A stretch of DNA of 64,000 nucleotides from an uncultured beta proteobacterium (GTDB taxonomy: Bacteria > Pseudomonadota > Gammaproteobacteria > Burkholderiales > Burkholderiaceae_E): NCBI GenBank assembly GCA_903934295.1, contig CAIZNI010000015.1, forward strand, positions 62,001 to 126,000, in the 5' to 3' direction. Below are positions 1-64,000 of the stretch, in pieces. How positions within the stretch are numbered: the stretch's first letter is position 1; the number at the start of each line of letters is the position of its first letter. A program made the position numbers and the translations under genes. Under the pieces are notes generated by a model, which was not told the origin of the DNA, made no database searches, and saw only the letters and a program-made list of their open reading frames with translations.

Positions 1-185
1 GGACGGCGCGCTGCCGCCCCGGGCCCGCCCGACTCGAACCATCGGCCCGTCGGTTCGACCGTCGGTCGCCTGCGGACGGTCCGCACTGTCGCGGGCTGCT
101 AGCGTATTGCCGAAGGGTGCCCAGGCGGATTTCACCCCCGTCTCGCCTGGCCGTGGCCGACGACCTGATCCCGGGATTCCTCTTC

Positions 186-1925
186 ATGCACGACACCCTC
201 ACCGCCACCCTCCCGGTGGCCACCGACGCGTCCACGCCAGTGGCGCCGGGCGCCCCCGCGGCCCCCGTGACGGTGCGCACCCCGATGGCTCGCACCAGCG
301 CGCTGGCCGCGCCGGCACTGATGCTGGCAGGCTGCGGGAGCGGCAGTGACACGGCCTCGCCCCCGACGCCGCCGCCCGCCCCGGTCGGGCCGTCGGCTGC
401 GCAGGCCTCGCGCTTTCTGGCCCAGGCCTCGATGGGCGCCGACCGCACCCGGATCGAAAGGGTCAAGGCTCTGGGCTATGCCGGCTGGCTCGACGAACAG
501 TTCGCGATGGCGCCTTCGATGAGCCGCTGCGACTGGCTGGTCAGCAAGGGCTACGACCAGCCGGGCACCAACAACGCGTTCAAGAACGGCTTTGCCGGCT
601 TCGACAGCTGCGCCTGGAAAAAGCTGATTGCGTCACCCGACACCCTGCGCCAGCGCGTGACCCTGGCCTTGTCGGAGCTGCTGGTCAGTTCCCTGCTGGG
701 TTATGCCGGTGGCTGGCGCGCCTTCGCCGGCGCGCGCTACCTCGACCTCCTCGAGGCCAACGCCTTCGGCAACTATCGGGCCTTGCTGCAGGAGGTCTCG
801 ACCAGCGCGCCGATGGGCGAATACCTGACGTTTCGCGGCAACCTCAAGGCCAATCCCGCGACGGGTGCCTTGCCCGATGAGAACTACGCCCGGGAGCTGT
901 TGCAGCTCTTCAGCATCGGGCTGGTCCAGCTCAACCCCGATGGCACCCCCCGGCTGGTCAGCGGAGCGCCTGTCGAGACCTATGGGCTGGCCGACGTCAC
1001 CGGGCTGGCTCGCATCTTCACCGGCTGGGAGTGGGATCTCTCGGTCGGCAGCGGCAACACCCCCGACTTCCAGCGTCGGCCGATGGTGCAGAACGCCAAT
1101 CGCCACGAGACCGGCGCCTCGACCTTCCTCGGGACCACGGTGCCCGCCGGCAGTGACGGGGCCGCCCATCTGAGGGCTGCGCTCGACATCGTCTTCGCCC
1201 ACCCGAACGTGGCGCCCTTCGTCAGCCGGCAACTGATCCAGAAGCTGGTGACGAGCAACCCGAGTCCGGCCTATGTGCAGCGGGTGGCCAGCGTCTTTCT
1301 CGACGATGGCGCCGGCGTCAGGGGCAACCTGAAGGCCGTCGTGCGCGCGCTGCTGCTCGACAGCGAAGCCCGCAGCGTGCCGGCGCCCGGCGCGGTCGGC
1401 CAGGGCAAGTTGCGCGAGCCGATGCTTCGTTTTCTCGGCTGGGCCCGTGCCTACGGGCTTCAGTCACCGGGGGATCTGTGGGCGGTGGGCGACACCAGCG
1501 ACGCGGCGACCCGCCTGGGCCAGAGCCCGCTGCGATCGCCCAGCGTCTTCAATTTCTTCCGGCCCGGCTACGTGCCGCCGAACAGCGGCATCGCCGCCGC
1601 CGCGCTGGTGGCGCCCGAATTTCAGCTCACCAATGAGTCCAGCGTGGTCGGCTACCTCAACTTCATGCAGCAGGTCATCGGCGCCGGCATCGGCGACATG
1701 AAGCCCGACTACGCCAGTCTGCTGCCGCTGGCCGACGATGCGAATGCCCTGCTGGCCGAGATCAACCTGGTCATGGCCGCCGACCAGGTCTCTGCGGCGA
1801 CCCTGGCCCCGCTGGTTGCGGCGGTCGCGTCAATGCCTTCGGGCACCGCCACGGCGCGCAACAACCGCATCGGCGCTGCGCTGACCCTGGTGATGGCGGC
1901 CCCCGAGTACCAGGTGCTCAAGTAG
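186..1925 (+). CDS. DUF1800 family exported (probable lipoprotein) protein
   Basis: The product is a 579-residue DUF1800 protein. Family signatures are visible: ENYARELLQLFSIGL near residue 233, TGWEWD near residue 285, a His-Pro-Asn-Val segment followed by RQLIQKLV, and LREPMLRFLGWARA near residue 410. The biochemical role of DUF1800 is unknown. Its genes are very often paired with DUF1501, as here: the next gene starts 14 bases downstream, so the two probably form an operon. The start is uncertain. ATG codons lie at 117, 186 and 285, none with a good Shine-Dalgarno. The 285 start would place a short hydrophobic stretch directly before a lipobox (LMLAGC), followed by a Pro/Thr-rich linker typical of lipoproteins, so the true start may be 285. 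Family assignment is firm; function is not known. Confidence 0.85.
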   Translation: MHDTLTATLPVATDASTPVAPGAPAAPVTVRTPMARTSALAAPALMLAGCGSGSDTASPPTPPPAPVGPSAAQASRFLAQASMGADRTRIERVKALGYAGWLDEQFAMAPSMSRCDWLVSKGYDQPGTNNAFKNGFAGFDSCAWKKLIASPDTLRQRVTLALSELLVSSLLGYAGGWRAFAGARYLDLLEANAFGNYRALLQEVSTSAPMGEYLTFRGNLKANPATGALPDENYARELLQLFSIGLVQLNPDGTPRLVSGAPVETYGLADVTGLARIFTGWEWDLSVGSGNTPDFQRRPMVQNANRHETGASTFLGTTVPAGSDGAAHLRAALDIVFAHPNVAPFVSRQLIQKLVTSNPSPAYVQRVASVFLDDGAGVRGNLKAVVRALLLDSEARSVPAPGAVGQGKLREPMLRFLGWARAYGLQSPGDLWAVGDTSDAATRLGQSPLRSPSVFNFFRPGYVPPNSGIAAAALVAPEFQLTNESSVVGYLNFMQQVIGAGIGDMKPDYASLLPLADDANALLAEINLVMAADQVSAATLAPLVAAVASMPSGTATARNNRIGAALTLVMAAPEYQVLK

Positions 1926-1939
1926 GCTGCCAACCGGAG

Positions 1940-3334
1940 ATGACGATGGATCTCTCGAACCGCCTCGACGCCTCGCGCCGCGCCTTTCTGCGCCGCGTCT
2001 CCTCGCTCTCCCTGGCCGGCTCGGCCGCGCCCTGGGCGCTCCATCTGGCCGCGATGGGCGAGGCCGCTGCCGCCGGCGCCAGCGACTACAAGGCCCTGGT
2101 CTGCGTCTTCCTGTACGGCGGCAACGATTACGGCAACACGCTGGTCCCCTACGACAGCAGCAGCTACAACCTGTACGCCGGCCTTCGCCCGACGCTGGCC
2201 TACCCGCGCAGCGCCCTGGCCGCCACCGCACTGAACCCGGCAGTGGCGTTACCGGGTGGCCGTCAATACGCGATCGCGCCCGAACTGGCGCCGCTGCTGC
2301 CGATCTTCAACGCCGGCCGGATGGCGGTGATGCTCAACGTCGGTCCGCTGGTGCAGCCGACCACCAAGGCGCAGTACAGCGCCGGCTCGGTGCCGCTGCC
2401 CCCGAAGCTTTTTTCGCACAACGATCAGCAGTCGGTCTGGCAGTCCCTGTCGCCGGAAGGTGCCACCTCCGGTTGGGGCGGGCGCCTGGGCGATCTGTTC
2501 CAGGCCGGCAACGGCAACGCGACCTTCACCTGCGTGAACGTGTCCGGCAACGCGGTGTACCTGTCGGGAAACACCGCCGTGCAATACCAGGTGTCGACCA
2601 GCGGTTCGGTGCCGCTGCGGGCAGTCGCTCAGCCCCTGTTCGGTTCCACCGCGGCCTCGATGGCGTTGCAGGCGATGATCACCGCGCCACGCGCCCATCT
2701 GCTCGAAGCCGAGCTGACCCGTGTCGCCCGGCGTTCGATCGACGCGAATGCGCAACTGGCGTCCGCGCTCGTGCCGGCCTCCTCGATCGCCACGCCGTTC
2801 CCCGTCGGCAACAGCCTCGGCGACCAGCTGAAGCTGGTGGCCCGGATGATCGCCGCCGCGCCTGCTCTGGGTGCCAAGCGGCAGGTGTTCTTCGTTTCGC
2901 TCGGCGGTTTCGACAACCACGACGGCTTGCTCACCGTCCATCCGGGCCTGCTCAAGACGGTGGCCGATGCCGTCTCAGCCTTCTATGCCGCCACCGTTGA
3001 ACTGGGCGTCGCGCAGCAGGTGACGACGTTCACCGCCTCGGATTTCGGACGCACCCTCTCGGGCAATAACGACGGCTCCGATCACGGCTGGGGCAGCATG
3101 CATTTCATGCTGGGCGGCAGCGTCAACGGCCAGCGCTTCTACGGCACCGCGCCGGTGGTGGCCAGCAACGGGCCCGACGATGTCGGGCGGGGGCGGCTGC
3201 TGCCGAGTACCTCGGTGGACCAGTATGCCGCGACGCTGGGCGCCTGGTTGGGCGCGTCGCCCACCGATCTGCTGGCGCTGCTGCCCAACCTGAAGAACTT
3301 CGATCCATCCACGCGTCAGCTCGGATTCGTCTGA
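1940..3334 (+). CDS. DUF1501 family Tat-exported protein
   Basis: This 464-residue protein belongs to DUF1501, a family with an alkaline-phosphatase/sulfatase-like fold. The N-terminus has a twin-arginine signal (SRRAFLRR) followed by a hydrophobic stretch ending near an Ala-rich cleavage region, so export of the folded protein by Tat is expected. Typical motifs are CVFLYGGNDYGNTLVP near residue 55, FVSLGGFDNHDGL near residue 317, and DFGRTLSGNNDGSDHGWG near residue 367. A GGAG-containing Shine-Dalgarno (CCGGAGATGACG) precedes the ATG. It follows the DUF1800 gene after 14 bases. The pair recurs widely in bacteria, which suggests a joint envelope or extracellular function. Catalytic activity has not been established for the family as far as I know. 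Confidence 0.87.
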   Translation: MTMDLSNRLDASRRAFLRRVSSLSLAGSAAPWALHLAAMGEAAAAGASDYKALVCVFLYGGNDYGNTLVPYDSSSYNLYAGLRPTLAYPRSALAATALNPAVALPGGRQYAIAPELAPLLPIFNAGRMAVMLNVGPLVQPTTKAQYSAGSVPLPPKLFSHNDQQSVWQSLSPEGATSGWGGRLGDLFQAGNGNATFTCVNVSGNAVYLSGNTAVQYQVSTSGSVPLRAVAQPLFGSTAASMALQAMITAPRAHLLEAELTRVARRSIDANAQLASALVPASSIATPFPVGNSLGDQLKLVARMIAAAPALGAKRQVFFVSLGGFDNHDGLLTVHPGLLKTVADAVSAFYAATVELGVAQQVTTFTASDFGRTLSGNNDGSDHGWGSMHFMLGGSVNGQRFYGTAPVVASNGPDDVGRGRLLPSTSVDQYAATLGAWLGASPTDLLALLPNLKNFDPSTRQLGFV

Positions 3335-3345
3335 GCGCGGACCGA

Positions 3346-4767
3346 TCAGCCCCGGCTGCTCGCCGTCCTCATGCCTTCATCGATTCGAAAGCGGCTCACC
3401 ACCTGGGCCAGCCGGCTCGCCTGCTCGCGCAGGCTCTCGGCTGCCGCGGCCCCTTCTTCGACCAGCGCGGCGTTCTGCTGCGTGGCCTGATCGAGCTGGG
3501 CGACGGCATCGTTGACCTGCGCGATGTCGGTGCTCTGCTCGCTGGTGGCGGTGCTGATCTCGCCGATGATGTCGGTCACGCGCTGCACGCTGACGACGAT
3601 CTCATTCATGGTGGCGCCGGCTTCGGCGACCAGGCGAGAGCCGCTCTGGACCTTGTCGACGCTGGCGCCGATCAGGCTCTTGATCTCGCGCGCGGCATCG
3701 GCGCTGCGCTGGGCGAGGCTGCGCACCTCGCTGGCGACGACCGCGAACCCGCGCCCCTGTTCGCCCGCTCGGGCGGCCTCGACCGCCGCGTTCAGCGCCA
3801 GGATGTTGGTCTGAAAGGCGATCCCGTCGATGGTGCCGATGATGTCGCCGATCTTGCGGCTGTTGGCGCTGATCTCGTCCATGGTCGAGACGACCTGGGA
3901 GACGACCTCGCCGCCGCGTCGGGCGACGCTGGTGGCCGAGGCGGCGAGCTGGTCGGCGGTGCGGGTGGATTCGGCGGTCTGGCGCACGTTGCCGGTCAGT
4001 TGCCCGAGGCTGCTGGCAGCCTGCTGCAGGTTGCTGGCCGTCTGCTCGGTGCGGCTGGACAGGTCCTGATTGCCGCCGGCGATCTCGGCCGACGCCGTTC
4101 CGATCGACTGGGCACCCGAGCGGACGGCAGCGATCGCCTCGGCCATCTGAGACAACGCGTCGATCAGTTTTTTCGTGACCGGTTGCACCGCCGCGCCGCG
4201 GGCGAGTTCGAAGGACAGGCTGCCATCGGCCTTGACCAGCCCCTCGGTGATCGCGGCCAGCTCGACCGTGGTGCGGTGCTCGGCAGCCGCGCGTTGCGCC
4301 AGCAGGACCAGGATGCCGGCCTCGGCCACCACGAAGGCGGCGTGTTCGAACACGGTGGCCAGACTGGGGGTGGTGAAGCAGATCGGCCCCCAGCCCCAGG
4401 CCTGAAAATAGTTGAAGCTGAGGTGGTGGACCGCAATCGTGGCCGCAGCGACAACCACGGGCAGCCAGTGCCGGTAGACGACGGTGCAGGCCATGAAGGC
4501 GAAGACGGCAAAGTGGGCCGCCGTCTGGCCGTTCGCCGCGTGAATGACCAGGCCGACCATCGCCATGCCCAGGAAGGGAAGGCCCCACTGGCTGCCGGCA
4601 TTTCCCTGCGATGCCGCCGCGACCGCGAATGCCACGCCCAGCAACGCCGCACCCAGCAGCGCGACCACCTGAAAGCCCGTGCCGGCCCAGCCATAGGCGA
4701 TCGCTCCCGCATAGACGAGGCTGATCGCCGCGAGAACCGACTGATCATTGGTGTGAAGCTTGATCAT
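3346..4767 (-). CDS. methyl-accepting chemotaxis protein, membrane-embedded sensor
   Basis: This 473-residue chemoreceptor transmits signals to CheA/CheW. The N-terminal 160 residues hold about five hydrophobic segments (roughly 12-27, 32-52, 61-78, 85-116, 142-158). There is no obvious periplasmic ligand domain and no clear HAMP. The C-terminal half is a long coiled-coil signalling domain with the conserved hairpin tip ([20 protein letters not shown], residues about 316-335). No CheR-tethering pentapeptide is visible at the C-terminus. The start at 4767 has AAGGA eight bases upstream; a longer reading from 4866 has no support. It converges on the DUF1501 gene with an 11-base gap. No che genes are nearby, so it is an orphan receptor. 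The ligand is unknown; a signal sensed in the membrane is an inference from the topology. Confidence 0.88.
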
Positions 4768-4982
4768 GAGAAATGTCCTTGGCTGGGGCTGACGCGGGTT
4801 GCTGAATCGATCAAGCCCTCGGTTGGCGCTGCCCATCACGCCCTGGATGACTTTCGCGTCGAGCATACGAGGGCGCTCGCCTGGATTTGCTCGTTACTGG
4901 CCGAAGCGCCGACGAACGGAGTCCTGGCGACCATCAATCCGACGGAAAGCGTCTGCAGACAGTCATTGGGCTGCCAGGGTCG

Positions 4983-5246
4983 TCAACCCAGCTTTTCAGC
5001 GACGACTCGGCCTTGAGCGTTGATGAAAACCCGGTACCGATTGCCATCCTGGCAAGTCGCGATGTGATCGTCTTCCCTGAGTTGGGTTGCGCCCAGCACC
5101 TGGCCGCATGGCACACCCAGCAGCGCGATCACCGACGTCAGATCCTTGAGCAGTCTGGCGTCATCGGCCAGTGCGCAAGGCGAGGCGACCAGCGCGGACC
5201 ACAGTGCGGCGCAGACGTGTAGTCCCTGGCGAGTGGTTGGCAGCAT
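4983..5246 (-). CDS. small secreted hypothetical protein
   Basis: This 87-residue protein has a Sec signal peptide (positively charged start, hydrophobic core, probable cleavage after ALA near residue 27). The mature part of about 60 residues carries two cysteines that could form a disulfide, and ends in a YRVFINAQGRVVAEKLG strand-like segment resembling short PepSY-like folds. I do not recognise a family. The ATG at 5246 is preferred; an in-frame TTG at 5261 sits immediately after the stop codon of the upstream lipoprotein gene. The two genes are therefore effectively contiguous and probably co-transcribed. Confidence 0.6.
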   Translation of the reverse strand: MLPTTRQGLHVCAALWSALVASPCALADDARLLKDLTSVIALLGVPCGQVLGATQLREDDHIATCQDGNRYRVFINAQGRVVAEKLG

Positions 5247-5261
5247 TTTTCTTTGTTCCAA

Positions 5262-5933
5262 CTAGAGGGCCGGGTGCTTGGCTGGAACGGAGATGGCGTT
5301 CCAGATGGACTCTCTGGACGACGCCAGTGCGCTCGCCAGTGACGGGTCATCATCCTGCAGCAGCGCGAGCGCTTTCATCATGAGCAGGTCGAACGCCCGC
5401 CGCAGTTCGCTCAGCGATGTCCTGAAACTGCCCTGAGGGATGGCCCGAAGCTGTTCCATCAGGTCATCGAGCTGGTTCTTGAGCGCCATCTTCGACAAGA
5501 GACTGATCGCCTTCGTTTCCCTCAGGCGGTGTTCGAGGGCGGTCAGGTCCATTGGCGGTGTTGCCGGTGGTGCAGGGACGGCAGGTGCGGCAGGTGGCGC
5601 AGCAGCGCGCCCCTCGGAAGCGGGCGGTTTCGGCACTGCCGCCTTCGGCACTGCTGCCTTCGGCGGAACACGAACGGCGGCAGCGGGTTTCGAACGCTCT
5701 GCGGGCGGCGTGCTCTTGACGGCGATTGCCGAACGATCCTCGACCGCTGAAGGCGGTGCTGGTTCGGATGAGGGCGCTGCGGTGGGGGTTCGTTCGATCT
5801 GCGGGACGACAACCTCTGGCGAGGGCGTCGCGCGCGAGCCCTGAGGCGCTGGCGCACGGTCGAGGATGGCACAGCCCGCCATCAGCGCCATCCCGAGCGC
5901 AAGCGCGCAACCGCGACTTGCAAGCATCTTCAT
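5262..5933 (-). CDS. proline/alanine-rich lipoprotein, hypothetical
   Basis: This 223-residue protein starts with a lipoprotein signal (hydrophobic stretch ending MALMAGC). A long Pro/Ala-rich low-complexity spacer with KAAVPKAAVPKPP repeats follows. A compact C-terminal region of about 100 residues is rich in Leu, Met and Arg and predicted helical. A lipid anchor, a spacer crossing the periplasm or peptidoglycan, and a small helical domain is an architecture used by envelope-spanning lipoproteins, but the domain is not one I can name. A longer start at 5984 exists, but the lipobox position favours 5933. The small secreted gene at 4983-5246 follows directly. Confidence 0.6.
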   Translation of the reverse strand: MKMLASRGCALALGMALMAGCAILDRAPAPQGSRATPSPEVVVPQIERTPTAAPSSEPAPPSAVEDRSAIAVKSTPPAERSKPAAAVRVPPKAAVPKAAVPKPPASEGRAAAPPAAPAVPAPPATPPMDLTALEHRLRETKAISLLSKMALKNQLDDLMEQLRAIPQGSFRTSLSELRRAFDLLMMKALALLQDDDPSLASALASSRESIWNAISVPAKHPAL

Positions 5934-6374
5934 TTGCCAGGCCGAAAGGATTGCATGCCCCACCGCGAATCCCGGATCAGTCACTGCCTCGATGAATTGA
6001 AACGCTGTGGTGCCGACCAGTCAGCCTCAGGACGATGAGAAGAATGGATCCGATGCGCATTTCATGCGCCACGTTTTCTGATCGATCCATCACCGACGCA
6101 GCGTGCCGCCTGACGGGTGCCGATGGGCATCGTTGCGCGGCGGGACCGTTTCGAGCATGCCTCGCTTGATGCAAGGCGAGCTTGAGCACTCTCAAGCCAT
6201 GGCCCGTTGCCAGCTTTGGTGACACCTTGTCCGGGTGCAGTACGAAACCGCAGAGGTGTCACGTCAGCGAGCCGTGCTGTGACCGTGGGGGCACGGGACC
6301 TGATGATTGCGGCCCGGCGACAGGCGGCCTGGCGACGACCGGGTCGGTGACGAGGCCGCGCTGGCCAACCCGCG
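5934..6374. other. 441-base intergenic stretch, no gene supported
   Basis: Short open frames occur on both strands but have Arg-rich shadow-like composition and no recognisable protein. A small imperfect hairpin (CTCGCTTG/CAAGGCGAG, about 6161-6180) is present without a T-run, so it is not a convincing terminator. The stretch separates the convergently unrelated coaE-fusion gene from the lipoprotein gene and presumably holds the promoter of the latter, but I cannot pick it out. Confidence 0.5.
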
Positions 6375-7502
6375 TCAATCGTCGCGCAGACGTTCCTCGC
6401 CTCGCACCAGCCGTCGCGCGATCTCTTCATAAAAGCGCGCGTTGCGCACGTTCGCTTCGCCGTTGTCGCGGGTGCCGAGCAATTTGGCGGGCACGCCGCC
6501 GATGATCGAATTCTCGGGAAACACCTGGTTCTGCATCACGATCGCATGGCCGGCCACAATCGAGTTGGCCCCGATCTTCGCGCCGTCCATGATGGTGGCG
6601 TTGATGCCGATCAGGCACCGATCCCCGATCTCGCAACCGTGCAGCGTCACCCGATGCGTGATCGAGCAGTCCTCGCCAACAATGGTCGGTGTGTCGTTGC
6701 CCACATGCACCATCACGAAATCCTGAAGGTTGGTGCGCGCCCCGATGCGGATGTGATGCACCTCGCTGCGCATGACCACGTAGGGCCACACCGACGCGCC
6801 GGGTCCGATCCAGACCTTGCCATGCAGCTGTGCGGTGGGATGCAGCAGGGCCAGCCCATCGAGTGCCACTTGCGGACCCACCTGCGGCAGGCGCAGCACC
6901 GGCTGTGCCCGCACCCGCTCCCAGTGCCGGCGAACCTGGTCCAGCATCGCCTGCAAGTGGCTGTTGTTGTCGATCACCACATCGGCCAGCGCCATGCGCT
7001 CGGCATTCGAGAGCTGGGCATCCAGGCGCCCTTGCGCCGCCACACGGGCGATCCCGTCACGGGCCATGGCGCGCTCGATCGCCACCTCGCGGTCCACCAC
7101 ATTGACCCAGACCTCATTGCCCAGGTCCTGCCAGCCGGCCTCGAACAGAACAGCGGCCTCGAGCACGATGACCTGGCCCGGTCGTGATGCCCTGACGTCG
7201 GCCATTTCCTGCGCAGCCAGTCGGCGAATGGCCGGCCACACGATGTCGGTGAGTTTTCTCAGCTCGGTCGGTTGACCGAATACCGTCGCGCCCAGCGCCT
7301 TGCGGTCGATGCGCCCGTCGGCAGCCACCACCTCGGCGCCGAAGACCTCGGCAATCCGGGCGTGGGCAGGCGAACCGGGCTCATACACACGATGGCCGAG
7401 CAGGTCGGCGTCGATCACATGGGCGCCGAGTTCGCGAAGATGGGCGGCAGCGGTGGATTTCCCGCTGGCAAGGCCGCCGGTGAGGCAAATGACCAATGGC
7501 AT
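6375..7502 (-). CDS. coaE: fused dephospho-CoA kinase / gamma-carbonic anhydrase-like protein
   Basis: One uninterrupted 375-residue reading frame joins two complete domains. Residues 1 to about 200 are dephospho-CoA kinase, which phosphorylates the ribose 3'-OH of dephospho-CoA in the last step of CoA synthesis. It has the P-loop GGLASGKST, VIDADLLGHRVYEPG, a central VLEAAVLFEAG, and the lid ending ADVVIDN. Residues about 205-375 are a left-handed beta-helix protein of the gamma-carbonic anhydrase family. The three metal-ligand histidines are preserved (VMVHV, ITHRV, TLHGC), along with hexapeptide repeats and a C-terminal helix. Start 7502 fits the CoaE N-terminus; a 21-residue longer reading is Arg/Ala-rich and unlikely. 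In most betaproteobacteria coaE is a separate gene near pilD. Whether both halves are active, and what couples them, is unknown. Confidence 0.9.
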   Translation of the reverse strand: MPLVICLTGGLASGKSTAAAHLRELGAHVIDADLLGHRVYEPGSPAHARIAEVFGAEVVAADGRIDRKALGATVFGQPTELRKLTDIVWPAIRRLAAQEMADVRASRPGQVIVLEAAVLFEAGWQDLGNEVWVNVVDREVAIERAMARDGIARVAAQGRLDAQLSNAERMALADVVIDNNSHLQAMLDQVRRHWERVRAQPVLRLPQVGPQVALDGLALLHPTAQLHGKVWIGPGASVWPYVVMRSEVHHIRIGARTNLQDFVMVHVGNDTPTIVGEDCSITHRVTLHGCEIGDRCLIGINATIMDGAKIGANSIVAGHAIVMQNQVFPENSIIGGVPAKLLGTRDNGEANVRNARFYEEIARRLVRGEERLRDD

Positions 7503-7582
7503 GACAAGCCTGCGATGAGTGGAAGGGCGAGCAGCTGACCGGCGAGCGCCGGCACAAGCCGCCATGATAAGCAGTTGCCCGA

Positions 7583-8206
7583 TCAGCCGGGATCGCGCAT
7601 GCGCTGCGCCAGTTCGGCGTGCCCGCGCTCGTCGAGCACCTCGGCCGCCTGGAGCCGATCGCGCGCCTCCCGGTTCTGGCTGAGCTTGGATTTGCCCACC
7701 AGCGAGGTCAGGGTCACCTCGATGCCGACGATGTTGCGCAACATGCCGTCGATGTATTCCGGCGCCGAGTCGGTCATCTTCCAGGGCTTGGGCTCGGCGG
7801 CCTCGTGATGCCGTGTCAAGCGGGCCACCAGGCCGCGCACGAAGCGTTCGTCGTCATGCACAGTGATCGTGCCCTGCGCGTGGACCACCTCGTAGTTCCA
7901 GGTTGGCACCTGGCGGTGCGACTCGTGCTTGCTCGGGTACCAGTTGGGCGAGATGAAGGCCTCGGCGCCCCGGAACACCACCATCACCGGCGAACCGCTG
8001 GGGCATTGCTGCCACAACGGGTTGGCGCGCGCCACATGCGCCGTCAGGGTGCCCAACGGGCCGATGGCGGGATCGAGCTCGAACGGGATGTGGTCGGCAT
8101 CCAGGCCGTCGCCGCCCTGGCGCACCAGCATGCCCAGAGGGTGCTCGCGGATGATCCGGTGCAGGGCGGCAGGGTCGGACACGGCGAAATGGGCTGGGAT
8201 GTACAT
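7583..8206 (-). CDS. FMN-binding negative transcriptional regulator, PaiB family
   Basis: This 207-residue protein matches the PaiB family: MYIPAHFAVSD at the N-terminus, HPLGMLV near residue 22, an AFISPNWYPSKH segment near residue 86, and VPTWNYEVVHAQG near residue 101. The fold is a flavin-reductase-like split barrel that binds FMN or haem-like cofactors. In Bacillus subtilis PaiB acts with the acetyltransferase PaiA as a pleiotropic repressor, but the molecular function in proteobacteria is poorly defined. The ATG at 8206 begins the conserved N-terminus directly. It is separated from the coaE-fusion by 80 bases on the same strand and from its upstream neighbour by nearly 390 bases that contain two operator-like palindromes. 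Confidence 0.85.
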   Translation of the reverse strand: MYIPAHFAVSDPAALHRIIREHPLGMLVRQGGDGLDADHIPFELDPAIGPLGTLTAHVARANPLWQQCPSGSPVMVVFRGAEAFISPNWYPSKHESHRQVPTWNYEVVHAQGTITVHDDERFVRGLVARLTRHHEAAEPKPWKMTDSAPEYIDGMLRNIVGIEVTLTSLVGKSKLSQNREARDRLQAAEVLDERGHAELAQRMRDPG

Positions 8207-8595
8207 GGCGTGGTGGATTGTCGTGGGTCAGGTGTCAAGGCCGGTACTATCGACGGACACCAGTCCGATGACAAGGACCAGTCCGGATGGCTCACCCGCA
8301 GCCTGACCTTGGGTACCAGCACCCGGTGGTGCCGGATCGGTGCCTGGCCTCAACATCGGTGCCCGGCGTCCGATTGGCGCTTGCGCGCCGTCGCTGGCAG
8401 TGACTTTGCCGAGAAGGAGCGATCCAGGGCAGGGTGAACGGTTGATCGTGCTGGCTTGAACTGCATCGCCCAGTTTCCCGTTCGGGAAAGCATCAGCCGC
8501 AAGGGGACTGTGCGCCAGCGATACTTCCCGATCGGGAATGTTGCCGGCTGGCGGAGAACGCAGAGAGGCGATAGGCCTCTGGAAGTCGTCTGAGT
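8207..8595. promoter_or_regulatory. upstream region of the PaiB-like gene with paired palindromes
   Basis: This 389-base gap has no convincing gene. It contains two near-identical palindromes: TTTCCCG-TT-CGGGAAA at 8474-8489 and TTCCCG-AT-CGGGAA at 8525-8538. Their centres are exactly 50 bases apart, which would place two dimeric regulators on nearly the same DNA face. Both lie 270-330 bases upstream of the PaiB-like start and just downstream of the small membrane-protein gene. The binding protein is not identifiable from sequence. Confidence 0.45.
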
Positions 8596-8979
8596 TCAGG
8601 CGGGCTGCCGCGCCAGCCATGTCTCGGCGATGAGGCCTGCGGCGAGAAGAATCGAGGCGACCACGTCAGCGGTGACCACTCTTGCAATCGCCGAGTTGTA
8701 GTCGCCAACCCACAGGGCCACTGCGATGAAGCTGGCGGTGCTGAACAGCGCAACAGTCAGCACAGTCACGCGAAGGCTCGGGACGGCGATCGCGCCAAAC
8801 ATCAAGAGCGCCAACACCGCGAAGAGCAGCGCCCGATGCTGGAGAAGGATCGATGTGTTGGGGTCCGGGATCTCGACCCCGTACATCCTCGTCAACGCTG
8901 CTGCACCCGTCACCCCTGACACGGGCAGCAGATGGATCAGGCCGGCAACGAGCAGAGCAACGACGGAGACATACCTCAT
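8596..8979 (-). CDS. small integral membrane protein, hypothetical
   Basis: This 127-residue protein has four predicted hydrophobic segments (about 3-24, 46-66, 70-90, 102-120) and little else, so it is an inner-membrane protein. The family is not recognised with confidence; the pattern resembles small uncharacterised four-helix membrane proteins found next to AraC regulators. It is transcribed divergently from the AraC-family gene, with starts 157 bases apart, which suggests that regulator may control it. Confidence 0.65.
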   Translation of the reverse strand: MRYVSVVALLVAGLIHLLPVSGVTGAAALTRMYGVEIPDPNTSILLQHRALLFAVLALLMFGAIAVPSLRVTVLTVALFSTASFIAVALWVGDYNSAIARVVTADVVASILLAAGLIAETWLARQPA

Positions 8980-9136
8980 GCAATCACCTTTTCAGCGTTT
9001 CGGGGTGGATTCAGCTTGCCGCGCAGCAGGCGATCGCCGGATAGACAGGGAGGTCTGTCATGGGATTCGTCAGAGCCAAAGCAATGGCGACAGCTTGTCG
9101 ATATCCTTTCGAACCCGCTTTCAAGAATCGCCTGTC

Positions 9137-9895
9137 ATGCCGCGAATCTGCATTGCGCCTGCGCGCGCCATGTACATAGGGCCCGGGTTGGGTCTGGCGC
9201 CACACCTGAATGCGGTGGCGACCATTGCCATCGCGCTTGATGCGCCATTCGAGCTTCGGATTTGCACGAAGTCGTCAGGTTGGTCCGAGTGGCGTTCAAC
9301 CTTGTCGTTTCTGATCCCGTCGCAGACGCTGCACCATTTGAAGAGCCATGGGCCCATGGTGTTTCTCTACCTGGATCCCTTGACGGATCGACACCTTCCG
9401 CTGAGTCAGGCGGAACTCGACGTTGGTCGAGAGCGTCTGATCGACGCGGGCCCGGAAATCGGCATCGGCGAGGCGTTCGCCGCGTTCGGCCTTCGGACCA
9501 GGTTCCCGACGGATGAGCGGATCGCCAAGGTTGTGCGGGAGATCGAGAAGCGCCCCGACCTGTTCGGGCGACAGCAGGAGGCTGCGGCACTGGCCTGCCT
9601 GTCGCCCTCACGGTTCCGGGCGCGTTTCGATGCCGAGGTCGGCCTCCCCTTCCGACGGTACCGACTGTGGAGACGAATGGCGCTCGTGATGCGCACGATC
9701 GCCGCGGGCGGCAGCCTGACGCAGGCCGCAATGGCAGCAGGGTTCTCCAGCTCAGCCCACTTGAGCCTTTCCTTCAAGCGCATGTTTGGTTTGTCCGCCA
9801 GCGAGATCATTGGTCTGGGTGTGGCGATTGACGTCTCCGAGGATCAGATGGTGCCGACACCGCAAAGGTGTTCCGGCGCGCGCCCGCGGCGGTGA
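9137..9895 (+). CDS. AraC family transcriptional regulator
   Basis: This 252-residue regulator has a short N-terminal region of about 130 residues and a C-terminal AraC/XylS DNA-binding domain with two helix-turn-helix motifs. The first is ALACLSPSRFRARFDAEVG near residue 153. The second is SLTQAAMAAGFSSSAHLSLS (about residues 194-213), followed by FKRMFGLSASEI, the family hallmark. The ATG at 9137 is chosen because the reading frame further upstream overlaps the opposite-strand membrane gene and shows no domain. The effector is unknown. Divergent placement suggests the membrane-protein gene at 8596-8979 as a target. Confidence 0.83.
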   Translation: MPRICIAPARAMYIGPGLGLAPHLNAVATIAIALDAPFELRICTKSSGWSEWRSTLSFLIPSQTLHHLKSHGPMVFLYLDPLTDRHLPLSQAELDVGRERLIDAGPEIGIGEAFAAFGLRTRFPTDERIAKVVREIEKRPDLFGRQQEAAALACLSPSRFRARFDAEVGLPFRRYRLWRRMALVMRTIAAGGSLTQAAMAAGFSSSAHLSLSFKRMFGLSASEIIGLGVAIDVSEDQMVPTPQRCSGARPRR

Positions 9896-9933
9896 GCGGT
9901 GCTCGCCGCAACCCCGCGCTCGCCCCGCGCCCC

Positions 9934-9962
9934 GCGGGTTCGATTCCCGCGCTTGCGTCCGC
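9934..9962 (+). other. tRNA-like T-arm fragment ending in GCCA
   Basis: A perfect 5-bp stem with the loop TTCGATT (GCGGG...CCCGC, 9934-9950) is followed by GCTTGCGTCC and GCCA. It resembles the 3' end of a tRNA or tmRNA, but the distance from the T-stem to CCA is about three bases too long and no 5' half is present. The 17-base T-arm is identical to that of the ssrA gene in this window, on the opposite strand. It sits exactly where intact chromosome gives way to truncated accessory genes. I read it as a possible remnant or attachment-site scar, not a working tRNA. Confidence 0.35.
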
Positions 9963-10017
9963 CATCTGAACAGAAGTCGGTCCTCGAGTCTGCAGTCCCG
10001 GATTTGGATTTTTTGGC

Positions 10018-10134
10018 CTGGACGCCGACAAGTTCAAGCAGTTCACCGCGATGCTCGACGCACCTCCCGGCCCCAACCCCGGGCTTGAACGTCTCATGGC
10101 CGTCAAGGCACCCTGGAGCACCGGCGCGGCATGA
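10018..10134 (+). pseudogene. C-terminal remnant of a DUF1778 (TacA-like) antitoxin
   Basis: In the frame ending TGA at 10132-10134 the last 38 residues read LDADKFKQFTAMLDAP followed by PGPNPGLERLMAVKAPW. This is the toxin-neutralising tail typical of DUF1778 ribbon-helix-helix antitoxins. The in-frame sequence upstream reaches a stop at 9967 without ATG or GTG, and the RHH DNA-binding half is missing. The remnant overlaps the GNAT toxin start by the usual ATGA arrangement, so a normal antitoxin-toxin operon has lost its 5' part. Confidence 0.7.
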
Positions 10135-10625
10135 GCTTGCAACTGAGCGCACCGATTCCGCTCGCAGCCATCCACATCCTGGACGATTTCGCTTGCGGTG
10201 AAGCCAGTCTCGATGAATGGCTAAAGCGCCGGGCACTGACCAGCCAATTGAGCGGTGCCAGCCGCACCTTCATCGTCACGGATCAGGAAGGGCGCGTCTA
10301 CGGCTATTACGCGATGGCCGCAGGTGCGGTTTTACATCAGGCGGCAACCAGCCGCGTGCGACGCAACAGGCCCGATCCGGTGCCCGTGATGGTTCTGGCC
10401 CGGCTGGCCGTTGACCATCGTGCGCAAGGCATCAAACTTGGCGCATCCCTGCTGCAGGACGCGGTCGGTCGAGCGGTGAGCGTTTCGCGGAACGCCGGTG
10501 TCCGGGCGCTGCTCGTCCACGCCCTCCACGACCGCGCCAAGCGGTTCTACGAACGCTACGGTTTCCAGGAGTCACCGCAGCATCCAATGACGCTGACGCT
10601 GCGCTTGAACACCGTCAAGGCTTGA
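10131..10625 (+). CDS. GNAT acetyltransferase toxin (TacT-like)
   Basis: This 164-residue protein matches toxins that acetylate the amino group of charged tRNAs and block translation. It has the usual length, an early CGEASLDEWLKRRA segment, the acetyl-CoA-binding VDHRAQGIKLGASLL (about residues 99-113), and the C-terminal FYERYGFQESP whose Tyr is catalytic in TacT. Start ATG at 10131 overlaps the stop of the decapitated antitoxin. With the antitoxin DNA-binding part gone, the toxin may be unexpressed, tolerated through a cognate antitoxin elsewhere, or neutralised by the surviving tail if that is translated. The toxin frame itself shows no lesion. Confidence 0.85.
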   Translation: MSLQLSAPIPLAAIHILDDFACGEASLDEWLKRRALTSQLSGASRTFIVTDQEGRVYGYYAMAAGAVLHQAATSRVRRNRPDPVPVMVLARLAVDHRAQGIKLGASLLQDAVGRAVSVSRNAGVRALLVHALHDRAKRFYERYGFQESPQHPMTLTLRLNTVKA

Positions 10626-10630
10626 GAGCG

Positions 10631-10828
10631 ATGATCATCCACAGAATTCGCACGCAGGCAGAGTACCGCGCCACTCTCAAGGAAATCTCGGCGCTGGTGG
10701 GTGCTGATCCTGATCTGGGCACGCTTGCAGGGGATCGACTCAACGCACTGATATCGCAGGCACACAGGCCTACGAACCACATTGCGTGCCAATCGATGCG
10801 GGACTTGAAAAAAATCCCAACCGGATGA
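10631..10828 (+). pseudogene. truncated HigA-like (COG5499) antitoxin
   Basis: The first 38 residues (MIIHRIRTQAEYRATLKE through the TLAGDRLNALISQ segment) match the start of COG5499-type HigA antitoxins, which normally run to about 120 residues with a helix-turn-helix. After that point the frame enters unrelated sequence and stops. The start lies six bases after the GNAT toxin stop. No HigB toxin is next to it. It is therefore a 5' fragment, not a working antitoxin. Confidence 0.6.
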
Positions 10829-10923
10829 GGGTCGGAATTTCACATGATGGTGGCGGACGGTTGACCATGTGCTGACTGGCCTCCCGAAATGATGCGCACT
10901 TCTGCGGGCGCGAGCGGGTGCAA

Positions 10924-11292
10924 TCAGGCTTTTCGTTTCAGCCGCTCCACTTCGGCGTGGAAGGCCGGGGTCAGGTCCGCGATCAGGGATTCGATGTCGC
11001 GCACCTGATGTTGAACCGTCAGCACCGCGATGCCGTGCGGCACGAGGTCGTAGATCACGAAGTGCTGCCGCGCTGGAATCACCAGAAACGGCGCCGAACG
11101 GTACTGCCGCAAGCGGCCCTTCTCCGGGTTGGCGGCAGCAACGCCCATGACCGCGTACAGATCGGCGAGGTACTGGTCGGCAACGTCTTCGCCCCATTCA
11201 CGGCGCGACCGCGTGTGGATGCGGCGCAAATCCAGCGCCGCATTCCGGGTCAGCAGGAACGTGGCGGGGGATGGCACGTCATTTCCAGCCAT
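10924..11292 (-). CDS. parE: ParE/RelE superfamily toxin
   Basis: This 122-residue protein has the ParE-toxin core: FLLTRNAALDLRRIHTRSRREWGEDVADQYLADL near the N-terminus, then RLRQYRSAPFLVIPARQHFVIYDL and a final hydrophobic strand. ParE proteins usually poison DNA gyrase, RelE relatives cleave mRNA; sequence alone favours ParE. Its ATG overlaps the 3' end of the antitoxin gene by 14 bases, so the two are translationally coupled. The longer upstream reading in this frame lies inside the antitoxin gene and is rejected. Confidence 0.83.
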   Translation of the reverse strand: MAGNDVPSPATFLLTRNAALDLRRIHTRSRREWGEDVADQYLADLYAVMGVAAANPEKGRLRQYRSAPFLVIPARQHFVIYDLVPHGIAVLTVQHQVRDIESLIADLTPAFHAEVERLKRKA

Positions 11293-11548
11293 CGGCTTCC
11301 TTGCGGTCGAGCACCGCCATGTCGGCCTTGAAGTCGCCGCTGGACGCAAAGACGCGGCCTGCCGCCAAGTCTCGGTACCCGGCAAGGATGGCGTCCTGCA
11401 CAAACTGGCCGTCACGCCGTTCCATGTCGCGGCGGATCAGGTCGCGCACGTATTCGCTGGGCGTTTCGTAAAGACCCGCCTCGCCGACCATTCGATCCAC
11501 GAATTCAGCCAAGGGTTGCGACAGACGAGCGTTGATGCGTTCGGACAT
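11279..11548 (-). CDS. parD: ParD/CopG-type ribbon-helix-helix antitoxin
   Basis: This 89-residue protein has an N-terminal ribbon-helix-helix (SERINARLSQPLAEFVDRMV, then YETPSEYVRDLIRRDMERR) and a C-terminal toxin-binding tail. It neutralises the ParE-like toxin encoded immediately downstream and, as in the family, should repress its own operon. The start at 11548 is chosen because it begins the RHH strand; AGGCTCCC-like sequence lies upstream but no strong Shine-Dalgarno is seen. A multi-site palindrome of TGTCGCA half-sites lies about 50 bases upstream and is the likely operator. This is the only intact toxin-antitoxin pair in the patch. Confidence 0.83.
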   Translation of the reverse strand: MSERINARLSQPLAEFVDRMVGEAGLYETPSEYVRDLIRRDMERRDGQFVQDAILAGYRDLAAGRVFASSGDFKADMAVLDRKEADGWK

Positions 11549-11577
11549 GGGAGCCTCCCGGAGCGAAAGAATAAGTG

Positions 11578-11636
11578 AATTGTCGCACATATGGCTGTAT
11601 TTGTCGCAACTATTGCGACAAAGAAGAAAAGCGACA
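11578..11636 (-). promoter_or_regulatory. probable ParD operator with TGTCGCA half-sites
   Basis: A perfect 10-bp inverted repeat (TTTGTCGCAA, spacer CTA, TTGCGACAAA) spans 11600-11622. Additional half-sites lie at 11578-11586 (ATTGTCGCA) and 11631-11636 (GCGACA). Ribbon-helix-helix antitoxins typically bind arrays of short half-sites over their own promoter, and this array lies just upstream of parD. Binding by ParD is inference from position and symmetry. Confidence 0.6.
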
Positions 11637-11674
11637 GTACTGGCACCTGATTTCGCTCATTTCTCCCCGAGGAT

Positions 11675-12916
11675 TCACGGGCAAGCCGTTGTCACGGAAC
11701 AACTTTCGCTGATTTCGCCAACTTCGCGCGGCGCCTCGACGCGATACCCCATCGCCCGGTAGCCACGCTGGCGCTTGTCCCACATCCGCAGCAGCGCCGG
11801 GTGACCGGTGTCGACGAAGTCGATGATCCGCACGTCGGTCTTGCTGGCGTGTTCGCGGTGCAGGCGCCCGGCGTAATGCTGTAACGTGCCCCTCCAGGAC
11901 ACCGGCGTCTTGATGGCATCGAACTGTTCTGTGCGTTCTGTCAGGACCAGCACCTTGCGTCCTTGCGCGACGGCATCGCGCACCTCGGCGGCGATGGCTG
12001 CTGTTCGGGCCGGATCGTTGGCAATGTGCCGGAAGACGTCCTGAATGCCAGCCTCGGTCGGCAGATCGATCCGTGCGTGCCGGGAGTGCGGTATGACTGC
12101 CAGATCGTGCGGTGCCCCGGTCGGCGTGGCCGCCGTGTGGCGGATCAGCCCGCACTGCATAAAGATGATCGGCTGCTGCCCGTCGCTGCGGACCGGTGTC
12201 GCCGTCAGGCCCAGCACGTACTTCGCCTTGGTCCGCTTGAGAATCGCGTCGAAAGAGACCGCGCCGACGTGGTGGCACTCGTCGACGATCACCTGGCCGT
12301 AGTTTTCTACCAACGGGTTGACCTCGCCCCGCCGGGCGATCATCGCGGCGGCGGTGACCGTCTTGCCGAAGGCAGTTGGCGCGCACAGCACGCCAGCATC
12401 GTGGGTGAGCAGTCCTGCAACAGCAGCTTCCTGATCGAGGCGCAGACTGCCGACAAAAGACACGTCCAGCGGCTGGCCGCCGAAGCGTTCGTCTCGCAGG
12501 TCACAGGCAATACCGTTATCTCGCAGCAAGGACAGCGCGGCATCCAGACAACCGCGCGGCAGGGCGATGTGCTGGGGATAGCTCTCGGCACAACCGATGA
12601 CGCGTGGTTTGTCCCACACCGACATCCGCATCGCCTGGGCCTTGTAGAACTCAGGGTTCTGGAAAGCCGCCAGCCGGATCAGCCGGTTGGCCAGAGCCTG
12701 CGGCAACTCGGCCTTCTCGAAATAGATCAGATTGGCCAGCGTGACGGTCAGTGACTTCGGCATCGGACCGGCCAGCTTCTCGGCCGATGGGTTCTCGCGC
12801 TTCCAGGGCGTGGCCAGGTCCTCATCATCGATGAAGGTGACGTCCAGCGGATGGACGCCATGAACCGGTTCAGGCGGGTTTTCCAGTGAAGGTGATCGAA
12901 GGCAATCGCCACACAC
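11675..12916 (-). pseudogene. internally deleted DEAD/DEAH helicase of TOTE conflict-system type
   Basis: The 413-residue frame aligns by eye with the helicase half of TOTE conflict-system proteins. Features are LTVTLANLIYFEKAELP near residue 57, AAFQNPEFYKAQAMR, HIALPRGCLDAAL, Walker A TAFGKT at 181-186, DECHH at 212-216, the TAT motif at 238-240, and HYAGRLHREH near 348. Two segments are missing without breaking the frame. Only 26 residues separate Walker A from DECHH, where relatives have around 80. TERTEQFDA runs straight into TPVSWRGT, skipping helicase motifs IV and V. The N-terminal archaeo-eukaryotic primase domain is also absent. It cannot be a working helicase. The family comparison is from memory, not an alignment. 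Confidence 0.7.
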
Positions 12917-13340
12917 CGGAAAAGGACTGCCATCCCTTCTTCAAGGGATGCGCTGACGGGTGGGCTCCAGAATATTACCGCTACGCAGCTGATGCTGATT
13001 CCGGAGGCGCATCGATGAGAGCCACAAGACTGCTGCTCGCGGCAACGCGGACTATTTTCATTTCTGGTCTGGCTGCTCCTGCCGACGCATCTTCCTGGTT
13101 GCTAAGTGGCCTGAGTTCAAGGCGGGTGAACGTGCCTGCAGCCGGGCGGGGGGGTGTCGGATTCAATGGCATGGGCGGCAGCTTGGGCTCCGTCGCTGCA
13201 CGGGAAACCAAGAGCACCCGGGGCCGCGTGACACTTCCAGGTGTTGCGCTGGATTGGGGTGACGAAATGCCGTGCGTTACCGGATATTCCACCAGGCTGA
13301 AGGGATCGGCGTTCGGTGCAGGGGAGTGGGAGCGTTGCAA
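12917..13340. other. 424-base stretch between helicase remnant and secreted protein
   Basis: No solid gene. A plus-strand frame from ATG 13015 to 13344 begins with a signal-peptide-like segment (MRATRLLLAATRTIFISGLA, then APADA) and would encode 109 residues. The rest is unremarkable and its end overlaps the next coding sequence, so I treat it as doubtful. The left part probably contains further eroded sequence from the missing N-terminal half of the helicase gene. Confidence 0.35.
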
Positions 13341-14915
13341 GTGAGCGGCTGGTGCTGCTGTCTTGGGTGCGGGGTCGGGTGGGTTGCAACTGGTTTGCTT
13401 GTGTCAATGCCACTGGCTGCTCAGACCATTGTGGCTGCGCGGACGCCCACGCCCTTCGCCGCCCCTGGCCAGGAGGTTGTGTTCGAGATCGACCTGCAGC
13501 GCGAGGCCGGCTCGCTCTGGTGCGGGCTGCGGGTGGACTTTGGAAATGGCATTTCGCGCGATTTCCGAATCGGCGACAACGGGACGGCCGACCTTGCGCT
13601 GAGATTCGCTCATCGCTTCCCCTCACCAGGGGTCTACTCGGTCCGGGTGACGGGCAAGACTGTCATCAGAGGGCTGCGGAGTGCAACCGCTTGCGAGGGT
13701 GGAGAAAAGGTCCTGCGGGTCCAGGTGGAGGGCTCACAACCGTTACCCTCGGTCATGGCGGCGGCGTTGGCCTCATCGGGCGCTGCCCCAAGGCGCTCTG
13801 AAGACGCGACTGCACCCTCAACACCGGGAACCGCTACCGAGATCGAGCAGCTTCGTGCTGATTTGACCCGACTTCAGGAGGAATTGAAGCAGCAGCGGAA
13901 CCAGGTGTCGGGTTCGTCATTCCCGGCCCACGGCCCAGGCGGTCCATGGGGCAACGGGTCCGCGTCGTCGGGGTCAGGCGGATATGGCGATGTTCAAGGC
14001 CCGCCTTCGCGGCCAGGTCCTGATGCCAACTGCGGGCCCAATCCCAGCACCGAGTGCGCTGGCCGGGCGCTGGTGGACAGCCTCTTCAAGCTTCGAGAAT
14101 TGGTGCGCAGCCGGCGCGCGAGCGCGGCTGCCGGTGGTACTGCGTCAGGGTCCTCCGCCTATCCGGGCGAAAGCGGCTCGCCTTCGCCCTCGAACCCGGC
14201 CTGGGAGGGCGCTTCCGCGAGCGCCTATCCCGCTTCGTCCGGATCCTATGCGGCAAACCTCGCGGGCCCGCAGGTGGGCAATCCCCCAGGTGGAGCCATC
14301 CCCTTCTCGGCACCAGGAGCGCACACATCCCCGCCCGGTGGGGGTGCCTTCAACCTATCCGAGCCCTCGCAGCCAACAGCCTCGACTGCGCTGAGCTGTG
14401 CTCCCGGTCGTGCGCTGGGACCGCGGGAGTTCGCTCAGCCCGAATACATCGGTAGCCCCCAAGGGCGCACGGCGAGGATGTGTTTCTTCCGAGGCGATTC
14501 AAGATCGCCGTCAGAGTTGCTGAACTTCTACCCGAATGGGACCTTCGTGATGAGCAGCACCAACGCTGCCGGGGGTGTTGGACGGTCAGGCCCTGTCCTG
14601 GGGAATGCGCGCGGCACCTATGCTTTCCAGGCGGGAGGAAGCCAACTCGCGCTTCGAATCGCTTACCCTGGCACGGGGGTCAGCCAAACCATCGAGGGCG
14701 TCGGGCCGTCGCGAAGAGTCGAGAGCAACACTTCGCCAGCACACCCGCCAGGCCGCGATCTGATACTGCCCAACTGCCAGCGAATTCAGATCCAGGAGGT
14801 CACACGACAGACCGACCTCGTCATGGCAAACACCCACCCCCCCTTCATCACGGTGTCCGGTCAGCGCTGGGAGCAACAGCGGATGGACTGCCCGACCTGG
14901 CAAGGCTGGCGTTGA
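13341..14915 (+). CDS. secreted protein with PKD-like domain, hypothetical
   Basis: This protein is about 524 residues from GTG 13341, which has a GGGAGTGGGAG Shine-Dalgarno; an ATG at 13272 is the alternative. The N-terminus is a signal peptide ending near LAAQ. Residues about 35-125 resemble a PKD/Ig-like beta-sandwich (VDFGNGISRDFR, then HRFPSPGVYSVRVTGK). A short coiled coil (EIEQLRADLTRLQEELKQ) comes next. A long Ser/Gly/Pro-rich low-complexity region leads to a Cys-containing C-terminal domain of about 150 residues with a NFYPNGTFVM strand pattern. Family and role are unknown. The low-complexity linker suggests an extracellular or surface protein. The response regulator gene follows after 295 bases on the same strand. 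Confidence 0.65.
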   Translation: MSGWCCCLGCGVGWVATGLLVSMPLAAQTIVAARTPTPFAAPGQEVVFEIDLQREAGSLWCGLRVDFGNGISRDFRIGDNGTADLALRFAHRFPSPGVYSVRVTGKTVIRGLRSATACEGGEKVLRVQVEGSQPLPSVMAAALASSGAAPRRSEDATAPSTPGTATEIEQLRADLTRLQEELKQQRNQVSGSSFPAHGPGGPWGNGSASSGSGGYGDVQGPPSRPGPDANCGPNPSTECAGRALVDSLFKLRELVRSRRASAAAGGTASGSSAYPGESGSPSPSNPAWEGASASAYPASSGSYAANLAGPQVGNPPGGAIPFSAPGAHTSPPGGGAFNLSEPSQPTASTALSCAPGRALGPREFAQPEYIGSPQGRTARMCFFRGDSRSPSELLNFYPNGTFVMSSTNAAGGVGRSGPVLGNARGTYAFQAGGSQLALRIAYPGTGVSQTIEGVGPSRRVESNTSPAHPPGRDLILPNCQRIQIQEVTRQTDLVMANTHPPFITVSGQRWEQQRMDCPTWQGWR

Positions 14916-15210
14916 CCTCGGCAGCCTCGCGAGCGCTCGCGCAACCAGGCGAACTGATCTTCCGACGAAGCCCCTGGAAGACCCGTGAGGCGGTTTAACT
15001 GGCGACCATGACCCGGTCTCCTGGTTCAACCATCAAGGGCGCATGGAACCGACCGGGTACATCACGCCGGCCGAACCTGAGGCAAACTACTTCCGTCCAT
15101 CCACCGTGCAGGCCTGATCCACATAACCCAGCCGCCATGAGACCCGGAGCGGTTCAGACAGCGATGACCCTTTGCCCACCGTTGCCAACGGTCGTACCGG
15201 GGCCAGCGTC

Positions 15211-15858
15211 ATGAAAGTCTTGTTGATCGTAGAGGACGACCGACTGCTGCGGGAGTCTCTCGTGCAGGCGACCCAAGCCTCTTCTCCAGGGTGGCAGGTG
15301 CTGTCGGCCGACAGTCTGGGAGCAGCTCGCGCCGCTGCGGCCAAGTTCCGCCTCGACGCGGTCTTCTTGGACCTCGGACTACCAGATGGCGATGGGCTCC
15401 AATTGATCAGCGAGCTGAAAGCAAGCAATTCGGCTTGCGACGTCCTGGTCATCACAGTCTTCGCCGACGAACAGCGCGTATTGAGCAGTCTGGAAGCTGG
15501 CGCCTCGGGATACATCCTGAAAGGTGATCTGCCCGACCATGTGGAAAGGCTCATCAGCACCTTGGAGGCGGGGGGATCACCGGTGAGTCCTGCCATCGCG
15601 AGACGATTGATACAGAGGCTGCAACCGAGCCCAGGGCGCGGGCCCATGCCGGACAGCATCGATCGGCTATCCCAGCGGGAAGCCGAGATCCTGCTGCTGT
15701 GCTCGAAAGGCTTGCGATACGCTGAGATTGCGTCCGTACTCAGCCTGTCGATTCATACCGTCAATACGCACCTGAAGAATGTCTATCGGAAGCTGATGGT
15801 CAACTCGCGCGCTGAGGCGGTATACGAGGCCCGCAGGAGCGGCATTCTCGATGAATAA
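15211..15858 (+). CDS. NarL/FixJ-type response regulator
   Basis: This 215-residue two-component response regulator has a receiver domain (VEDDRLL at residues 7-13, phospho-acceptor Asp54 in VFLDLGLPDGDG, ITVFAD and a conserved Lys in YILKGDL). A LuxR-type helix-turn-helix follows (LSQREAEILLLCSKGLRYAE, then IASVLSLSIHTVNTHLKNVYRKL). Start 15211 begins the receiver strand; an upstream in-frame ATG at 15172 adds residues with no function. The last eight bases overlap the start of the sensor kinase gene, so the pair is translationally coupled and almost certainly cognate. Target genes are unknown; the secreted protein upstream and the lectin downstream are the nearest candidates. Confidence 0.9.
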   Translation: MKVLLIVEDDRLLRESLVQATQASSPGWQVLSADSLGAARAAAAKFRLDAVFLDLGLPDGDGLQLISELKASNSACDVLVITVFADEQRVLSSLEAGASGYILKGDLPDHVERLISTLEAGGSPVSPAIARRLIQRLQPSPGRGPMPDSIDRLSQREAEILLLCSKGLRYAEIASVLSLSIHTVNTHLKNVYRKLMVNSRAEAVYEARRSGILDE

Positions 15859-17671
15859 CCTCGGCAGGCTTCGCAGGTTCGTGCTTGCGCTGACTCTCGG
15901 ACTTCTCGAATCGGTCGCCTGGTGCACACCCCAGGGCTCCGTTGGCATGGTTCCCCTGACCCATGCTCAATTCTGCGAGCTGCCGACCAGCCTTGATGAG
16001 GCGGGGTGCCACTGGAAGAGCATCACCCTCTCGCATCGCTGGGAGCCTCAGGCGACCGGACGGCGGTGGGCTCTTTACCGCTTCACGATACCTCACCCCG
16101 GTGCAGGTCTTTATGCCTTGGTCGGCGAGCGGATCTCCATGAGTGCCCATATCCGGGTGCCGGGCCAGCGGTTGGAGGTGAATTTCCCCCATGCCAACCA
16201 GGCGAACAGCGTGATGATCAACCGGTACTGGCCACAGCTCATGCCTTTCGCTCTGAAGGAAGAGCAGGGAGCGGTGTCGTTGCAACTGGATGTCATGGTC
16301 CAAGGCGACCGCAGTACCAAGAACGGAATCGGATCTCTGGGCTTCGGCAGGCTGCCGGTGGCGCAACAGGCGCATTGGATCGAATTGCTGAAAGAAGTGG
16401 TTTTTGTGCTTGCCCTTGCGTCTGGCACCCTGATCGCGGGATTGATCGGACTGTTTGCAGCTGAGCGGCGGACTCAGGCCGGCCAACTGCTCTTCTTGTT
16501 CTCCGTCCTGGCAGCCGTGGCGGCATCGAGAACTGCGATGGGCTTCGTGGTCCATCCACCCGTGGCACTGACCTTCTGGACGACCCTCAATCTTTGGATG
16601 CTGTGCGTGATCGCAGTTCTTACCTGCACCAGCATCGCACTGTACTTGAACGGTTCAGTGCACCGTTGCATGCGGTACGCCGCAGGCGGCACCGCCATTC
16701 TCTCGTTGGCCCTGGTCGCGGCGCCGGTCCATCGGCTCTATGAGGTAGCCGAGGTCCTCTTTGCCTTGCTCGCACTGGTCGGTATCGCGTTGGTGGTCGC
16801 TTTAAGCCGACGCGTCTGGCGCACGCGTGACCCACTTGGAGCCCTTTTACTGGGCGGGCTGGTGCTGATCGTCGTGTTAGGGATCCATGACCTCATGATT
16901 CACCTTGGGGCCAGCTCCCTGTCAGACCGCTACTTTCAGAAGTGGTCGACCCCTGTGTTGATCATTTTGACGATCGCGCTCCTCGCACGTCGCGTGGCGA
17001 CGCAGCGCTCAATCGAATCTGCTCTGGTCGAAGAAACATTCCGCAGGGACGAGTTGATGCGAGATCTGCACGATGGGGTAGGCAGCCGTCTGGTGGCACT
17101 GGCTTTCCATGCCAGGACCTTGAGTAAATCTGCCGCACTGGTCGATGAGATTCAGGGTCTTATCCACGAGTTGCAGATGATCCAGCAGGCCGTAAGGACC
17201 GGTCCGACTCAGCTCTCGAGCTTGCTCGCAGACCTGCGTCATCTGTACGCACGCGTCGGTGGAGGTCAGATACCGTTGTCATGGGACGTGAAAGAAGGGG
17301 TTGACACCTTGAATCTGTCGGCCCGGCAGGCGGTGGCCACGCTGAGGATTCTCGAGGAGGCGATCACCAACGCCATGAAACACGCAAAGCCTGAGCGGAT
17401 CATCGTTCGCTTGGAGAGATCCGATCTGAAGAACGCCGTCGTTCTGTCGGTGATCGATGATGGACCGGGTCAATTCCAGCCAGGTCCGCACGGCGGGCTG
17501 CACAACATGCAGCACCGCGCGAATCAGGCAGGGATCGCCTTGGACCTGGCGCTCAGCGTCGATTGCAAGGCAGTCAGGCTCACTTTCTCGCTTGAAGCCG
17601 AAAAAGCGCCAGTCGGCTTTCTGCACATCGCACAGCACCAATGGCGCAGAGCCGTCGCGAGCAAGCGATAG
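15851..17671 (+). CDS. 7TM sensor histidine kinase (7TMR-DISM-like, HisKA_3/HATPase)
   Basis: This 606-residue kinase has a signal sequence and an extracytoplasmic beta-rich N-terminal domain (to about residue 175). Seven hydrophobic segments follow between about 180 and 395. The dimerisation/phospho-acceptor motif FRRDELMRDLHDGVGSRLV carries His407. The HATPase_c domain has an N box (ILEEAITNAMKHAKP) and the G box IDDGPGQF with GGLHNMQHR. The arrangement is that of 7TMR-DISM sensors linked to a NarL-type kinase core. It overlaps the response regulator gene by eight bases. The signal is unknown; DISM extracellular domains often resemble carbohydrate-binding folds. Confidence 0.88.
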   Translation: MNNLGRLRRFVLALTLGLLESVAWCTPQGSVGMVPLTHAQFCELPTSLDEAGCHWKSITLSHRWEPQATGRRWALYRFTIPHPGAGLYALVGERISMSAHIRVPGQRLEVNFPHANQANSVMINRYWPQLMPFALKEEQGAVSLQLDVMVQGDRSTKNGIGSLGFGRLPVAQQAHWIELLKEVVFVLALASGTLIAGLIGLFAAERRTQAGQLLFLFSVLAAVAASRTAMGFVVHPPVALTFWTTLNLWMLCVIAVLTCTSIALYLNGSVHRCMRYAAGGTAILSLALVAAPVHRLYEVAEVLFALLALVGIALVVALSRRVWRTRDPLGALLLGGLVLIVVLGIHDLMIHLGASSLSDRYFQKWSTPVLIILTIALLARRVATQRSIESALVEETFRRDELMRDLHDGVGSRLVALAFHARTLSKSAALVDEIQGLIHELQMIQQAVRTGPTQLSSLLADLRHLYARVGGGQIPLSWDVKEGVDTLNLSARQAVATLRILEEAITNAMKHAKPERIIVRLERSDLKNAVVLSVIDDGPGQFQPGPHGGLHNMQHRANQAGIALDLALSVDCKAVRLTFSLEAEKAPVGFLHIAQHQWRRAVASKR

Positions 17672-17820
17672 ACCTTATCCAGCGGCTGTGGCCACCGTCC
17701 ACGTCGCAGCCACTCTTTTGAGACGTGGCAGCGTCAGCTGAACTGCTTTTTCGAAACGCTCTGTCTTCCTGCGTCGCCAGAAAAAGCCGCCCACGACAGG
17801 CGTATCCAGTCGATTTGCCT

Positions 17821-18474
17821 TCAATTCAGGCCACCAGCCGCGATCAGCTTGCCGCCGCCCGCAGTCACGCCCACTTGAGCGCCAGCCGCCTTTCGCATGG
17901 TGCCTCCGTCCACCCCGATCAGTTCACCAGTGCGTAGATCGATCAGGCGGCCGGCCGGCGCGCGAGCCGCGTTTTCGCGAAGCCGGTTGGCTGCGGCCTG
18001 GTCAGCCATCCGGGAGGCGCGCGCGTCCGCCGACTCCACCAGATGCGCCTTCCATCGCTGATTGCTCGCTCCTGAGCACTGCCAGGCCACCACTCGCACA
18101 CCCGCTCCACCACGGTTACCTTCAACATCGGCACACCAGCCCGCCTCGTTGACCAGTCGCGAGCTCGACAGGGCCCATGCCTGATTTCGGTCACCCGGCT
18201 GGCAACGGTCCCAAGTCAGCGCTTGTCCGGCCGGGCCACGACCGGTGAGGCACTTGTTTGCCTGACGTACTGCGCCGTATCCATTGAAGCCTTGGAGGGG
18301 CTGCTGACCAGCCCAATTTGACGTCACGGCTTGTCCCCGAGCTTCGTGCAGCATGTAGCCGCTCGATGAAGAAAGGTAGGCAATCTCTGCTGCATGAATA
18401 CCGGTGCCTCCCAGGCACAGACCCAGACCCGCAATCATGGTGGCGATTCGCAAGCGTGATGACCCAGACGTCAT
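17821..18474 (-). CDS. secreted ricin-type beta-trefoil lectin
   Basis: This 217-residue protein has a signal peptide (cleavage probably after IHAAE-proximal Ala). Residues about 30-145 contain two clear QxW trefoil motifs (NQAWAL and NQRWKA) with matching Cys pairs, typical of RICIN domains that bind galactose-type sugars. A C-terminal Ala/Gly-rich tail of about 70 residues includes GRLIDLRTGELIGVDGG. It converges on the histidine kinase gene. A carbohydrate-binding role outside the cell is inferred from the fold. Three trefoil repeats are expected for a full domain; only two QxW motifs are obvious. Confidence 0.8.
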   Translation of the reverse strand: MTSGSSRLRIATMIAGLGLCLGGTGIHAAEIAYLSSSSGYMLHEARGQAVTSNWAGQQPLQGFNGYGAVRQANKCLTGRGPAGQALTWDRCQPGDRNQAWALSSSRLVNEAGWCADVEGNRGGAGVRVVAWQCSGASNQRWKAHLVESADARASRMADQAAANRLRENAARAPAGRLIDLRTGELIGVDGGTMRKAAGAQVGVTAGGGKLIAAGGLN

Positions 18475-18762
18475 GGTGTTACTCCCTTGAATTCGTTTTG
18501 AGAGTCTAGGGATGCGCTCACCACTGTGTCAGTAGCCCAAATAAGGGATGACTTGCAGTCAACTTCGCCTTAGCAGACGAGAACGCACGTCCTGGCTGAA
18601 GTTCCGACCCTCAGGCAGGCGGTCTTCTGCCCGGTGGCCGCCGGCCGGCCTGCCGCGTCCCTCACTGGAAGTAGTCATTGCCGGGCGCGGCGCCGGGTAC
18701 TACCTTCGGAAGGTAACCGGAGGTCGGCCAGCGACCATCCGTACCCGACCGAAAGGATCACC

Positions 18763-19485
18763 GTGGGCTCATCGTCGAGGCGGATCGCGCGTGCGATCGC
18801 AGCCGTGTTGTTGTTCGCCGCCGCGCTCGTCGGCGCCGGAGACCCCGCCCACGCCTCGGGCAAGTTCAAGATCGGCGATCGCGTCGAGGTGGACGACCTG
18901 GGCAACGGCGGCTGGCGTCCCGGCGTGGTCATCGCCGAGGACGCGCGCACCTACCTGGTTCGCATGGATCCGCGCAGCGCGGGTGAGACCTCGCCCAACT
19001 TCACCGTGCTCAAGACGGGCATCTACGAGACCCGCATCCGGCCCAGCGCCGCAGGCCTGCCCGAGGCGCAGACGAAGAACAGCTCGCAGCCAACCGGCAT
19101 CCTCGACTGCCCGATCACCGAAGGCATCGGCAAGCGCAGGCTCGACGAGGCTGTGATCGCCAAGCTGATCCGCTGCATGCACGAGTACAAGGACGGCGCC
19201 GGGCCGACCTCGATCGGTACCGACAGCCGCTTCGACATCACGTCGATGAAGGTCGGCGGCCCGCGCGTGTGGAACGTGCTGAACGACATCGGGCCGGCCA
19301 CCGCGTCCACCCAGGTCTACCCGGTGAAGGTGTCGTACACGCAGACCTGGTGGGCGCGCGAGAGCGTGCGGACGCAGAAGGGCATCACGATCTACGGCTG
19401 TTACTACTCCACGCTGTCGGAGTGGACCTGCGCGGTCAACAGCCGCGTCAAGCGCGAGCCGGACCTGGTGCAGCCGCGGGGGTAG
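18763..19485 (+). CDS. exported protein with Tudor/Agenet-like N-terminal domain
   Basis: This 240-residue protein starts at GTG 18763, supported by the Shine-Dalgarno GAAAGGA seven bases upstream and by the signal peptide that begins there (SRRIARAIAAVLLFAAALVG, cleavage near AHA). The mature N-terminus (KFKIGDRVEVDDLGNGGWRP, then GVVIAED and YLVRMDP) looks like a small Tudor/Agenet or SH3-like barrel. The C-terminal half has several cysteines and a VYPVKVSYTQTW strand. No function is known to me. The gap before it contains a small perfect hairpin (18701-18715). It converges on ssrA. Confidence 0.68.
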   Translation: MGSSSRRIARAIAAVLLFAAALVGAGDPAHASGKFKIGDRVEVDDLGNGGWRPGVVIAEDARTYLVRMDPRSAGETSPNFTVLKTGIYETRIRPSAAGLPEAQTKNSSQPTGILDCPITEGIGKRRLDEAVIAKLIRCMHEYKDGAGPTSIGTDSRFDITSMKVGGPRVWNVLNDIGPATASTQVYPVKVSYTQTWWARESVRTQKGITIYGCYYSTLSEWTCAVNSRVKREPDLVQPRG

Positions 19486-19524
19486 AGGGGCAGGTCAGTT
19501 CCCCTCGGGGAACAGCCCAAAAGA

Positions 19525-19552
19525 AAGGGCCCAGAGATGACTCTGGGCCCTT
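19525..19552 (-). terminator. intrinsic terminator of ssrA
   Basis: A 12-bp perfect stem (AAGGGCCCAGAG / CTCTGGGCCCTT) with a four-base loop lies directly after the ssrA CCA end. It is followed on the minus strand by TTTCTTTT, giving a textbook Rho-independent terminator. Confidence 0.9.
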
Positions 19553-19557
19553 GGTGA

Positions 19558-19933
19558 TGGTGGAGCCGGCGGGAATCGAACCCGCGTCCGCAAGTCCTCT
19601 ACGGCCAGTTCTACATGCGTAGTCGATCTATTTGGATCTCAGTGTGCAATTAGCCGATCGACAGGCCGATGCACACCCAGTTACCTAAGGTTTCGCCTCC
19701 GGACAAAGTAACCCTGCCCGGCCGCTATCCGACTGAAGTTACACCGCAGCCCTTCCAGTTACCCGGTCAGACCCAGCCCGTCGGCTGACTGTTGCGGCGC
19801 CAGCGGGGCTTAAGCCGCTAGTGCGAAACGCTCGTCGTTGGCGTTTACTAGTTTGCCAATGGATTTACGAGGAAAAGGCGCCTCGGCATGCCCTGAACCG
19901 CTTCGCTACCCACGTCGAAACCAGGTCGGCCCC
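19558..19933 (-). ncRNA. ssrA: transfer-messenger RNA (tmRNA)
   Basis: The gene is 376 nt on the minus strand. The 5' end GGGGCCGACCTGG pairs with the 3' end CCGGCTCCACCA (7 bp with one G-U). The T-arm CGGGTTCGATTCCCG is intact, and CCA is encoded at 19558-19560. The tag reading frame (19810-19842 on the minus strand) is ANDERFALAA followed by TAA. The last residues are the LAA degron recognised by ClpXP. tmRNA with SmpB frees ribosomes stalled on broken mRNAs. An encoded intrinsic terminator follows. The right end of the accessory stretch stops at this gene, and ssrA is a common integration target. Confidence 0.95.
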
Positions 19934-19996
19934 GGAAATCGGATGATGCAGTGCTGATGAAGCAGACCGGAGCGGACGAAGCCCCGGTACTCACTA

Positions 19997-20002
19997 AGTA
20001 TA
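19997..20002 (-). promoter_or_regulatory. candidate -10 box for ssrA
   Basis: TATACT on the minus strand lies 64 bases upstream of the mature tmRNA 5' end, a plausible distance for a processed 5' leader. A -35 element is weak (GTCTTG at 17-base spacing). It is a candidate only. Confidence 0.4.
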
Positions 20003-20115
20003 GCCCCGCCCGCCGATTTCAAGACTTGGCCGGTCGCCCGTCCGTCGGTCGGCGTCCGGGGCGGCAGGCGCGCCGCTTTGGTCTATCCTCGGAGGTTCCG
20101 CAGACCAACCCAGCG

Positions 20116-20622
20116 ATGCCACCGATGAGCGCAGACCACACCCACGCCGACCACCGCCATTCCACCGACTGGAAGCACGACGGGGTGCGCGTCATCCCGG
20201 GCAACCAGCTCGACGGCAACACCGCCCAGACCCCGGGCATGGACCGCAAGGCGGCGATCAACTTCGCGCGGGTCGGCGCCGAGAAGCTGTGGGCCGGCAC
20301 GGTCCACATCCATCCCGATGCCAAGACCGGCGCCCATCACCACGGCCCGCTCGAGAGCGTGATCTATGTGGTCAAGGGTCGTGCGCGCCTGCGCTGGGGC
20401 GAGAAGCTCGAGTTCGTCGCCGAAGCCGGTCCGGGCGACTTCATCTACGTGCCGCCGTATGTCCCGCACCAGGAGATCAACGCCAGCCCGACCGAGGTGC
20501 TGGAGTGCGTGCTGTGCCGCAGCGACGGTCAGGCGGTGGCGGTGAACCTGGACATCGAGCCTGCCGAGCCGCCCGAAACGGTGCTGTGGGTCGATCCGAC
20601 CCATCCGCAGGGCGGCGTCTGA
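20116..20622 (+). CDS. cupin domain protein
   Basis: This 168-residue single-domain cupin has both conserved motifs: HIHPDAKTGAHHHGPLES with the His/His/Glu metal ligands near residue 75, and GDFIYVPPYVPHQE with the final His near residue 120. Such small cupins are often metal-dependent dioxygenases, isomerases or binding proteins; the substrate is unknown. ATG 20116 or 20125 may be the start; neither has a strong Shine-Dalgarno. It starts 182 bases from ssrA, divergently. Confidence 0.8.
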   Translation: MPPMSADHTHADHRHSTDWKHDGVRVIPGNQLDGNTAQTPGMDRKAAINFARVGAEKLWAGTVHIHPDAKTGAHHHGPLESVIYVVKGRARLRWGEKLEFVAEAGPGDFIYVPPYVPHQEINASPTEVLECVLCRSDGQAVAVNLDIEPAEPPETVLWVDPTHPQGGV

Positions 20623-20686
20623 GGCGGTTCGCTTCGCGAGGGCTGGATGGGCCCGCGGCGCCGCCGCGGACCGCCGCCTCGCCTGT

Positions 20687-21013
20687 TTAGCGGATCTTCG
20701 AGTACGAGGTCGGCGCCAGGATCGAGTTGCTGAAGTGCGTGATCAGCGGTCCGTTGCGCTCGGTCTCGGCGCGTGCGCTGATCCAGTCGGGATCGCTCGC
20801 GAAGGTCGCCCAGCGCTGTTCGCGCTCGGCCAGGCTCTCCCACTCGAGCAGGTAGGTGAGGTCGCTGTTGCTCTCGCCGATCAGCGTGGTCCAGAAGCCC
20901 ACCGGGCGGATGCCATGCTTCTCCCACAGTTTCAGGGTGATCGTTTCGAAACGGCGATTGAGGTCGGGCAGTCGACCGGGTACGCAGTGGTAGATCCGCA
21001 GTTCATGAATCAT
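20687..21013 (-). CDS. NIPSNAP family protein
   Basis: This 108-residue ferredoxin-like protein has the NIPSNAP pattern: IHELRIYHCVPGRLPDLNRRFE at the N-terminus, a central GFWTTLIGESNSDLTYLLEW, and a WATFASDPDW segment. Bacterial NIPSNAP proteins are small, frequently found beside catabolic genes, and of unknown biochemical role. The start ATG at 21013 has AAGGAGGAAGCC just upstream, a strong Shine-Dalgarno. It is divergent from the crotonase gene that begins 68 bases away. Confidence 0.88.
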   Translation of the reverse strand: MIHELRIYHCVPGRLPDLNRRFETITLKLWEKHGIRPVGFWTTLIGESNSDLTYLLEWESLAEREQRWATFASDPDWISARAETERNGPLITHFSNSILAPTSYSKIR

Positions 21014-21081
21014 GGCTTCCTCCTTGGTGGGCCGGTGGGTTCGGGGGCAGTATAGGCACTCGACAACCCCGGGGCAGCTTC

Positions 21082-21921
21082 ATGCAGGCCAATAACAGAA
21101 TCCTCGCCACCGCACCGGCCGCCGGCATCGCGGTGCTGTCCTTCAGCAACCCGCCGCACGGCTATTTCGATGACGCCGGCGAGCGCGAGCTGCTTGCCCA
21201 ACTCGATCGGATCGAGGCCGACGACAGCGTGCGCGTGGTGGTGCTGACCGGTGCCGACGAGGGCGTTTTCGTGCGGCATTACGATGTCGGGGTGCTGGAA
21301 GAACGGGCCCGCGCCATGGCGGCGCGCGGGCTGCGGTTCAGCACCGAACGCCCGGTGCCCGAGGCAGGAATCCACCGCAGCCTGCGCCGCATCGAGCGCT
21401 CCTCGCGGGTCTTCATTGCCGCGATCAACGGCGTGGCGATGGGGGGCGGATACGAGATCGCGCTGGCCTGCGACCTGCGCCTGGCGCAGGCGGGCGACTA
21501 CACCCTCGGGCTGCCCGAGGTGAACATCGGGATCCTGCCCGGCGCCGGGGGCACGCAGCGCCTGTCGCGGCTGATCGGGCAGGCGCGCGCGCTGGAACTG
21601 ATCCTGATGGGGCAGGTGGTCGGACCGGTGGACGCGGCCCGGCTGGGCATGGTGAACGCCTGTGTGCCGGGGCCGGTGTTGCCCGAGGCGCTGCGCTGGG
21701 CCACCCGGCTGGCGGCGCAGTCGCCCCTGGCGCTGGCGCATGTCAAGCGGCTGGTCCGCCAGGCGCACGAGACCCCGATCGATCAGGGGCTGGCCGATGA
21801 GCGCACGCTGTTTTGCGACCTGATGGTGTCGCCGGAAGGAATCGCGCGGATGCACGCGATGAATCAGGGTCAAATGACCATCACCGGCGTCGCGACCGGG
21901 GCCCCGTCGGCCCCCGTCTGA
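21082..21921 (+). CDS. enoyl-CoA hydratase/isomerase family protein
   Basis: This 279-residue crotonase-fold enzyme has the oxyanion-hole and first catalytic region INGVAMGGGYEIALACDLRLA near residue 115 and the second at LPEVNIGILPGAGGTQRL near residue 143. Both acidic residues used by hydratases are in the expected places, so hydration of an enoyl-CoA is likely, though the precise substrate cannot be read. The C-terminal region (VKRLVRQAHETPIDQGLADE) is typical. It faces away from the NIPSNAP gene and converges on a Bug-type binding protein gene. Confidence 0.88.
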   Translation: MQANNRILATAPAAGIAVLSFSNPPHGYFDDAGERELLAQLDRIEADDSVRVVVLTGADEGVFVRHYDVGVLEERARAMAARGLRFSTERPVPEAGIHRSLRRIERSSRVFIAAINGVAMGGGYEIALACDLRLAQAGDYTLGLPEVNIGILPGAGGTQRLSRLIGQARALELILMGQVVGPVDAARLGMVNACVPGPVLPEALRWATRLAAQSPLALAHVKRLVRQAHETPIDQGLADERTLFCDLMVSPEGIARMHAMNQGQMTITGVATGAPSAPV

Positions 21922-21975
21922 GCGGGCACGGGACCGTGCCAGCGCCAGGCGCGCTGGCCGGTCCGTCCGATCGTC

Positions 21976-22953
21976 TTACTTGGCGACGCCGATGTCGCGC
22001 AGGATGCCGCCCAGTCGTACCGACTCGGCTTCCACATACCGGCCAAAGTCGTCGCCGGTCAGCAGGAACGGGCCCCAGTCGTTCTTGCGCAGCGCCTCTT
22101 TCCAGCTCGCATGCTCGGTGCCCTTGACCACCGCGTCGATCAGCGTCTTGCGCTGCTCGGGCGTGATGCCGGGTGCGCCGTACACGCCGCGCCAGTTGTA
22201 GATCTCGACATTGATGCCCTGCTCCTTGAAGGTCTGCAGGTTGCGCAGCTTGAAGCTCGAGGAGATGCCCAGCGCGCGCATGCGGCCCGATTCCACGTCG
22301 GCCATGAATTCCGAGACGCCCGCGACACCGACGGTGACATGCCCGCCCAGGATCGCCGACTTGGCCTCGCCGCCGCCGGCAAACGCCACGTAGTTGACCT
22401 TGGTGGGATCGACGCCGACTTCCTTGGCGATCAGGCCGACCATGATGTGGTCCACCGAGCCGCGCGAGCCACCGCCCCAGGACACCGCGCCAGGATTGGC
22501 CTTGAGCCGGTCGACCAGGTCCTTCAGGGTCTGCACTGGCGAGTTGGCCGGCACGACCAGGATCATCGTGTCGGCGAACAGCCGGGCGATCGGCGTGGCG
22601 TTCTTCAGCGTGACCGGCGGCTTGCCGGTCTCGATCGCGCCCACCATCACCGCGCCGGTGACGATCAGCGCCGAACCATTGCCCTTCTCGCTGTTGACGA
22701 ACTGCGCCAGGCCGATCGTGCCGCCCGCGCCGCCCTTGTTCTCGAAGGTGGCGTTGCGTGCCGCCCCGGCCGCGATCATCGCGGCGCCCAGCGTGCGCCC
22801 GGTCTGGTCGAAACCACCGCCTGGGTTGGCGCCGATCATGACCTTGAGGGTGTCGATCTGGGCATGCACCGGCGCGGTGAGCGCCAGCGCGACCGCGAAG
22901 CCACCGGCCAGCCGGAGGGCCTGCAGCGAAAGCAGTGAATGAAGCCTTGTCAC
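21976..22953 (-). CDS. Bug/TctC family tripartite tricarboxylate transporter substrate-binding protein
   Basis: This 325-residue periplasmic solute-binding protein is of the Bug family, which is hugely expanded in Burkholderiales. The start is GTG 22953, supported by CGGAGA ten bases upstream; an ATG reading from 23040 adds no useful sequence. The signal peptide is cleaved near VHAQ. The family motif PGGGFDQTGR follows at about residue 44, and SWGGGSRGSVDH and a hydrophobic beta strand lie further in. No tctA/tctB membrane genes are adjacent, which is common for orphan Bug proteins. The ligand is probably a carboxylate. Confidence 0.87.
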   Translation of the reverse strand: MTRLHSLLSLQALRLAGGFAVALALTAPVHAQIDTLKVMIGANPGGGFDQTGRTLGAAMIAAGAARNATFENKGGAGGTIGLAQFVNSEKGNGSALIVTGAVMVGAIETGKPPVTLKNATPIARLFADTMILVVPANSPVQTLKDLVDRLKANPGAVSWGGGSRGSVDHIMVGLIAKEVGVDPTKVNYVAFAGGGEAKSAILGGHVTVGVAGVSEFMADVESGRMRALGISSSFKLRNLQTFKEQGINVEIYNWRGVYGAPGITPEQRKTLIDAVVKGTEHASWKEALRKNDWGPFLLTGDDFGRYVEAESVRLGGILRDIGVAK

Positions 22954-23129
22954 GATGTCATTTCTCCGAGAGGGCGGCCACCGGCCGGCCTGCGCCGTGC
23001 CGGGGCTCGAGAGACCAGAGGGCAGACCGCACTGACTCACAGGGGCCTGCCCATCCGGAAAAGGGGGTGCCTGTGCATTCTAATGGGTGGGGAAACGATT
23101 CGAAACCGCTATCTCTCCTTGGGAATCGG

Positions 23130-23423
23130 GCTGCGCTGACGGCGTGTGAACTGGAAGGCACCGGGGTGACAGTCACCGCCCTGTGTCCGGGGCCCACCGC
23201 ATCGGGCTTCCAGCAGAAGGCCGCCATGCAGGCTTCGGCGCTGGTGAAGAACAAGAAACTGCCGAGCGCCGAGTCGGTGGCGGCATCCGGCTATCGCGCC
23301 ATGAAGCGAGGCAAGCGCGTTCACATCACCGGTTTCGTGAACAACCTGCTGGCGCAAAGCATTCGCTTCACGCCTCGTGACTGGGTGACCGCGCTGCTGA
23401 AAAAGCTGACCCGGCCGATCTAG
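23130..23423 (+). pseudogene. C-terminal fragment of a short-chain dehydrogenase/reductase
   Basis: About 96 residues (ELEGTGVTVTALCPGPTASGF, split here at GVTVTALCPGPT, through FVNNLLAQSIRFTPRD) match the end of SDR oxidoreductases that carry the PGPT motif after the catalytic domain. The NAD(P)-binding Rossmann half and the catalytic Tyr/Lys are missing. The frame upstream of about 23130 is unrelated. This is a decayed gene end, not an active enzyme. Confidence 0.7.
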
Positions 23424-23493
23424 CGTCCTGGCGTGGCGGTTACCGTGAAGCGCTGATTCCGCCGCCAGCGCGAGTCGGGCTGGCCCATCCGGA

Positions 23494-24192
23494 TCACTCG
23501 GACAACAGCAGCGTTACCAGTGCCTGCGGCGTTTCTACCAGATGATCGGCCCCCCATAGACGGGGTGGCCGGGCATCGCCGCAAAACCCGTAACCGGCGG
23601 CCACCGTCACCATGCCGGCGGCCCGTCCGGCCTCGATGTCACGCTCGTCATCACCGATGTAGACGCATCGAAGCGGATCGACCCGGGCCAGTCGGGCGGC
23701 ATGCAGCAGCGGTTCGGGATGCGGCTTTGCGTGTGCGGTGGTGTCGCCGCCGACCGTGCTGATGCTGCGGTGGAGCACGCCCAGGTCCGCCAGGATCGGT
23801 CGCACATAGCGCTCGACCTTGTTGCTGACCACACCCCAGGCGATGCCGCGGGCATCCAGCCCGTCGAGCAGTTCTGCCATGCCCTCGAACAGGCGGGTGT
23901 GCACGCACATGGCCGCCTCGTAGCGGCCCAGGAAGTCGACCCGCAGCGCTTCGAAGGCCTCGTCTTCGCGACCGACGCCCAGCCCTCGACCGATCAGCCC
24001 GCGTGCGCCCATCGAGGCGAAGGGACGCAGCACTTCCAGCGGCAGGGGCGGCAGGTCGCGCTCCCGGCGCATGGCGTTCACCGGTTCGGCGAGGTCCTGG
24101 GCGGTATCGGCCAGTGTGCCGTCGAGGTCGAAGAAGATGGCTGCCGGACGCCAGGGCAGGGCGGTGTCAGTGCTGCGGGTCGTTTGCATCAT
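23494..24192 (-). CDS. gph: phosphoglycolate phosphatase (HAD family)
   Basis: This 232-residue HAD hydrolase removes phosphate from 2-phosphoglycolate, a product of DNA repair. HAD motifs: IFFDLDGTLADTAQD (nucleophile Asp near residue 22), GVVSNK (motif II), K in HAKPHPEPLL (motif III) and YIGDDERDIEAG (motif IV). It follows ubiG after four bases on the same strand, the usual betaproteobacterial ubiG-gph pair. The assignment rests on this context as well as the motifs, because HAD subfamily specificity is hard to read. Confidence 0.9.
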   Translation of the reverse strand: MMQTTRSTDTALPWRPAAIFFDLDGTLADTAQDLAEPVNAMRRERDLPPLPLEVLRPFASMGARGLIGRGLGVGREDEAFEALRVDFLGRYEAAMCVHTRLFEGMAELLDGLDARGIAWGVVSNKVERYVRPILADLGVLHRSISTVGGDTTAHAKPHPEPLLHAARLARVDPLRCVYIGDDERDIEAGRAAGMVTVAAGYGFCGDARPPRLWGADHLVETPQALVTLLLSE

Positions 24193-24196
24193 CGCG

Positions 24197-24940
24197 TCAG
24201 GCTGCGCCGGCTGCCGGCTTGCGGAACGCCACCAGATAATTCACCGACACGTCGCCCCGGGTCAGCCGGTAGCGCCGGGTGATCGGGTTGTAGGTCAGAC
24301 CGATCATCTCGACCAGGTCGAGCCCGACGTCGCGGGCAAACCCGCAAAGTTCTGCCGGACGCAGGAATTTGTCGTACTCGTGGGTGCCCTTGGGCAGCAG
24401 GTTGAGCACGTATTCGGCCCCCACGATCGCGAACAAGAAGGCCTTGGGGTTGCGGTTGATCGTCGACAGGAACACCCAGCCGCCCGGCCGGACCATCGTC
24501 GCACAGGCGCGGATCGTCGAGGCGGGATCGGGGACATGCTCGAGCATTTCCATGCAGGTCACCACGTCGAACCCAGCGGGGCTGCGCTCGGCCAGGGCCT
24601 CGGCTGAAATGCGCTCATAGCTGACGGCGACGCCGCTTTCCAGACCGTGCAGTTCGGCCACCCGCAGCGGCTTGTCCGCCAGATCGATGCCAGTGACGCG
24701 GGCGCCCCGCAGAGCCATCGATTCGGTCAGGATGCCGCCGCCACAGCCCACATCGACGATCTGCTTGCCGCCGATGGCGGCCAGTGCGTCGATCCAGTCC
24801 AGCCGCAAGGGGTTGATCTCGTGCAGCGGCCGGAATTCGGAGCCAGGATCCCACCAGCGCGAGGCCAGGGCCTGGAACTTGGCGAGTTCGCCGGCATCGG
24901 CATTGGCGGGCAGGGGACGGTCGTCGACAGAGGTGTTCAT
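24197..24940 (-). CDS. ubiG: ubiquinone biosynthesis O-methyltransferase UbiG
   Basis: This 247-residue class I SAM-dependent methyltransferase carries out both O-methylations of ubiquinone synthesis. Diagnostic features: [29 protein letters not shown] near the N-terminus, SAM motif [16 protein letters not shown] near residue 62, and [11 protein letters not shown] near residue 130. The length is typical. It lies between ompA and gph, separated from ompA by an intrinsic terminator. Confidence 0.95.
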
Positions 24941-24972
24941 GGGGTTCAGTGTAGTGCGCCGGTTGGCACGGC

Positions 24973-24998
24973 GAAAAAAAACCCCGCCGAAGCGGGGC
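24973..24998 (-). terminator. intrinsic terminator of the OmpA-family gene
   Basis: On the minus strand a CCCCGC / GCGGGG stem with a TTCG tetraloop is followed by a run of eight T's. It ends the ompA transcript before ubiG. Confidence 0.88.
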
Positions 24999-25021
24999 TT
25001 TGCGACGCGGGTGAAGCCCGA

Positions 25022-25741
25022 TTATTTCTTGGCCCGGGTGCCCACGACTTCGATTTCCACGCGACGGTTCTTGGCGCGGCCTTCGGTGGTCTTGTTGTCG
25101 GCGGTGGGCTGCTTCTCGCCCTTGCCTTCGGTGTAGACGCGGTTGGCTTCGATGCCTTTGCTCACCAGGTAAGCCTTGACCGACTCCGAGCGCTTGACCG
25201 AGAGTTTCTGGTTGTAGGCGTCGGAGCCGACGCTGTCGGTGTGACCGACGGCGATGATGACCTCCAGGGTGATGGCTTTCAGCTTGCCAGCCAGGTCGTC
25301 GAGCTTGGCCTTGCCTTCGGGCTTCAGGACAGCCTTGTCGAAGTCGAAGAACGCATCAGCCGCGAAAGTGACTTTCTCGCTGGTCGGCGCGGCAGGAGCC
25401 GGGGCAGGACGGGCGGCAGGAGCGGGAGCCGGAGCCGGGGCCGGGGTTGCAGCCGGCCTGGGTGCTGCTGCCGGGGGCGGCGCCATCGGCGACGGGGCAG
25501 GGGCCGGGGCAGCACGCGGCGCCGGCTTGGGCAGCAGGTCGTCATCGCAACCGGCGATGGCGTTGGCCGGCGTGAAATAGCCGGTACGCCAGCAAAGGCC
25601 GAAGCCGCTCTTGACCACTTTCGCGTCGGGGCTCAGAACGTATCCGCTGTTCTTCGGATCCGCGGTTTGGGCGCTGGTGACGGTGCTGACCGACAGCAGG
25701 GCGGAGGCGAGCAGGACAGCCAGGGTGACCGGTTTGTTCAT
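25022..25741 (-). CDS. ompA: OmpA family outer-membrane/peptidoglycan-binding protein
   Basis: This 239-residue protein starts at ATG 25741, with GAGAGGA eight bases upstream. A signal peptide is cleaved near TSAQ. A small N-terminal part with two cysteines (GLCWRTGYF and AGCDDD) precedes a Pro/Ala-rich linker of about 65 residues. The C-terminal OmpA peptidoglycan-binding domain contains ADAFFDFDKAVLKPEG, VGHTDSVGSDAYNQ and KGEKQPTADN with a final RRVEIEV. It has no N-terminal eight-strand barrel, the form usual in betaproteobacteria. It tethers the outer membrane to the wall. Neighbours ubiG-gph and gyrA are conserved. Confidence 0.92.
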   Translation of the reverse strand: MNKPVTLAVLLASALLSVSTVTSAQTADPKNSGYVLSPDAKVVKSGFGLCWRTGYFTPANAIAGCDDDLLPKPAPRAAPAPAPSPMAPPPAAAPRPAATPAPAPAPAPAARPAPAPAAPTSEKVTFAADAFFDFDKAVLKPEGKAKLDDLAGKLKAITLEVIIAVGHTDSVGSDAYNQKLSVKRSESVKAYLVSKGIEANRVYTEGKGEKQPTADNKTTEGRAKNRRVEIEVVGTRAKK

Positions 25742-25795
25742 CTTTTTTCCTCTCAAGGGGCGAATTCGGTGACGTTGACTCTGGGCGTCTGCTGT

Positions 25796-27142
25796 TCAGG
25801 CACCATCAAGGCGCACGCCAGCCGGCAGAGTTTCGACAACGCGATTGTGCCATAGGCGGGTGCGGGCAACCACGTCGTGAACGCAAGCTCTGGCGACTTG
25901 GCTCGCCAGTTGTCGCGAGCGGACAACGGTCTCGCCGGCGATCCAGACCGTCGAGACCTGGTCGCGGCCGGCCGCGTAAATCAGGTGGGCAACGGGATCA
26001 AATACCGGCAGCGTGTGCGCGTCGGTCAGGTCGATCGCCGTCAGGTCGGCCTGCTTGCCGGCTTCGATGCTGCCGATCCGGTCGGCCATTCCGAGCGCCC
26101 GGGCGCCAGCCAGGGTCATGGCGTGCAGCGTCTCGTGGGCTGACCAGGCGGTGGCATCGCCCGAGCTGCCCTTGGCCAGCAGCGAGGCTGTGCGGGCTTC
26201 CGCCAGCAGGTCCAGCCGGTTGTTGCTGGCCGCGCCATCGGTGCCGATGCCCACGTTCAGGCCCGCTGCGCGCATCCGGACGGTGGGCGCGATGCCGCTG
26301 GCCAGTTTCAGGTTGGAGTGCGGACAGTGGGCAACCGCCGCGCCATGGGCCGCCAGCAGGCCCAGGTCGGCGTCGTCGAGGTGAACCGCGTGGGTCGCCA
26401 GGAAGTCGGGCCCCAGCAGTCCCAGTTCCGCGAGCCGGTGGATCGGGCGCCTGCCGTGCTGGGCAAGGCTGTCGGTGATTTCGGCGCGGGTCTCATGCAC
26501 ATGGCACTGGACCGGCAGGCCCAGTTCCGCCGCCAGGCTGGCGATGCGCCGGAAACTGTCGTCGGACACGGTGTAGGGGGCGTGGGGGGCGAGCGTGAAG
26601 GAGATCCGTGTCTCGCCACGCAGGCTGTCGCGCAGTTCCAGTCCCTTGCGGATGTAGTCGGCCGGACCGGTGCCGTAGGCGGAGGCGAACTCGAGCACGA
26701 TGATGCCCAACGCGGCGCGCATGCCCATGGTCAGGGCCGCTCGCGCCACCTCGTCGGGAAAGAAGTACATGTCGTTGAAGCAGGTCGTGCCGCCCAGAAG
26801 CATTTCGGCGCAGGCCAGCACCGAGCCGTCGGCCACGAAGTCGGGCCCCACGAGGCGCGATTCCAGCGGCCATATCCGCTCGTGCAGCCAGGTCTGCAGC
26901 GGCAGGTCATCACCCACTCCGCGCAGCAGGGTCATCGGCACGTGAGTGTGAAGATTGACGAACCCGGGTGTGAGCAGGTGGCCGGGCAGTTCGGTCCGGC
27001 GGGCATCGGGCCAGGCCTGGCGCGCCTGGGCGGCCGGCATCAGCGCGTGGATGCGATCCCCGTCGATCACCACCGCGTGGTCGTGCAGCACGGTGGCGAC
27101 CGGCGCGACCGGTGCGATCCATTGGGGGACGATGAGTTCCAT
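25796..27142 (-). CDS. TRZ/ATZ family amidohydrolase (MTA/SAH deaminase-like)
   Basis: This 448-residue zinc amidohydrolase matches the 5'-methylthioadenosine/S-adenosylhomocysteine deaminase group: [13 protein letters not shown] near residue 63 (metal-binding HxH), HVHETRAE near residue 234, [13 protein letters not shown] near residue 263, and [13 protein letters not shown] near residue 316 with the catalytic Asp. Deamination of MTA or SAH to the inosyl product is the likely reaction, but the family also includes guanine and atrazine-type hydrolases. It sits between ompA and gyrA, in keeping with the usual order in Burkholderiales. Confidence 0.87.
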
Positions 27143-27352
27143 GGCCGCGAGTAAAGCACAAGCGCCGACGGGCTGCCCGACGCGCCGGGCCGGTCGAGGC
27201 CTGGAATAGGTTAATATTCAAGGCTTTACTTGCGATTGGCAGGCGTTTGCGACGCGTCGTGACGCGCCGCCTGCACCCGGCCTTTCCCGCGCGGGCCCGG
27301 TCATCCGGGCGCGATTCGACCGATTCCTTCAGAGCCACTCGCCCCGCCAAGC

Positions 27353-29965
<2,613 letters not shown>

Positions 29966-30044
29966 CCGGCAGGCGAGCCGGTCACCGGGAGGTGGCCGGT
30001 CGAAGCCGGCCTTTGATGCAGGCCTTTATGCAGCGTGCCTGCCT

Positions 30045-30743
30045 TTATGCAGCGCGGCTGGCGCGCCAGCGGCGCAGGCCGAGCAGCCCGAGACCGGCGC
30101 CGAGCAGCAGGGCGCTGGCGGGCACCGGCACCGGCGTGCGGTCCGCGATCAGCTGGTCCTGATTGCTACCGCTGGCCAGCACCTGGAAGTTCCACGAGCC
30201 GGCTTTCGCCGTCGCCAGATTGGTGAGCCAGAGCGACGCCGTCGCACCGGCTGTGCCGGGGTTGAACTGGCCCGAGGTCATCGCGAAGTTTCCGTTGGTC
30301 AGGTAGCTGCCCGCATCCAGCCCGTTGGCGCCGTCGTAGGCGATTTCCCAGACCGCGATCTGGAAGGCCTGGCTGTTCTGGTTGCTGCTGCGTGATTCGG
30401 TCAGGTGGTTCTCGTACAGCTTCGACAGCAGACCCATCTGGAAGCTGTCGAACCGGGTGGCCGCGGGGCCGAGCGTGTAGTCGGTGTAGGTGCTGCCGAA
30501 TCCGATGAACTGGGTGAGTTCGATGCAAAACGAGGTGTTGGCGCCGCCATCGATCTGGATGTTGAACTCGCCGGCCGGGACATCGCGCGCGCTCGCATAG
30601 GGCGCGTTCACATTCACATTGCGGCTGCCGGTGGTGTTGACGTTCCAGCCGATGAACTTGACGCTGGCGGCCTGGGCGGCCAGCGGCAGCAGGGCTGCGC
30701 CCGCCAGTACGACGGCGCGGGCGATGCTTCTTGCGGTGCTCAT
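30045..30743 (-). CDS. exported VPxPA-CTERM (exosortase-sorted) protein
   Basis: This 232-residue protein has a signal peptide at the N-terminus (MSTARSIARAVVLAGAALLP, cleavage near AQA). The C-terminal sorting signal is PVPVPASALLLGAGLGLLGL followed by RRWRASRAA, that is, a PxPA motif, a hydrophobic segment and a basic tail. These signals are cleaved by exosortase/PEP-CTERM systems tied to exopolysaccharide secretion. The mature part is Gly/Asn/Ser-rich beta-strand-like, like many such surface proteins. Start 30743 is preferred over 30818 because it begins the signal peptide and has GGAACCGAGA upstream. No exosortase gene is in this window. It occupies the place where serC usually lies. Confidence 0.8.
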   Translation of the reverse strand: MSTARSIARAVVLAGAALLPLAAQAASVKFIGWNVNTTGSRNVNVNAPYASARDVPAGEFNIQIDGGANTSFCIELTQFIGFGSTYTDYTLGPAATRFDSFQMGLLSKLYENHLTESRSSNQNSQAFQIAVWEIAYDGANGLDAGSYLTNGNFAMTSGQFNPGTAGATASLWLTNLATAKAGSWNFQVLASGSNQDQLIADRTPVPVPASALLLGAGLGLLGLRRWRASRAA

Positions 30744-30810
30744 GTCTCGGTTCCGATGGAGTTTTCCCTGGGGGCGAGTTTCCGGGGGGCGGCTTGGACA
30801 AAGCGTGATA

Positions 30811-30863
30811 AACCGCACACTTTCTGCCGAAGCGGTCGACCCGTTTTGCTAAACTGTGCGGTT
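30811..30863 (+). promoter_or_regulatory. pheA promoter region with inverted repeat up to the start codon
   Basis: An extended -10 (TGCTAAACT, -10 hexamer TAAACT at 30850-30855) would start transcription within a few bases of the pheA ATG at 30864. The same stretch carries a 9-bp inverted repeat, AACCGCACA at 30811-30819 and TGTGCGGTT at 30855-30863. Its distal arm touches the start codon. No Shine-Dalgarno is present. A leaderless transcript with an overlapping operator or hairpin is the inference. Confidence 0.4.
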
Positions 30864-31988
30864 ATGCCAGTCGAAAATTCTTACACCCCGGCGTCGCCGG
30901 AGAGCGCCGCGTCAATCGAGCAGCGCCTGGGCGAACTGCGTCGCGACATCGATGCGGTCGACCGCGAGATCGTTGATCGCCTGAACCGTCGCGCGCGCCT
31001 CGCGCAGGCGGTGGGCGAGGTCAAGAAGCTGACCAACGCGCCGGTCTATCGCCCCGAACGGGAAGCCCAGATCCTGGCCAAGTTCGAGGCGCTCAACGCC
31101 GGGCCGCTGCCGCTGGCGGGCATCCAGGCGGTCTATCGCGAGATCATCTCCGCCTGTCGCGAACTCGAGCGGCGCATGCGGGTGGCCTACCTGGGTCCGG
31201 CCGGCACCTTTTCCGAGCAGGCGCTGCTGGCCCATTTCGGCAGCTCGGTCGATCCCATTGCCTGCGCCTCGATCGACGAAGTCTTTCGTGCGACCGAAGC
31301 GGGAACCGCCGATTATGGTGTCGTGCCGGTCGAGAACTCCTCCGAAGGCGCGGTCAACCGCTCGCTCGATCAGTTGCTGCAGACCACGCTGCCGATCTGC
31401 GGCGAGGTCTCGATCGCGGTCCGCCACAACCTGCTGAGCGCCAGCGGCGACCTGGCGGGTGTGACCCGGGTCTGTGCGCATCCGCAGGCGCTCGCGCAGT
31501 GCCAGGACTGGCTCGATCGTCACCAGCCGGGCCTGGAACGGGTCCCGGTGTCCAGCAATGCCGAGGGGGCGCGTCTCGCGTCGCTCGACCCGACCACCGC
31601 GGCCATCGCCGCCGAGGTCGCCGCAGCCCGCTATGGCCTTCAGATCGTGGCCCGTGGCATCCAGGACGATCCGCACAACCGGACCCGCTTCCTGGTGCTG
31701 GGCCATTATGTGTGTGCCCCGTCGGGCCTCGATCAGACTTCCCTCATTCTCTCGGTGCCCGATCGGGCCGGCGCGGTCCACGCGCTGATCGAACCGCTCT
31801 CGCGCCATGGCGTGTCGATGAAGCGTTTCGAGTCCCGACCGGCCCGCCAGGGCAGCTGGGAGTACTACTTCTACATCGACCTGATCGGCCATCAGGACGA
31901 TCCCGCGGTGGCTGCCGCGCTGGCCGAAATCAAGGGCAACGCCGCCTTCTACAAGGTGGTGGGCTCCTACCCCAGGGCATCGACATGA
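30864..31988 (+). CDS. pheA: bifunctional chorismate mutase / prephenate dehydratase
   Basis: This 374-residue P-protein converts chorismate to prephenate and then to phenylpyruvate. The N-terminal AroQ chorismate mutase helices (LGELRRDIDAVDREIVDRL) occupy residues about 18-105. The prephenate dehydratase domain starts at VAYLGPAGTFSEQALL and includes VVPVENSSEGAVNR. The C-terminal ACT domain has SLILSVPDRAGAVHAL and the Phe-binding ESRP motif. It overlaps hisC by the ATGA arrangement. Start 30864 has no ribosome-binding site and may be leaderless. Confidence 0.95.
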   Translation: MPVENSYTPASPESAASIEQRLGELRRDIDAVDREIVDRLNRRARLAQAVGEVKKLTNAPVYRPEREAQILAKFEALNAGPLPLAGIQAVYREIISACRELERRMRVAYLGPAGTFSEQALLAHFGSSVDPIACASIDEVFRATEAGTADYGVVPVENSSEGAVNRSLDQLLQTTLPICGEVSIAVRHNLLSASGDLAGVTRVCAHPQALAQCQDWLDRHQPGLERVPVSSNAEGARLASLDPTTAAIAAEVAAARYGLQIVARGIQDDPHNRTRFLVLGHYVCAPSGLDQTSLILSVPDRAGAVHALIEPLSRHGVSMKRFESRPARQGSWEYYFYIDLIGHQDDPAVAAALAEIKGNAAFYKVVGSYPRAST

Positions 31989-33076
31989 CTTTCCAGGCTC
32001 CCGAATACGTCCGCCGCATCGCGCCTTACCAGGCGGGCAAGCCGATCTCGGAGCTGGCCCGTGAGTACGGGCTGGCCGAGTCGAGCATCGTCAAGCTGGC
32101 CTCCAACGAGAACCCCCTGGGCATGCCGGAGTCGGCGCGCCTGGCGATGCTGGCTGCGGTCGGCGATCTCGGCCGCTACCCGGACGCCAATGGCTTCGCG
32201 CTCAAAGCCGCCCTGTCGGATCGCTTCGGTGTTCCGGCCGACTGGATCACGCTGGGCAACGGCTCCAACGATGTCCTGGAACTCGCCGCGCATGCGCTGG
32301 TGCAGCCGGGCGAGTCGGTGGTCTATTCCCAGTATTCGTTCGCGGTGTACGCGCTGGCCACCCAGGAAGTGGGCGCGCGGGCGATCGTCGTCCCGGCACG
32401 CGACCATGGCCACGACCTGGACGCGATGGCCGCCGCCATCGCGCCGGACACCCGCCTGGTGTTCCTGGCCAACCCCAACAACCCGACCGGTACCTTTGCG
32501 CCGGCGGAGGCGCTTGAGCGGTTCATGGCCGCGGTGCCGCCTTCGGTCGTGGTGGTGCTCGACGAGGCCTACAACGAGTACCTGCGCCCCGAGGACCGCT
32601 ACGACGCCACCGTCTGGCTGCGCCAGTATCCGAATCTGCTGATCTCGCGCACCTTCTCGAAGGCCTACGGGCTGGCCGGGCTGCGGGTCGGCTATGGCTT
32701 TGCGCAGCCCGAACTCACCGACCTGCTCAACCGGGTGCGTCAGCCGTTCAATGTGAACTCGATGGCCCAGGCGGCGGCGATCGCGGCGCTTGGCGATCAG
32801 GACTTTCTCGCGCGCAGCTACGAGGTCAACCGGCAGGGTATCGAGCGCCTTCAGGGCGCCTTCGCGGAAATGGGCCTGCGCTTCGTGCCGTCGTTCGGTA
32901 ATTTCGTCCTGGTGCAGGTCGGTAATGCGCCCGCGGTCTACGAGAAGCTGCTGCGGGCCGGGGTGATCGTGCGTCCGGTGGGTAACTACGGGTTACCCGA
33001 GTGGCTGCGCATCTCGGTCGGCCTGCCGGCCGAAAACGAAGCCTTCCTGAAGGCACTGCGCGGCGCGCTGGCTTGA
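31985..33076 (+). CDS. hisC: histidinol-phosphate aminotransferase (aromatic-cluster paralogue)
   Basis: This 363-residue fold-type I PLP aminotransferase has SNENPLGMPESA near residue 41, FLANPNNPTGTF near residue 160, and the PLP-binding Lys in SRTFSKAYGLAGLRVGY near residue 223. In betaproteobacteria this copy sits between pheA and tyrA and probably serves aromatic amino-acid transamination as well as histidine synthesis (hisC2). The start ATG overlaps the pheA stop and its own stop overlaps the tyrA TTG, so all three are coupled. Confidence 0.93.
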   Translation: MTFQAPEYVRRIAPYQAGKPISELAREYGLAESSIVKLASNENPLGMPESARLAMLAAVGDLGRYPDANGFALKAALSDRFGVPADWITLGNGSNDVLELAAHALVQPGESVVYSQYSFAVYALATQEVGARAIVVPARDHGHDLDAMAAAIAPDTRLVFLANPNNPTGTFAPAEALERFMAAVPPSVVVVLDEAYNEYLRPEDRYDATVWLRQYPNLLISRTFSKAYGLAGLRVGYGFAQPELTDLLNRVRQPFNVNSMAQAAAIAALGDQDFLARSYEVNRQGIERLQGAFAEMGLRFVPSFGNFVLVQVGNAPAVYEKLLRAGVIVRPVGNYGLPEWLRISVGLPAENEAFLKALRGALA

Positions 33077-33960
33077 GCGCAACCCTGAGCCCGGCGAGTG
33101 TCGAGCCGGCTTTCCGGCGGGTGGCCCTGCTGGGTGTTGGTCTGATCGGCGGTTCGGTGGCCGCGGCCTGCCGGCTGGCGGGCTGCGCGGCCCATGTCGT
33201 GGGCTATACACCCGGACCGGATGCAGCCGAAGCGCTGGCGCTCGGACTGCTCGACAGCGTCGCGTCGTCGGTCGCGCAGGCGGTCGCCGGCGCCGATCTG
33301 GTGGTGCTGGCGGTGCCGGTGTCGGCGCAGCAGGCACTGTTCAACGAGCTCACGCCTCACCTGGGCGCCGATGCGCTGGTCACCGATTGCGCCAGCACCA
33401 AGTGCAGTGCCGTGCTGGCGGCCAGCGCGGCGCTCGGCCCCGCGCTGGCTCGGTATGTGCCGGCGCACCCCATCGCCGGATCCGAGCGCCATGGCCCGGC
33501 AGCGGCGCGCGCCGACCTGTTCAAGGGGGCGTTGGTGGTGGTGTGTCCGCAGCCACCGAACACGCTGTCGGCGGTGCAGCGCATCAGTGATTTCTGGCGT
33601 GCGCTGGGGGGGCGGGTGGTCGAGCTCGACGCGGCCCGCCACGACCGGGTGTTCGCCGAGGTCTCCCATTGGCCGCACGCGGTGGCGTTCGCGATGTGCG
33701 CCGCGATCGCCAACGGCGACTGCGCCGAGGATGCGCTGCGGTTCGCCGGTGCCGGCTTGCGCGACACCTCGCGCATCGGCGCGTCGTCGCCACTCTTGTG
33801 GGCCGACATCCTGCTCGACAACCGCGAGCCGGTGCTGGCCTGCGCTGAAGCCTTCGAGGCCGAGATGGCCGCGCTGCTGGCGGCCCTGCGGGCGGGCGAC
33901 CGGCAGGCGCTGGCGGCGTGCTTCGAGCCGGGCAGCCGCTGGCGGCGCGCCCTCACCTGA
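33073..33960 (+). CDS. tyrA: prephenate dehydrogenase
   Basis: This 295-residue NAD-dependent enzyme oxidatively decarboxylates prephenate to 4-hydroxyphenylpyruvate in tyrosine synthesis. The Rossmann motif is VALLGVGLIGGSVAAACR. The conserved H in AHPIAGSERHGPAAA and the FAEVSHWPHAVAFA region follow. The start is TTG 33073, which overlaps the hisC stop as TTGA; an ATG at 33001 lies deep inside hisC and is unlikely. There is no fused chorismate mutase and no ACT domain. Confidence 0.92.
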   Translation: MSATLSPASVEPAFRRVALLGVGLIGGSVAAACRLAGCAAHVVGYTPGPDAAEALALGLLDSVASSVAQAVAGADLVVLAVPVSAQQALFNELTPHLGADALVTDCASTKCSAVLAASAALGPALARYVPAHPIAGSERHGPAAARADLFKGALVVVCPQPPNTLSAVQRISDFWRALGGRVVELDAARHDRVFAEVSHWPHAVAFAMCAAIANGDCAEDALRFAGAGLRDTSRIGASSPLLWADILLDNREPVLACAEAFEAEMAALLAALRAGDRQALAACFEPGSRWRRALT

Positions 33961-33996
33961 ACGGACGCGACGGGCGGCGCGAGCCGCGGGCCTGCC

Positions 33997-34575
33997 TCAG
34001 CGGTTGCGCGAGCTTCGCGGCCAGACATGGCCGCGATGGTAGGCGCGCAGTTCGGCCAGTTCGGCCACCACCGGCAAGGGAAATCCCTGGCGCTTGCCGC
34101 GGGTGTCGACCAGCAGCGAGTCGACGTAGCGGTCGAAGGCCTGCGCGTCGTCCCAGATCGCCGCGATGTGATTCACGATCCGCGCAAATCCGTTGCGCAG
34201 GGCCACCAGACGCATGGGCGGGGGCAGGACCTGCAGCAGCGCGATCGCCTCCTCGTTGAGCGTGGGGCGTCCGGCGGTGCTTCTGGGTTCGTCGGACCGG
34301 CGTCGACCGTAGCGGACCGCGGGGCGCGCAGCGGGCTCGGCGGGTCGGTCGGCGGGCGGTGGGACGGACGGTGAGGCAGACGGTGCGACGAGCGGCCTGG
34401 CGCGGCGCGGCAACGCCGTCTCGTCGGGGCGTCGAGGCACCGGGGCTTCCGGGCCTTGCGCCGTGCCTTCAGCGGGCTTCGCGCCGGCGTCGCGGACTGT
34501 GCGGGCGGCTCGCTGGGAGATGCGCGTGAGCATCGCCGCGACGTCCACCTGATCGAAAGGTTCTGGTTTGGCCAT
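33997..34575 (-). CDS. hypothetical protein, betaproteobacterial type
   Basis: This 192-residue protein has an acidic N-terminal helix (AKPEPFDQVDVAAMLTRIS), a Pro/Arg-rich low-complexity middle and a compact C-terminal part (RLVALRNGFARIVNHIAAIW, then FDRYVDSLLVDTRGKRQGFP). The C-terminal part looks like a real folded domain. I do not recognise the family. It lies on the opposite strand between tyrA and aroA, which are usually contiguous in this cluster. Its start is 101 bases from the aroA start, so the two share a divergent promoter region. Confidence 0.65.
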   Translation of the reverse strand: MAKPEPFDQVDVAAMLTRISQRAARTVRDAGAKPAEGTAQGPEAPVPRRPDETALPRRARPLVAPSASPSVPPPADRPAEPAARPAVRYGRRRSDEPRSTAGRPTLNEEAIALLQVLPPPMRLVALRNGFARIVNHIAAIWDDAQAFDRYVDSLLVDTRGKRQGFPLPVVAELAELRAYHRGHVWPRSSRNR

Positions 34576-34675
34576 GAACCGGGCCTCCCCACCCGGTAAA
34601 ATCCGCGCAATTGGAAGAAGGCGGGTTCACGGCGCACTCTGCGCCGGCTGCGCGCTTCGACACAGGAATTATTTC

Positions 34676-36004
34676 ATGACAACAGGTTTCGAAGTCGCCG
34701 GTGGCGGCAGTCTGTCGGGCCGGGTGCGCGTCCCGGGCGACAAATCGATTTCACACCGCTCGATGATGCTCGGTGCGCTGGCCGATGGCGTGACCCGGGT
34801 CAGTGGATTTCTCGAGGGCGCGGACGCCATCTCGACGATGAATGTCTTTCGCGCGCTGGGGGTGCGGATCGACGGACCGGACAACGGGATCGTCACCGTG
34901 CACGGGGTCGGGATCGACGGTCTGCGCCCGCCCGCGGCGCCGCTGGACTGTGGCAATGCGGGCACCGCCATGCGTCTGCTGATGGGACTGCTGGCCGGCC
35001 AGCGCTTCGAGTCGGTGCTGATCGGCGACGAAAGCCTGTCGCGTCGCCCGATGCGCCGGGTTTCGGAGCCGCTGGCGCTGATGGGGGCGCGCATCGAGAC
35101 ATCGGCGACCGGCACCCCGCCGGTGCGCATCCTGCCGGCGGACCGCCTCAAAGGCATCGACTACTCGATGACGGTGGCCAGCGCCCAGGTCAAGTCGGCG
35201 ATCCTGCTGGCGGGGCTGTACAGCGAGGGCGAAACCGCGGTGACCGAGCCGGCGCCGACCCGCGATCACACCGAGCGCATGCTGACCGGCTTCGGGGTGA
35301 CCGTCGAGCGCCACGGCGCCCGGGCCAGCGTGCGCGGCGGCCAGCGGCTGCGGGCCACCACCCTGGATGTGCCCGCCGATATTTCGTCGGCGGCCTTCTT
35401 CCTGGTCGGCGCGGCGATCGCGCCCGGTTCGGACCTGCTGCTCGAGCACGTCGGCATGAATCCGACCCGCACCGGCGTCATCGACATCCTGCGCCTGATG
35501 GGCGCGCACATCGAGGTGCTCTCGCCGCGCGAGGTCGGCGGCGAACCGGTGGCCGATCTGCGGGTGCGGGCCGGTCCGCTGAAAGGCATCGAGGTGCCGG
35601 TCGAGCTGGTCCCGCTGGCCATCGACGAGTTTCCGGTGCTGTTCGTGGCGGCGGCCTGCGCCCAGGGGCGCACCGTGGTGACCGGCGCGCATGAGCTGCG
35701 GGTCAAGGAATCCGATCGGATCGCGGTGATGGCCGATGGCCTGGCGGCCCTGGGCATTCCCGCCACCGCGACCCCCGACGGCATGATCATCGAGGGGCTA
35801 GGCAGCGAGGCGATGCCGTTCGCCGGCGGCACGGTCGAGTCCCACGGTGATCACCGCATCGCCATGGCCTTCGCGATGGCAGCGCTGCGCGCGCGCGGAC
35901 CGATCCGCATCCGTGACACCGCCAACGTGGCGACGTCGTTTCCGGGCTTCACCGCGCTGGCGGCGGGCGCCGGGGTCCGGATCGCCGATGTCGACGACCT
36001 CTGA
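34676..36004 (+). CDS. aroA: 3-phosphoshikimate 1-carboxyvinyltransferase (EPSP synthase)
   Basis: This 442-residue enzyme joins shikimate-3-phosphate and phosphoenolpyruvate, the sixth shikimate-pathway step. Seen: PGDKSISHRSMMLGALADG at the N-terminus, LDCGNAGTAMRLLMGLL near residue 98, SRRPMRRV, and RVKESDRIAVMADGL near residue 344. The start ATG 34676 has ACAGGAA upstream. The stop is nine bases from cmk. Confidence 0.97.
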   Translation: MTTGFEVAGGGSLSGRVRVPGDKSISHRSMMLGALADGVTRVSGFLEGADAISTMNVFRALGVRIDGPDNGIVTVHGVGIDGLRPPAAPLDCGNAGTAMRLLMGLLAGQRFESVLIGDESLSRRPMRRVSEPLALMGARIETSATGTPPVRILPADRLKGIDYSMTVASAQVKSAILLAGLYSEGETAVTEPAPTRDHTERMLTGFGVTVERHGARASVRGGQRLRATTLDVPADISSAAFFLVGAAIAPGSDLLLEHVGMNPTRTGVIDILRLMGAHIEVLSPREVGGEPVADLRVRAGPLKGIEVPVELVPLAIDEFPVLFVAAACAQGRTVVTGAHELRVKESDRIAVMADGLAALGIPATATPDGMIIEGLGSEAMPFAGGTVESHGDHRIAMAFAMAALRARGPIRIRDTANVATSFPGFTALAAGAGVRIADVDDL

Positions 36005-36013
36005 AGGCGGCCG

Positions 36014-36697
36014 ATGACCCCTGACGGGCGCCCCGCGCCCGAAGTACCGGTGATCACCATCGACGGACCCACCGCCTCGGGCAAGGGCACGATCGCCCTG
36101 GGCGTGGCGCGTGCGCTGGGCTGGCACACCCTCGATTCCGGCGCCTTGTACCGGACGCTCGCCCGGGCGGCGATGACCCGCGGCGTCGCGCTCGACGATC
36201 CTGAAGCGCTCGCCCGCCTTGCCGCAGCCCTGTCGATCGGCTTCGCGGGCGATGCACTCACCGCCGACGGGCAGGCGGTGGGTGACGAAATCCGCCAGGA
36301 GGCGGTCGGCGCAGCCGCCTCGCGCATCGCGGTGTACCCCGCGGTGCGGGCCTGCCTGCTCCCGGCGCAGCGCGCCGCCGCCCGCACTCCCGGCCTGGTG
36401 GCCGACGGTCGCGACATGGGGACCGTGGTGTTTCCCCGGGCCGACCTGAAGGTGTTCCTGACGGCGAGTGCCGCCTCGCGCGCCATGCGTCGCCATAAGC
36501 AGTTGATCGAAAAGGGATTTTCTGCTAACTTCGACGATCTTTTGCAGGATTTGCAGGAGCGGGACGCACGCGATGCCTCGCGTGAACACGCACCCTTGCA
36601 GGCTGCACCAGAGGCGGTTGTTCTCGACTCCACGCACCTCGATATCCACGAAACCATCGAGCGTGTGCTGCAGGAGTGGCACCGTCGCGTCGGCTGA
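36014..36697 (+). CDS. cmk: cytidylate kinase
   Basis: This 227-residue enzyme phosphorylates CMP and dCMP. It has the P-loop [19 protein letters not shown] near residue 16, [13 protein letters not shown], and the RDMGTVVFP segment near residue 134. It sits between aroA and rpsA, as in most proteobacteria. Confidence 0.95.
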
Positions 36698-36940
36698 AGC
36701 CGTCGATCGGGCGCCGCCCGGTCCAGGTCTCGGCGCGTCGCAAAGGGTGCTCGCACCGCGGCAGTTCGTCGATTTTTCCGGCAGTGATCTTCGCCCGGTT
36801 GCGGGCCCGTTCACCTGGAAACATCGGGGTTCCGTCCGGCGCGGGCTGGCGTCAACACCGCTGGGTCGGTTCGCGTTTCGCGGGACTCCACGAGGATCCC
36901 GCACCGTCGGCTGCCTGGCGCGATTGATCTGGAATCCAAA

Positions 36941-38656
36941 TTGACAACTGCTACAACCGCTGCCGCTCCCGGCATGGAAAGTTTCGCTCAGCTCTTTGAA
37001 GAATCGCTCTCCCTCAAGGAGATGCGGGCCGGCGAAGTGATCATGGCCGAAGTGGTGCGCATCGATCACAACTTCGTGGTCGTGAACGCCGGACTGAAAT
37101 CCGAGAGCTACATCGACATCACCGAGTTCCACAACGACCGTGGCGAACTCGATGTGGTCGAAGGCGACTATGTCGCGGTGGCGATCGACTCGCTTGAAAA
37201 CGGCTATGGCGAGACCCGCCTGTCGCGCGACCGCGCCAAGCGGCTGGCGGCCTGGATCAACCTCGAGAAGGCGCTCGATTCCGCCGAACTCGTGACCGGC
37301 ACCATCACCGGCAAGGTCAAGGGCGGCCTGACCGTCATGACCAACGGCATCCGCGCCTTCCTGCCCGGTTCGCTGATCGACACCCGTCCGGTCAAGGACA
37401 CCACGCCCTTCGAAGGCAAGACCCTCGAATTCCGCGTGATCAAGCTCGACCGCAAGCGCAACAACGTGGTGCTGTCGCGCCGCGCCGTGATCGAACTCAC
37501 CCAGGGCGAAGAGCGCGCCAAGCTCCTCGAGACGCTGCACGAAGGCGCGATCGTCAAGGGCGTGGTCAAGAACATCACCGACTACGGCGCCTTCGTCGAC
37601 CTCGGTGGCATCGACGGCCTGCTGCACATCACCGACATGGCCTGGCGTCGGGTGCGTCACCCCTCCGAGGTGCTGTCGGTCGGCCAGGAAGTCACCGCCA
37701 AGGTCCTCAAGTTCGACCAGGAAAAGAACCGTGTCTCGCTGGGCGTCAAGCAGCTGGGCGACGATCCGTGGATCGGCATCGGCCGTCGCTACCCGCAGGG
37801 CACGCGCATGTTCGGCAAGATCACGAACATCACCGACTACGGTTCGTTCGTCGAGATCGAGCCGGGCATCGAAGGCCTGGTGCACGTCTCCGAGATGGAC
37901 TGGACGAACAAGAACGTCAACCCCGGCAAGGTCGTTTCGCTGAACGACGAGGTCGAGGTCATGGTGCTCGAGATCGACGAGGACCGTCGCCGCATCTCGC
38001 TGGGCATGAAGCAGTGCAAGCCCAATCCGTGGGAAGAGTTCTCCGACAACCATCGCAAGAACGACAAGGTCCGCGGCACCATCAAGTCGATCACCGACTT
38101 CGGTGTGTTCATCGGCCTGCCCGGTGGCATCGACGGACTGGTCCACCTGTCCGACCTGTCCTGGAACAAGTCCGGCGAAGACGCGGTTCGCGACTTCAAG
38201 AAGGGCGACGAAGTCGAGGCGATGGTGCTGGCGATCGACACCGAGCGCGAGCGCATCTCGCTGGGCATCAAGCAGCTCGAGGGCGATCCGTTCAACAACT
38301 ACGCCGGTGTCCATGAAAAGGGCAGCGTGGTTCGCGGCGTCGTCAAGAGCGTCGAGCCCCGTGGCGCGGTCATCGATCTGGGCAACGACATCGAGGGCTA
38401 TCTGCGTGCCTCCGAGCTGTCGCGCGACCGGGTCGAGGACGCCCGCAACCTGCTCAAGGAGGGCGAGGAGGTCGAGGCGATGGTCATCAACGTCGATCGC
38501 AAGACCCGTTCGATCAGCCTGTCGATCAAGGCCAAGGACAATGTCGAGACCGCCGAGGCGATGCAGCGCATCGCCGCTGAAAGCAGCGCGGTCACCGGCA
38601 CGACCAACCTGGGCGCACTGCTGCGGGCCAAGCTCGACAGCCAGAAGGATCAGTGA
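36941..38656 (+). CDS. rpsA: 30S ribosomal protein S1
   Basis: This 571-residue protein has six S1/OB-fold repeats, beginning at about residues 31, 116, 202, 287, 374 and 462. The signature [20 protein letters not shown] is in the third and related [10 protein letters not shown] and [10 protein letters not shown] segments in the next two. It feeds mRNA to the 30S subunit. TTG 36941 gives an N-terminus of the length usual in this group, with [11 protein letters not shown] at residue 13. An internal ATG at 36974 is the alternative. The 243-base gap from cmk presumably holds its own promoter. Confidence 0.95.
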
Positions 38657-38721
38657 TCCGACTGGCGGGCTGACGCACCGATCCGGCCATCACTTCCATG
38701 AGCGAAGACCTGTTCGATGAA

Positions 38722-38745
38722 CGTGGGGACGACGACGTCCCCACG
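38722..38745 (+). promoter_or_regulatory. perfect hairpin abutting the canonical ihfB start
   Basis: CGTGGGGACG, loop ACGA, CGTCCCCACG: a 10-bp perfect inverted repeat whose last base is next to ATG 38746, where IHF-beta proteins normally begin (MTKSEL). The only purine-rich stretch (GGGGA) lies inside the stem. If ATG 38698 is the true start, the hairpin is coding and specifies an acidic N-terminal extension. Confidence 0.55.
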
Positions 38746-39042
38746 ATGACCAAGTCCGAGCTCATCGGTCGTCTGGCCGAGAAGTATCCTCAGCTCGTCG
38801 CCAAGGATGCCGAGTTCGCGGTGAAGACCATTCTCGATGCGATGGCGAAAACCCTCTCCGAGGGCCATCGCATCGAAATCCGCGGATTCGGCAGTTTCTC
38901 GCTCTCCCATCGGCCGCCCCGGGTCGGGCGAAACCCGAAATCCGGTGAGCGTGTGCTGGTGCCCGAGAAGCGGGTGCCGCATTTCAAGCCCGGCAAGGAA
39001 CTGCGCGAACGCGTCGACGCGGCGCTGCGGCAACTGCCCTGA
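38746..39042 (+). CDS. ihfB: integration host factor subunit beta
   Basis: This 98-residue DNA-bending HU/IHF-family protein has the motif [26 protein letters not shown] and [15 protein letters not shown]. It pairs with IhfA. Relatives start at MTKSEL, which is ATG 38746 here. A longer reading from ATG 38698 would add 16 acidic residues and cannot be excluded; neither start has a good Shine-Dalgarno. Position after rpsA is conserved. Confidence 0.93.
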
Positions 39043-39103
39043 ATTTTCCGTTTCGAATCACGCCACCCCGGTCGTCGCGGGTGGCTTGTGCCAGGAGGCA
39101 ACG

Positions 39104-39436
39104 ATGCGATTCATCGCCTGGACCATCCGGGTAATCCTCTTCCTGGCAGCGCTCGGCTTCGCCCTGTCCAACACCGGCCTGACCGAACTGCGGTTCTTCG
39201 GCGTCGATGTGGTCTGGCGCGCGCCCCTGGTCATCTTCCTGCTGGTCTTTTTCGCTGCCGGCACCGCGCTGGGCCTGCTGGGCGTGGTCCCCATGCTGTA
39301 TCGCCAGCGCCGCGAGATCGCCCGGCTGCGCCGCGAGCTGCGCGCGGGTGCCCGCCCGTCCGGAACCGGCCAGACGACGGCGCCACCGGACGTGCCGCTG
39401 ACCGGCCCTTCCGTCATCCACACCCCGCTCGGCTGA
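39104..39436 (+). CDS. lapA: LapA family lipopolysaccharide assembly protein (DUF1049)
   Basis: This 110-residue inner-membrane protein has two hydrophobic segments (about 4-22 and 42-64), a cytoplasmic Arg-rich helix (RQRREIARLRRELR) and a Pro/Thr-rich tail. ATG 39104 has a strong CAGGAGG Shine-Dalgarno. With LapB it controls LpxC stability and LPS amounts. Directly upstream of lapB. Confidence 0.9.
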   Translation: MRFIAWTIRVILFLAALGFALSNTGLTELRFFGVDVVWRAPLVIFLLVFFAAGTALGLLGVVPMLYRQRREIARLRRELRAGARPSGTGQTTAPPDVPLTGPSVIHTPLG

Positions 39437-39449
39437 CCCGCTGCCGCCA

Positions 39450-40634
39450 ATGGAATTCGAGACCTGGTGGCTGCTGGCGATTCCCCTGTTCTTCGGCCTG
39501 GGCTGGCTGGCGGCGCGGCTGGATTCGCGCGGCTCCCCAAAGGTGACGGGCGAACTGCCTGACGCCTATTTCCGCGGCTTGAATTTCCTGCTCAACGAGC
39601 AGCCCGACAAGGCGATCGACGCGTTCATCGACGTGGTCCGCCTCGATCCGGAGACCGTCGAACTGCATTTCGCGCTGGGCAACCTGTTTCGCCGGCGCGG
39701 CGAGACCGACCGGGCGATCCGCGTCCACCAGAATCTGGCCGAGCGCACCGACCTGGATTCGGCGCAGCGCGAGCATGCGGTCTTCGAACTCGGTCAGGAC
39801 TATCTGCGCGCCGGCCTGCTGGACCGCGCCGAAGACGCCTTCAACCGTCTGGAAGGATCCGGTTACGGCGCAGCGGCGTTGCGCCACCGCCTGTCGATCG
39901 CACAGATGGTGCGCGACTGGCCGCAGGCGATCGCGCTGGCGCTGCGCCTGCAGACCGACACCGGTGAATCGCTGGGCCGCGAGATCGCGCATTTCCATGG
40001 CGAGATCGCTGCCCGCGCGCTGGCCGACAGCGGTCCGCAGCGCCTCGAGGTCGCGGCCCGCGAGATCGCCGCTGCCCGGGCCGCCGACAAGTCGCATCCG
40101 CGCGCCTCGTTGCTGGCCGGTGAGCTTGCGCTGGCCGAAGCCGACCCGGCCGCGGCCATCGCTGCCTGGCAGGAGGTGCTCGATGCACAGCCGGCGTATG
40201 CGGCGCTGTTTGCGACCGGCTGGCTGCGGGCCCATGAATCGCTGGGCGAGTTGCCGCGCGGGCTGGCGGCGCTGGAAGCGGCCCATCGGGCCCATCCTGG
40301 TGTCGACACCCTGGCCGCGATTGCCGACGCCCTGGTCAGTGCGCAAGGGCCGACGCAGGCGCTGCATTGGGCCGATGAACAGTTGCGCAGCCAGCCCTCC
40401 CTGCTCGGCCTGGAAAAGCTGCTGGGACTGCGCCGGGCGGTGGCCGGCGAGGCCGAGCAGTCCGATCTGGCGCTCATCCAGCGCCTGATCACGCCGCAGG
40501 CCCGCCGGCTGTCGCGCTATGTCTGCACGAACTGCGGATTCAAGGCCCGCCAGTTCTACTGGCAATGCCCGGGCTGCAGCCGCTGGGACACCTATGCGCC
40601 GCGCCGCGGCGAAGAACTCGAGGCCGGTCGATGA
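39450..40634 (+). CDS. lapB: lipopolysaccharide assembly protein LapB
   Basis: This 394-residue protein has one N-terminal membrane helix (WWLLAIPLFFGLGWLAARLD), a series of tetratricopeptide repeats (e.g. AFIDVVRLDPETVELHFALG) and a C-terminal rubredoxin-type metal site (CTNCGFKARQFYWQCPGCSRW). It directs LpxC to FtsH and coordinates LPS assembly. Its stop overlaps the hldE start as ATGA. Confidence 0.95.
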   Translation: MEFETWWLLAIPLFFGLGWLAARLDSRGSPKVTGELPDAYFRGLNFLLNEQPDKAIDAFIDVVRLDPETVELHFALGNLFRRRGETDRAIRVHQNLAERTDLDSAQREHAVFELGQDYLRAGLLDRAEDAFNRLEGSGYGAAALRHRLSIAQMVRDWPQAIALALRLQTDTGESLGREIAHFHGEIAARALADSGPQRLEVAAREIAAARAADKSHPRASLLAGELALAEADPAAAIAAWQEVLDAQPAYAALFATGWLRAHESLGELPRGLAALEAAHRAHPGVDTLAAIADALVSAQGPTQALHWADEQLRSQPSLLGLEKLLGLRRAVAGEAEQSDLALIQRLITPQARRLSRYVCTNCGFKARQFYWQCPGCSRWDTYAPRRGEELEAGR

Positions 40635-41557
40635 TTTCCTTTGCCCAGGCGCGGGTGCTGGTGGTGGGCGATGTGATGCTCGATCGCTACTGGTTCGGCG
40701 ATGTGAACCGGATCTCGCCCGAGGCGCCGGTGCCGGTGGTCCGGGTCACGCGCCGCGACGAGCGGCTGGGCGGCGCCGCCAACGTCGCGCGCAATGTCGC
40801 CTCGCTGGGCGCGCGGGCGGCACTGGTGGGCGTGGTCGGGGACGATGAGCCGGGCGAGCGGATCGAGTCCCTGGCCACCGCGGCGGGCATCGAATGCCTG
40901 CTGGCCCGCGACCCGGCGATGCCGACCACCATCAAGCTGCGGGTGATCGGGCGCCAGCAGCAGTTGCTGCGCATCGACTTCGAGGAACCGCCCGCCGAGG
41001 CCGCGCTGGCGCGCAAGTTCGAGGACATCACCGCGGCGCTGGCCAGCGCGCAGGTGCTGGTGCTGTCGGACTACGGCAAGGGCGGTCTGGCGCAGATCGA
41101 CCGGATCGTCGATGCCGCCCGTGCCGCGGGGGTGCCGATCATTGCCGATCCCAAGGGGGACGACTACCAGCGCTATCGCGGTGTCTCGTTGCTGACCCCC
41201 AATCGGGCCGAGCTGCGCCAGGTGGTAGGCGCCTGGCAGGACGAAGCGGACCTGGCCCGGCGCGCGCAGGCGCTGCGCGAATCGCTGGGCATCGCGCATC
41301 TCCTGCTCACCCGCTCCGAAGAGGGCATGACGCTGTTTTCAGCCGAGGGCGCCTTCCATGTGGCCGCGCAGGCCCGCGAGGTCTTCGATGTATCAGGCGC
41401 CGGAGACACGGTGGTCGCGGTGCTGGCCGCCATGCTGGCGCTGGGTCGTCCGATGACCGAGTCGGTGGCGCTGGCCAACAAGGCCGGCGGCATCGTGGTC
41501 GGCAAGCTGGGCACTGCGGCGGTCAGTCCCGCCGAACTTTTTGGAGACGAGCCTTGA
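40631..41557 (+). CDS. hldE: D-glycero-beta-D-manno-heptose-7-phosphate kinase
   Basis: This 308-residue PfkB-type sugar kinase corresponds to the kinase half of HldE (RfaE1); the nucleotidyltransferase half is not attached. Seen: [19 protein letters not shown] at the N-terminus, [17 protein letters not shown], and the catalytic [14 protein letters not shown] near residue 257. It makes heptose 1,7-bisphosphate for LPS inner core. The separate adenylyltransferase gene is expected elsewhere. Starts and stops overlap with lapB and hldD. Confidence 0.93.
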
Positions 41558-42537
41558 TCATCGTGACCGGCGCCGCCGGCCTCATCGGCAGCAATCTCGT
41601 TCACGCGCTCAATGCGCGTGGTCATCGCGACATCGTCGCCGTCGACAACCTGACCCGTGCCGACAAGTTTCGCAACCTCGTCGATGCCGACATCGCCGAC
41701 TACCTCGACAAGGCGGAGTTCCTCGCGCGGCTCGACGAATTTTCCGGTGCGCAGGCGATTCTTCACCAGGGCGCCTGCTCGGACACGATGCACACCGACG
41801 GCCGCTACATGATGGAGAACAACTACCGCTATTCGATGCGCCTGCTCGAGTTCACCCAGCGCCACCGGATCGCGTTCGTCTACGCCTCGTCGGCAGCGGT
41901 CTACGGCGGATCGGACCGCTTCGTCGAGGACCGCGCCTGCGAGCAGCCGCTCAACGTCTACGGGTACTCGAAATTCCTGTTCGATCAGGTGGTTCGCCGG
42001 CAAACCGGGTCGGGCGCCGGCACGCTGGTGGGGCTGCGCTATTTCAATGTCTACGGCCCGCGCGAATCGCACAAGGCGCGCATGGCGTCGGTGGCTTTCC
42101 ACAGCGTCAACCAGTTCCGCCGCGAGGGTCACGTCAGCCTGTTCGAGGGCTGGGACGGCTGGCCGGCCGGCGGGCAGTCGCGCGACTTCATCCATGTCGA
42201 CGATGTGGTGGCGCTGAACCTGCACTTCCTGGATCGTCCCGGCACGCGCGGCATCTTCAATGCCGGTACCGGCCACGCGCAGCCCTTCAACGACATCGCC
42301 CTGACGGTGGTCAACACCCTGCGCGAACGCGACGGTCTGCCGGCACTGCCGCTGGCCGATCTGGTCGCCCAGCGCCTGGTGCGCTACGTGCCGTTTCCCG
42401 ACGCGCTCAAGGGCAAGTACCAGAGCTTCACCCAGGCCGACACCACCCGGCTGCGCGCCAGCGGCTGCGCCCATGAATTCATGACGGTGCAGCAGGGCGT
42501 GCGCCAGTATGTGAACTGGCTGGCCGATCAGAAGTAG
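41554..42537 (+). CDS. hldD: ADP-L-glycero-D-manno-heptose 6-epimerase
   Basis: This 327-residue NAD(P)-dependent SDR epimerase has [19 protein letters not shown] at the N-terminus, the family motif [13 protein letters not shown] near residue 70, Ser in [10 protein letters not shown], and the catalytic Tyr/Lys in [12 protein letters not shown] near residue 136. The start is TTG 41554, which overlaps the hldE stop as TTGA and has TTGGAGA upstream. It converts ADP-D-glycero- to ADP-L-glycero-heptose for LPS core. Confidence 0.96.
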
Positions 42538-42562
42538 GGCCCCGCCGCCGGCTGGCCGTTTC

Positions 42563-42607
42563 CTGCGCTGACCCATTCCCGCGCTGACCCATTCCCGCGC
42601 TGACCGA
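42563..42607. repeat. 16-bp tandem repeat upstream of the ComEA-like gene
   Basis: GCGCTGACCCATTCCC occurs twice in a row, with a further partial unit (GCGCTGACC) and a degenerate left part. It lies in the 102-base gap between hldD and the next gene. Confidence 0.8.
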
Positions 42608-42639
42608 CTTTCCACCACTGTTCAATGAAGGCACGACCC

Positions 42640-43041
42640 ATGAACCGGATTCTCTTCGCACTGCTCGCGTTCTTCGCCGCCCTGGGCATCGCCATGGCGG
42701 CGGTCGATGTCAACACCGCCTCGCCGGCCGAGCTGGAAACCATCCGGGGGATCGGGCCGGCGCTGTCGGCCAAGATCGTCGAGGAACGCAAGAAGGGACC
42801 GTTCAAGAATGCCGATGACCTCCAGACGCGGGTCAGGGGGATCGGCGAAGCGAGTGTGAAGAAGATGGTCCAGGCCGGGCTGGTGGTGGGTGGCGGCAAG
42901 GGCGTGGTCCGCGAGACGCCGCCGGCGGGCAAGGCCGAGAAGGCCGCGCCGAAGGCTGAGAAGACCGAGAAGGCTGCGCCGAAGGCCGAGAAGGCTGCCC
43001 CGAAGACCGAGAAGACCGACGACAAGGCTGTCCGCAAGTGA
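42640..43041 (+). CDS. ComEA-like helix-hairpin-helix DNA-binding protein
   Basis: This 133-residue protein has a signal sequence ([20 protein letters not shown]) and a ComEA-type helix-hairpin-helix unit ([20 protein letters not shown], then [17 protein letters not shown] and IGEASVKKM). The C-terminus is a run of Lys/Ala/Glu/Pro repeats ([20 protein letters not shown]). Such proteins bind double-stranded DNA in the periplasm during natural transformation; here the Lys-rich tail may add DNA binding. ATG 42640 is chosen over 42625 because AAGG is spaced correctly and the signal begins there. Confidence 0.85.
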
Positions 43042-43072
43042 GCCGGCCGATCCGTTCGGGCGCGGTGTCCGG

Positions 43073-43954
43073 ATGACGACGGCCGCGCCGCCCGGGGCCC
43101 CGTCGCGCCCGGTGCTCTACTGGCGGCTGGTCCGGCTGCACCGCCCGATCGGGATCCTGCTGCTGCTCTGGCCGACCCTGTGGGCGCTGCTGATCGCCTC
43201 GCACGGCGAGCCCGAGCCCTACACGCTGTTGGCGTTCCTGCTGGGCACGGTGCTGATGCGCTCGGCCGGCTGCGCGATCAACGACTGGGCCGATCGCGAC
43301 TTCGATCGTCATGTCGCGCGCACCCGTGATCGGCCGCTGACCGCGGGGCTGATCCGCCCCTGGGAAGCGGTCGCCGTCTTCTGCGGGCTGGCACTGATCT
43401 CGCTGGCCCTGATCGCGCCCTTCAATCGACTGACCTGGGTGCTGGCCTTTATCGGCGCCTTCCTGGCGGTCAGCTACCCGTTCACCAAGCGGTTTCTGGC
43501 GATCCCGCAGGCCTACCTGGGCATCGCCTTCGGGTTCGGCATCCCGATGGCCTTCGCCGCGGTCCAGGATCGCCTGCCCGACACCGCCTGGGTGCTGCTG
43601 GCCGCGAACATCTTCTGGGCGGTGGCCTACGACACCGAGTATGCGATGGTCGATCGCGAGGATGACCTGCGGATCGGCATCCGCACCGCGGCGATCACTT
43701 TTGGGCGCCATGACGTGCTGGCGGTGATGATCAGTTATGCGGCCACGCTGGGGCTGCTCGGTCTGGCCGGCTGGCTCGAGGAGTTCAGTGTTCTCTACTT
43801 CGCCGGGCTGGCGGTCGCCGCCGGCATCGCCGCCTATCACTTCACACTGATCCGCCGACGCGTGCCGGCGGACTGCTTTCGCGCGTTCAACCACAACAAC
43901 TGGTTCGGGGCGGCAGTCTGCGCCGGGCTGGCACTGGAGTACTGGGTACCGTGA
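43073..43954 (+). CDS. ubiA: 4-hydroxybenzoate octaprenyltransferase
   Basis: This 293-residue polytopic membrane prenyltransferase has the two Asp-rich motifs [20 protein letters not shown] near residue 70 and [13 protein letters not shown] near residue 185. It attaches the polyprenyl tail to 4-hydroxybenzoate in ubiquinone synthesis. Its stop overlaps the GTG start of the next gene. Confidence 0.95.
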
Positions 43955-44871
43955 ATCAGGGTGTGCTTTGCTATCTGTTCGCCTGCTTCTTCTGGGGGGC
44001 GAACCTGCCGCTGACTGCGGTGCTGTTCACCGCCTTCGATCCCTTCTTCATGTCCCTGATCCGGGTGGCCATCGCCTGTCTGGTGCTGGGCTTGATCCTG
44101 CAGTGGCAGCGCTCGCGCGAGCGCGACCCCGATCCCCCGGCCCTGGGCCTGACGCTGGCCCGGCATGCGCTGATGTCGGGCCTGATGGCGGCTTTTTTCG
44201 TCCTTTACAACCTGGGCCTGAAGTTCACCCACCCGATCACCGCAGCGGCGATCATCGCCGGCGTGCCGGTCTATGCCGCGCTCACCATGCGCGTGAGTAC
44301 CGGCGCGCGGCTGGAGAAGGGCTTTGCCGGGGCGGCGGCGCTGACCCTGCTGGGCGCCGGGATCGCGATCCATGGCCGGGCGGGCGGCAGCGTGGCGGGT
44401 CTGCGCCTGCAGGGCGGCGAGCTGCTGCTGGTGCTCGCGCTGGTCTGCTGGACGCTGTATTCGATCTTCGCGCAGCGCTTCTTCGCGACCGGCGTGTCGC
44501 AGCTGCGCCGTACCCTGGCGGCCACCGCAGGCACGCTGCCCTGGATGCTGGTGGCCTGGCTGCTGATGTGGTCGACCGGACTGACCGGGCCGCCGCTGCT
44601 GGTGGTCGATGGCTACTCGGTCCTCTGGCTGGTGGTGACCGCGGTTTTTTCCACCGCGCTGAGCGGCGTGGCCTGGAACATCGGCGTGAACCGGATCGGC
44701 CTGGCCGCCGGATCGCTCTGGCAGAACACGGTGCCGGTGTTCGGCGTTCTGCTGTCGATGCTGTTCGACATCTATCCGACCCGCGAGCAGCTGCTGGGCG
44801 GCGCCATCGTGATGTCGGGCGTGCTGTACCTGCAGTGGCACAAGCGCAAGCCAGCGGTGGCGGCTGGCTAG
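43951..44871 (+). CDS. EamA/DMT family permease
   Basis: This 306-residue membrane protein has about ten hydrophobic segments arranged as two EamA repeats, typical of drug/metabolite transporter family permeases. Start GTG 43951 overlaps the ubiA stop (GTGA), so it is translated together with ubiA. The substrate is unknown; many relatives export amino acids or metabolites. Confidence 0.87.
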
Positions 44872-44906
44872 CGGCGCGGCAGGGTCAGCCTGGCGGCGCG
44901 GCAAGG

Positions 44907-45758
44907 TCAGCCTGGATCGCGCCCGAACTCATCGGCCAGTTCGACCGAACGACGGCAGGCGGCCGACACCGCATCGCCGATGTGCGCAGCGAGCTCGCGT
45001 TCGGTCATGATCGCGAGCGCAGCCGCAGTCGTGCCCCCCTTCGACGTGACCCGCTCGCGCAGCACCGACAGGGGCTCGGCCGAATTGGCGGCCAGGGCGG
45101 CTGCGCCGCGAAAGGTGGCCAGCGTCAGTTCGCGCGCCGCTGCCGCGTCGAAACCCAGCTTGACGGCCGCCGCGTGGACCGCTTCCATGAACAAGAACAC
45201 ATAGGCCGGGCCGCTGCCGCTGACCGCGGTGACCGCGTCGAGCATCGGCTCATCCGCCACCCACAGGGATTGCCCGACCGCCCCCACGATGCGTTGGGCG
45301 AGTTCGCGATCCGCCGCCGACACCCCGGGGCCGGCCCACAGGCCGGTGATCCCTGCACCGATCAGCGCCGGCGTGTTCGGCATCGCCCGCACCACCCTCG
45401 GATGCCCGCCCAGCCAGCGGGCCAGGTCGTTCGCGCGGATGCCGGCGGCCACGCTGAGCACCAGCGCTGGCCGGGCGTGCGCCGCCAGCGGCGCCAGCGC
45501 CTCGCGCATTTGCTGCGGCTTGACCGCCAGCACCAGCACGTCGCAAGGCGCGACGCCGGTGGCCAGCGCCGGCATCGCGCGAACCCCGAAGTCGCGCTGC
45601 AGGCGCTCGCACTGCTCGGCGGCCGGATCGATGACGGTGATGTTGGCCGCCGCCGCGATCGCCCGGGTGTTCGACGAGCCGGCGGCGCCGGTTCGGCCGA
45701 GCAGCCCGCCGATGAGGGCGCTGGCCATGTTGCCCCCGCCCACGAAAGTGATGTTCAT
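44907..45758 (-). CDS. proC: pyrroline-5-carboxylate reductase
   Basis: This 283-residue NAD(P)H-dependent reductase carries out the last step of proline synthesis. Rossmann motif ITFVGGGNMASALIGGLLG, AVKPQQMREAL, RAMPNTPALIGAG, and the conserved SGSGPAYVFLFMEA and TSKGGTTAAAL segments are all present. Start ATG 45758 has AGGAGAAACC upstream and overlaps the murJ stop (ATGA); a much longer reading in this frame lies inside murJ and is rejected. Confidence 0.95.
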   Translation of the reverse strand: MNITFVGGGNMASALIGGLLGRTGAAGSSNTRAIAAAANITVIDPAAEQCERLQRDFGVRAMPALATGVAPCDVLVLAVKPQQMREALAPLAAHARPALVLSVAAGIRANDLARWLGGHPRVVRAMPNTPALIGAGITGLWAGPGVSAADRELAQRIVGAVGQSLWVADEPMLDAVTAVSGSGPAYVFLFMEAVHAAAVKLGFDAAAARELTLATFRGAAALAANSAEPLSVLRERVTSKGGTTAAALAIMTERELAAHIGDAVSAACRRSVELADEFGRDPG

Positions 45759-47305
45759 TGGTTTCTCCTGAGGAAATGGGCGGGCCGCAGGCCGCAGGCC
45801 AGCAGCACCACCAGATAGAGCACGGCGCCCGCGCCGATCAGTCCGAGCGCATAACCGGCCCGCAGCAGCGGTTGGGTGCCCAGGCCGATCCAGTCGATGC
45901 GCGGTACGCACACCGCGAGCAGCGCCGTCAGCAACACCGCTGCCGCGCTCACCTGGGCGCCCAGCCGCAGCCAGCCGACCCCGGGACGCCAGGTCCGGGC
46001 GCGCAGCAGACCGGCCATCAGCAGCCCGGCGTTGAGCAGCGCCGCCAGCGAGGTCGCCAGCGCGAGCCCGGCATGCGCCAGCCAGGGCACCAGCACCAGG
46101 TTGAGCAGCTGGGTGGTCACCAGCGCCAGCAGGGCGATGAGCACCGGCGTGCGGATGTTCTGGCGTGCGAAGAACCCGGGCGCGAGCACCTTGATCGCGA
46201 TCAGGGCGGGGAGCCCGACTGCGTAGGCCTGGATCGCCTGCTGGGTCATCTGCACATCGATCGGCCGGAACCGGCCGTAGTGGAACAGCAGGGCGGTCAG
46301 CGGTTCGGCCATCAGGGCCATGCCGATCGTGCACGGCACCGCCAGCACCAGCACCAGCCGCATGCCCCAGTCGAGCAGGGCGCTGTACCGGGCTTCGTTG
46401 TGCTGGCCGCTGGCCTGCGACAGGCTGGGCAGCAGCACCGTGCCCAGCGCCACGCCCAGCAGCGCCGTCGGAAACTCCATCAGGCGGTCGCTGTAGCTGA
46501 TCCATGACACGCTGCCGGGCGCCAGCCGGGAGGCGATGTGGGTGTTGATCATCAGGCTGATCTGGGCCGCCGACACCGCCAGCACCGCCGGCGCCATCCG
46601 CGCCAGCAGCGTGCGGGTGGCCGGGTCGCGCAGGCTCTCGCGCAGGTTCAGACCGATGCGTGGCAGCATGCCGATGCGCATCAGCGCCGGCACCTGGATG
46701 GCCAGCTGTGCGATGCCCCCGAGCACCACGCCGGCGGCCATCGCATAAACCGGAGGATCGAACCGGTCGGACAGCAGCAGCGCCGAGCCGATGAAGCACA
46801 GGTTCAGCAGCACCGGCGAGAACGCAGGGACGGCGAACCGCCGCCAGGTGTTCAGGATGCCGGCCGCAAGCGACACCATCGAGATGAACAGGATGTAGGG
46901 GAACATCCAGCGGGTCATCATCACCGCTGCCTCGAAGGCGGGCGGGTCGCGGGTCAGACCCGAGCCGGTCAGCAGCACCAGCAGCGGCGCGCCCGCCACG
47001 CCGGCGACCGAGATCGCCACCAGCGCCCAGAAAAGCACGGTGGCGATGCGATCGACGAATGCCCGGAATTCGTCGGGACTCTGGCGTTCGCGGGCAATCG
47101 CCAGCATTGGCACGAAGGCCTGCGAGAACGCGCCCTCGGCGAACAGGCGCCGCAGCAGGTTGGGCAACCGGAAGGCGATGAAGAAGGCGTCGGTCATCGC
47201 CGAGGCGCCGAACAGGGTCGCGGTGAGGTTCTCGCGCACCAGGCCGGTGACGCGTGACAGCAGGGTCAGGCCGCTGACCGTGGCCAGGGCGCGCAGCAGG
47301 TTCAT
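45755..47305 (-). CDS. murJ: lipid II flippase MurJ
   Basis: This 516-residue polytopic membrane protein has about 14 helices. Typical MurJ sequence is present: LLSRVTGLVRENLTATLFG near the N-terminus, DAFFIAFRLPNLLRRLFAEGAF, SQAFVPML, and a central VLLPSLSQASGQ. It moves lipid II across the inner membrane for wall synthesis. Divergent from rpsT; followed by proC with a four-base overlap. Confidence 0.96.
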   Translation of the reverse strand: MNLLRALATVSGLTLLSRVTGLVRENLTATLFGASAMTDAFFIAFRLPNLLRRLFAEGAFSQAFVPMLAIARERQSPDEFRAFVDRIATVLFWALVAISVAGVAGAPLLVLLTGSGLTRDPPAFEAAVMMTRWMFPYILFISMVSLAAGILNTWRRFAVPAFSPVLLNLCFIGSALLLSDRFDPPVYAMAAGVVLGGIAQLAIQVPALMRIGMLPRIGLNLRESLRDPATRTLLARMAPAVLAVSAAQISLMINTHIASRLAPGSVSWISYSDRLMEFPTALLGVALGTVLLPSLSQASGQHNEARYSALLDWGMRLVLVLAVPCTIGMALMAEPLTALLFHYGRFRPIDVQMTQQAIQAYAVGLPALIAIKVLAPGFFARQNIRTPVLIALLALVTTQLLNLVLVPWLAHAGLALATSLAALLNAGLLMAGLLRARTWRPGVGWLRLGAQVSAAAVLLTALLAVCVPRIDWIGLGTQPLLRAGYALGLIGAGAVLYLVVLLACGLRPAHFLRRNQ

Positions 47306-47351
47306 GAAGGGGCTGGATTCCGGGGTCTGGGTCGGGGTTGAACAGGCGAGC

Positions 47352-47381
47352 TTGCGTGCGACCGGTGGAATGTCCTATTAT
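47352..47381 (+). promoter_or_regulatory. candidate promoter of rpsT
   Basis: TTGCGT (47352-47357), an 18-base spacer and TATTAT (47376-47381) form a sigma70-like promoter 75 bases before the rpsT start, in the murJ-rpsT divergent gap. Confidence 0.5.
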
Positions 47382-47455
47382 CGAGGGCTTTACGAAATTC
47401 AGCGGGACCTTGTCCGGCTTTATTTCCCGACCCGCACAACCCTCAGGATCATCGC

Positions 47456-47719
47456 ATGGCCAACATTGCCTCCGCTCGAAAGCGTGCCCGCCAGGCGGTC
47501 AAGCAGAACGCGCACAACTCGTCGTTGCGCTCGCGTCTGCGGACTGCCATCAAGTCGGTCCGCAAGGCCATCGCCGCTGGCGACAAGGCTGCCGCGACCG
47601 CGGTGTTTCAGTCTTCGCAAGGCGTGATCGACACGATCGCCGACAAGAAAATCATCCACAAGAACGCAGCGTCGCGCTACAAGAGCCGCCTCGCCGCCGC
47701 CTTGAAACTGATGGCCTGA
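47456..47719 (+). CDS. rpsT: 30S ribosomal protein S20
   Basis: This 87-residue protein begins [18 protein letters not shown] and ends [13 protein letters not shown], typical of S20, which binds 16S rRNA early in small-subunit assembly. Position next to murJ is conserved in beta- and gammaproteobacteria. Confidence 0.97.
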
Positions 47720-47783
47720 AGCTCGCCGGCCTGTCCGAGGGTGGCCGGGATTCCCCGGTTTCCTGCCGACAGGCCCTGACGCT

Positions 47784-48518
47784 TCACTCAACGGCGCCCG
47801 GGTCACTGACCGGCGCCGGGCGGCGTCCGAACAGCGCGCTGCCCACCCGAACGATGGTGGCGCCCTGTGCGATCGCTGCCTCCAGATCGTCCGACATTCC
47901 CATCGAGAGCACATCGACCGCCAGGCCGTCGCTGCTCAGTTGCGTCAGCAGCCCGCGCACCTGCGCGAACTGCGCCTGCTGGGCCAGCGGGTCGGTCAGC
48001 GGTCGGGGAATCGCCATCAGCCCCCGCAAGTGCAACCCGGGCAGTCCGGCCACCAGGCGGGCGAGCGCGACCGCCTGGTCGGGCTTGCAGCCGCTCTTGC
48101 TGTCTTCATCGCCGATATTGACCTGGATGCAGACCTGCAGGGGCGCCATCTCGGCCGGACGCTGCTCGGACAGCCGGCGGGCGATGCGTTCGCGGTCGAC
48201 GCTGTGCACCCAGTCGAAATGCTCGGCGATCGGCCGGGTCTTGTTCGACTGGATCGGTCCGATGAAATGCCATTCGAGCGGCACGTCGGGCGCGCGAGCC
48301 GCGCATTCGGCGATCTTGTCCAGCGCTTCCTGCAGATAGTTCTCGCCGAAGCGACGCTGGCCGAGCGCGGCCAGCGCCAGCACCCGGTCGGCCGGGAAGG
48401 TCTTGCTGACCGCGAGCAGCGACACTTCGTCGCGCGACCGGCCCGCCGCCCGGCACGCCGCATCGATGCGCTGCGCCAGGGCCTGACAGTTCTGTTCCAA
48501 CATCGATTTGCCGTCCAT
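47784..48518 (-). CDS. YggS family pyridoxal phosphate-binding protein
   Basis: This 244-residue single-domain PLP protein (PLPBP/PROSC family) has the PLP-binding Lys in LLAVSKTFPADRVLAL near residue 38, GENYLQEA near residue 60, WHFIGPIQSNK near residue 84, and LSMGMSDDLEAAIAQGATIVR near the C-terminus. It helps maintain PLP homeostasis without known enzymatic activity. In this group it often neighbours proC and pilT; here it is divergent from pilT. Confidence 0.93.
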   Translation of the reverse strand: MDGKSMLEQNCQALAQRIDAACRAAGRSRDEVSLLAVSKTFPADRVLALAALGQRRFGENYLQEALDKIAECAARAPDVPLEWHFIGPIQSNKTRPIAEHFDWVHSVDRERIARRLSEQRPAEMAPLQVCIQVNIGDEDSKSGCKPDQAVALARLVAGLPGLHLRGLMAIPRPLTDPLAQQAQFAQVRGLLTQLSSDGLAVDVLSMGMSDDLEAAIAQGATIVRVGSALFGRRPAPVSDPGAVE

Positions 48519-48604
48519 CGCCTCATTCTACTGTCCGCCGGTCGGGACTCACGGTTGCGCGACCCCGGGCCGACAATCCTTTCACCGGACCCGCGTCAGT
48601 GATG

Positions 48605-48688
48605 CTTACTGCCCGCAGATGCGCGGGCGTGGCTTGCTGCCCGCAGATGCGTGGGTGTGGCCTGCCGCGCGCAGATGCGCGGAGGTGG
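48605..48688. repeat. 28-bp tandem repeat, three units, upstream of pilT
   Basis: Three consecutive 28-base units (48605-48632, 48633-48660, 48661-48688) share the core GCAGATGCG and G-rich end (GGGCGTGG or variant). They fill the gap between the divergent yggS-like and pilT genes, ending 30 bases before the pilT ATG. Confidence 0.8.
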
Positions 48689-48718
48689 CAGCGCGCCGAT
48701 CGATTTCAGGGTGAAGAC

Positions 48719-49762
48719 ATGGACATTGCAGAACTGCTGGCATTCGCGGTCAAGAACAAGGCATCGGACCTTCACCTGTCGTCGGGCCTGCCGCCGATGA
48801 TCCGGGTGCATGGCGACATCCGCCGCATCAACCTGCCGCCGATGGAGCACAAGGATGTCCACGGCATGATGTACGACATCATGAACGACTCGCAGCGCAA
48901 GGAGTTCGAGGAAGCGCTCGAGTGCGACTTCTCGTTTGCGATCCCCGGCCTGGCGCGGTTCCGGGTCAACGCCTTCACCCAGCAGCGCGGCGCCAGCGCG
49001 GTGATGCGGATGATTCCGTCGAAGATCCTCACGCTCGAGGAACTCAAGGCGCCCAAGATCCTGTCCGAGATCACCCAGCAGTCCCGTGGGCTGGTGCTGG
49101 TCACCGGGCCGACCGGCTCGGGCAAGTCGACCACGCTGGCGGGCATGGTCAACCACATCAACGAGAACCTCTACGGCCACATCCTGACCGTCGAGGATCC
49201 GATCGAATTCGTGCACGAGTCCAAGCGCTGTCTGATCAACCAGCGCGAAGTCGGGCCCCAGACGCTGTCGTTCAATGCCGCGCTGCGCTCGGCGCTGCGG
49301 GAAGACCCGGACGTGATCCTGGTGGGCGAACTGCGCGACCTCGAGACCATCCGCCTGGCCCTGAGCGCAGCCGAAACCGGCCACCTGGTGTTCGGCACGC
49401 TGCACACCTCCTCGGCGGCCAAGACCATCGACCGGATCGTTGATGTGTTTCCGGCGGCCGAGAAGGAAATGGTCCGCTCGATGCTGTCGGAGTCGCTGCG
49501 GGCGGTGATCTCCCAGTCGCTGCTCAAGACCAAGGACGGCACCGGCCGGATCGCCGCGCACGAGATCATGATCGGCACCGCCGCCATCCGCAACCTGATC
49601 CGCGAAGCCAAGATCGCCCAGATGAACGCCTCGATCCAGACCGGCGCGGCGGTGGGCATGCAGACCCTGGACCAGTGCCTGACCGACCTCGTGCGGCGCA
49701 ATCTGGTGACCATGGCGGAGGCCCGCTCGGCCGCGCAGGTCAAAGAAAACTTCCCGGGCTGA
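48719..49762 (+). CDS. pilT: type IV pilus retraction ATPase PilT
   Basis: This 347-residue hexameric secretion-type ATPase has NKASDLHLSSGLPPMIRVHG near the N-terminus, Walker A TGPTGSGKSTTLAG near residue 131, EDPIEFVHE (Asp box), Walker B VILVGELRDLET near residue 200, GTLHTSSAAKTIDRIVD (His box), and the C-terminal AIRNLIREAK motif essential for PilT. It depolymerises pilin to power twitching. pilU follows after 68 bases. Confidence 0.96.
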   Translation: MDIAELLAFAVKNKASDLHLSSGLPPMIRVHGDIRRINLPPMEHKDVHGMMYDIMNDSQRKEFEEALECDFSFAIPGLARFRVNAFTQQRGASAVMRMIPSKILTLEELKAPKILSEITQQSRGLVLVTGPTGSGKSTTLAGMVNHINENLYGHILTVEDPIEFVHESKRCLINQREVGPQTLSFNAALRSALREDPDVILVGELRDLETIRLALSAAETGHLVFGTLHTSSAAKTIDRIVDVFPAAEKEMVRSMLSESLRAVISQSLLKTKDGTGRIAAHEIMIGTAAIRNLIREAKIAQMNASIQTGAAVGMQTLDQCLTDLVRRNLVTMAEARSAAQVKENFPG

Positions 49763-49830
49763 ACCGCGGATCCTGAGCAATGGATCGCCAGCCACCGACC
49801 CTCAGCGTGATTTTCCCAGGAATCTGACCG

Positions 49831-50964
49831 ATGGAACGCGACCAGGCTTCGAAGTTTCTGCAGGACCTGCTGCGGCTGATGACGAGCAAGAACGGCTCTG
49901 ACCTGTTTCTGACCGTTGATTTTCCGCCGGCGTTCAAGATCGACGGCCGGGTCGTTCCGGTCTCCAGCGTGCCGCTGAGCGGCCAGCACACGGTGGAGCT
50001 GGCGCGCGCGCTGATGAACGACCGGCAGGCCGCCCAGTTCGAGGCGTCCAAGGAGCTGAACTTCGCAATCAGCCCGAGCGGCATCGGCCGTTTCCGGGTC
50101 AATGCCTTCATGCAGCTGGGCCGGGTGGGCATCGTGCTGCGAACGATCAAGAGCGAGATTCCGACGATCGAGAAGCTGCATCTGCCCCCGATCGTGGCCG
50201 ATCTGGCCAACACCAAGCGGGGCCTGATCATCGTGGTGGGCGCCACCGGCTCGGGCAAGAGCAACACGCTGGCGGCGATGATCGGTCATCGCAACGAGAC
50301 CACTGCCGGGCACATCGTGACGATCGAGGATCCGGTCGAGTTCGTTCACCCGCACAAGAACTGCATCATCACGCACCGCGAGATCGGGGTCGACACCGAT
50401 TCCTGGGAGATCGCGCTCAAGAACACGCTGCGCCAGGCGCCCGATGTGATCGTGCTGGGCGAGATCCGGGATCAGTTCACCATGGAGAACGCGGTGGCCT
50501 TCTCGGAGACCGGCCACCTGTGCGTGTCGACGCTGCACTCGAACAGTGCCAACCAGGCGCTGGACCGGATCATCAACTTCTTCCCCAAGGAGCGGCGCCA
50601 GCAGCTGCTGATGGATCTGTCACTGAACCTGCGCGCGATCGTGTCGCAGCGGCTGATCCCGATGGCCGGTGGCACCGGGCGTGTGCCGGCGGTCGAGATC
50701 CTGCTGAACTCGCCGCTGATCACCGACCTGATCTTCAAGGGCGAGGTCGCGATGATCAAGGAAGTGATGAAGAAGAGCCGCGAGATCGGCATGCAGACCT
50801 TCGATCAGCATCTTTTCCAGCTCTATGAAGAAGGCAAGATTCTTTACGAGGATGCGCTGCGCAACGCGGATTCGGTCAATGACCTGCGGCTCAACATCAA
50901 GCTGAACAGCCGCTTCTCGGACAAGGACCTGCACCGCGGCACCGAGCACCTAGGGGTGGTCTGA
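49831..50964 (+). CDS. pilU: type IV pilus ATPase PilU
   Basis: This 377-residue PilT paralogue has Walker A VGATGSGKSNTLAAM near residue 142, EDPVEFVHPHK, Walker B VIVLGEIRDQFTMEN near residue 208, and CVSTLHSNSANQALDRIIN. It lacks the PilT AIRNLIRE motif, having PLITDLIFKGE at that place, as in PilU. It assists PilT-driven retraction. Its last 15 bases overlap the end of the converging methyltransferase gene. Confidence 0.95.
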   Translation: MERDQASKFLQDLLRLMTSKNGSDLFLTVDFPPAFKIDGRVVPVSSVPLSGQHTVELARALMNDRQAAQFEASKELNFAISPSGIGRFRVNAFMQLGRVGIVLRTIKSEIPTIEKLHLPPIVADLANTKRGLIIVVGATGSGKSNTLAAMIGHRNETTAGHIVTIEDPVEFVHPHKNCIITHREIGVDTDSWEIALKNTLRQAPDVIVLGEIRDQFTMENAVAFSETGHLCVSTLHSNSANQALDRIINFFPKERRQQLLMDLSLNLRAIVSQRLIPMAGGTGRVPAVEILLNSPLITDLIFKGEVAMIKEVMKKSREIGMQTFDQHLFQLYEEGKILYEDALRNADSVNDLRLNIKLNSRFSDKDLHRGTEHLGVV

Positions 50965-52320
50965 CTCCCGGGCGGCACGCATCTGGTCGTGGCGGGCCTG
51001 GTGCAGCTGGTTGTGCGCCTCGCGGGTGCGCCGGTCGAAGACATCGAAGCGGTACAGCCGGCACTCGAGCGCCCCGTTGAAGAGCGGTGTCTTGCGCGAT
51101 TCCTTGATGCCCAGCTGACGCGGCAGCTCACGGTCTGACGACAGCACGAACACCTGCCAGCCGCCGAATTGCGTTTTCAATGTGGTGCCGAATGCCGCCA
51201 TGGCGCGCTGGTGCGCGTCGGTCTGGGCATCGGGCAGCGTCGGCCCGCCCGCGCCTGGGCGGTCGTCATCGGTGTCTGGCGGATTGGCGTCTCGGCGGGC
51301 CGTCTGCGAGTCTGGACGACGCTGGCGGCCTTGCGTGTGCGCCTGGCCGGCCGATTCGTGCGCGTCCATGCGCTCGCCATAGGGCGGGTTGGTGACGATG
51401 ATGCCGGGGTCCTCGAAGGGCGCTTGCAGCTGCGCAGCGTCGGCGATGGCCAGGCGGATGCCGGCCGCGGCCACACCGGCCCGGTCGATGTTTCTTCGCG
51501 CCTGTTCGATCGCCGCGGGGTCGATGTCGCTGCCGTGGATGCGCAGCGATCCGGCCGCCTGCGCGGCGAACTGCTGGGCTTCGCGGATGGCTTCGCCGCG
51601 CAGCCGTGACCACAGATCGGCGTCGTGATCGACCAGTTTCTCGAAGGCGAAAGCGCGCGACAGCCCGGGGGCGATGCCCATTGCCAGCTGGGCGGCTTCG
51701 ATCAGCAGCGTCCCCGAGCCGCAATAGGGATCGAACAGCGGCTTGTCGGGTGTCCACCCGGCCAGTGCCAGCAGGCCGGCCGCCAGGTTTTCCTTCAGCG
51801 GGGCGATGCCCTTGTCCTCGCGATCGCGCCGCCAGCCGCGCTTGAACAGCGACTCGCCCGAGGTGTCCAGGTAGAGCGTGATGTCCTGTTCGTTCAGGAA
51901 GGAGAAGACTCGGACATCCGGGCGCAGCGTGTCGATCGAGGGACGGTCGCCCTGGGTCTCGCGCAGCCGGTCGACCACCGCATCCTTGACCCGCAGGTTG
52001 GCGAAATTCAGGCTGCGCAGGGGCGAGCGCACCGCGGTGGTGTCCACCCGCAGGGTCTGGCCGCAGTGCATGAAGCGATCCCACTCGACACGGCGGGCGA
52101 CGCGAAAGATCTCGTCCTCGTCGCGGTAGCGGCCGGCGCCGACCTGGCGCAGCACCCGGCTGGCCAGCCGCGAATACAGGTTGACCTGGTAGACCACCGT
52201 GGTGTCGCCTTCGAAGGACACGCCACCGGGCACCACCCGGCAGCGCTGCCCGCCGATGACGGCGAGCTCGCGCGACAGCAGGTCCTCGAGCCCGCGCGGG
52301 CAGGGCGCGAACAGCAGCAT
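50950..52320 (-). CDS. THUMP-domain class I SAM RNA methyltransferase, RlmL-like
   Basis: This 456-residue protein has an N-terminal ferredoxin-like/THUMP region (LLFAPCPRGLEDLLSRELAV to about residue 160). The Rossmann methyltransferase has PLFDPYCGSGTLLIEAAQLA near residue 192 and the N6/N2-type catalytic motif VTNPPYGER near residue 315. That layout matches the m2G2445 23S rRNA methyltransferase half of RlmKL. An Ala/Gln/Asp-rich insert of about 55 residues follows NPPYGER before the conserved AMAAFGTTLKTQFGGWQVFV. Start 52320 opens the conserved domain; a longer frame to 52566 overlaps the next gene. Confidence 0.88.
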   Translation of the reverse strand: MLLFAPCPRGLEDLLSRELAVIGGQRCRVVPGGVSFEGDTTVVYQVNLYSRLASRVLRQVGAGRYRDEDEIFRVARRVEWDRFMHCGQTLRVDTTAVRSPLRSLNFANLRVKDAVVDRLRETQGDRPSIDTLRPDVRVFSFLNEQDITLYLDTSGESLFKRGWRRDREDKGIAPLKENLAAGLLALAGWTPDKPLFDPYCGSGTLLIEAAQLAMGIAPGLSRAFAFEKLVDHDADLWSRLRGEAIREAQQFAAQAAGSLRIHGSDIDPAAIEQARRNIDRAGVAAAGIRLAIADAAQLQAPFEDPGIIVTNPPYGERMDAHESAGQAHTQGRQRRPDSQTARRDANPPDTDDDRPGAGGPTLPDAQTDAHQRAMAAFGTTLKTQFGGWQVFVLSSDRELPRQLGIKESRKTPLFNGALECRLYRFDVFDRRTREAHNQLHQARHDQMRAARESDHP

Positions 52321-52331
52321 CGGGGCGGCGC

Positions 52332-52931
52332 TCAAGAGGCCAGCGCCCGTTCGAGAAACTCGAGGCGGTCCTGCCCCCAGTAGGGCGTGCCCTCGAACAC
52401 GTACCAGGGAACGCCGAACACCCCCCGATCCATCGCTTCCTGCGTGTAGGCATCGAACACCTGGTGGGTGTCGGGAATGGCGAGGAACATCGGATCGGCC
52501 GGCATGCCGGCTTCGTGGAGGATCGCGCGCAACGTGTGATCGTCGGCGACATCGCGCTCCTGACACCAGGTCGCGCGCATCAGCCGCCCGGCCAGATCGA
52601 AGGCGGCGTGCGCCCCGTGCAGGCGGTCGGCGGCGATGATCAGCCGGCAGGCGGTGTCCGCGTTGGCCGGGAAGAAGCGCGGGCGCAGATTGATCGCTAC
52701 CTCGCGCTTCGCACGCCAGCGCTCGAGCTCGACGAAGCGATAGTCCTGACGCTGTGGCGCGCGCTTGGCCAGCGGCACGCCGCCGGAGACCGGAAACACC
52801 TTGTTGCCCAGGTCGATCGGCTTGATTCGGATGTCGGCGTTGTGCAGCGCGCAGATCCGGTGCAGCTCATCGTGGCCCAGGCAGCTCCAGGGCGATTGCG
52901 GGTGCATGAAGTAGTCGACGGTCTTGTTCAT
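52332..52931 (-). CDS. DsbA-fold 2-hydroxychromene-2-carboxylate isomerase family protein
   Basis: This 199-residue protein of the HCCA-isomerase/DsbA-like kappa-class GST superfamily has TVDYFMHPQSPWSCLGHDEL at the N-terminus (Ser replaces the DsbA CxxC), a large helical insertion and VFGVPWYVFEGTPYWGQDRL near the C-terminus. It probably uses glutathione for an isomerisation in aromatic catabolism or detoxification; the substrate is unknown. It lies 11 bases from the methyltransferase gene on the same strand. Confidence 0.87.
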   Translation of the reverse strand: MNKTVDYFMHPQSPWSCLGHDELHRICALHNADIRIKPIDLGNKVFPVSGGVPLAKRAPQRQDYRFVELERWRAKREVAINLRPRFFPANADTACRLIIAADRLHGAHAAFDLAGRLMRATWCQERDVADDHTLRAILHEAGMPADPMFLAIPDTHQVFDAYTQEAMDRGVFGVPWYVFEGTPYWGQDRLEFLERALAS

Positions 52932-52947
52932 GGTTTCTCCATGCGGA

Positions 52948-53387
52948 TCAGAAAGGTTTGACGACCACCAGGATGACCGCCACCGCCAGGCCGATCACCG
53001 GTACCTCGTTGAACCAGCGGTACCAGACGTGCGATCGGCGATCGGTGCCGCTGGCCAGGGTCTTCAGGATCCGGCCGCAGGCATGGTGATAGGCCAGCAG
53101 CGCCACCACGATCGCCAGCTTGGCGTGCATCCAGCCGCTGCCCGCGCCCAGTCCGACACCATAGCCCAGCCAGAGCCACAGGCCGAGCGCGAGCGCAAGG
53201 ATCATCAGCGGCTGCATGAACCGCCACAGCTTGCGCGACATCAGCAGCAGCCGGTCGCGCTCGGCTTGCGAGCCGGGTTCGACCATCGCCAGGTTCACGA
53301 ACAGGCGTGGCAGATAGAACAGGCCCGCGAACCAGCTGGTGACGAACACGATGTGCAGGGCCTTCACCCACAGGTAGCCGGTGCCCA

Positions 53388-53388
<1 letters not shown>
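52948..53388 (-). CDS. hemJ: protoporphyrinogen oxidase HemJ (CopD family)
   Basis: This 146-residue membrane protein has four helices and the HemJ pattern: YLWVKALHIVFVTSWFAGLFY near the N-terminus with the conserved His, LPRLFVNLAM, an MHAKLAIV segment and WYRWFNEVPV near the C-terminus. It oxidises protoporphyrinogen IX in haem synthesis. Start ATG 53388 overlaps the proA stop by one base (TGATG). Confidence 0.93.
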
Positions 53389-54671
<1,283 letters not shown>

Positions 54672-54800
54672 GAAAGCTCGGTTTGGTTGGCGTGAGGGGC
54701 GAAAGACGGGGGCGCTGGGGTCGGGCTGGGGTGCGGCGTGGCGAATAGGGGTGGCGGGCGGGGGCGGCGTGTCACGTCCCGGCCGGGCGGCGGGCCGCGG

Positions 54801-55823
54801 TCACGGGGGTGGCGCCAGTGTCGGGACACCCGCCAGCCGCGCCGCCAGGGCGGCCATCGCCTGCCAGGGGTCGGCGGCGATCAGGCCTTTGGCGATTCTA
54901 TCGATCCTGGCGGCTTCCTGCAGCGCGGCGCGCAGCACCCGGGTGTCGAGCCGGCGCAGGGCAGCGAGGTAGAGCCCGTCGCGCGGCGGGAAAAGACGCA
55001 GCTCGCGGGTCAGGCTGGCCGGCTGGCGTCCGGCATCGCGGGCCTGCGACAGTCGCAGCAGGCTGCGCGTGGCATCGGCCAGTGCCCACAGCACCAGCGG
55101 CGCGGCTTCGCCTTCGGCGCGCAGACCCTCGAGCGCGCGCAGGGCACGCGGCGCGTCGCCCGCCAGCATCGCCTGGGCCATGCCGAAGGGATCGTAGCGG
55201 GCCACATCGAGCACCACCGATCGCACCTCGTCGGCCGGCAGCAGACCGGCGGGAAACAGCAGGCCGAGCTTGCGGACTTCCTGGTGCGCGGCCAGCAGGT
55301 TGCCTTCCACCCGCTCGGCCAGCAGGGCCAGCGTGTCGGGGTCGGCTTTTTGCTGCTGGGCCGCCAGGCGCCGGCCGATCCAGGCGGGCAGCTGGGCGTG
55401 ATCGACGGAGGCGATCGCCACCAGGGTGATCCGCGGTTCGAGCGCGCTGAACCAGGCGGTCTCGGTGACCGCGCGATCGAGCCGCACGCTGCTCACCAGC
55501 AGCCGGGTGCTGTCGTCCAGGCTGGCGGCGATGTCGGCCAGCCCGAGCCCGAGTTCGCGGTTGGGCTTGGCGACCAGACGCAGCTCGATCAGCCGCTGCG
55601 AGGCGAACAGCGACAGCGAGCGCGTCTCGGCGGCCAGCGCGTCGATGCTGAAGGCGCGATCGACCTGGAAGACGTCGCGCTGGGTGAATCCGGCGCGGCG
55701 CGCCGCTTCGCGCACCGCATCGGCGGCTTCGATCACCAGCAGGGCTTCATCCCCGTGGATCCAGGTGATCGCCGGCAGCCCCCTGGCCAGGGCGCCGGAA
55801 AGGGCTTCGGGGCGCAGCTGCAT
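54801..55823 (-). CDS. holA: DNA polymerase III subunit delta
   Basis: This 340-residue clamp-loader subunit shows ITWIHGDEALLVIEAADAVR near residue 20, FFSLFASQRLIELRL-like segment (SLSLFASQRLIELRL), AEVRSVVLDVARYDPFGMAQA-like text near residue 200, and LDPRDLYAALRRLD-like C-terminal helices. Order leuS-lptE-holA is typical of proteobacteria. It loads the sliding clamp with delta-prime and tau/gamma. Confidence 0.92.
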   Translation of the reverse strand: MQLRPEALSGALARGLPAITWIHGDEALLVIEAADAVREAARRAGFTQRDVFQVDRAFSIDALAAETRSLSLFASQRLIELRLVAKPNRELGLGLADIAASLDDSTRLLVSSVRLDRAVTETAWFSALEPRITLVAIASVDHAQLPAWIGRRLAAQQQKADPDTLALLAERVEGNLLAAHQEVRKLGLLFPAGLLPADEVRSVVLDVARYDPFGMAQAMLAGDAPRALRALEGLRAEGEAAPLVLWALADATRSLLRLSQARDAGRQPASLTRELRLFPPRDGLYLAALRRLDTRVLRAALQEAARIDRIAKGLIAADPWQAMAALAARLAGVPTLAPPP

Positions 55824-55854
55824 CAGGCGGGCCGGGCCGCGGCGCGGTGCGGTG

Positions 55855-56376
55855 TCATCGGCGCACCGCCGAGAGCCGGCGCAACAGCTGCTGGACCATG
55901 TCGGTCTGCATCTCGCGATAGAGCAGGGCCTCTTCCTGCTCCTTGGCGACCAGCTGGGTGTCGGTGGTGGTGATCTCGCGGCGCAGCAGCAGTTCGGTGG
56001 GCGCGATCAGCTCGGCCCCGTTGGCGACCTCGGTGAGCCGGAAGCGCAGGCGCAGGCGCAGTTGGTACTCGCGCGGCCGGCCGGTGCTCGAGAAACCGAC
56101 GATCTCCTTTTCGCGCACTTCCTGCAGGATCTCCAGACGCACCTGCGCCTCCTCGATCCGATCGACCAGACGGGTCCCGCCCTGCACCCGGACCAGCCGC
56201 CGGAAGTCGGCGCCGATCGCCGAGTTCGGGGCGAAGCCGGCCTGCAGGGTCTCGAAGGGCAGCTGTGCGGATCCCCGAAGCTGGAACCCGCAGCCGGAGA
56301 CGGCCGCGGTTGCGGTGAGCAGCGCCAGCGCGCGCGCGAACCGGCGGCGCGCCTGCGTGCCGGTCGGCCGGGTCAT
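55855..56376 (-). CDS. lptE: LPS-assembly lipoprotein LptE
   Basis: This 173-residue lipoprotein has a signal ending AVSGC, then the GFQLRGSAQLPFETL motif typical of LptE, and two strand/helix units. It plugs the LptD barrel to deliver LPS to the outer surface. Start ATG 56376 is preferred; a longer reading overlaps leuS. Between leuS and holA, as usual. Confidence 0.93.
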   Translation of the reverse strand: MTRPTGTQARRRFARALALLTATAAVSGCGFQLRGSAQLPFETLQAGFAPNSAIGADFRRLVRVQGGTRLVDRIEEAQVRLEILQEVREKEIVGFSSTGRPREYQLRLRLRFRLTEVANGAELIAPTELLLRREITTTDTQLVAKEQEEALLYREMQTDMVQQLLRRLSAVRR

Positions 56377-56404
56377 CCCGGCAGAACCGGATGAGGCGGT
56401 CGGA

Positions 56405-59080
56405 TCAGACGACCACATTGACCAGGCGCCCCGGCACCACCACCACCTTGCGGGCGCTGCGGCCTTCGGAGAGACGGGTGAAGGGTTCGCTGGCCAGGGC
56501 AGCGGCCTCGATGCTGGCCTGGTCGGCACCGGCCGGCACGCTGAGCGAGCCGCGCACCTTGCCGTTGATCTGCAGGACCAGCTCCAGGGTGTCCTGGATC
56601 AGCGCGGCCGGGTCGACCTGCGGCCAGGGTGCGTCCAGCAGGTCGCCCTGGGTGTCGGCATAGCCCAGGGCGGTCCACAGGCCATGGGTGATGTGGGGCA
56701 CCACCGGGTAGAGCACGCGGATCAGGATCGACAGGCACTCGCGCACCGTGGCCCGGCCACTGGCATCGGGCGCCAGGCGGGCGCCTTCGAGCGCGTTGAG
56801 CATCTTCATGGCCGCCGACACCACGGTGTTGTACTGCAGCCGCTGGTAGTCGTAGTCGGCCTGGCGCAGCACCTGATGGATCTCGCGGCGCAGCGCCTTG
56901 TGCGCCGGGCCCAGGGTGGCCGGGTCCGGTGGCGCCGTGCTGCCGGCGGTGCCCGCGGCCTGCGAATGCGCGAAGGCCCAGAGCCGGCGCAGGAAGCGCA
57001 GCGCGCCCTCGACCCCGGCGTCGGACCATTCCAGGGTCTGTTCCGGCGGGCTGGCGAACATCACGAACAGGCGCGCGGTGTCGGCCCCGCAGCGGTCGAT
57101 CAGGGCCTGCGGATCGACGCCGTTGTTCTTGCTCTTGGACATCGTGCCCACGCCGCCGTAGTCGACCAGGCTGCCGTCGGACTTCAGGCGCGCGCCGGTG
57201 ATGCGGCCGGTTTCGTCGTGGATGTTCTCGACATCGTCGGGCCAGAAATAGTCGATGGCGCCGCGCTCGGTGCGCCGGGAATAGATGTGATTGAGCACCA
57301 TCCCCTGGCACAGCAGGCGCACGAAGGGCTCGTCGAAGGTGACCAGTCCGCGCGCCGGCTGATCGGGCACCTGGCCGGTGACATCGCGCATCACCTTGGT
57401 CCAGAAGCGCGCGTACAGCAGGTGCAGCACCGCATGCTCGATGCCGCCGATGTACTGGTCCATCGGCATCCAGTAATCGGTGCGCGCATCGACCATCGCC
57501 TCGTCGTTGTCGGGCGAGCAGTAGCGCATGTAGTACCAGGACGAATCGATGAAGGTGGCCATCGTGTCGGTCTCGCGGCGGGCCGGCTTGCCGCACGACG
57601 GGCAGCGGCACGACAGGAAAGCCTCGTTTTTGGCCAGCGGATTGCCCGAGCCGTCGGGCACCAGGTCTTCGGGCAGGCGCACCGGCAGGTCGGCATAGGG
57701 CACCGGCACCGCGCCGCAGTCGTCGCAGTGGATGATCGGGATCGGCGTGCCCCAGTAGCGCTGGCGCGAGATGCCCCAGTCGCGCAGCCGCCACTGGGTC
57801 TTTTGCCCGCCCAGGCCCCGCGCCGCGAGATCGGCGGCGATCGCCTGCACCGCGGCCTGATGGCCGAGCCCGTCGTAGGGCCCGGAATTCACGCACACGC
57901 CGCCCGACTTGTCTTCGTACCAGGGCGCCCAGACCTGATCGGAGAAGGGCTGGCCGCCGACATCGATCACCTGACGCACCGGCAGGCCGTATTTGCGCGC
58001 GAACGCGAGGTCGCGTTCGTCGTGGGCGGGCACGCCCATCACCGCGCCGTCGCCGTAGGTCATCAGCACGTAGTTGCCGACCCACACCGGGACTGCCTCG
58101 CCGGTGAGCGGGTGCGCCACCGTCAGGCCGGTGGGCACGCCCTTCTTTTCCATGGTGGCCATGTCGGCCTCCATGACCGAGCCCTGGCGCGCCTCGGTGA
58201 CGAAGGCGGCGACCGCCGGGTCGCGCGCCGCCGCCAGTTCGGCCAGCGGATGCTCGGGGGCGACCGCCACGAAGGTGACGCCCATGAGGGTGTCGGCGCG
58301 GGTGGTGAAAACGAACAGCCGACCCTCGCCGGCCAGCGTGCCGTTCGCATCGCGGATGTCGTGGGGAAAGGCCAGGCGCACGCCGATCGAGCGGCCGATC
58401 CAGTTCGACTGCATGGTGCGCACGCGGTCGGGCCAGCCGTCGAGCTTGTTCTCGACCTGGTCGAGGAGTTCGGCGGCGTAGTCGGTAATTTTTAGGTAGT
58501 AGCCGGGGATTTCGCGCTTCTCGACCAGCGCGCCGGTGCGCCAGCCGCGGCCGTCGATGACCTGCTCGTTGGCCAGCACCGTCTGGTCGATCGGATCCCA
58601 GTTCACCACCTGGGTCTTGCGGTAGGCGATGCCGCGCTCGAGCATCTGCAGGAACAGCCACTGGTTCCACTTGTAGTAGCGCGGGTCGCAGGCGGCGATC
58701 TCACGGCTCCAGTCGATCGCCAGTCCCATCGCCTGCATCTGCTTCTTCATGTAGGCGATGTTGTCGTAGGTCCACTTCGCCGGCGCCACCTGGTTCTTCA
58801 TGGCGGCGTTCTCGGCGGGCAGGCCGAACGCGTCCCAGCCCATCGGCATCAGCACGTTGTAGCCCTGCATGCGCAGGTGCCGGTACATGACGTCGTTGAT
58901 GGTGTAGTTGCGCACATGGCCCATGTGCAGCTTGCCGCTGGGGTAGGGCAGCATCGAGCAGGCGTAGTACTTGCCCTTCGGGAACCGCGGGTCGTGCTCG
59001 CGGGCGCGATAGGCGTCGATGGCGTTCCAGTGGGCTTGGGCGGCGCGTTCGACTTCACCGGGGGCGTAGCGTTCTTGCAT
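56405..59080 (-). CDS. leuS: leucyl-tRNA synthetase
   Basis: This 891-residue class I synthetase has the HIGH motif ([15 protein letters not shown]) near residue 50 and KMSKS ([14 protein letters not shown]) near residue 648. It also has a complete editing domain ([20 protein letters not shown]) near residue 260 and zinc-ribbon cysteines ([10 protein letters not shown]). Slightly longer than E. coli LeuS. First gene of the leuS-lptE-holA run. Confidence 0.97.
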
Positions 59081-59202
59081 CGGAGTGGGGCCTGGAAAGC
59101 GTTCGGGGAAACCGGGGATTATAGCCGGGCCGACCTTCGGAAAAGAGAAGAATCAAGCACTTAGCGACGCTGGTGCCGGGGTGGTGCGGCCGTGTTCCGG
59201 GT

Positions 59203-60417
59203 TCAGGGCCGCGCTGGCGGATGGGTGGCCGGGGTCCCGGCCTCGGCGCGGCGCGACAGCACGAAGGCGGCTAACGCGAGCCCGAGAAACACCAGCGACA
59301 TCGCGGGTGGCGACCAGGGCCCCAGGTGCTGCCAGACCTGACTCGCGGCGGCCGAGCCCAGCGACATCCCGAGATAGAGCGCCGAGGCGTTCATCGCCAG
59401 CAGCAGGTTGCGCAGTTCGGGCGCAAGCGCGATCAGGCGCTTTTGCTGGGGCGCGTAGAAGGTCATGCCGATCAGCGACCAGAACGCGAAACCGGCGATG
59501 CCCAGCCACGGTGCCGCTGGCAGCACGATCAGCGACCCGAACGCACAGGCCAGGCCGCCCACCGACAGTTTCAGGGTGAGCGGCGCCCCGAGCCGGTCGC
59601 CGAATCGGCCCGCCAGCAGGTTGCCGGCGACGCTGCTCAGCCCGCCCAGCAGCAGGGCCAGCGGGAGCTGCGCGGGGGCCACGCCGAAGCGCTCCTGCAG
59701 GAAGGGCGCGATCAGGGCATAGAGCGAGAACTGGGCGGCCATGTGGAACAGCGCCATCGCCACTGCCCACGCGGCCGCCCGGTGCCGAAAGACATGGCCG
59801 AAGCTGGCCAGCGAGACGGGTGGCGCGGCGCGCCGGTCGCTCACCAGCAGCGCGATGGTCAGGGCGGTGAGCAGGGTCAGCGCGGCCAGCGCCGCGAACA
59901 CCCAGCGCCAGCCGAGCAGATCCCCCATCCAGGTGGTGACCGGCAGCCCCAGCACGGTGGCCAGGGTCATGCCGCCGAACACCACCGCCAGCGCATGGCC
60001 CTGGCGTGCCGGGGGCACGAGGCCCGCGCCGACAGCCGAGGCGACTGGACCGACGGCCGCGGCGCCCAGCGCCATCACCACCCGCGCGCCGGCGACCTCG
60101 GGGTAGCCGGGGGCCAGCGCGGTCAGCAGGCAGCCCAGGGCCATCACCGTCAGTCCACCCAGCAGCAGCGTGCGGCTGGGCAGGCGCCCGGCGGCCACCT
60201 GGATCAGCGGCGCGGCGAGCGCGAAGGTCAGGGCGAACACCGTGACGAGCATCGCGATCGCCGGTTTGGACACCGCCAGGTCGGCCGCCAGTTCGTTGAT
60301 CAGGCCGACCACGGTGATCGAGGCAGTGCCCATCGTGAAATAGGCCAGGCTCAGCGACCACAGGCCGAGGGCGGAGTAGGATGATCGGGACAAGGGGCGG
60401 TTCGCTTTGCGGTCCAT
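59203..60417 (-). CDS. MFS transporter, DHA1-type
   Basis: This 404-residue protein has 12 hydrophobic segments with the DHA1 motif A/C pattern (AAPLIQVAAGRLPSRTLLLG near residue 70 and GLPVTTWMGDLLGWRWVF near residue 155, the antiporter motif C region). It probably exports a drug or sugar metabolite. The closest named group might be arabinose or chloramphenicol exporters; specificity is not inferable. It is divergent from the NMN adenylyltransferase-Nudix gene with about 50 bases between starts. Confidence 0.9.
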   Translation of the reverse strand: MDRKANRPLSRSSYSALGLWSLSLAYFTMGTASITVVGLINELAADLAVSKPAIAMLVTVFALTFALAAPLIQVAAGRLPSRTLLLGGLTVMALGCLLTALAPGYPEVAGARVVMALGAAAVGPVASAVGAGLVPPARQGHALAVVFGGMTLATVLGLPVTTWMGDLLGWRWVFAALAALTLLTALTIALLVSDRRAAPPVSLASFGHVFRHRAAAWAVAMALFHMAAQFSLYALIAPFLQERFGVAPAQLPLALLLGGLSSVAGNLLAGRFGDRLGAPLTLKLSVGGLACAFGSLIVLPAAPWLGIAGFAFWSLIGMTFYAPQQKRLIALAPELRNLLLAMNASALYLGMSLGSAAASQVWQHLGPWSPPAMSLVFLGLALAAFVLSRRAEAGTPATHPPARP

Positions 60418-60467
60418 GGTAGCCGATGCGGCAGGCGGCGCTTGCCCAGCGAATCCGGGGAAAAGGC

Positions 60468-61655
60468 ATGCAGACGCGAATGCAGGCGCCAGGACCGGCG
60501 CAGACGGACAGGGTCGGGGAGCCCGCGGCAGTCGCGGTTCTGATCGGCCGTTTCCAGCCCTTTCACCGCGGCCACCAGGCCTTGCTCGAGCGTGCGCTCG
60601 CCGAGGGGTCGCGGGTGGTGGTGGTGCTGGGGTCGGCGATGCTGGCGCGCAGCCCGAAGAATCCGTTCACCTGGGAGGAGCGTGCCGCGATGGTCCGGGC
60701 GGCGGCGGGCGAGCAGGCCCATCGGGTGGACTGCCTGCCGGTGCGTGACCACCATGATGACGAGCGCTGGCTGCGCGAGGTGGTCGCCGGGGTCGACGCG
60801 GCGGTGCGGCGGGTGGCGGCCGGGGCGAGCGCCACCGGCACCACGGGTACCGTGGGCAGTGGCGCCCGCACCGACGTGGCGATCCGCCTCATTGGTCACC
60901 GCAAGGACGCGACCAGCGAGTACCTGAACCGGTTTGGGAGCTGGGATCTGGTGCTCGAGTCGCGCCGCCCGGAGCTCGATGCGGCGCCGATCCGGCGGGT
61001 GCTGTTTGGCGGCGCGCCGGTCGCGTCGGTGCTCGCGGTGCTGACTCAGTACCTGCCCGGTCCGGTGCATGACTTCCTGCGCGCCTGGATCGAGCTGCCG
61101 TTCCATCGCCGGCTCACCGAGGAGTGGCTGGGCATCCGCCGCGAGCGCGAGCAGTGGTCCGGTGCGCCCCGCGAGCCGGTGTTCGTCACCGTCGACGCGC
61201 TGGTGCGCGCCCGGGATCGGGTGCTGCTGGTGCGGCGAGCCGGCGCGCCCGGTGCGGGCCTGTGGGCGCTGCCGGGCGGTTTCGTCGAGCCGCACGAGCG
61301 GGTGCGTCAGGCGGCGATTCGCGAGCTGCGCGAGGAAACCGGCATCGGCCTGCTGCAGGTGAGCCTGGACGACGCGTTTCGCGCGGTCCAGGTGTTCGAT
61401 CACCCGCAGCGCGCGGCGCGCGGACGCACCATCACCCACGTTCATTTCTTCGACCTCGGCGGCCACCCGCCCGAGGTGCGCGGCGCCAGCGACGCGAGCG
61501 AGGCCGCCTGGATCCCGGTCGCCGAGCTGGCCGGCATGCAGACCGAGCTCTTCGAGGACCACTTCGCGATCCTGGATCATTTTCTGGGGCTTGATCGCCC
61601 CGCAGATGGTCAGGGCCACCGCCCGGCGGGTAAGCTTTCGGCGTCCGCCCCCTGA
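60468..61655 (+). CDS. NMN adenylyltransferase-Nudix hydrolase fusion
   Basis: This 395-residue bifunctional protein has an N-terminal NadM-type nucleotidyltransferase ([20 protein letters not shown] near residue 25 with the H-x-x-H motif, and a [12 protein letters not shown] segment). A C-terminal Nudix hydrolase follows ([20 protein letters not shown], then ETGI; all Nudix-box acidic residues present). Proteins with this layout make NAD from NMN and hydrolyse ADP-ribose. A small Gly/Ala/Thr-rich insert ([15 protein letters not shown]) interrupts the first domain at about residue 120. The start at 60468 is preferred to 60426. Confidence 0.93.
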
Positions 61656-61689
61656 AGGGCGGCCCCCGTCCACTCCGAGAGAGACCGCC

Positions 61690-62304
61690 ATGCTTCTTTA
61701 TGATTCCGTCGGCCCCAATCCGCGCGTTGTGCGCATGTTCGCCGCTGAGCGCGGCGTGACGCTGCCCACCGTCAAGGTCGACCTGCGCGGCGGCGAGAAC
61801 CGCCAGCCGGCCTACATGGCCAAGAACCCCACCGGCCAGCTGCCGGCCCTCGAGCTCGACGACGGCAGCGTGCTGGCCGAGATCACCGCCATCTGCGAAT
61901 ACCTCGACGAGATCGGCGGCCCCGGCGCCTCGCTGATCGGCGCCACCGCCCAGGAGCGCGCCGAGACCCGCATGTGGGTTCGCCGGATCGACCTGAACAT
62001 CCTCGAGCCGCTGGCCAACGGCTTCCGGTTCTCCGAGGGCCTGAAGCTGTTCGAGTCGCGCATCCGCTGCATCCCGCACGCGGCCCCGGACCTGAAGCTG
62101 CTGGCCCAGGAGAAGATCGGCTGGCTCAACGACCAGATGGCCGGGCGCGACTTCGTCGTCGGCAACCGGATGACGCTGGCCGACATCCTGCTGTTCGTGT
62201 TCCTCGAGTTCGGCAAGATGGTGGGTCAGGGCGTCAATCCCGAGCACACCAACATCATCGCGCATGCCGAACGCATGAAGGCCCGTCCCAGCGCAGCGGC
62301 CTGA
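61690..62304 (+). CDS. glutathione S-transferase family protein
   Basis: This 204-residue GST has a thioredoxin-fold N-terminus (LLYDSVGPNPRVVRMFAAER) with the cis-Pro/Ser of NPTGQLPALELDDG and EITAICEYLDE. An all-helical C-terminal domain holds the N-capping box ADILLFVFLEF. Substrate unknown. ATG 61690 follows GAGAGAGACC. It ends five bases before the aminotransferase gene. Confidence 0.9.
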   Translation: MLLYDSVGPNPRVVRMFAAERGVTLPTVKVDLRGGENRQPAYMAKNPTGQLPALELDDGSVLAEITAICEYLDEIGGPGASLIGATAQERAETRMWVRRIDLNILEPLANGFRFSEGLKLFESRIRCIPHAAPDLKLLAQEKIGWLNDQMAGRDFVVGNRMTLADILLFVFLEFGKMVGQGVNPEHTNIIAHAERMKARPSAAA

Positions 62305-62309
62305 TCGCG

Positions 62310-63569
62310 ATGGCCTCCCAGGCGGCGGGGCGCGGCAGCGGCCCCCTGGACCGACAGTTGCGCGAGCGCGCCGCCCAGGTGATTCCGGGTGGCTTGTGGG
62401 GCCATCAGCGCGCCTCGGCGCTGCCCGAGGGCTACCCGCAGTTCTTTCGCGCCGGTGACGGCTGCCGGGTCGAGGATGTCGACGGTCATGTCTACATCGA
62501 CCTGATGTGCAGTTGGGGCCCGATCGTGCTCGGGCACCGCCACCCCGGCGTCGAAGCGGCGGCGCGCGCGCAGCGCGACCTGGGCGATTGCCTGGATGGA
62601 CCGGGCGAGGTGCTGGTGGCGCTGGCCGAGCGGCTGGTGACCACCCTCGCGCACGCCGACTGGGTCACCTTCCAGAAGAACGGCACCGACGCCACCACCG
62701 CCTGCGTGATGATCGCGCGCGCGGCCACCGGTCGGCGCAAGGTGCTGGTGGCGCGCGGCTCGTATCACGGCTCGGCGCCCTGGTGCACGCCCCTGATGGC
62801 CGGGGTCACCGAGGAGGACCGCTGCCACTTCCTGCCCTTCGACTACAACGACCCCGACAGTCTGGCGCAGGCGGTGGCGCAGGCTGGCGACGACCTGGCG
62901 GCGATCCTGGTCACCGCGTTTCGTCACGATCTGGCGCGCGACCAGGAAATGCCCGATCCGGCGTTTGCCCAGGCGGCGCGCCAATTGAGCGCCGAGCGTG
63001 GCGCCGCGCTGATCGTCGACGACGTGCGGGCCGGCTTTCGCCTGGATCTGCGGGGCAGTTGGGCGGCGCTCGGCATCGCGCCCGACCTGTCGGCCCACAG
63101 CAAGGCGATCGCCAACGGCCATCCGCTGGCGGCGGTCACCGGCCGCGACTGGCTGCGCGAGGCGGCGACCCGGATCTACGTCACCGGATCGTTCTGGTGC
63201 AGCGCCTCGGCGATGGCTGCGGCGCTGGCCACGCTGACCGAACTGCACCGCGTCGATGCGCCTCGCCAGCTCGAGCGGGTCGGCCAGCGGCTGCGCGACG
63301 GCCTGAGCCGTCAGGCACAGGCGCACGGGCTGAGCCTGCGCCAGTCGGGACCGCCGGCGATGCCGATGCTGCTCTTCGACGACGACCCCGGCCAGCGGCT
63401 CGGGTCGCTGTTCTGTCAGGAGGCCCTGCGCGCCGGCGTCTATCTGCACCCCCGGCACAACCTGTTCCTGTCGCTCGCCCACACCGAGGCGGACATCGAC
63501 GCGGTGCTGGCGGCCACCGATGGCGCGCTCGCGGCGGCGGCTGCCGCCAGGCGGGCCGGGGTCGCCTGA
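62310..63569 (+). CDS. class III PLP-dependent aminotransferase (GSA-like)
   Basis: This 419-residue class III aminotransferase or aminomutase resembles glutamate-1-semialdehyde aminomutase. Seen: DVDGHVYIDLMCSWGPIVLG near residue 50, TFQKNGTDATTACVMIARAA near residue 118, IVDDVRAGFRLD near residue 233, and the PLP Lys in SAHSKAIANGHPLAAVTG near residue 265. The exact substrate is unknown. It follows the GST gene by five bases, so they are probably co-transcribed. Confidence 0.88.
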   Translation: MASQAAGRGSGPLDRQLRERAAQVIPGGLWGHQRASALPEGYPQFFRAGDGCRVEDVDGHVYIDLMCSWGPIVLGHRHPGVEAAARAQRDLGDCLDGPGEVLVALAERLVTTLAHADWVTFQKNGTDATTACVMIARAATGRRKVLVARGSYHGSAPWCTPLMAGVTEEDRCHFLPFDYNDPDSLAQAVAQAGDDLAAILVTAFRHDLARDQEMPDPAFAQAARQLSAERGAALIVDDVRAGFRLDLRGSWAALGIAPDLSAHSKAIANGHPLAAVTGRDWLREAATRIYVTGSFWCSASAMAAALATLTELHRVDAPRQLERVGQRLRDGLSRQAQAHGLSLRQSGPPAMPMLLFDDDPGQRLGSLFCQEALRAGVYLHPRHNLFLSLAHTEADIDAVLAATDGALAAAAAARRAGVA

Positions 63570-63601
63570 ATCCGCGCGCACCCGGTTGACCGCAATGGCT
63601 G

Positions 63602-63660
63602 GCGATCAACCGGCGTGCGATCAACCGGCGTGCGATCAACCGGCGTGCGATCAACCCGCT
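63602..63660. repeat. 15-bp tandem repeat between convergent genes
   Basis: GCGATCAACCGGCGT is repeated three full times and then degenerates in a fourth unit, filling half of the gap between the aminotransferase and the GMC oxidoreductase genes. Confidence 0.85.
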
Positions 63661-63688
63661 TGAACCGGCGCGGGCCGGCCCGCCCCGC

Positions 63689-64000
63689 TCAGGCCCGGGC
63701 GTCCGCCAGCACCAGTTCGGCGCCTTTTTCGGCGATCGCGATCACCGCCGCGTTGGTGTTTCCCGAGATCACCGCCGGCATCACCGAGGCGTCGATCACC
63801 CGCAGGCCGGTCACCCCGCGCACCCGCAGCCGCTCATCGACCACCGACGCGCTGTCGCTGCCCATGCGGCAGGTCGAGGTGGGGTGGTAGACGGTCTCGC
63901 CGGTCGCCCGGCAGTAGTCCAGCCACTGGGCATCGCTGGCCACCTGGATTCCGGGTGCACGCTCTTCGGCGACATAGCCTGAAAATGGCTCTGTGTTGAC
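63689..64000 (-). CDS. GMC family oxidoreductase, C-terminal part (cut by window edge)
   Basis: The last 103 residues of a glucose-methanol-choline oxidoreductase are present; the frame runs open to the window end. Seen: [18 protein letters not shown] with the catalytic His, [20 protein letters not shown], and [20 protein letters not shown] with the second conserved Asn. These FAD enzymes oxidise alcohols such as choline. The N-terminal FAD-binding half lies outside. A GTG at 63943 is internal, not a start. Confidence 0.9.

Follow-up and report, generated by a model that had tools for sequence, protein, structure and literature searches.

All organisms make CoA, and the kinase of its final step is generally regarded as well catalogued in bacteria. 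A stretch of DNA of 64,000 nucleotides (hereinafter designated the window) carries a single gene in which dephospho-CoA kinase (DPCK, CoaE) is joined to a γ-carbonic anhydrase (γ-CA)-like β-helix, raising the question of whether the joint is real, whether the kinase works and what the second domain contributes. We consider it probable, reading from the sequence, that the product is an active DPCK carried on a likely trimeric β-helix whose metal site is kept. The preliminary description of this locus named no described function for such a fusion, and we likewise found no description of a CoaE-γ-CA fusion in open-licence papers, going by their titles.

Reality and spread of the fused frame

The preliminary description had read one uninterrupted frame encoding a complete CoaE and then a complete γ-CA-like β-helix with three metal-ligand histidines. 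Its frame, strand and coordinates are all correct (Table 1): the open reading frame runs unbroken from an ATG at 7502 to a stop codon at 6375-6377, and Pfam and the conserved residues agree with a complete copy of each domain. An upstream in-frame start at 7565, which would lengthen the frame, is probably a wrong start, because the fused relatives, as called here, begin M(T/P)xVICLTGG. The AlphaFold2 model of the full-length fusion has a mean pLDDT of 84.4, with high confidence in the kinase and values of 54-67 across β-helix residues ~251-320, and the β-helix domain modelled alone on its own alignment reaches a mean of 94.3.

Table 1 Features of the fused gene and their positions in the window.
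Feature	Residues	Position	Strand	Evidence
CoaE2-γ-CA fusion gene	375 aa	6375..7502	(-)	same architecture in L003-L006
Dephospho-CoA kinase domain, CoaE2 (COASY-like) group	1-198	6909..7502	(-)	PF01121, CoaE2 invariants, Foldseek
P-loop GGLASGKST	9-17	7452..7478	(-)	sequence; positions mostly invariant
IVWP motif	87-90	7233..7244	(-)	I, W, P invariant in CoaE2, common to mouse COASY
Linker	199-205 (~7 residues)	6888..6908	(-)	
γ-CA-type left-handed β-helix	206-375	6378..6887	(-)	Pfam, AlphaFold2, Foldseek
Metal-ligand position His266	266	6705..6707	(-)	
Metal-ligand position His283	283	6654..6656	(-)	
Metal-ligand position His288	288	6639..6641	(-)	

A scan of genome contigs confirmed 210 relatives, and the best 80 of these 210 comprise 4 fusions, 48 kinases alone and 28 β-helices alone. 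The four fusions (designated L003, L004, L005 and L006) share the joint of the window protein and are 92%, 79%, 74% and 72% identical to it, respectively (for L006, in the best segment). The preliminary description had suggested searching for the two-domain architecture elsewhere, and had allowed that the joint might reflect a frameshift or an assembly error or that relatives might always encode two separate proteins; four more genomes prove to be fused, and a joint that is the same in five genomes bears neither defect. The architecture is conserved, yet most relatives among the best 80 loci carry the halves apart. Record titles show no fewer than three of the five carriers (L003, L005 and L006) to be metagenome assemblies, a circumstance that would suit an assembly or annotation artefact; the chance of one is nonetheless negligible, since independent copies have the same joint and include an isolate, Quisquiliibacterium transsilvanicum DSM 29781 (L004), whose fusion lies on a 665-kb contig, and assembly error is ruled out on these grounds. 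In L006 a Gly/Ala-rich insert falls exactly at the joint, which therefore behaves as expected of a linker. Comparison of the window gene with L003-L006 gives dN/dS values of 0.10-0.21 for the kinase and 0.03-0.11 for the γ-CA domain; both halves are therefore under purifying selection.

The fusion is found within one family only, where it is carried by five of 74 genomes, the window's included: four of the ten genomes of the window's genus and one of another genus. Even samples of the class and the order, in which just the best few candidates per genome were scored, contain it in 1 of 369 genomes (the window's own) and in 2 of 399 (the window's own and G003), respectively.

A second CoaE group and the standard coaE

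The kinase half matches the Pfam CoaE family (PF01121) at 165 bits against a cut-off of 27, over profile positions 2-178 of 180, and TIGR00152 at 151 bits against 65.55. Rather than to standard CoaE, it belongs to a second group, COASY-like and mostly stand-alone, for which we coined the name CoaE2. The window kinase has all 47 of the 47 residues that are invariant in 27 stand-alone CoaE2 proteins, and the CoaE2 profile scores full CoaE2 rows at 282-317 bits, one cut row at 251 and the rest at 229 or less. Its closest solved relative is mouse COASY (PDB 2f6r), which scores 164 bits with the window protein and is the best Foldseek match of the kinase model; against PDB chains, the profile of the 27 CoaE2 proteins gives mouse COASY 213 bits and all others 148 or less. 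In a quick kinase tree, 24 rows of standard CoaE, including those of the window's own genome and of E. coli, are split from all other rows with a support of 100. CoaE2 falls on the other side, together with mouse COASY, Aquifex CoaE and the second CoaE of two Chloroflexota genomes. CoaE2 and COASY are grouped at a support of 81 only, with a long COASY branch. This tree and the γ-CA tree below are both quick trees, with 18 of 76 and 15 of 47 forks starred, respectively, and with long-branch warnings. A published DPCK tree is called unresolved in the excerpted text of PMC6284149.

The records behind the CoaE2 rows bear the labels Pseudomonadota, Myxococcota and Chloroflexota, and three Chloroflexota-labelled CoaE2 (L062, L067 and L070) branch beside Pseudomonadota and Myxococcota rows. 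Three metagenome bins titled Bordetella parapertussis or Klebsiella pneumoniae (L009, L010 and L015) hold a CoaE2 that groups with Betaproteobacteria; their titles look wrong.

COASY resembles the window protein in having the IVWP motif and in combining a DPCK with a further domain. According to a passage of PMC6284149, the CoA-binding residues of the Entamoeba enzyme include W90. The partner in COASY, a phosphopantetheine adenylyltransferase, lies N-terminal to the kinase (same source, in excerpt), whereas the γ-CA-like domain of the window protein lies on the C side; Pfam matches no adenylyltransferase domain in the window protein, in which the kinase match begins near residue 4. The nearest published precedent that we found is mycobacterial CoaE (PDB 6n39), which in the excerpted text of PMC2765170 is a DPCK with an extra C-terminal domain in a protein of ~400 residues. 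That domain is UPF0157 (GrpB) rather than a β-helix, however, and the mycobacterial kinase scores lower than COASY, at 89 bits; UPF0157 has no Pfam match in the window protein, and PRK03333 gives 144 bits vs 215. Standard CoaE (E. coli 1t3h and the window genome's own copy) has the same PF01121 domain and presumably the same reaction, but falls on the other side of the tree split, is about 37% identical to the fused kinase (own copy) and sits at pilD-coaE-zapD.

DPCK is regarded as an essential enzyme; its essentiality in M. tuberculosis is stated in a passage of PMC2765170. A second, stand-alone coaE had been suggested as something to look for in the window's genome, and the PF01121 search finds one (203 bits, C20:248654), located between pilD and zapD as in genus-mates; the fusion therefore need not be essential there. 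At a threshold of E 1e-10, the same search was run for 36 of the 52 CoaE2 loci, in the genome of each, and CoaE2 is the sole CoaE found in 18 of these 36 genomes. Five of the 18 are single-contig chromosomes (L041, L047, L050, L069 and L080), the only ones in which the absence of coaE is firm; none of these five carries the fusion. Because CoaE2 is so often the sole CoaE found, we infer on genetic grounds that it works as a DPCK, strongly for the group and from one draft genome for the fusion. In that draft (G007; 93% complete, 80 contigs), no CoaE other than the fusion scores above the family cut-off, and a single 88-kb contig has pilD and zapD separated by ~160 bp that contain no coaE; here the fusion appears to replace the standard coaE, which is present alongside it in the other four of the five carriers. 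The pilD-zapD place is also empty in three genomes with a stand-alone CoaE2 (G439, G440 and G442; 87-201 bp between the matches), and coaE is kept next to pilD in G438 and G441. A second bacterial DPCK group whose nearest solved structure is mammalian COASY thus seems to have displaced standard coaE in several genomes, including one where the CoaE2 is fused to a β-helix with a metal site. CoaE2 versus coaE would be a natural gene replacement, and CoaE2 may offer a lead on where the COASY kinase domain came from.

Within flanks of at most 5 kb, some of them cut by contig ends, one or more of the following lie near CoaE2 in 36 of the 48 stand-alone loci: a PHP-domain gene, a MaoC-type pair, a ChsH2-type OB protein and a thiolase. 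A PHP-domain phosphoesterase gene is near CoaE2 in 33 of 48 loci, forming a kinase-phosphoesterase pair, and in 28 of 48 it lies 3' of CoaE2 on the same strand at a distance of 3-206 bp (for example L019, L027-L030, L033, L040, L041, L045 and L053); one example has a weak PDB match only, to 2anu. CoaE2 clusters with the MaoC-type pair in 24 of 48 loci, and in 17 of 48 its cluster has both a thiolase and a ChsH2-type OB protein (for example L015, L028, L031, L045, L053 and L059), arrangements that we take to resemble steroid side-chain degradation modules. A specialised kinase of acyl-CoA catabolism was rejected as the main reading of CoaE2, given that it is the sole CoaE found in 18 of 36 genomes. 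A search of the window's genus (10 genomes) at E 1e-10 with one joined query, which weak relatives could escape, listed no match to the PHP and MaoC partners.

The β-helix half and the origin of the joint

The second domain matches Hexapep (PF00132) at 52.6 bits against a cut-off of 27, and its closest Foldseek matches are γ-CAs, among them the A. baumannii enzyme (8gpm/8gpp). It has the fold and the three metal histidines of the γ-CA family (1v3w, YrdA 3tio, PaaY 8gpp): His266, His283 and His288, together with the R and Q-D positions, all of which we take to be the positions of Cam, are kept in the window protein and throughout its group (hereinafter designated γ-CA2; 43 of 43 rows, from 36 distinct loci, 7 rows being repeats). 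It differs from that family in its fusion to a kinase, in falling below the curated cut-offs and in one motif, with the R-G-D of classical γ-CAs reading R-S-E in the window protein and R-(S/A/C)-E in the group; the third position is E in all 43 group rows and also in 6 of 17 other rows. The cut-offs of the NCBIfam models for γ-CA (NF050158; 100.2 bits vs 250), PaaY (97.2 vs 319.6) and CaiE (82.8 vs 305) are not reached, and the γ-CA and PaaY models score the domain about equally. The fused β-helix is 54-80% identical to stand-alone γ-CA2 proteins and descends from that group. One stand-alone relative (L162, 70% identical) lies on a plasmid typed as conjugative, NZ_CP054603.1; a plasmid search at E 1e-30 matched 48 records, 40 of them from Pseudosulfitobacter.

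The fusion would have arisen, most simply once, when a CoaE2 gene became fused in frame with the beginning of a γ-CA-like gene that members of the window's genus also carry alone. The last codon of the linker (CTG in the window, TTG in L003 and ATG in L004-L006) is probably the former start codon of that γ-CA gene. The five fused β-helices form one clade in the quick tree (SH-aLRT 95), and the rows nearest to them are unfused β-helices from two genus-mates (L007 and L008; support 87, not starred), at whose loci no kinase match is found. On the kinase side, a single origin is weakly supported: one clade of the five fused kinases is not rejected (p-AU 0.615), and they form one group in a smaller careful tree (74/92) and are split in the free quick tree. 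Neither half is found at E 1e-40 in four genus-mates (G001, G004, G005 and G009; 72-90% complete). Across genomes there is no strong link between CoaE2 and γ-CA2, as a γ-CA match (E 1e-38, 50-60% identity) occurs in 7 of 32 genomes with a stand-alone CoaE2, and CoaE2 at E 1e-38 in 0 of 28 genomes reached through γ-CA2 alone.

The carrier from another genus (G512, genus g15; the genome of L003) shares 92% identity with the window's genome in the fusion, but 59-67% in pilD, standard CoaE and ZapD. Gene transfer between genera could account for this fusion. Alternatively, its contig may be misbinned, because it is short (5.2 kb) and its glutathione-transferase neighbour best matches G008 of the window's genus (63%), compared with 55-57% for the closest g15 genomes.

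Possible roles of the fused protein

Present beside standard coaE in four carriers and, it appears, in its place in one, the fusion would be an active dephospho-CoA kinase that uses ATP and dephospho-CoA to make CoA. The β-helix, with its intact metal site, most likely trimerises and would thereby give a scaffold shared by three kinase domains; the folding or solubility of the kinase may also benefit from it, much as mycobacterial CoaE benefits from its unrelated C-terminal domain. We infer the kinase turnover and the trimer, as well as any catalysis by the β-helix.

What the β-helix adds can be read in several ways. It is possible, although we lean against it, that the domain is an active CO2/bicarbonate enzyme feeding CoA-ester carboxylases, so that the fusion ties CoA supply to bicarbonate supply. 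The retained histidines, R and Q-D and the nearness of the fold to γ-CAs, including 8gpm/8gpp, fit such an activity, as does a fused biotin-dependent acyl-CoA-carboxylase-type gene that in L004 and L005 lies downstream of the fusion, either immediately or with one transporter gene in between (genes at related loci were called with a simple purpose-made scorer). This neighbour is found at two of the five fusion loci only, however, with none beside the window gene or that of L006 and with a contig in L003 too short to show one, and both R-S-E in place of R-G-D and the low γ-CA model score point away from a classical enzyme. A chance of the same modest order goes to the β-helix serving only as a scaffold for oligomers and to keep the kinase folded or soluble, with no part for its chemistry in the fusion. 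M. tuberculosis CoaE needs its C-terminal UPF0157 for a soluble, active kinase (PMC2765170, in excerpt), but the β-helix keeps its metal site in full and has a lower dN/dS than the kinase half, and the 48 stand-alone CoaE2 loci among the best 80 of 210 do without one.

It is doubtful that the domain is a CoA-thioester enzyme like PaaY or CaiE, in which case one protein would both make CoA and free it from acyl esters. The PaaY and CaiE models score near the γ-CA model, yet far under their own cut-offs. On the Pseudosulfitobacter plasmid NZ_CP054603.1 an enoyl-CoA hydratase-related gene precedes the stand-alone β-helix relative, an order that we take to resemble caiD-caiE, and an acyl-CoA-ligase-like frame lies less than ~5 kb from stand-alone γ-CA2 in 7 of 28 loci, five of them from Rhodobiaceae or close kin; the two of these 7 frames checked by Pfam are AMP-binding. 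PaaY is both a thioesterase and a γ-CA in the excerpted text of PMC467105, which cites primary work. Among directly adjoining genes, however, inspected by eye at 21 of the 28 loci, stand-alone γ-CA2 has no common partner outside Rhodobiaceae and no common thioester gene, nor does the Tistrella plasmid provide one, and the four plasmid proteins annotated as PaaY among 30 of 143 records listed are 31.5-35.4% identical, compared with 69-70% for the Pseudosulfitobacter copies. Identity of γ-CA2 with PaaY or CaiE is thus not established, the neighbours being hints only. Separate action of the halves, with a translation restart at the old start codon releasing the γ-CA domain, is improbable: the codon at the joint is still ATG in three carriers, but the ATG is lost in the window and L003, and no clear ribosome-binding site is seen by eye. 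We also see little probability in a more ambitious reading, a two-reaction CoA enzyme whose trimeric metal β-helix would sense or convert bicarbonate or acyl-CoA and thereby adjust CoA formation at its final step to carboxylation or thioester load, having displaced the standard kinase in some family members. An active DPCK on a trimeric β-helix remains our preferred reading, and the fusion offers a defined protein for asking what roles γ-CA-like domains have besides CO2 hydration.

In the window, a gene for an FMN_bind_2 (PaiB-type) protein (7583-8206) lies 80 bp upstream of the fusion on the same strand, and the two possibly form one transcript; none of the genes called beside the other fusions is an FMN_bind_2 gene. 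Farther along, the window encodes a GNAT acetyltransferase (10131-10625), which we liken to TacT and which may be a toxin of that kind, and a ParE-type toxin (10924-11415).
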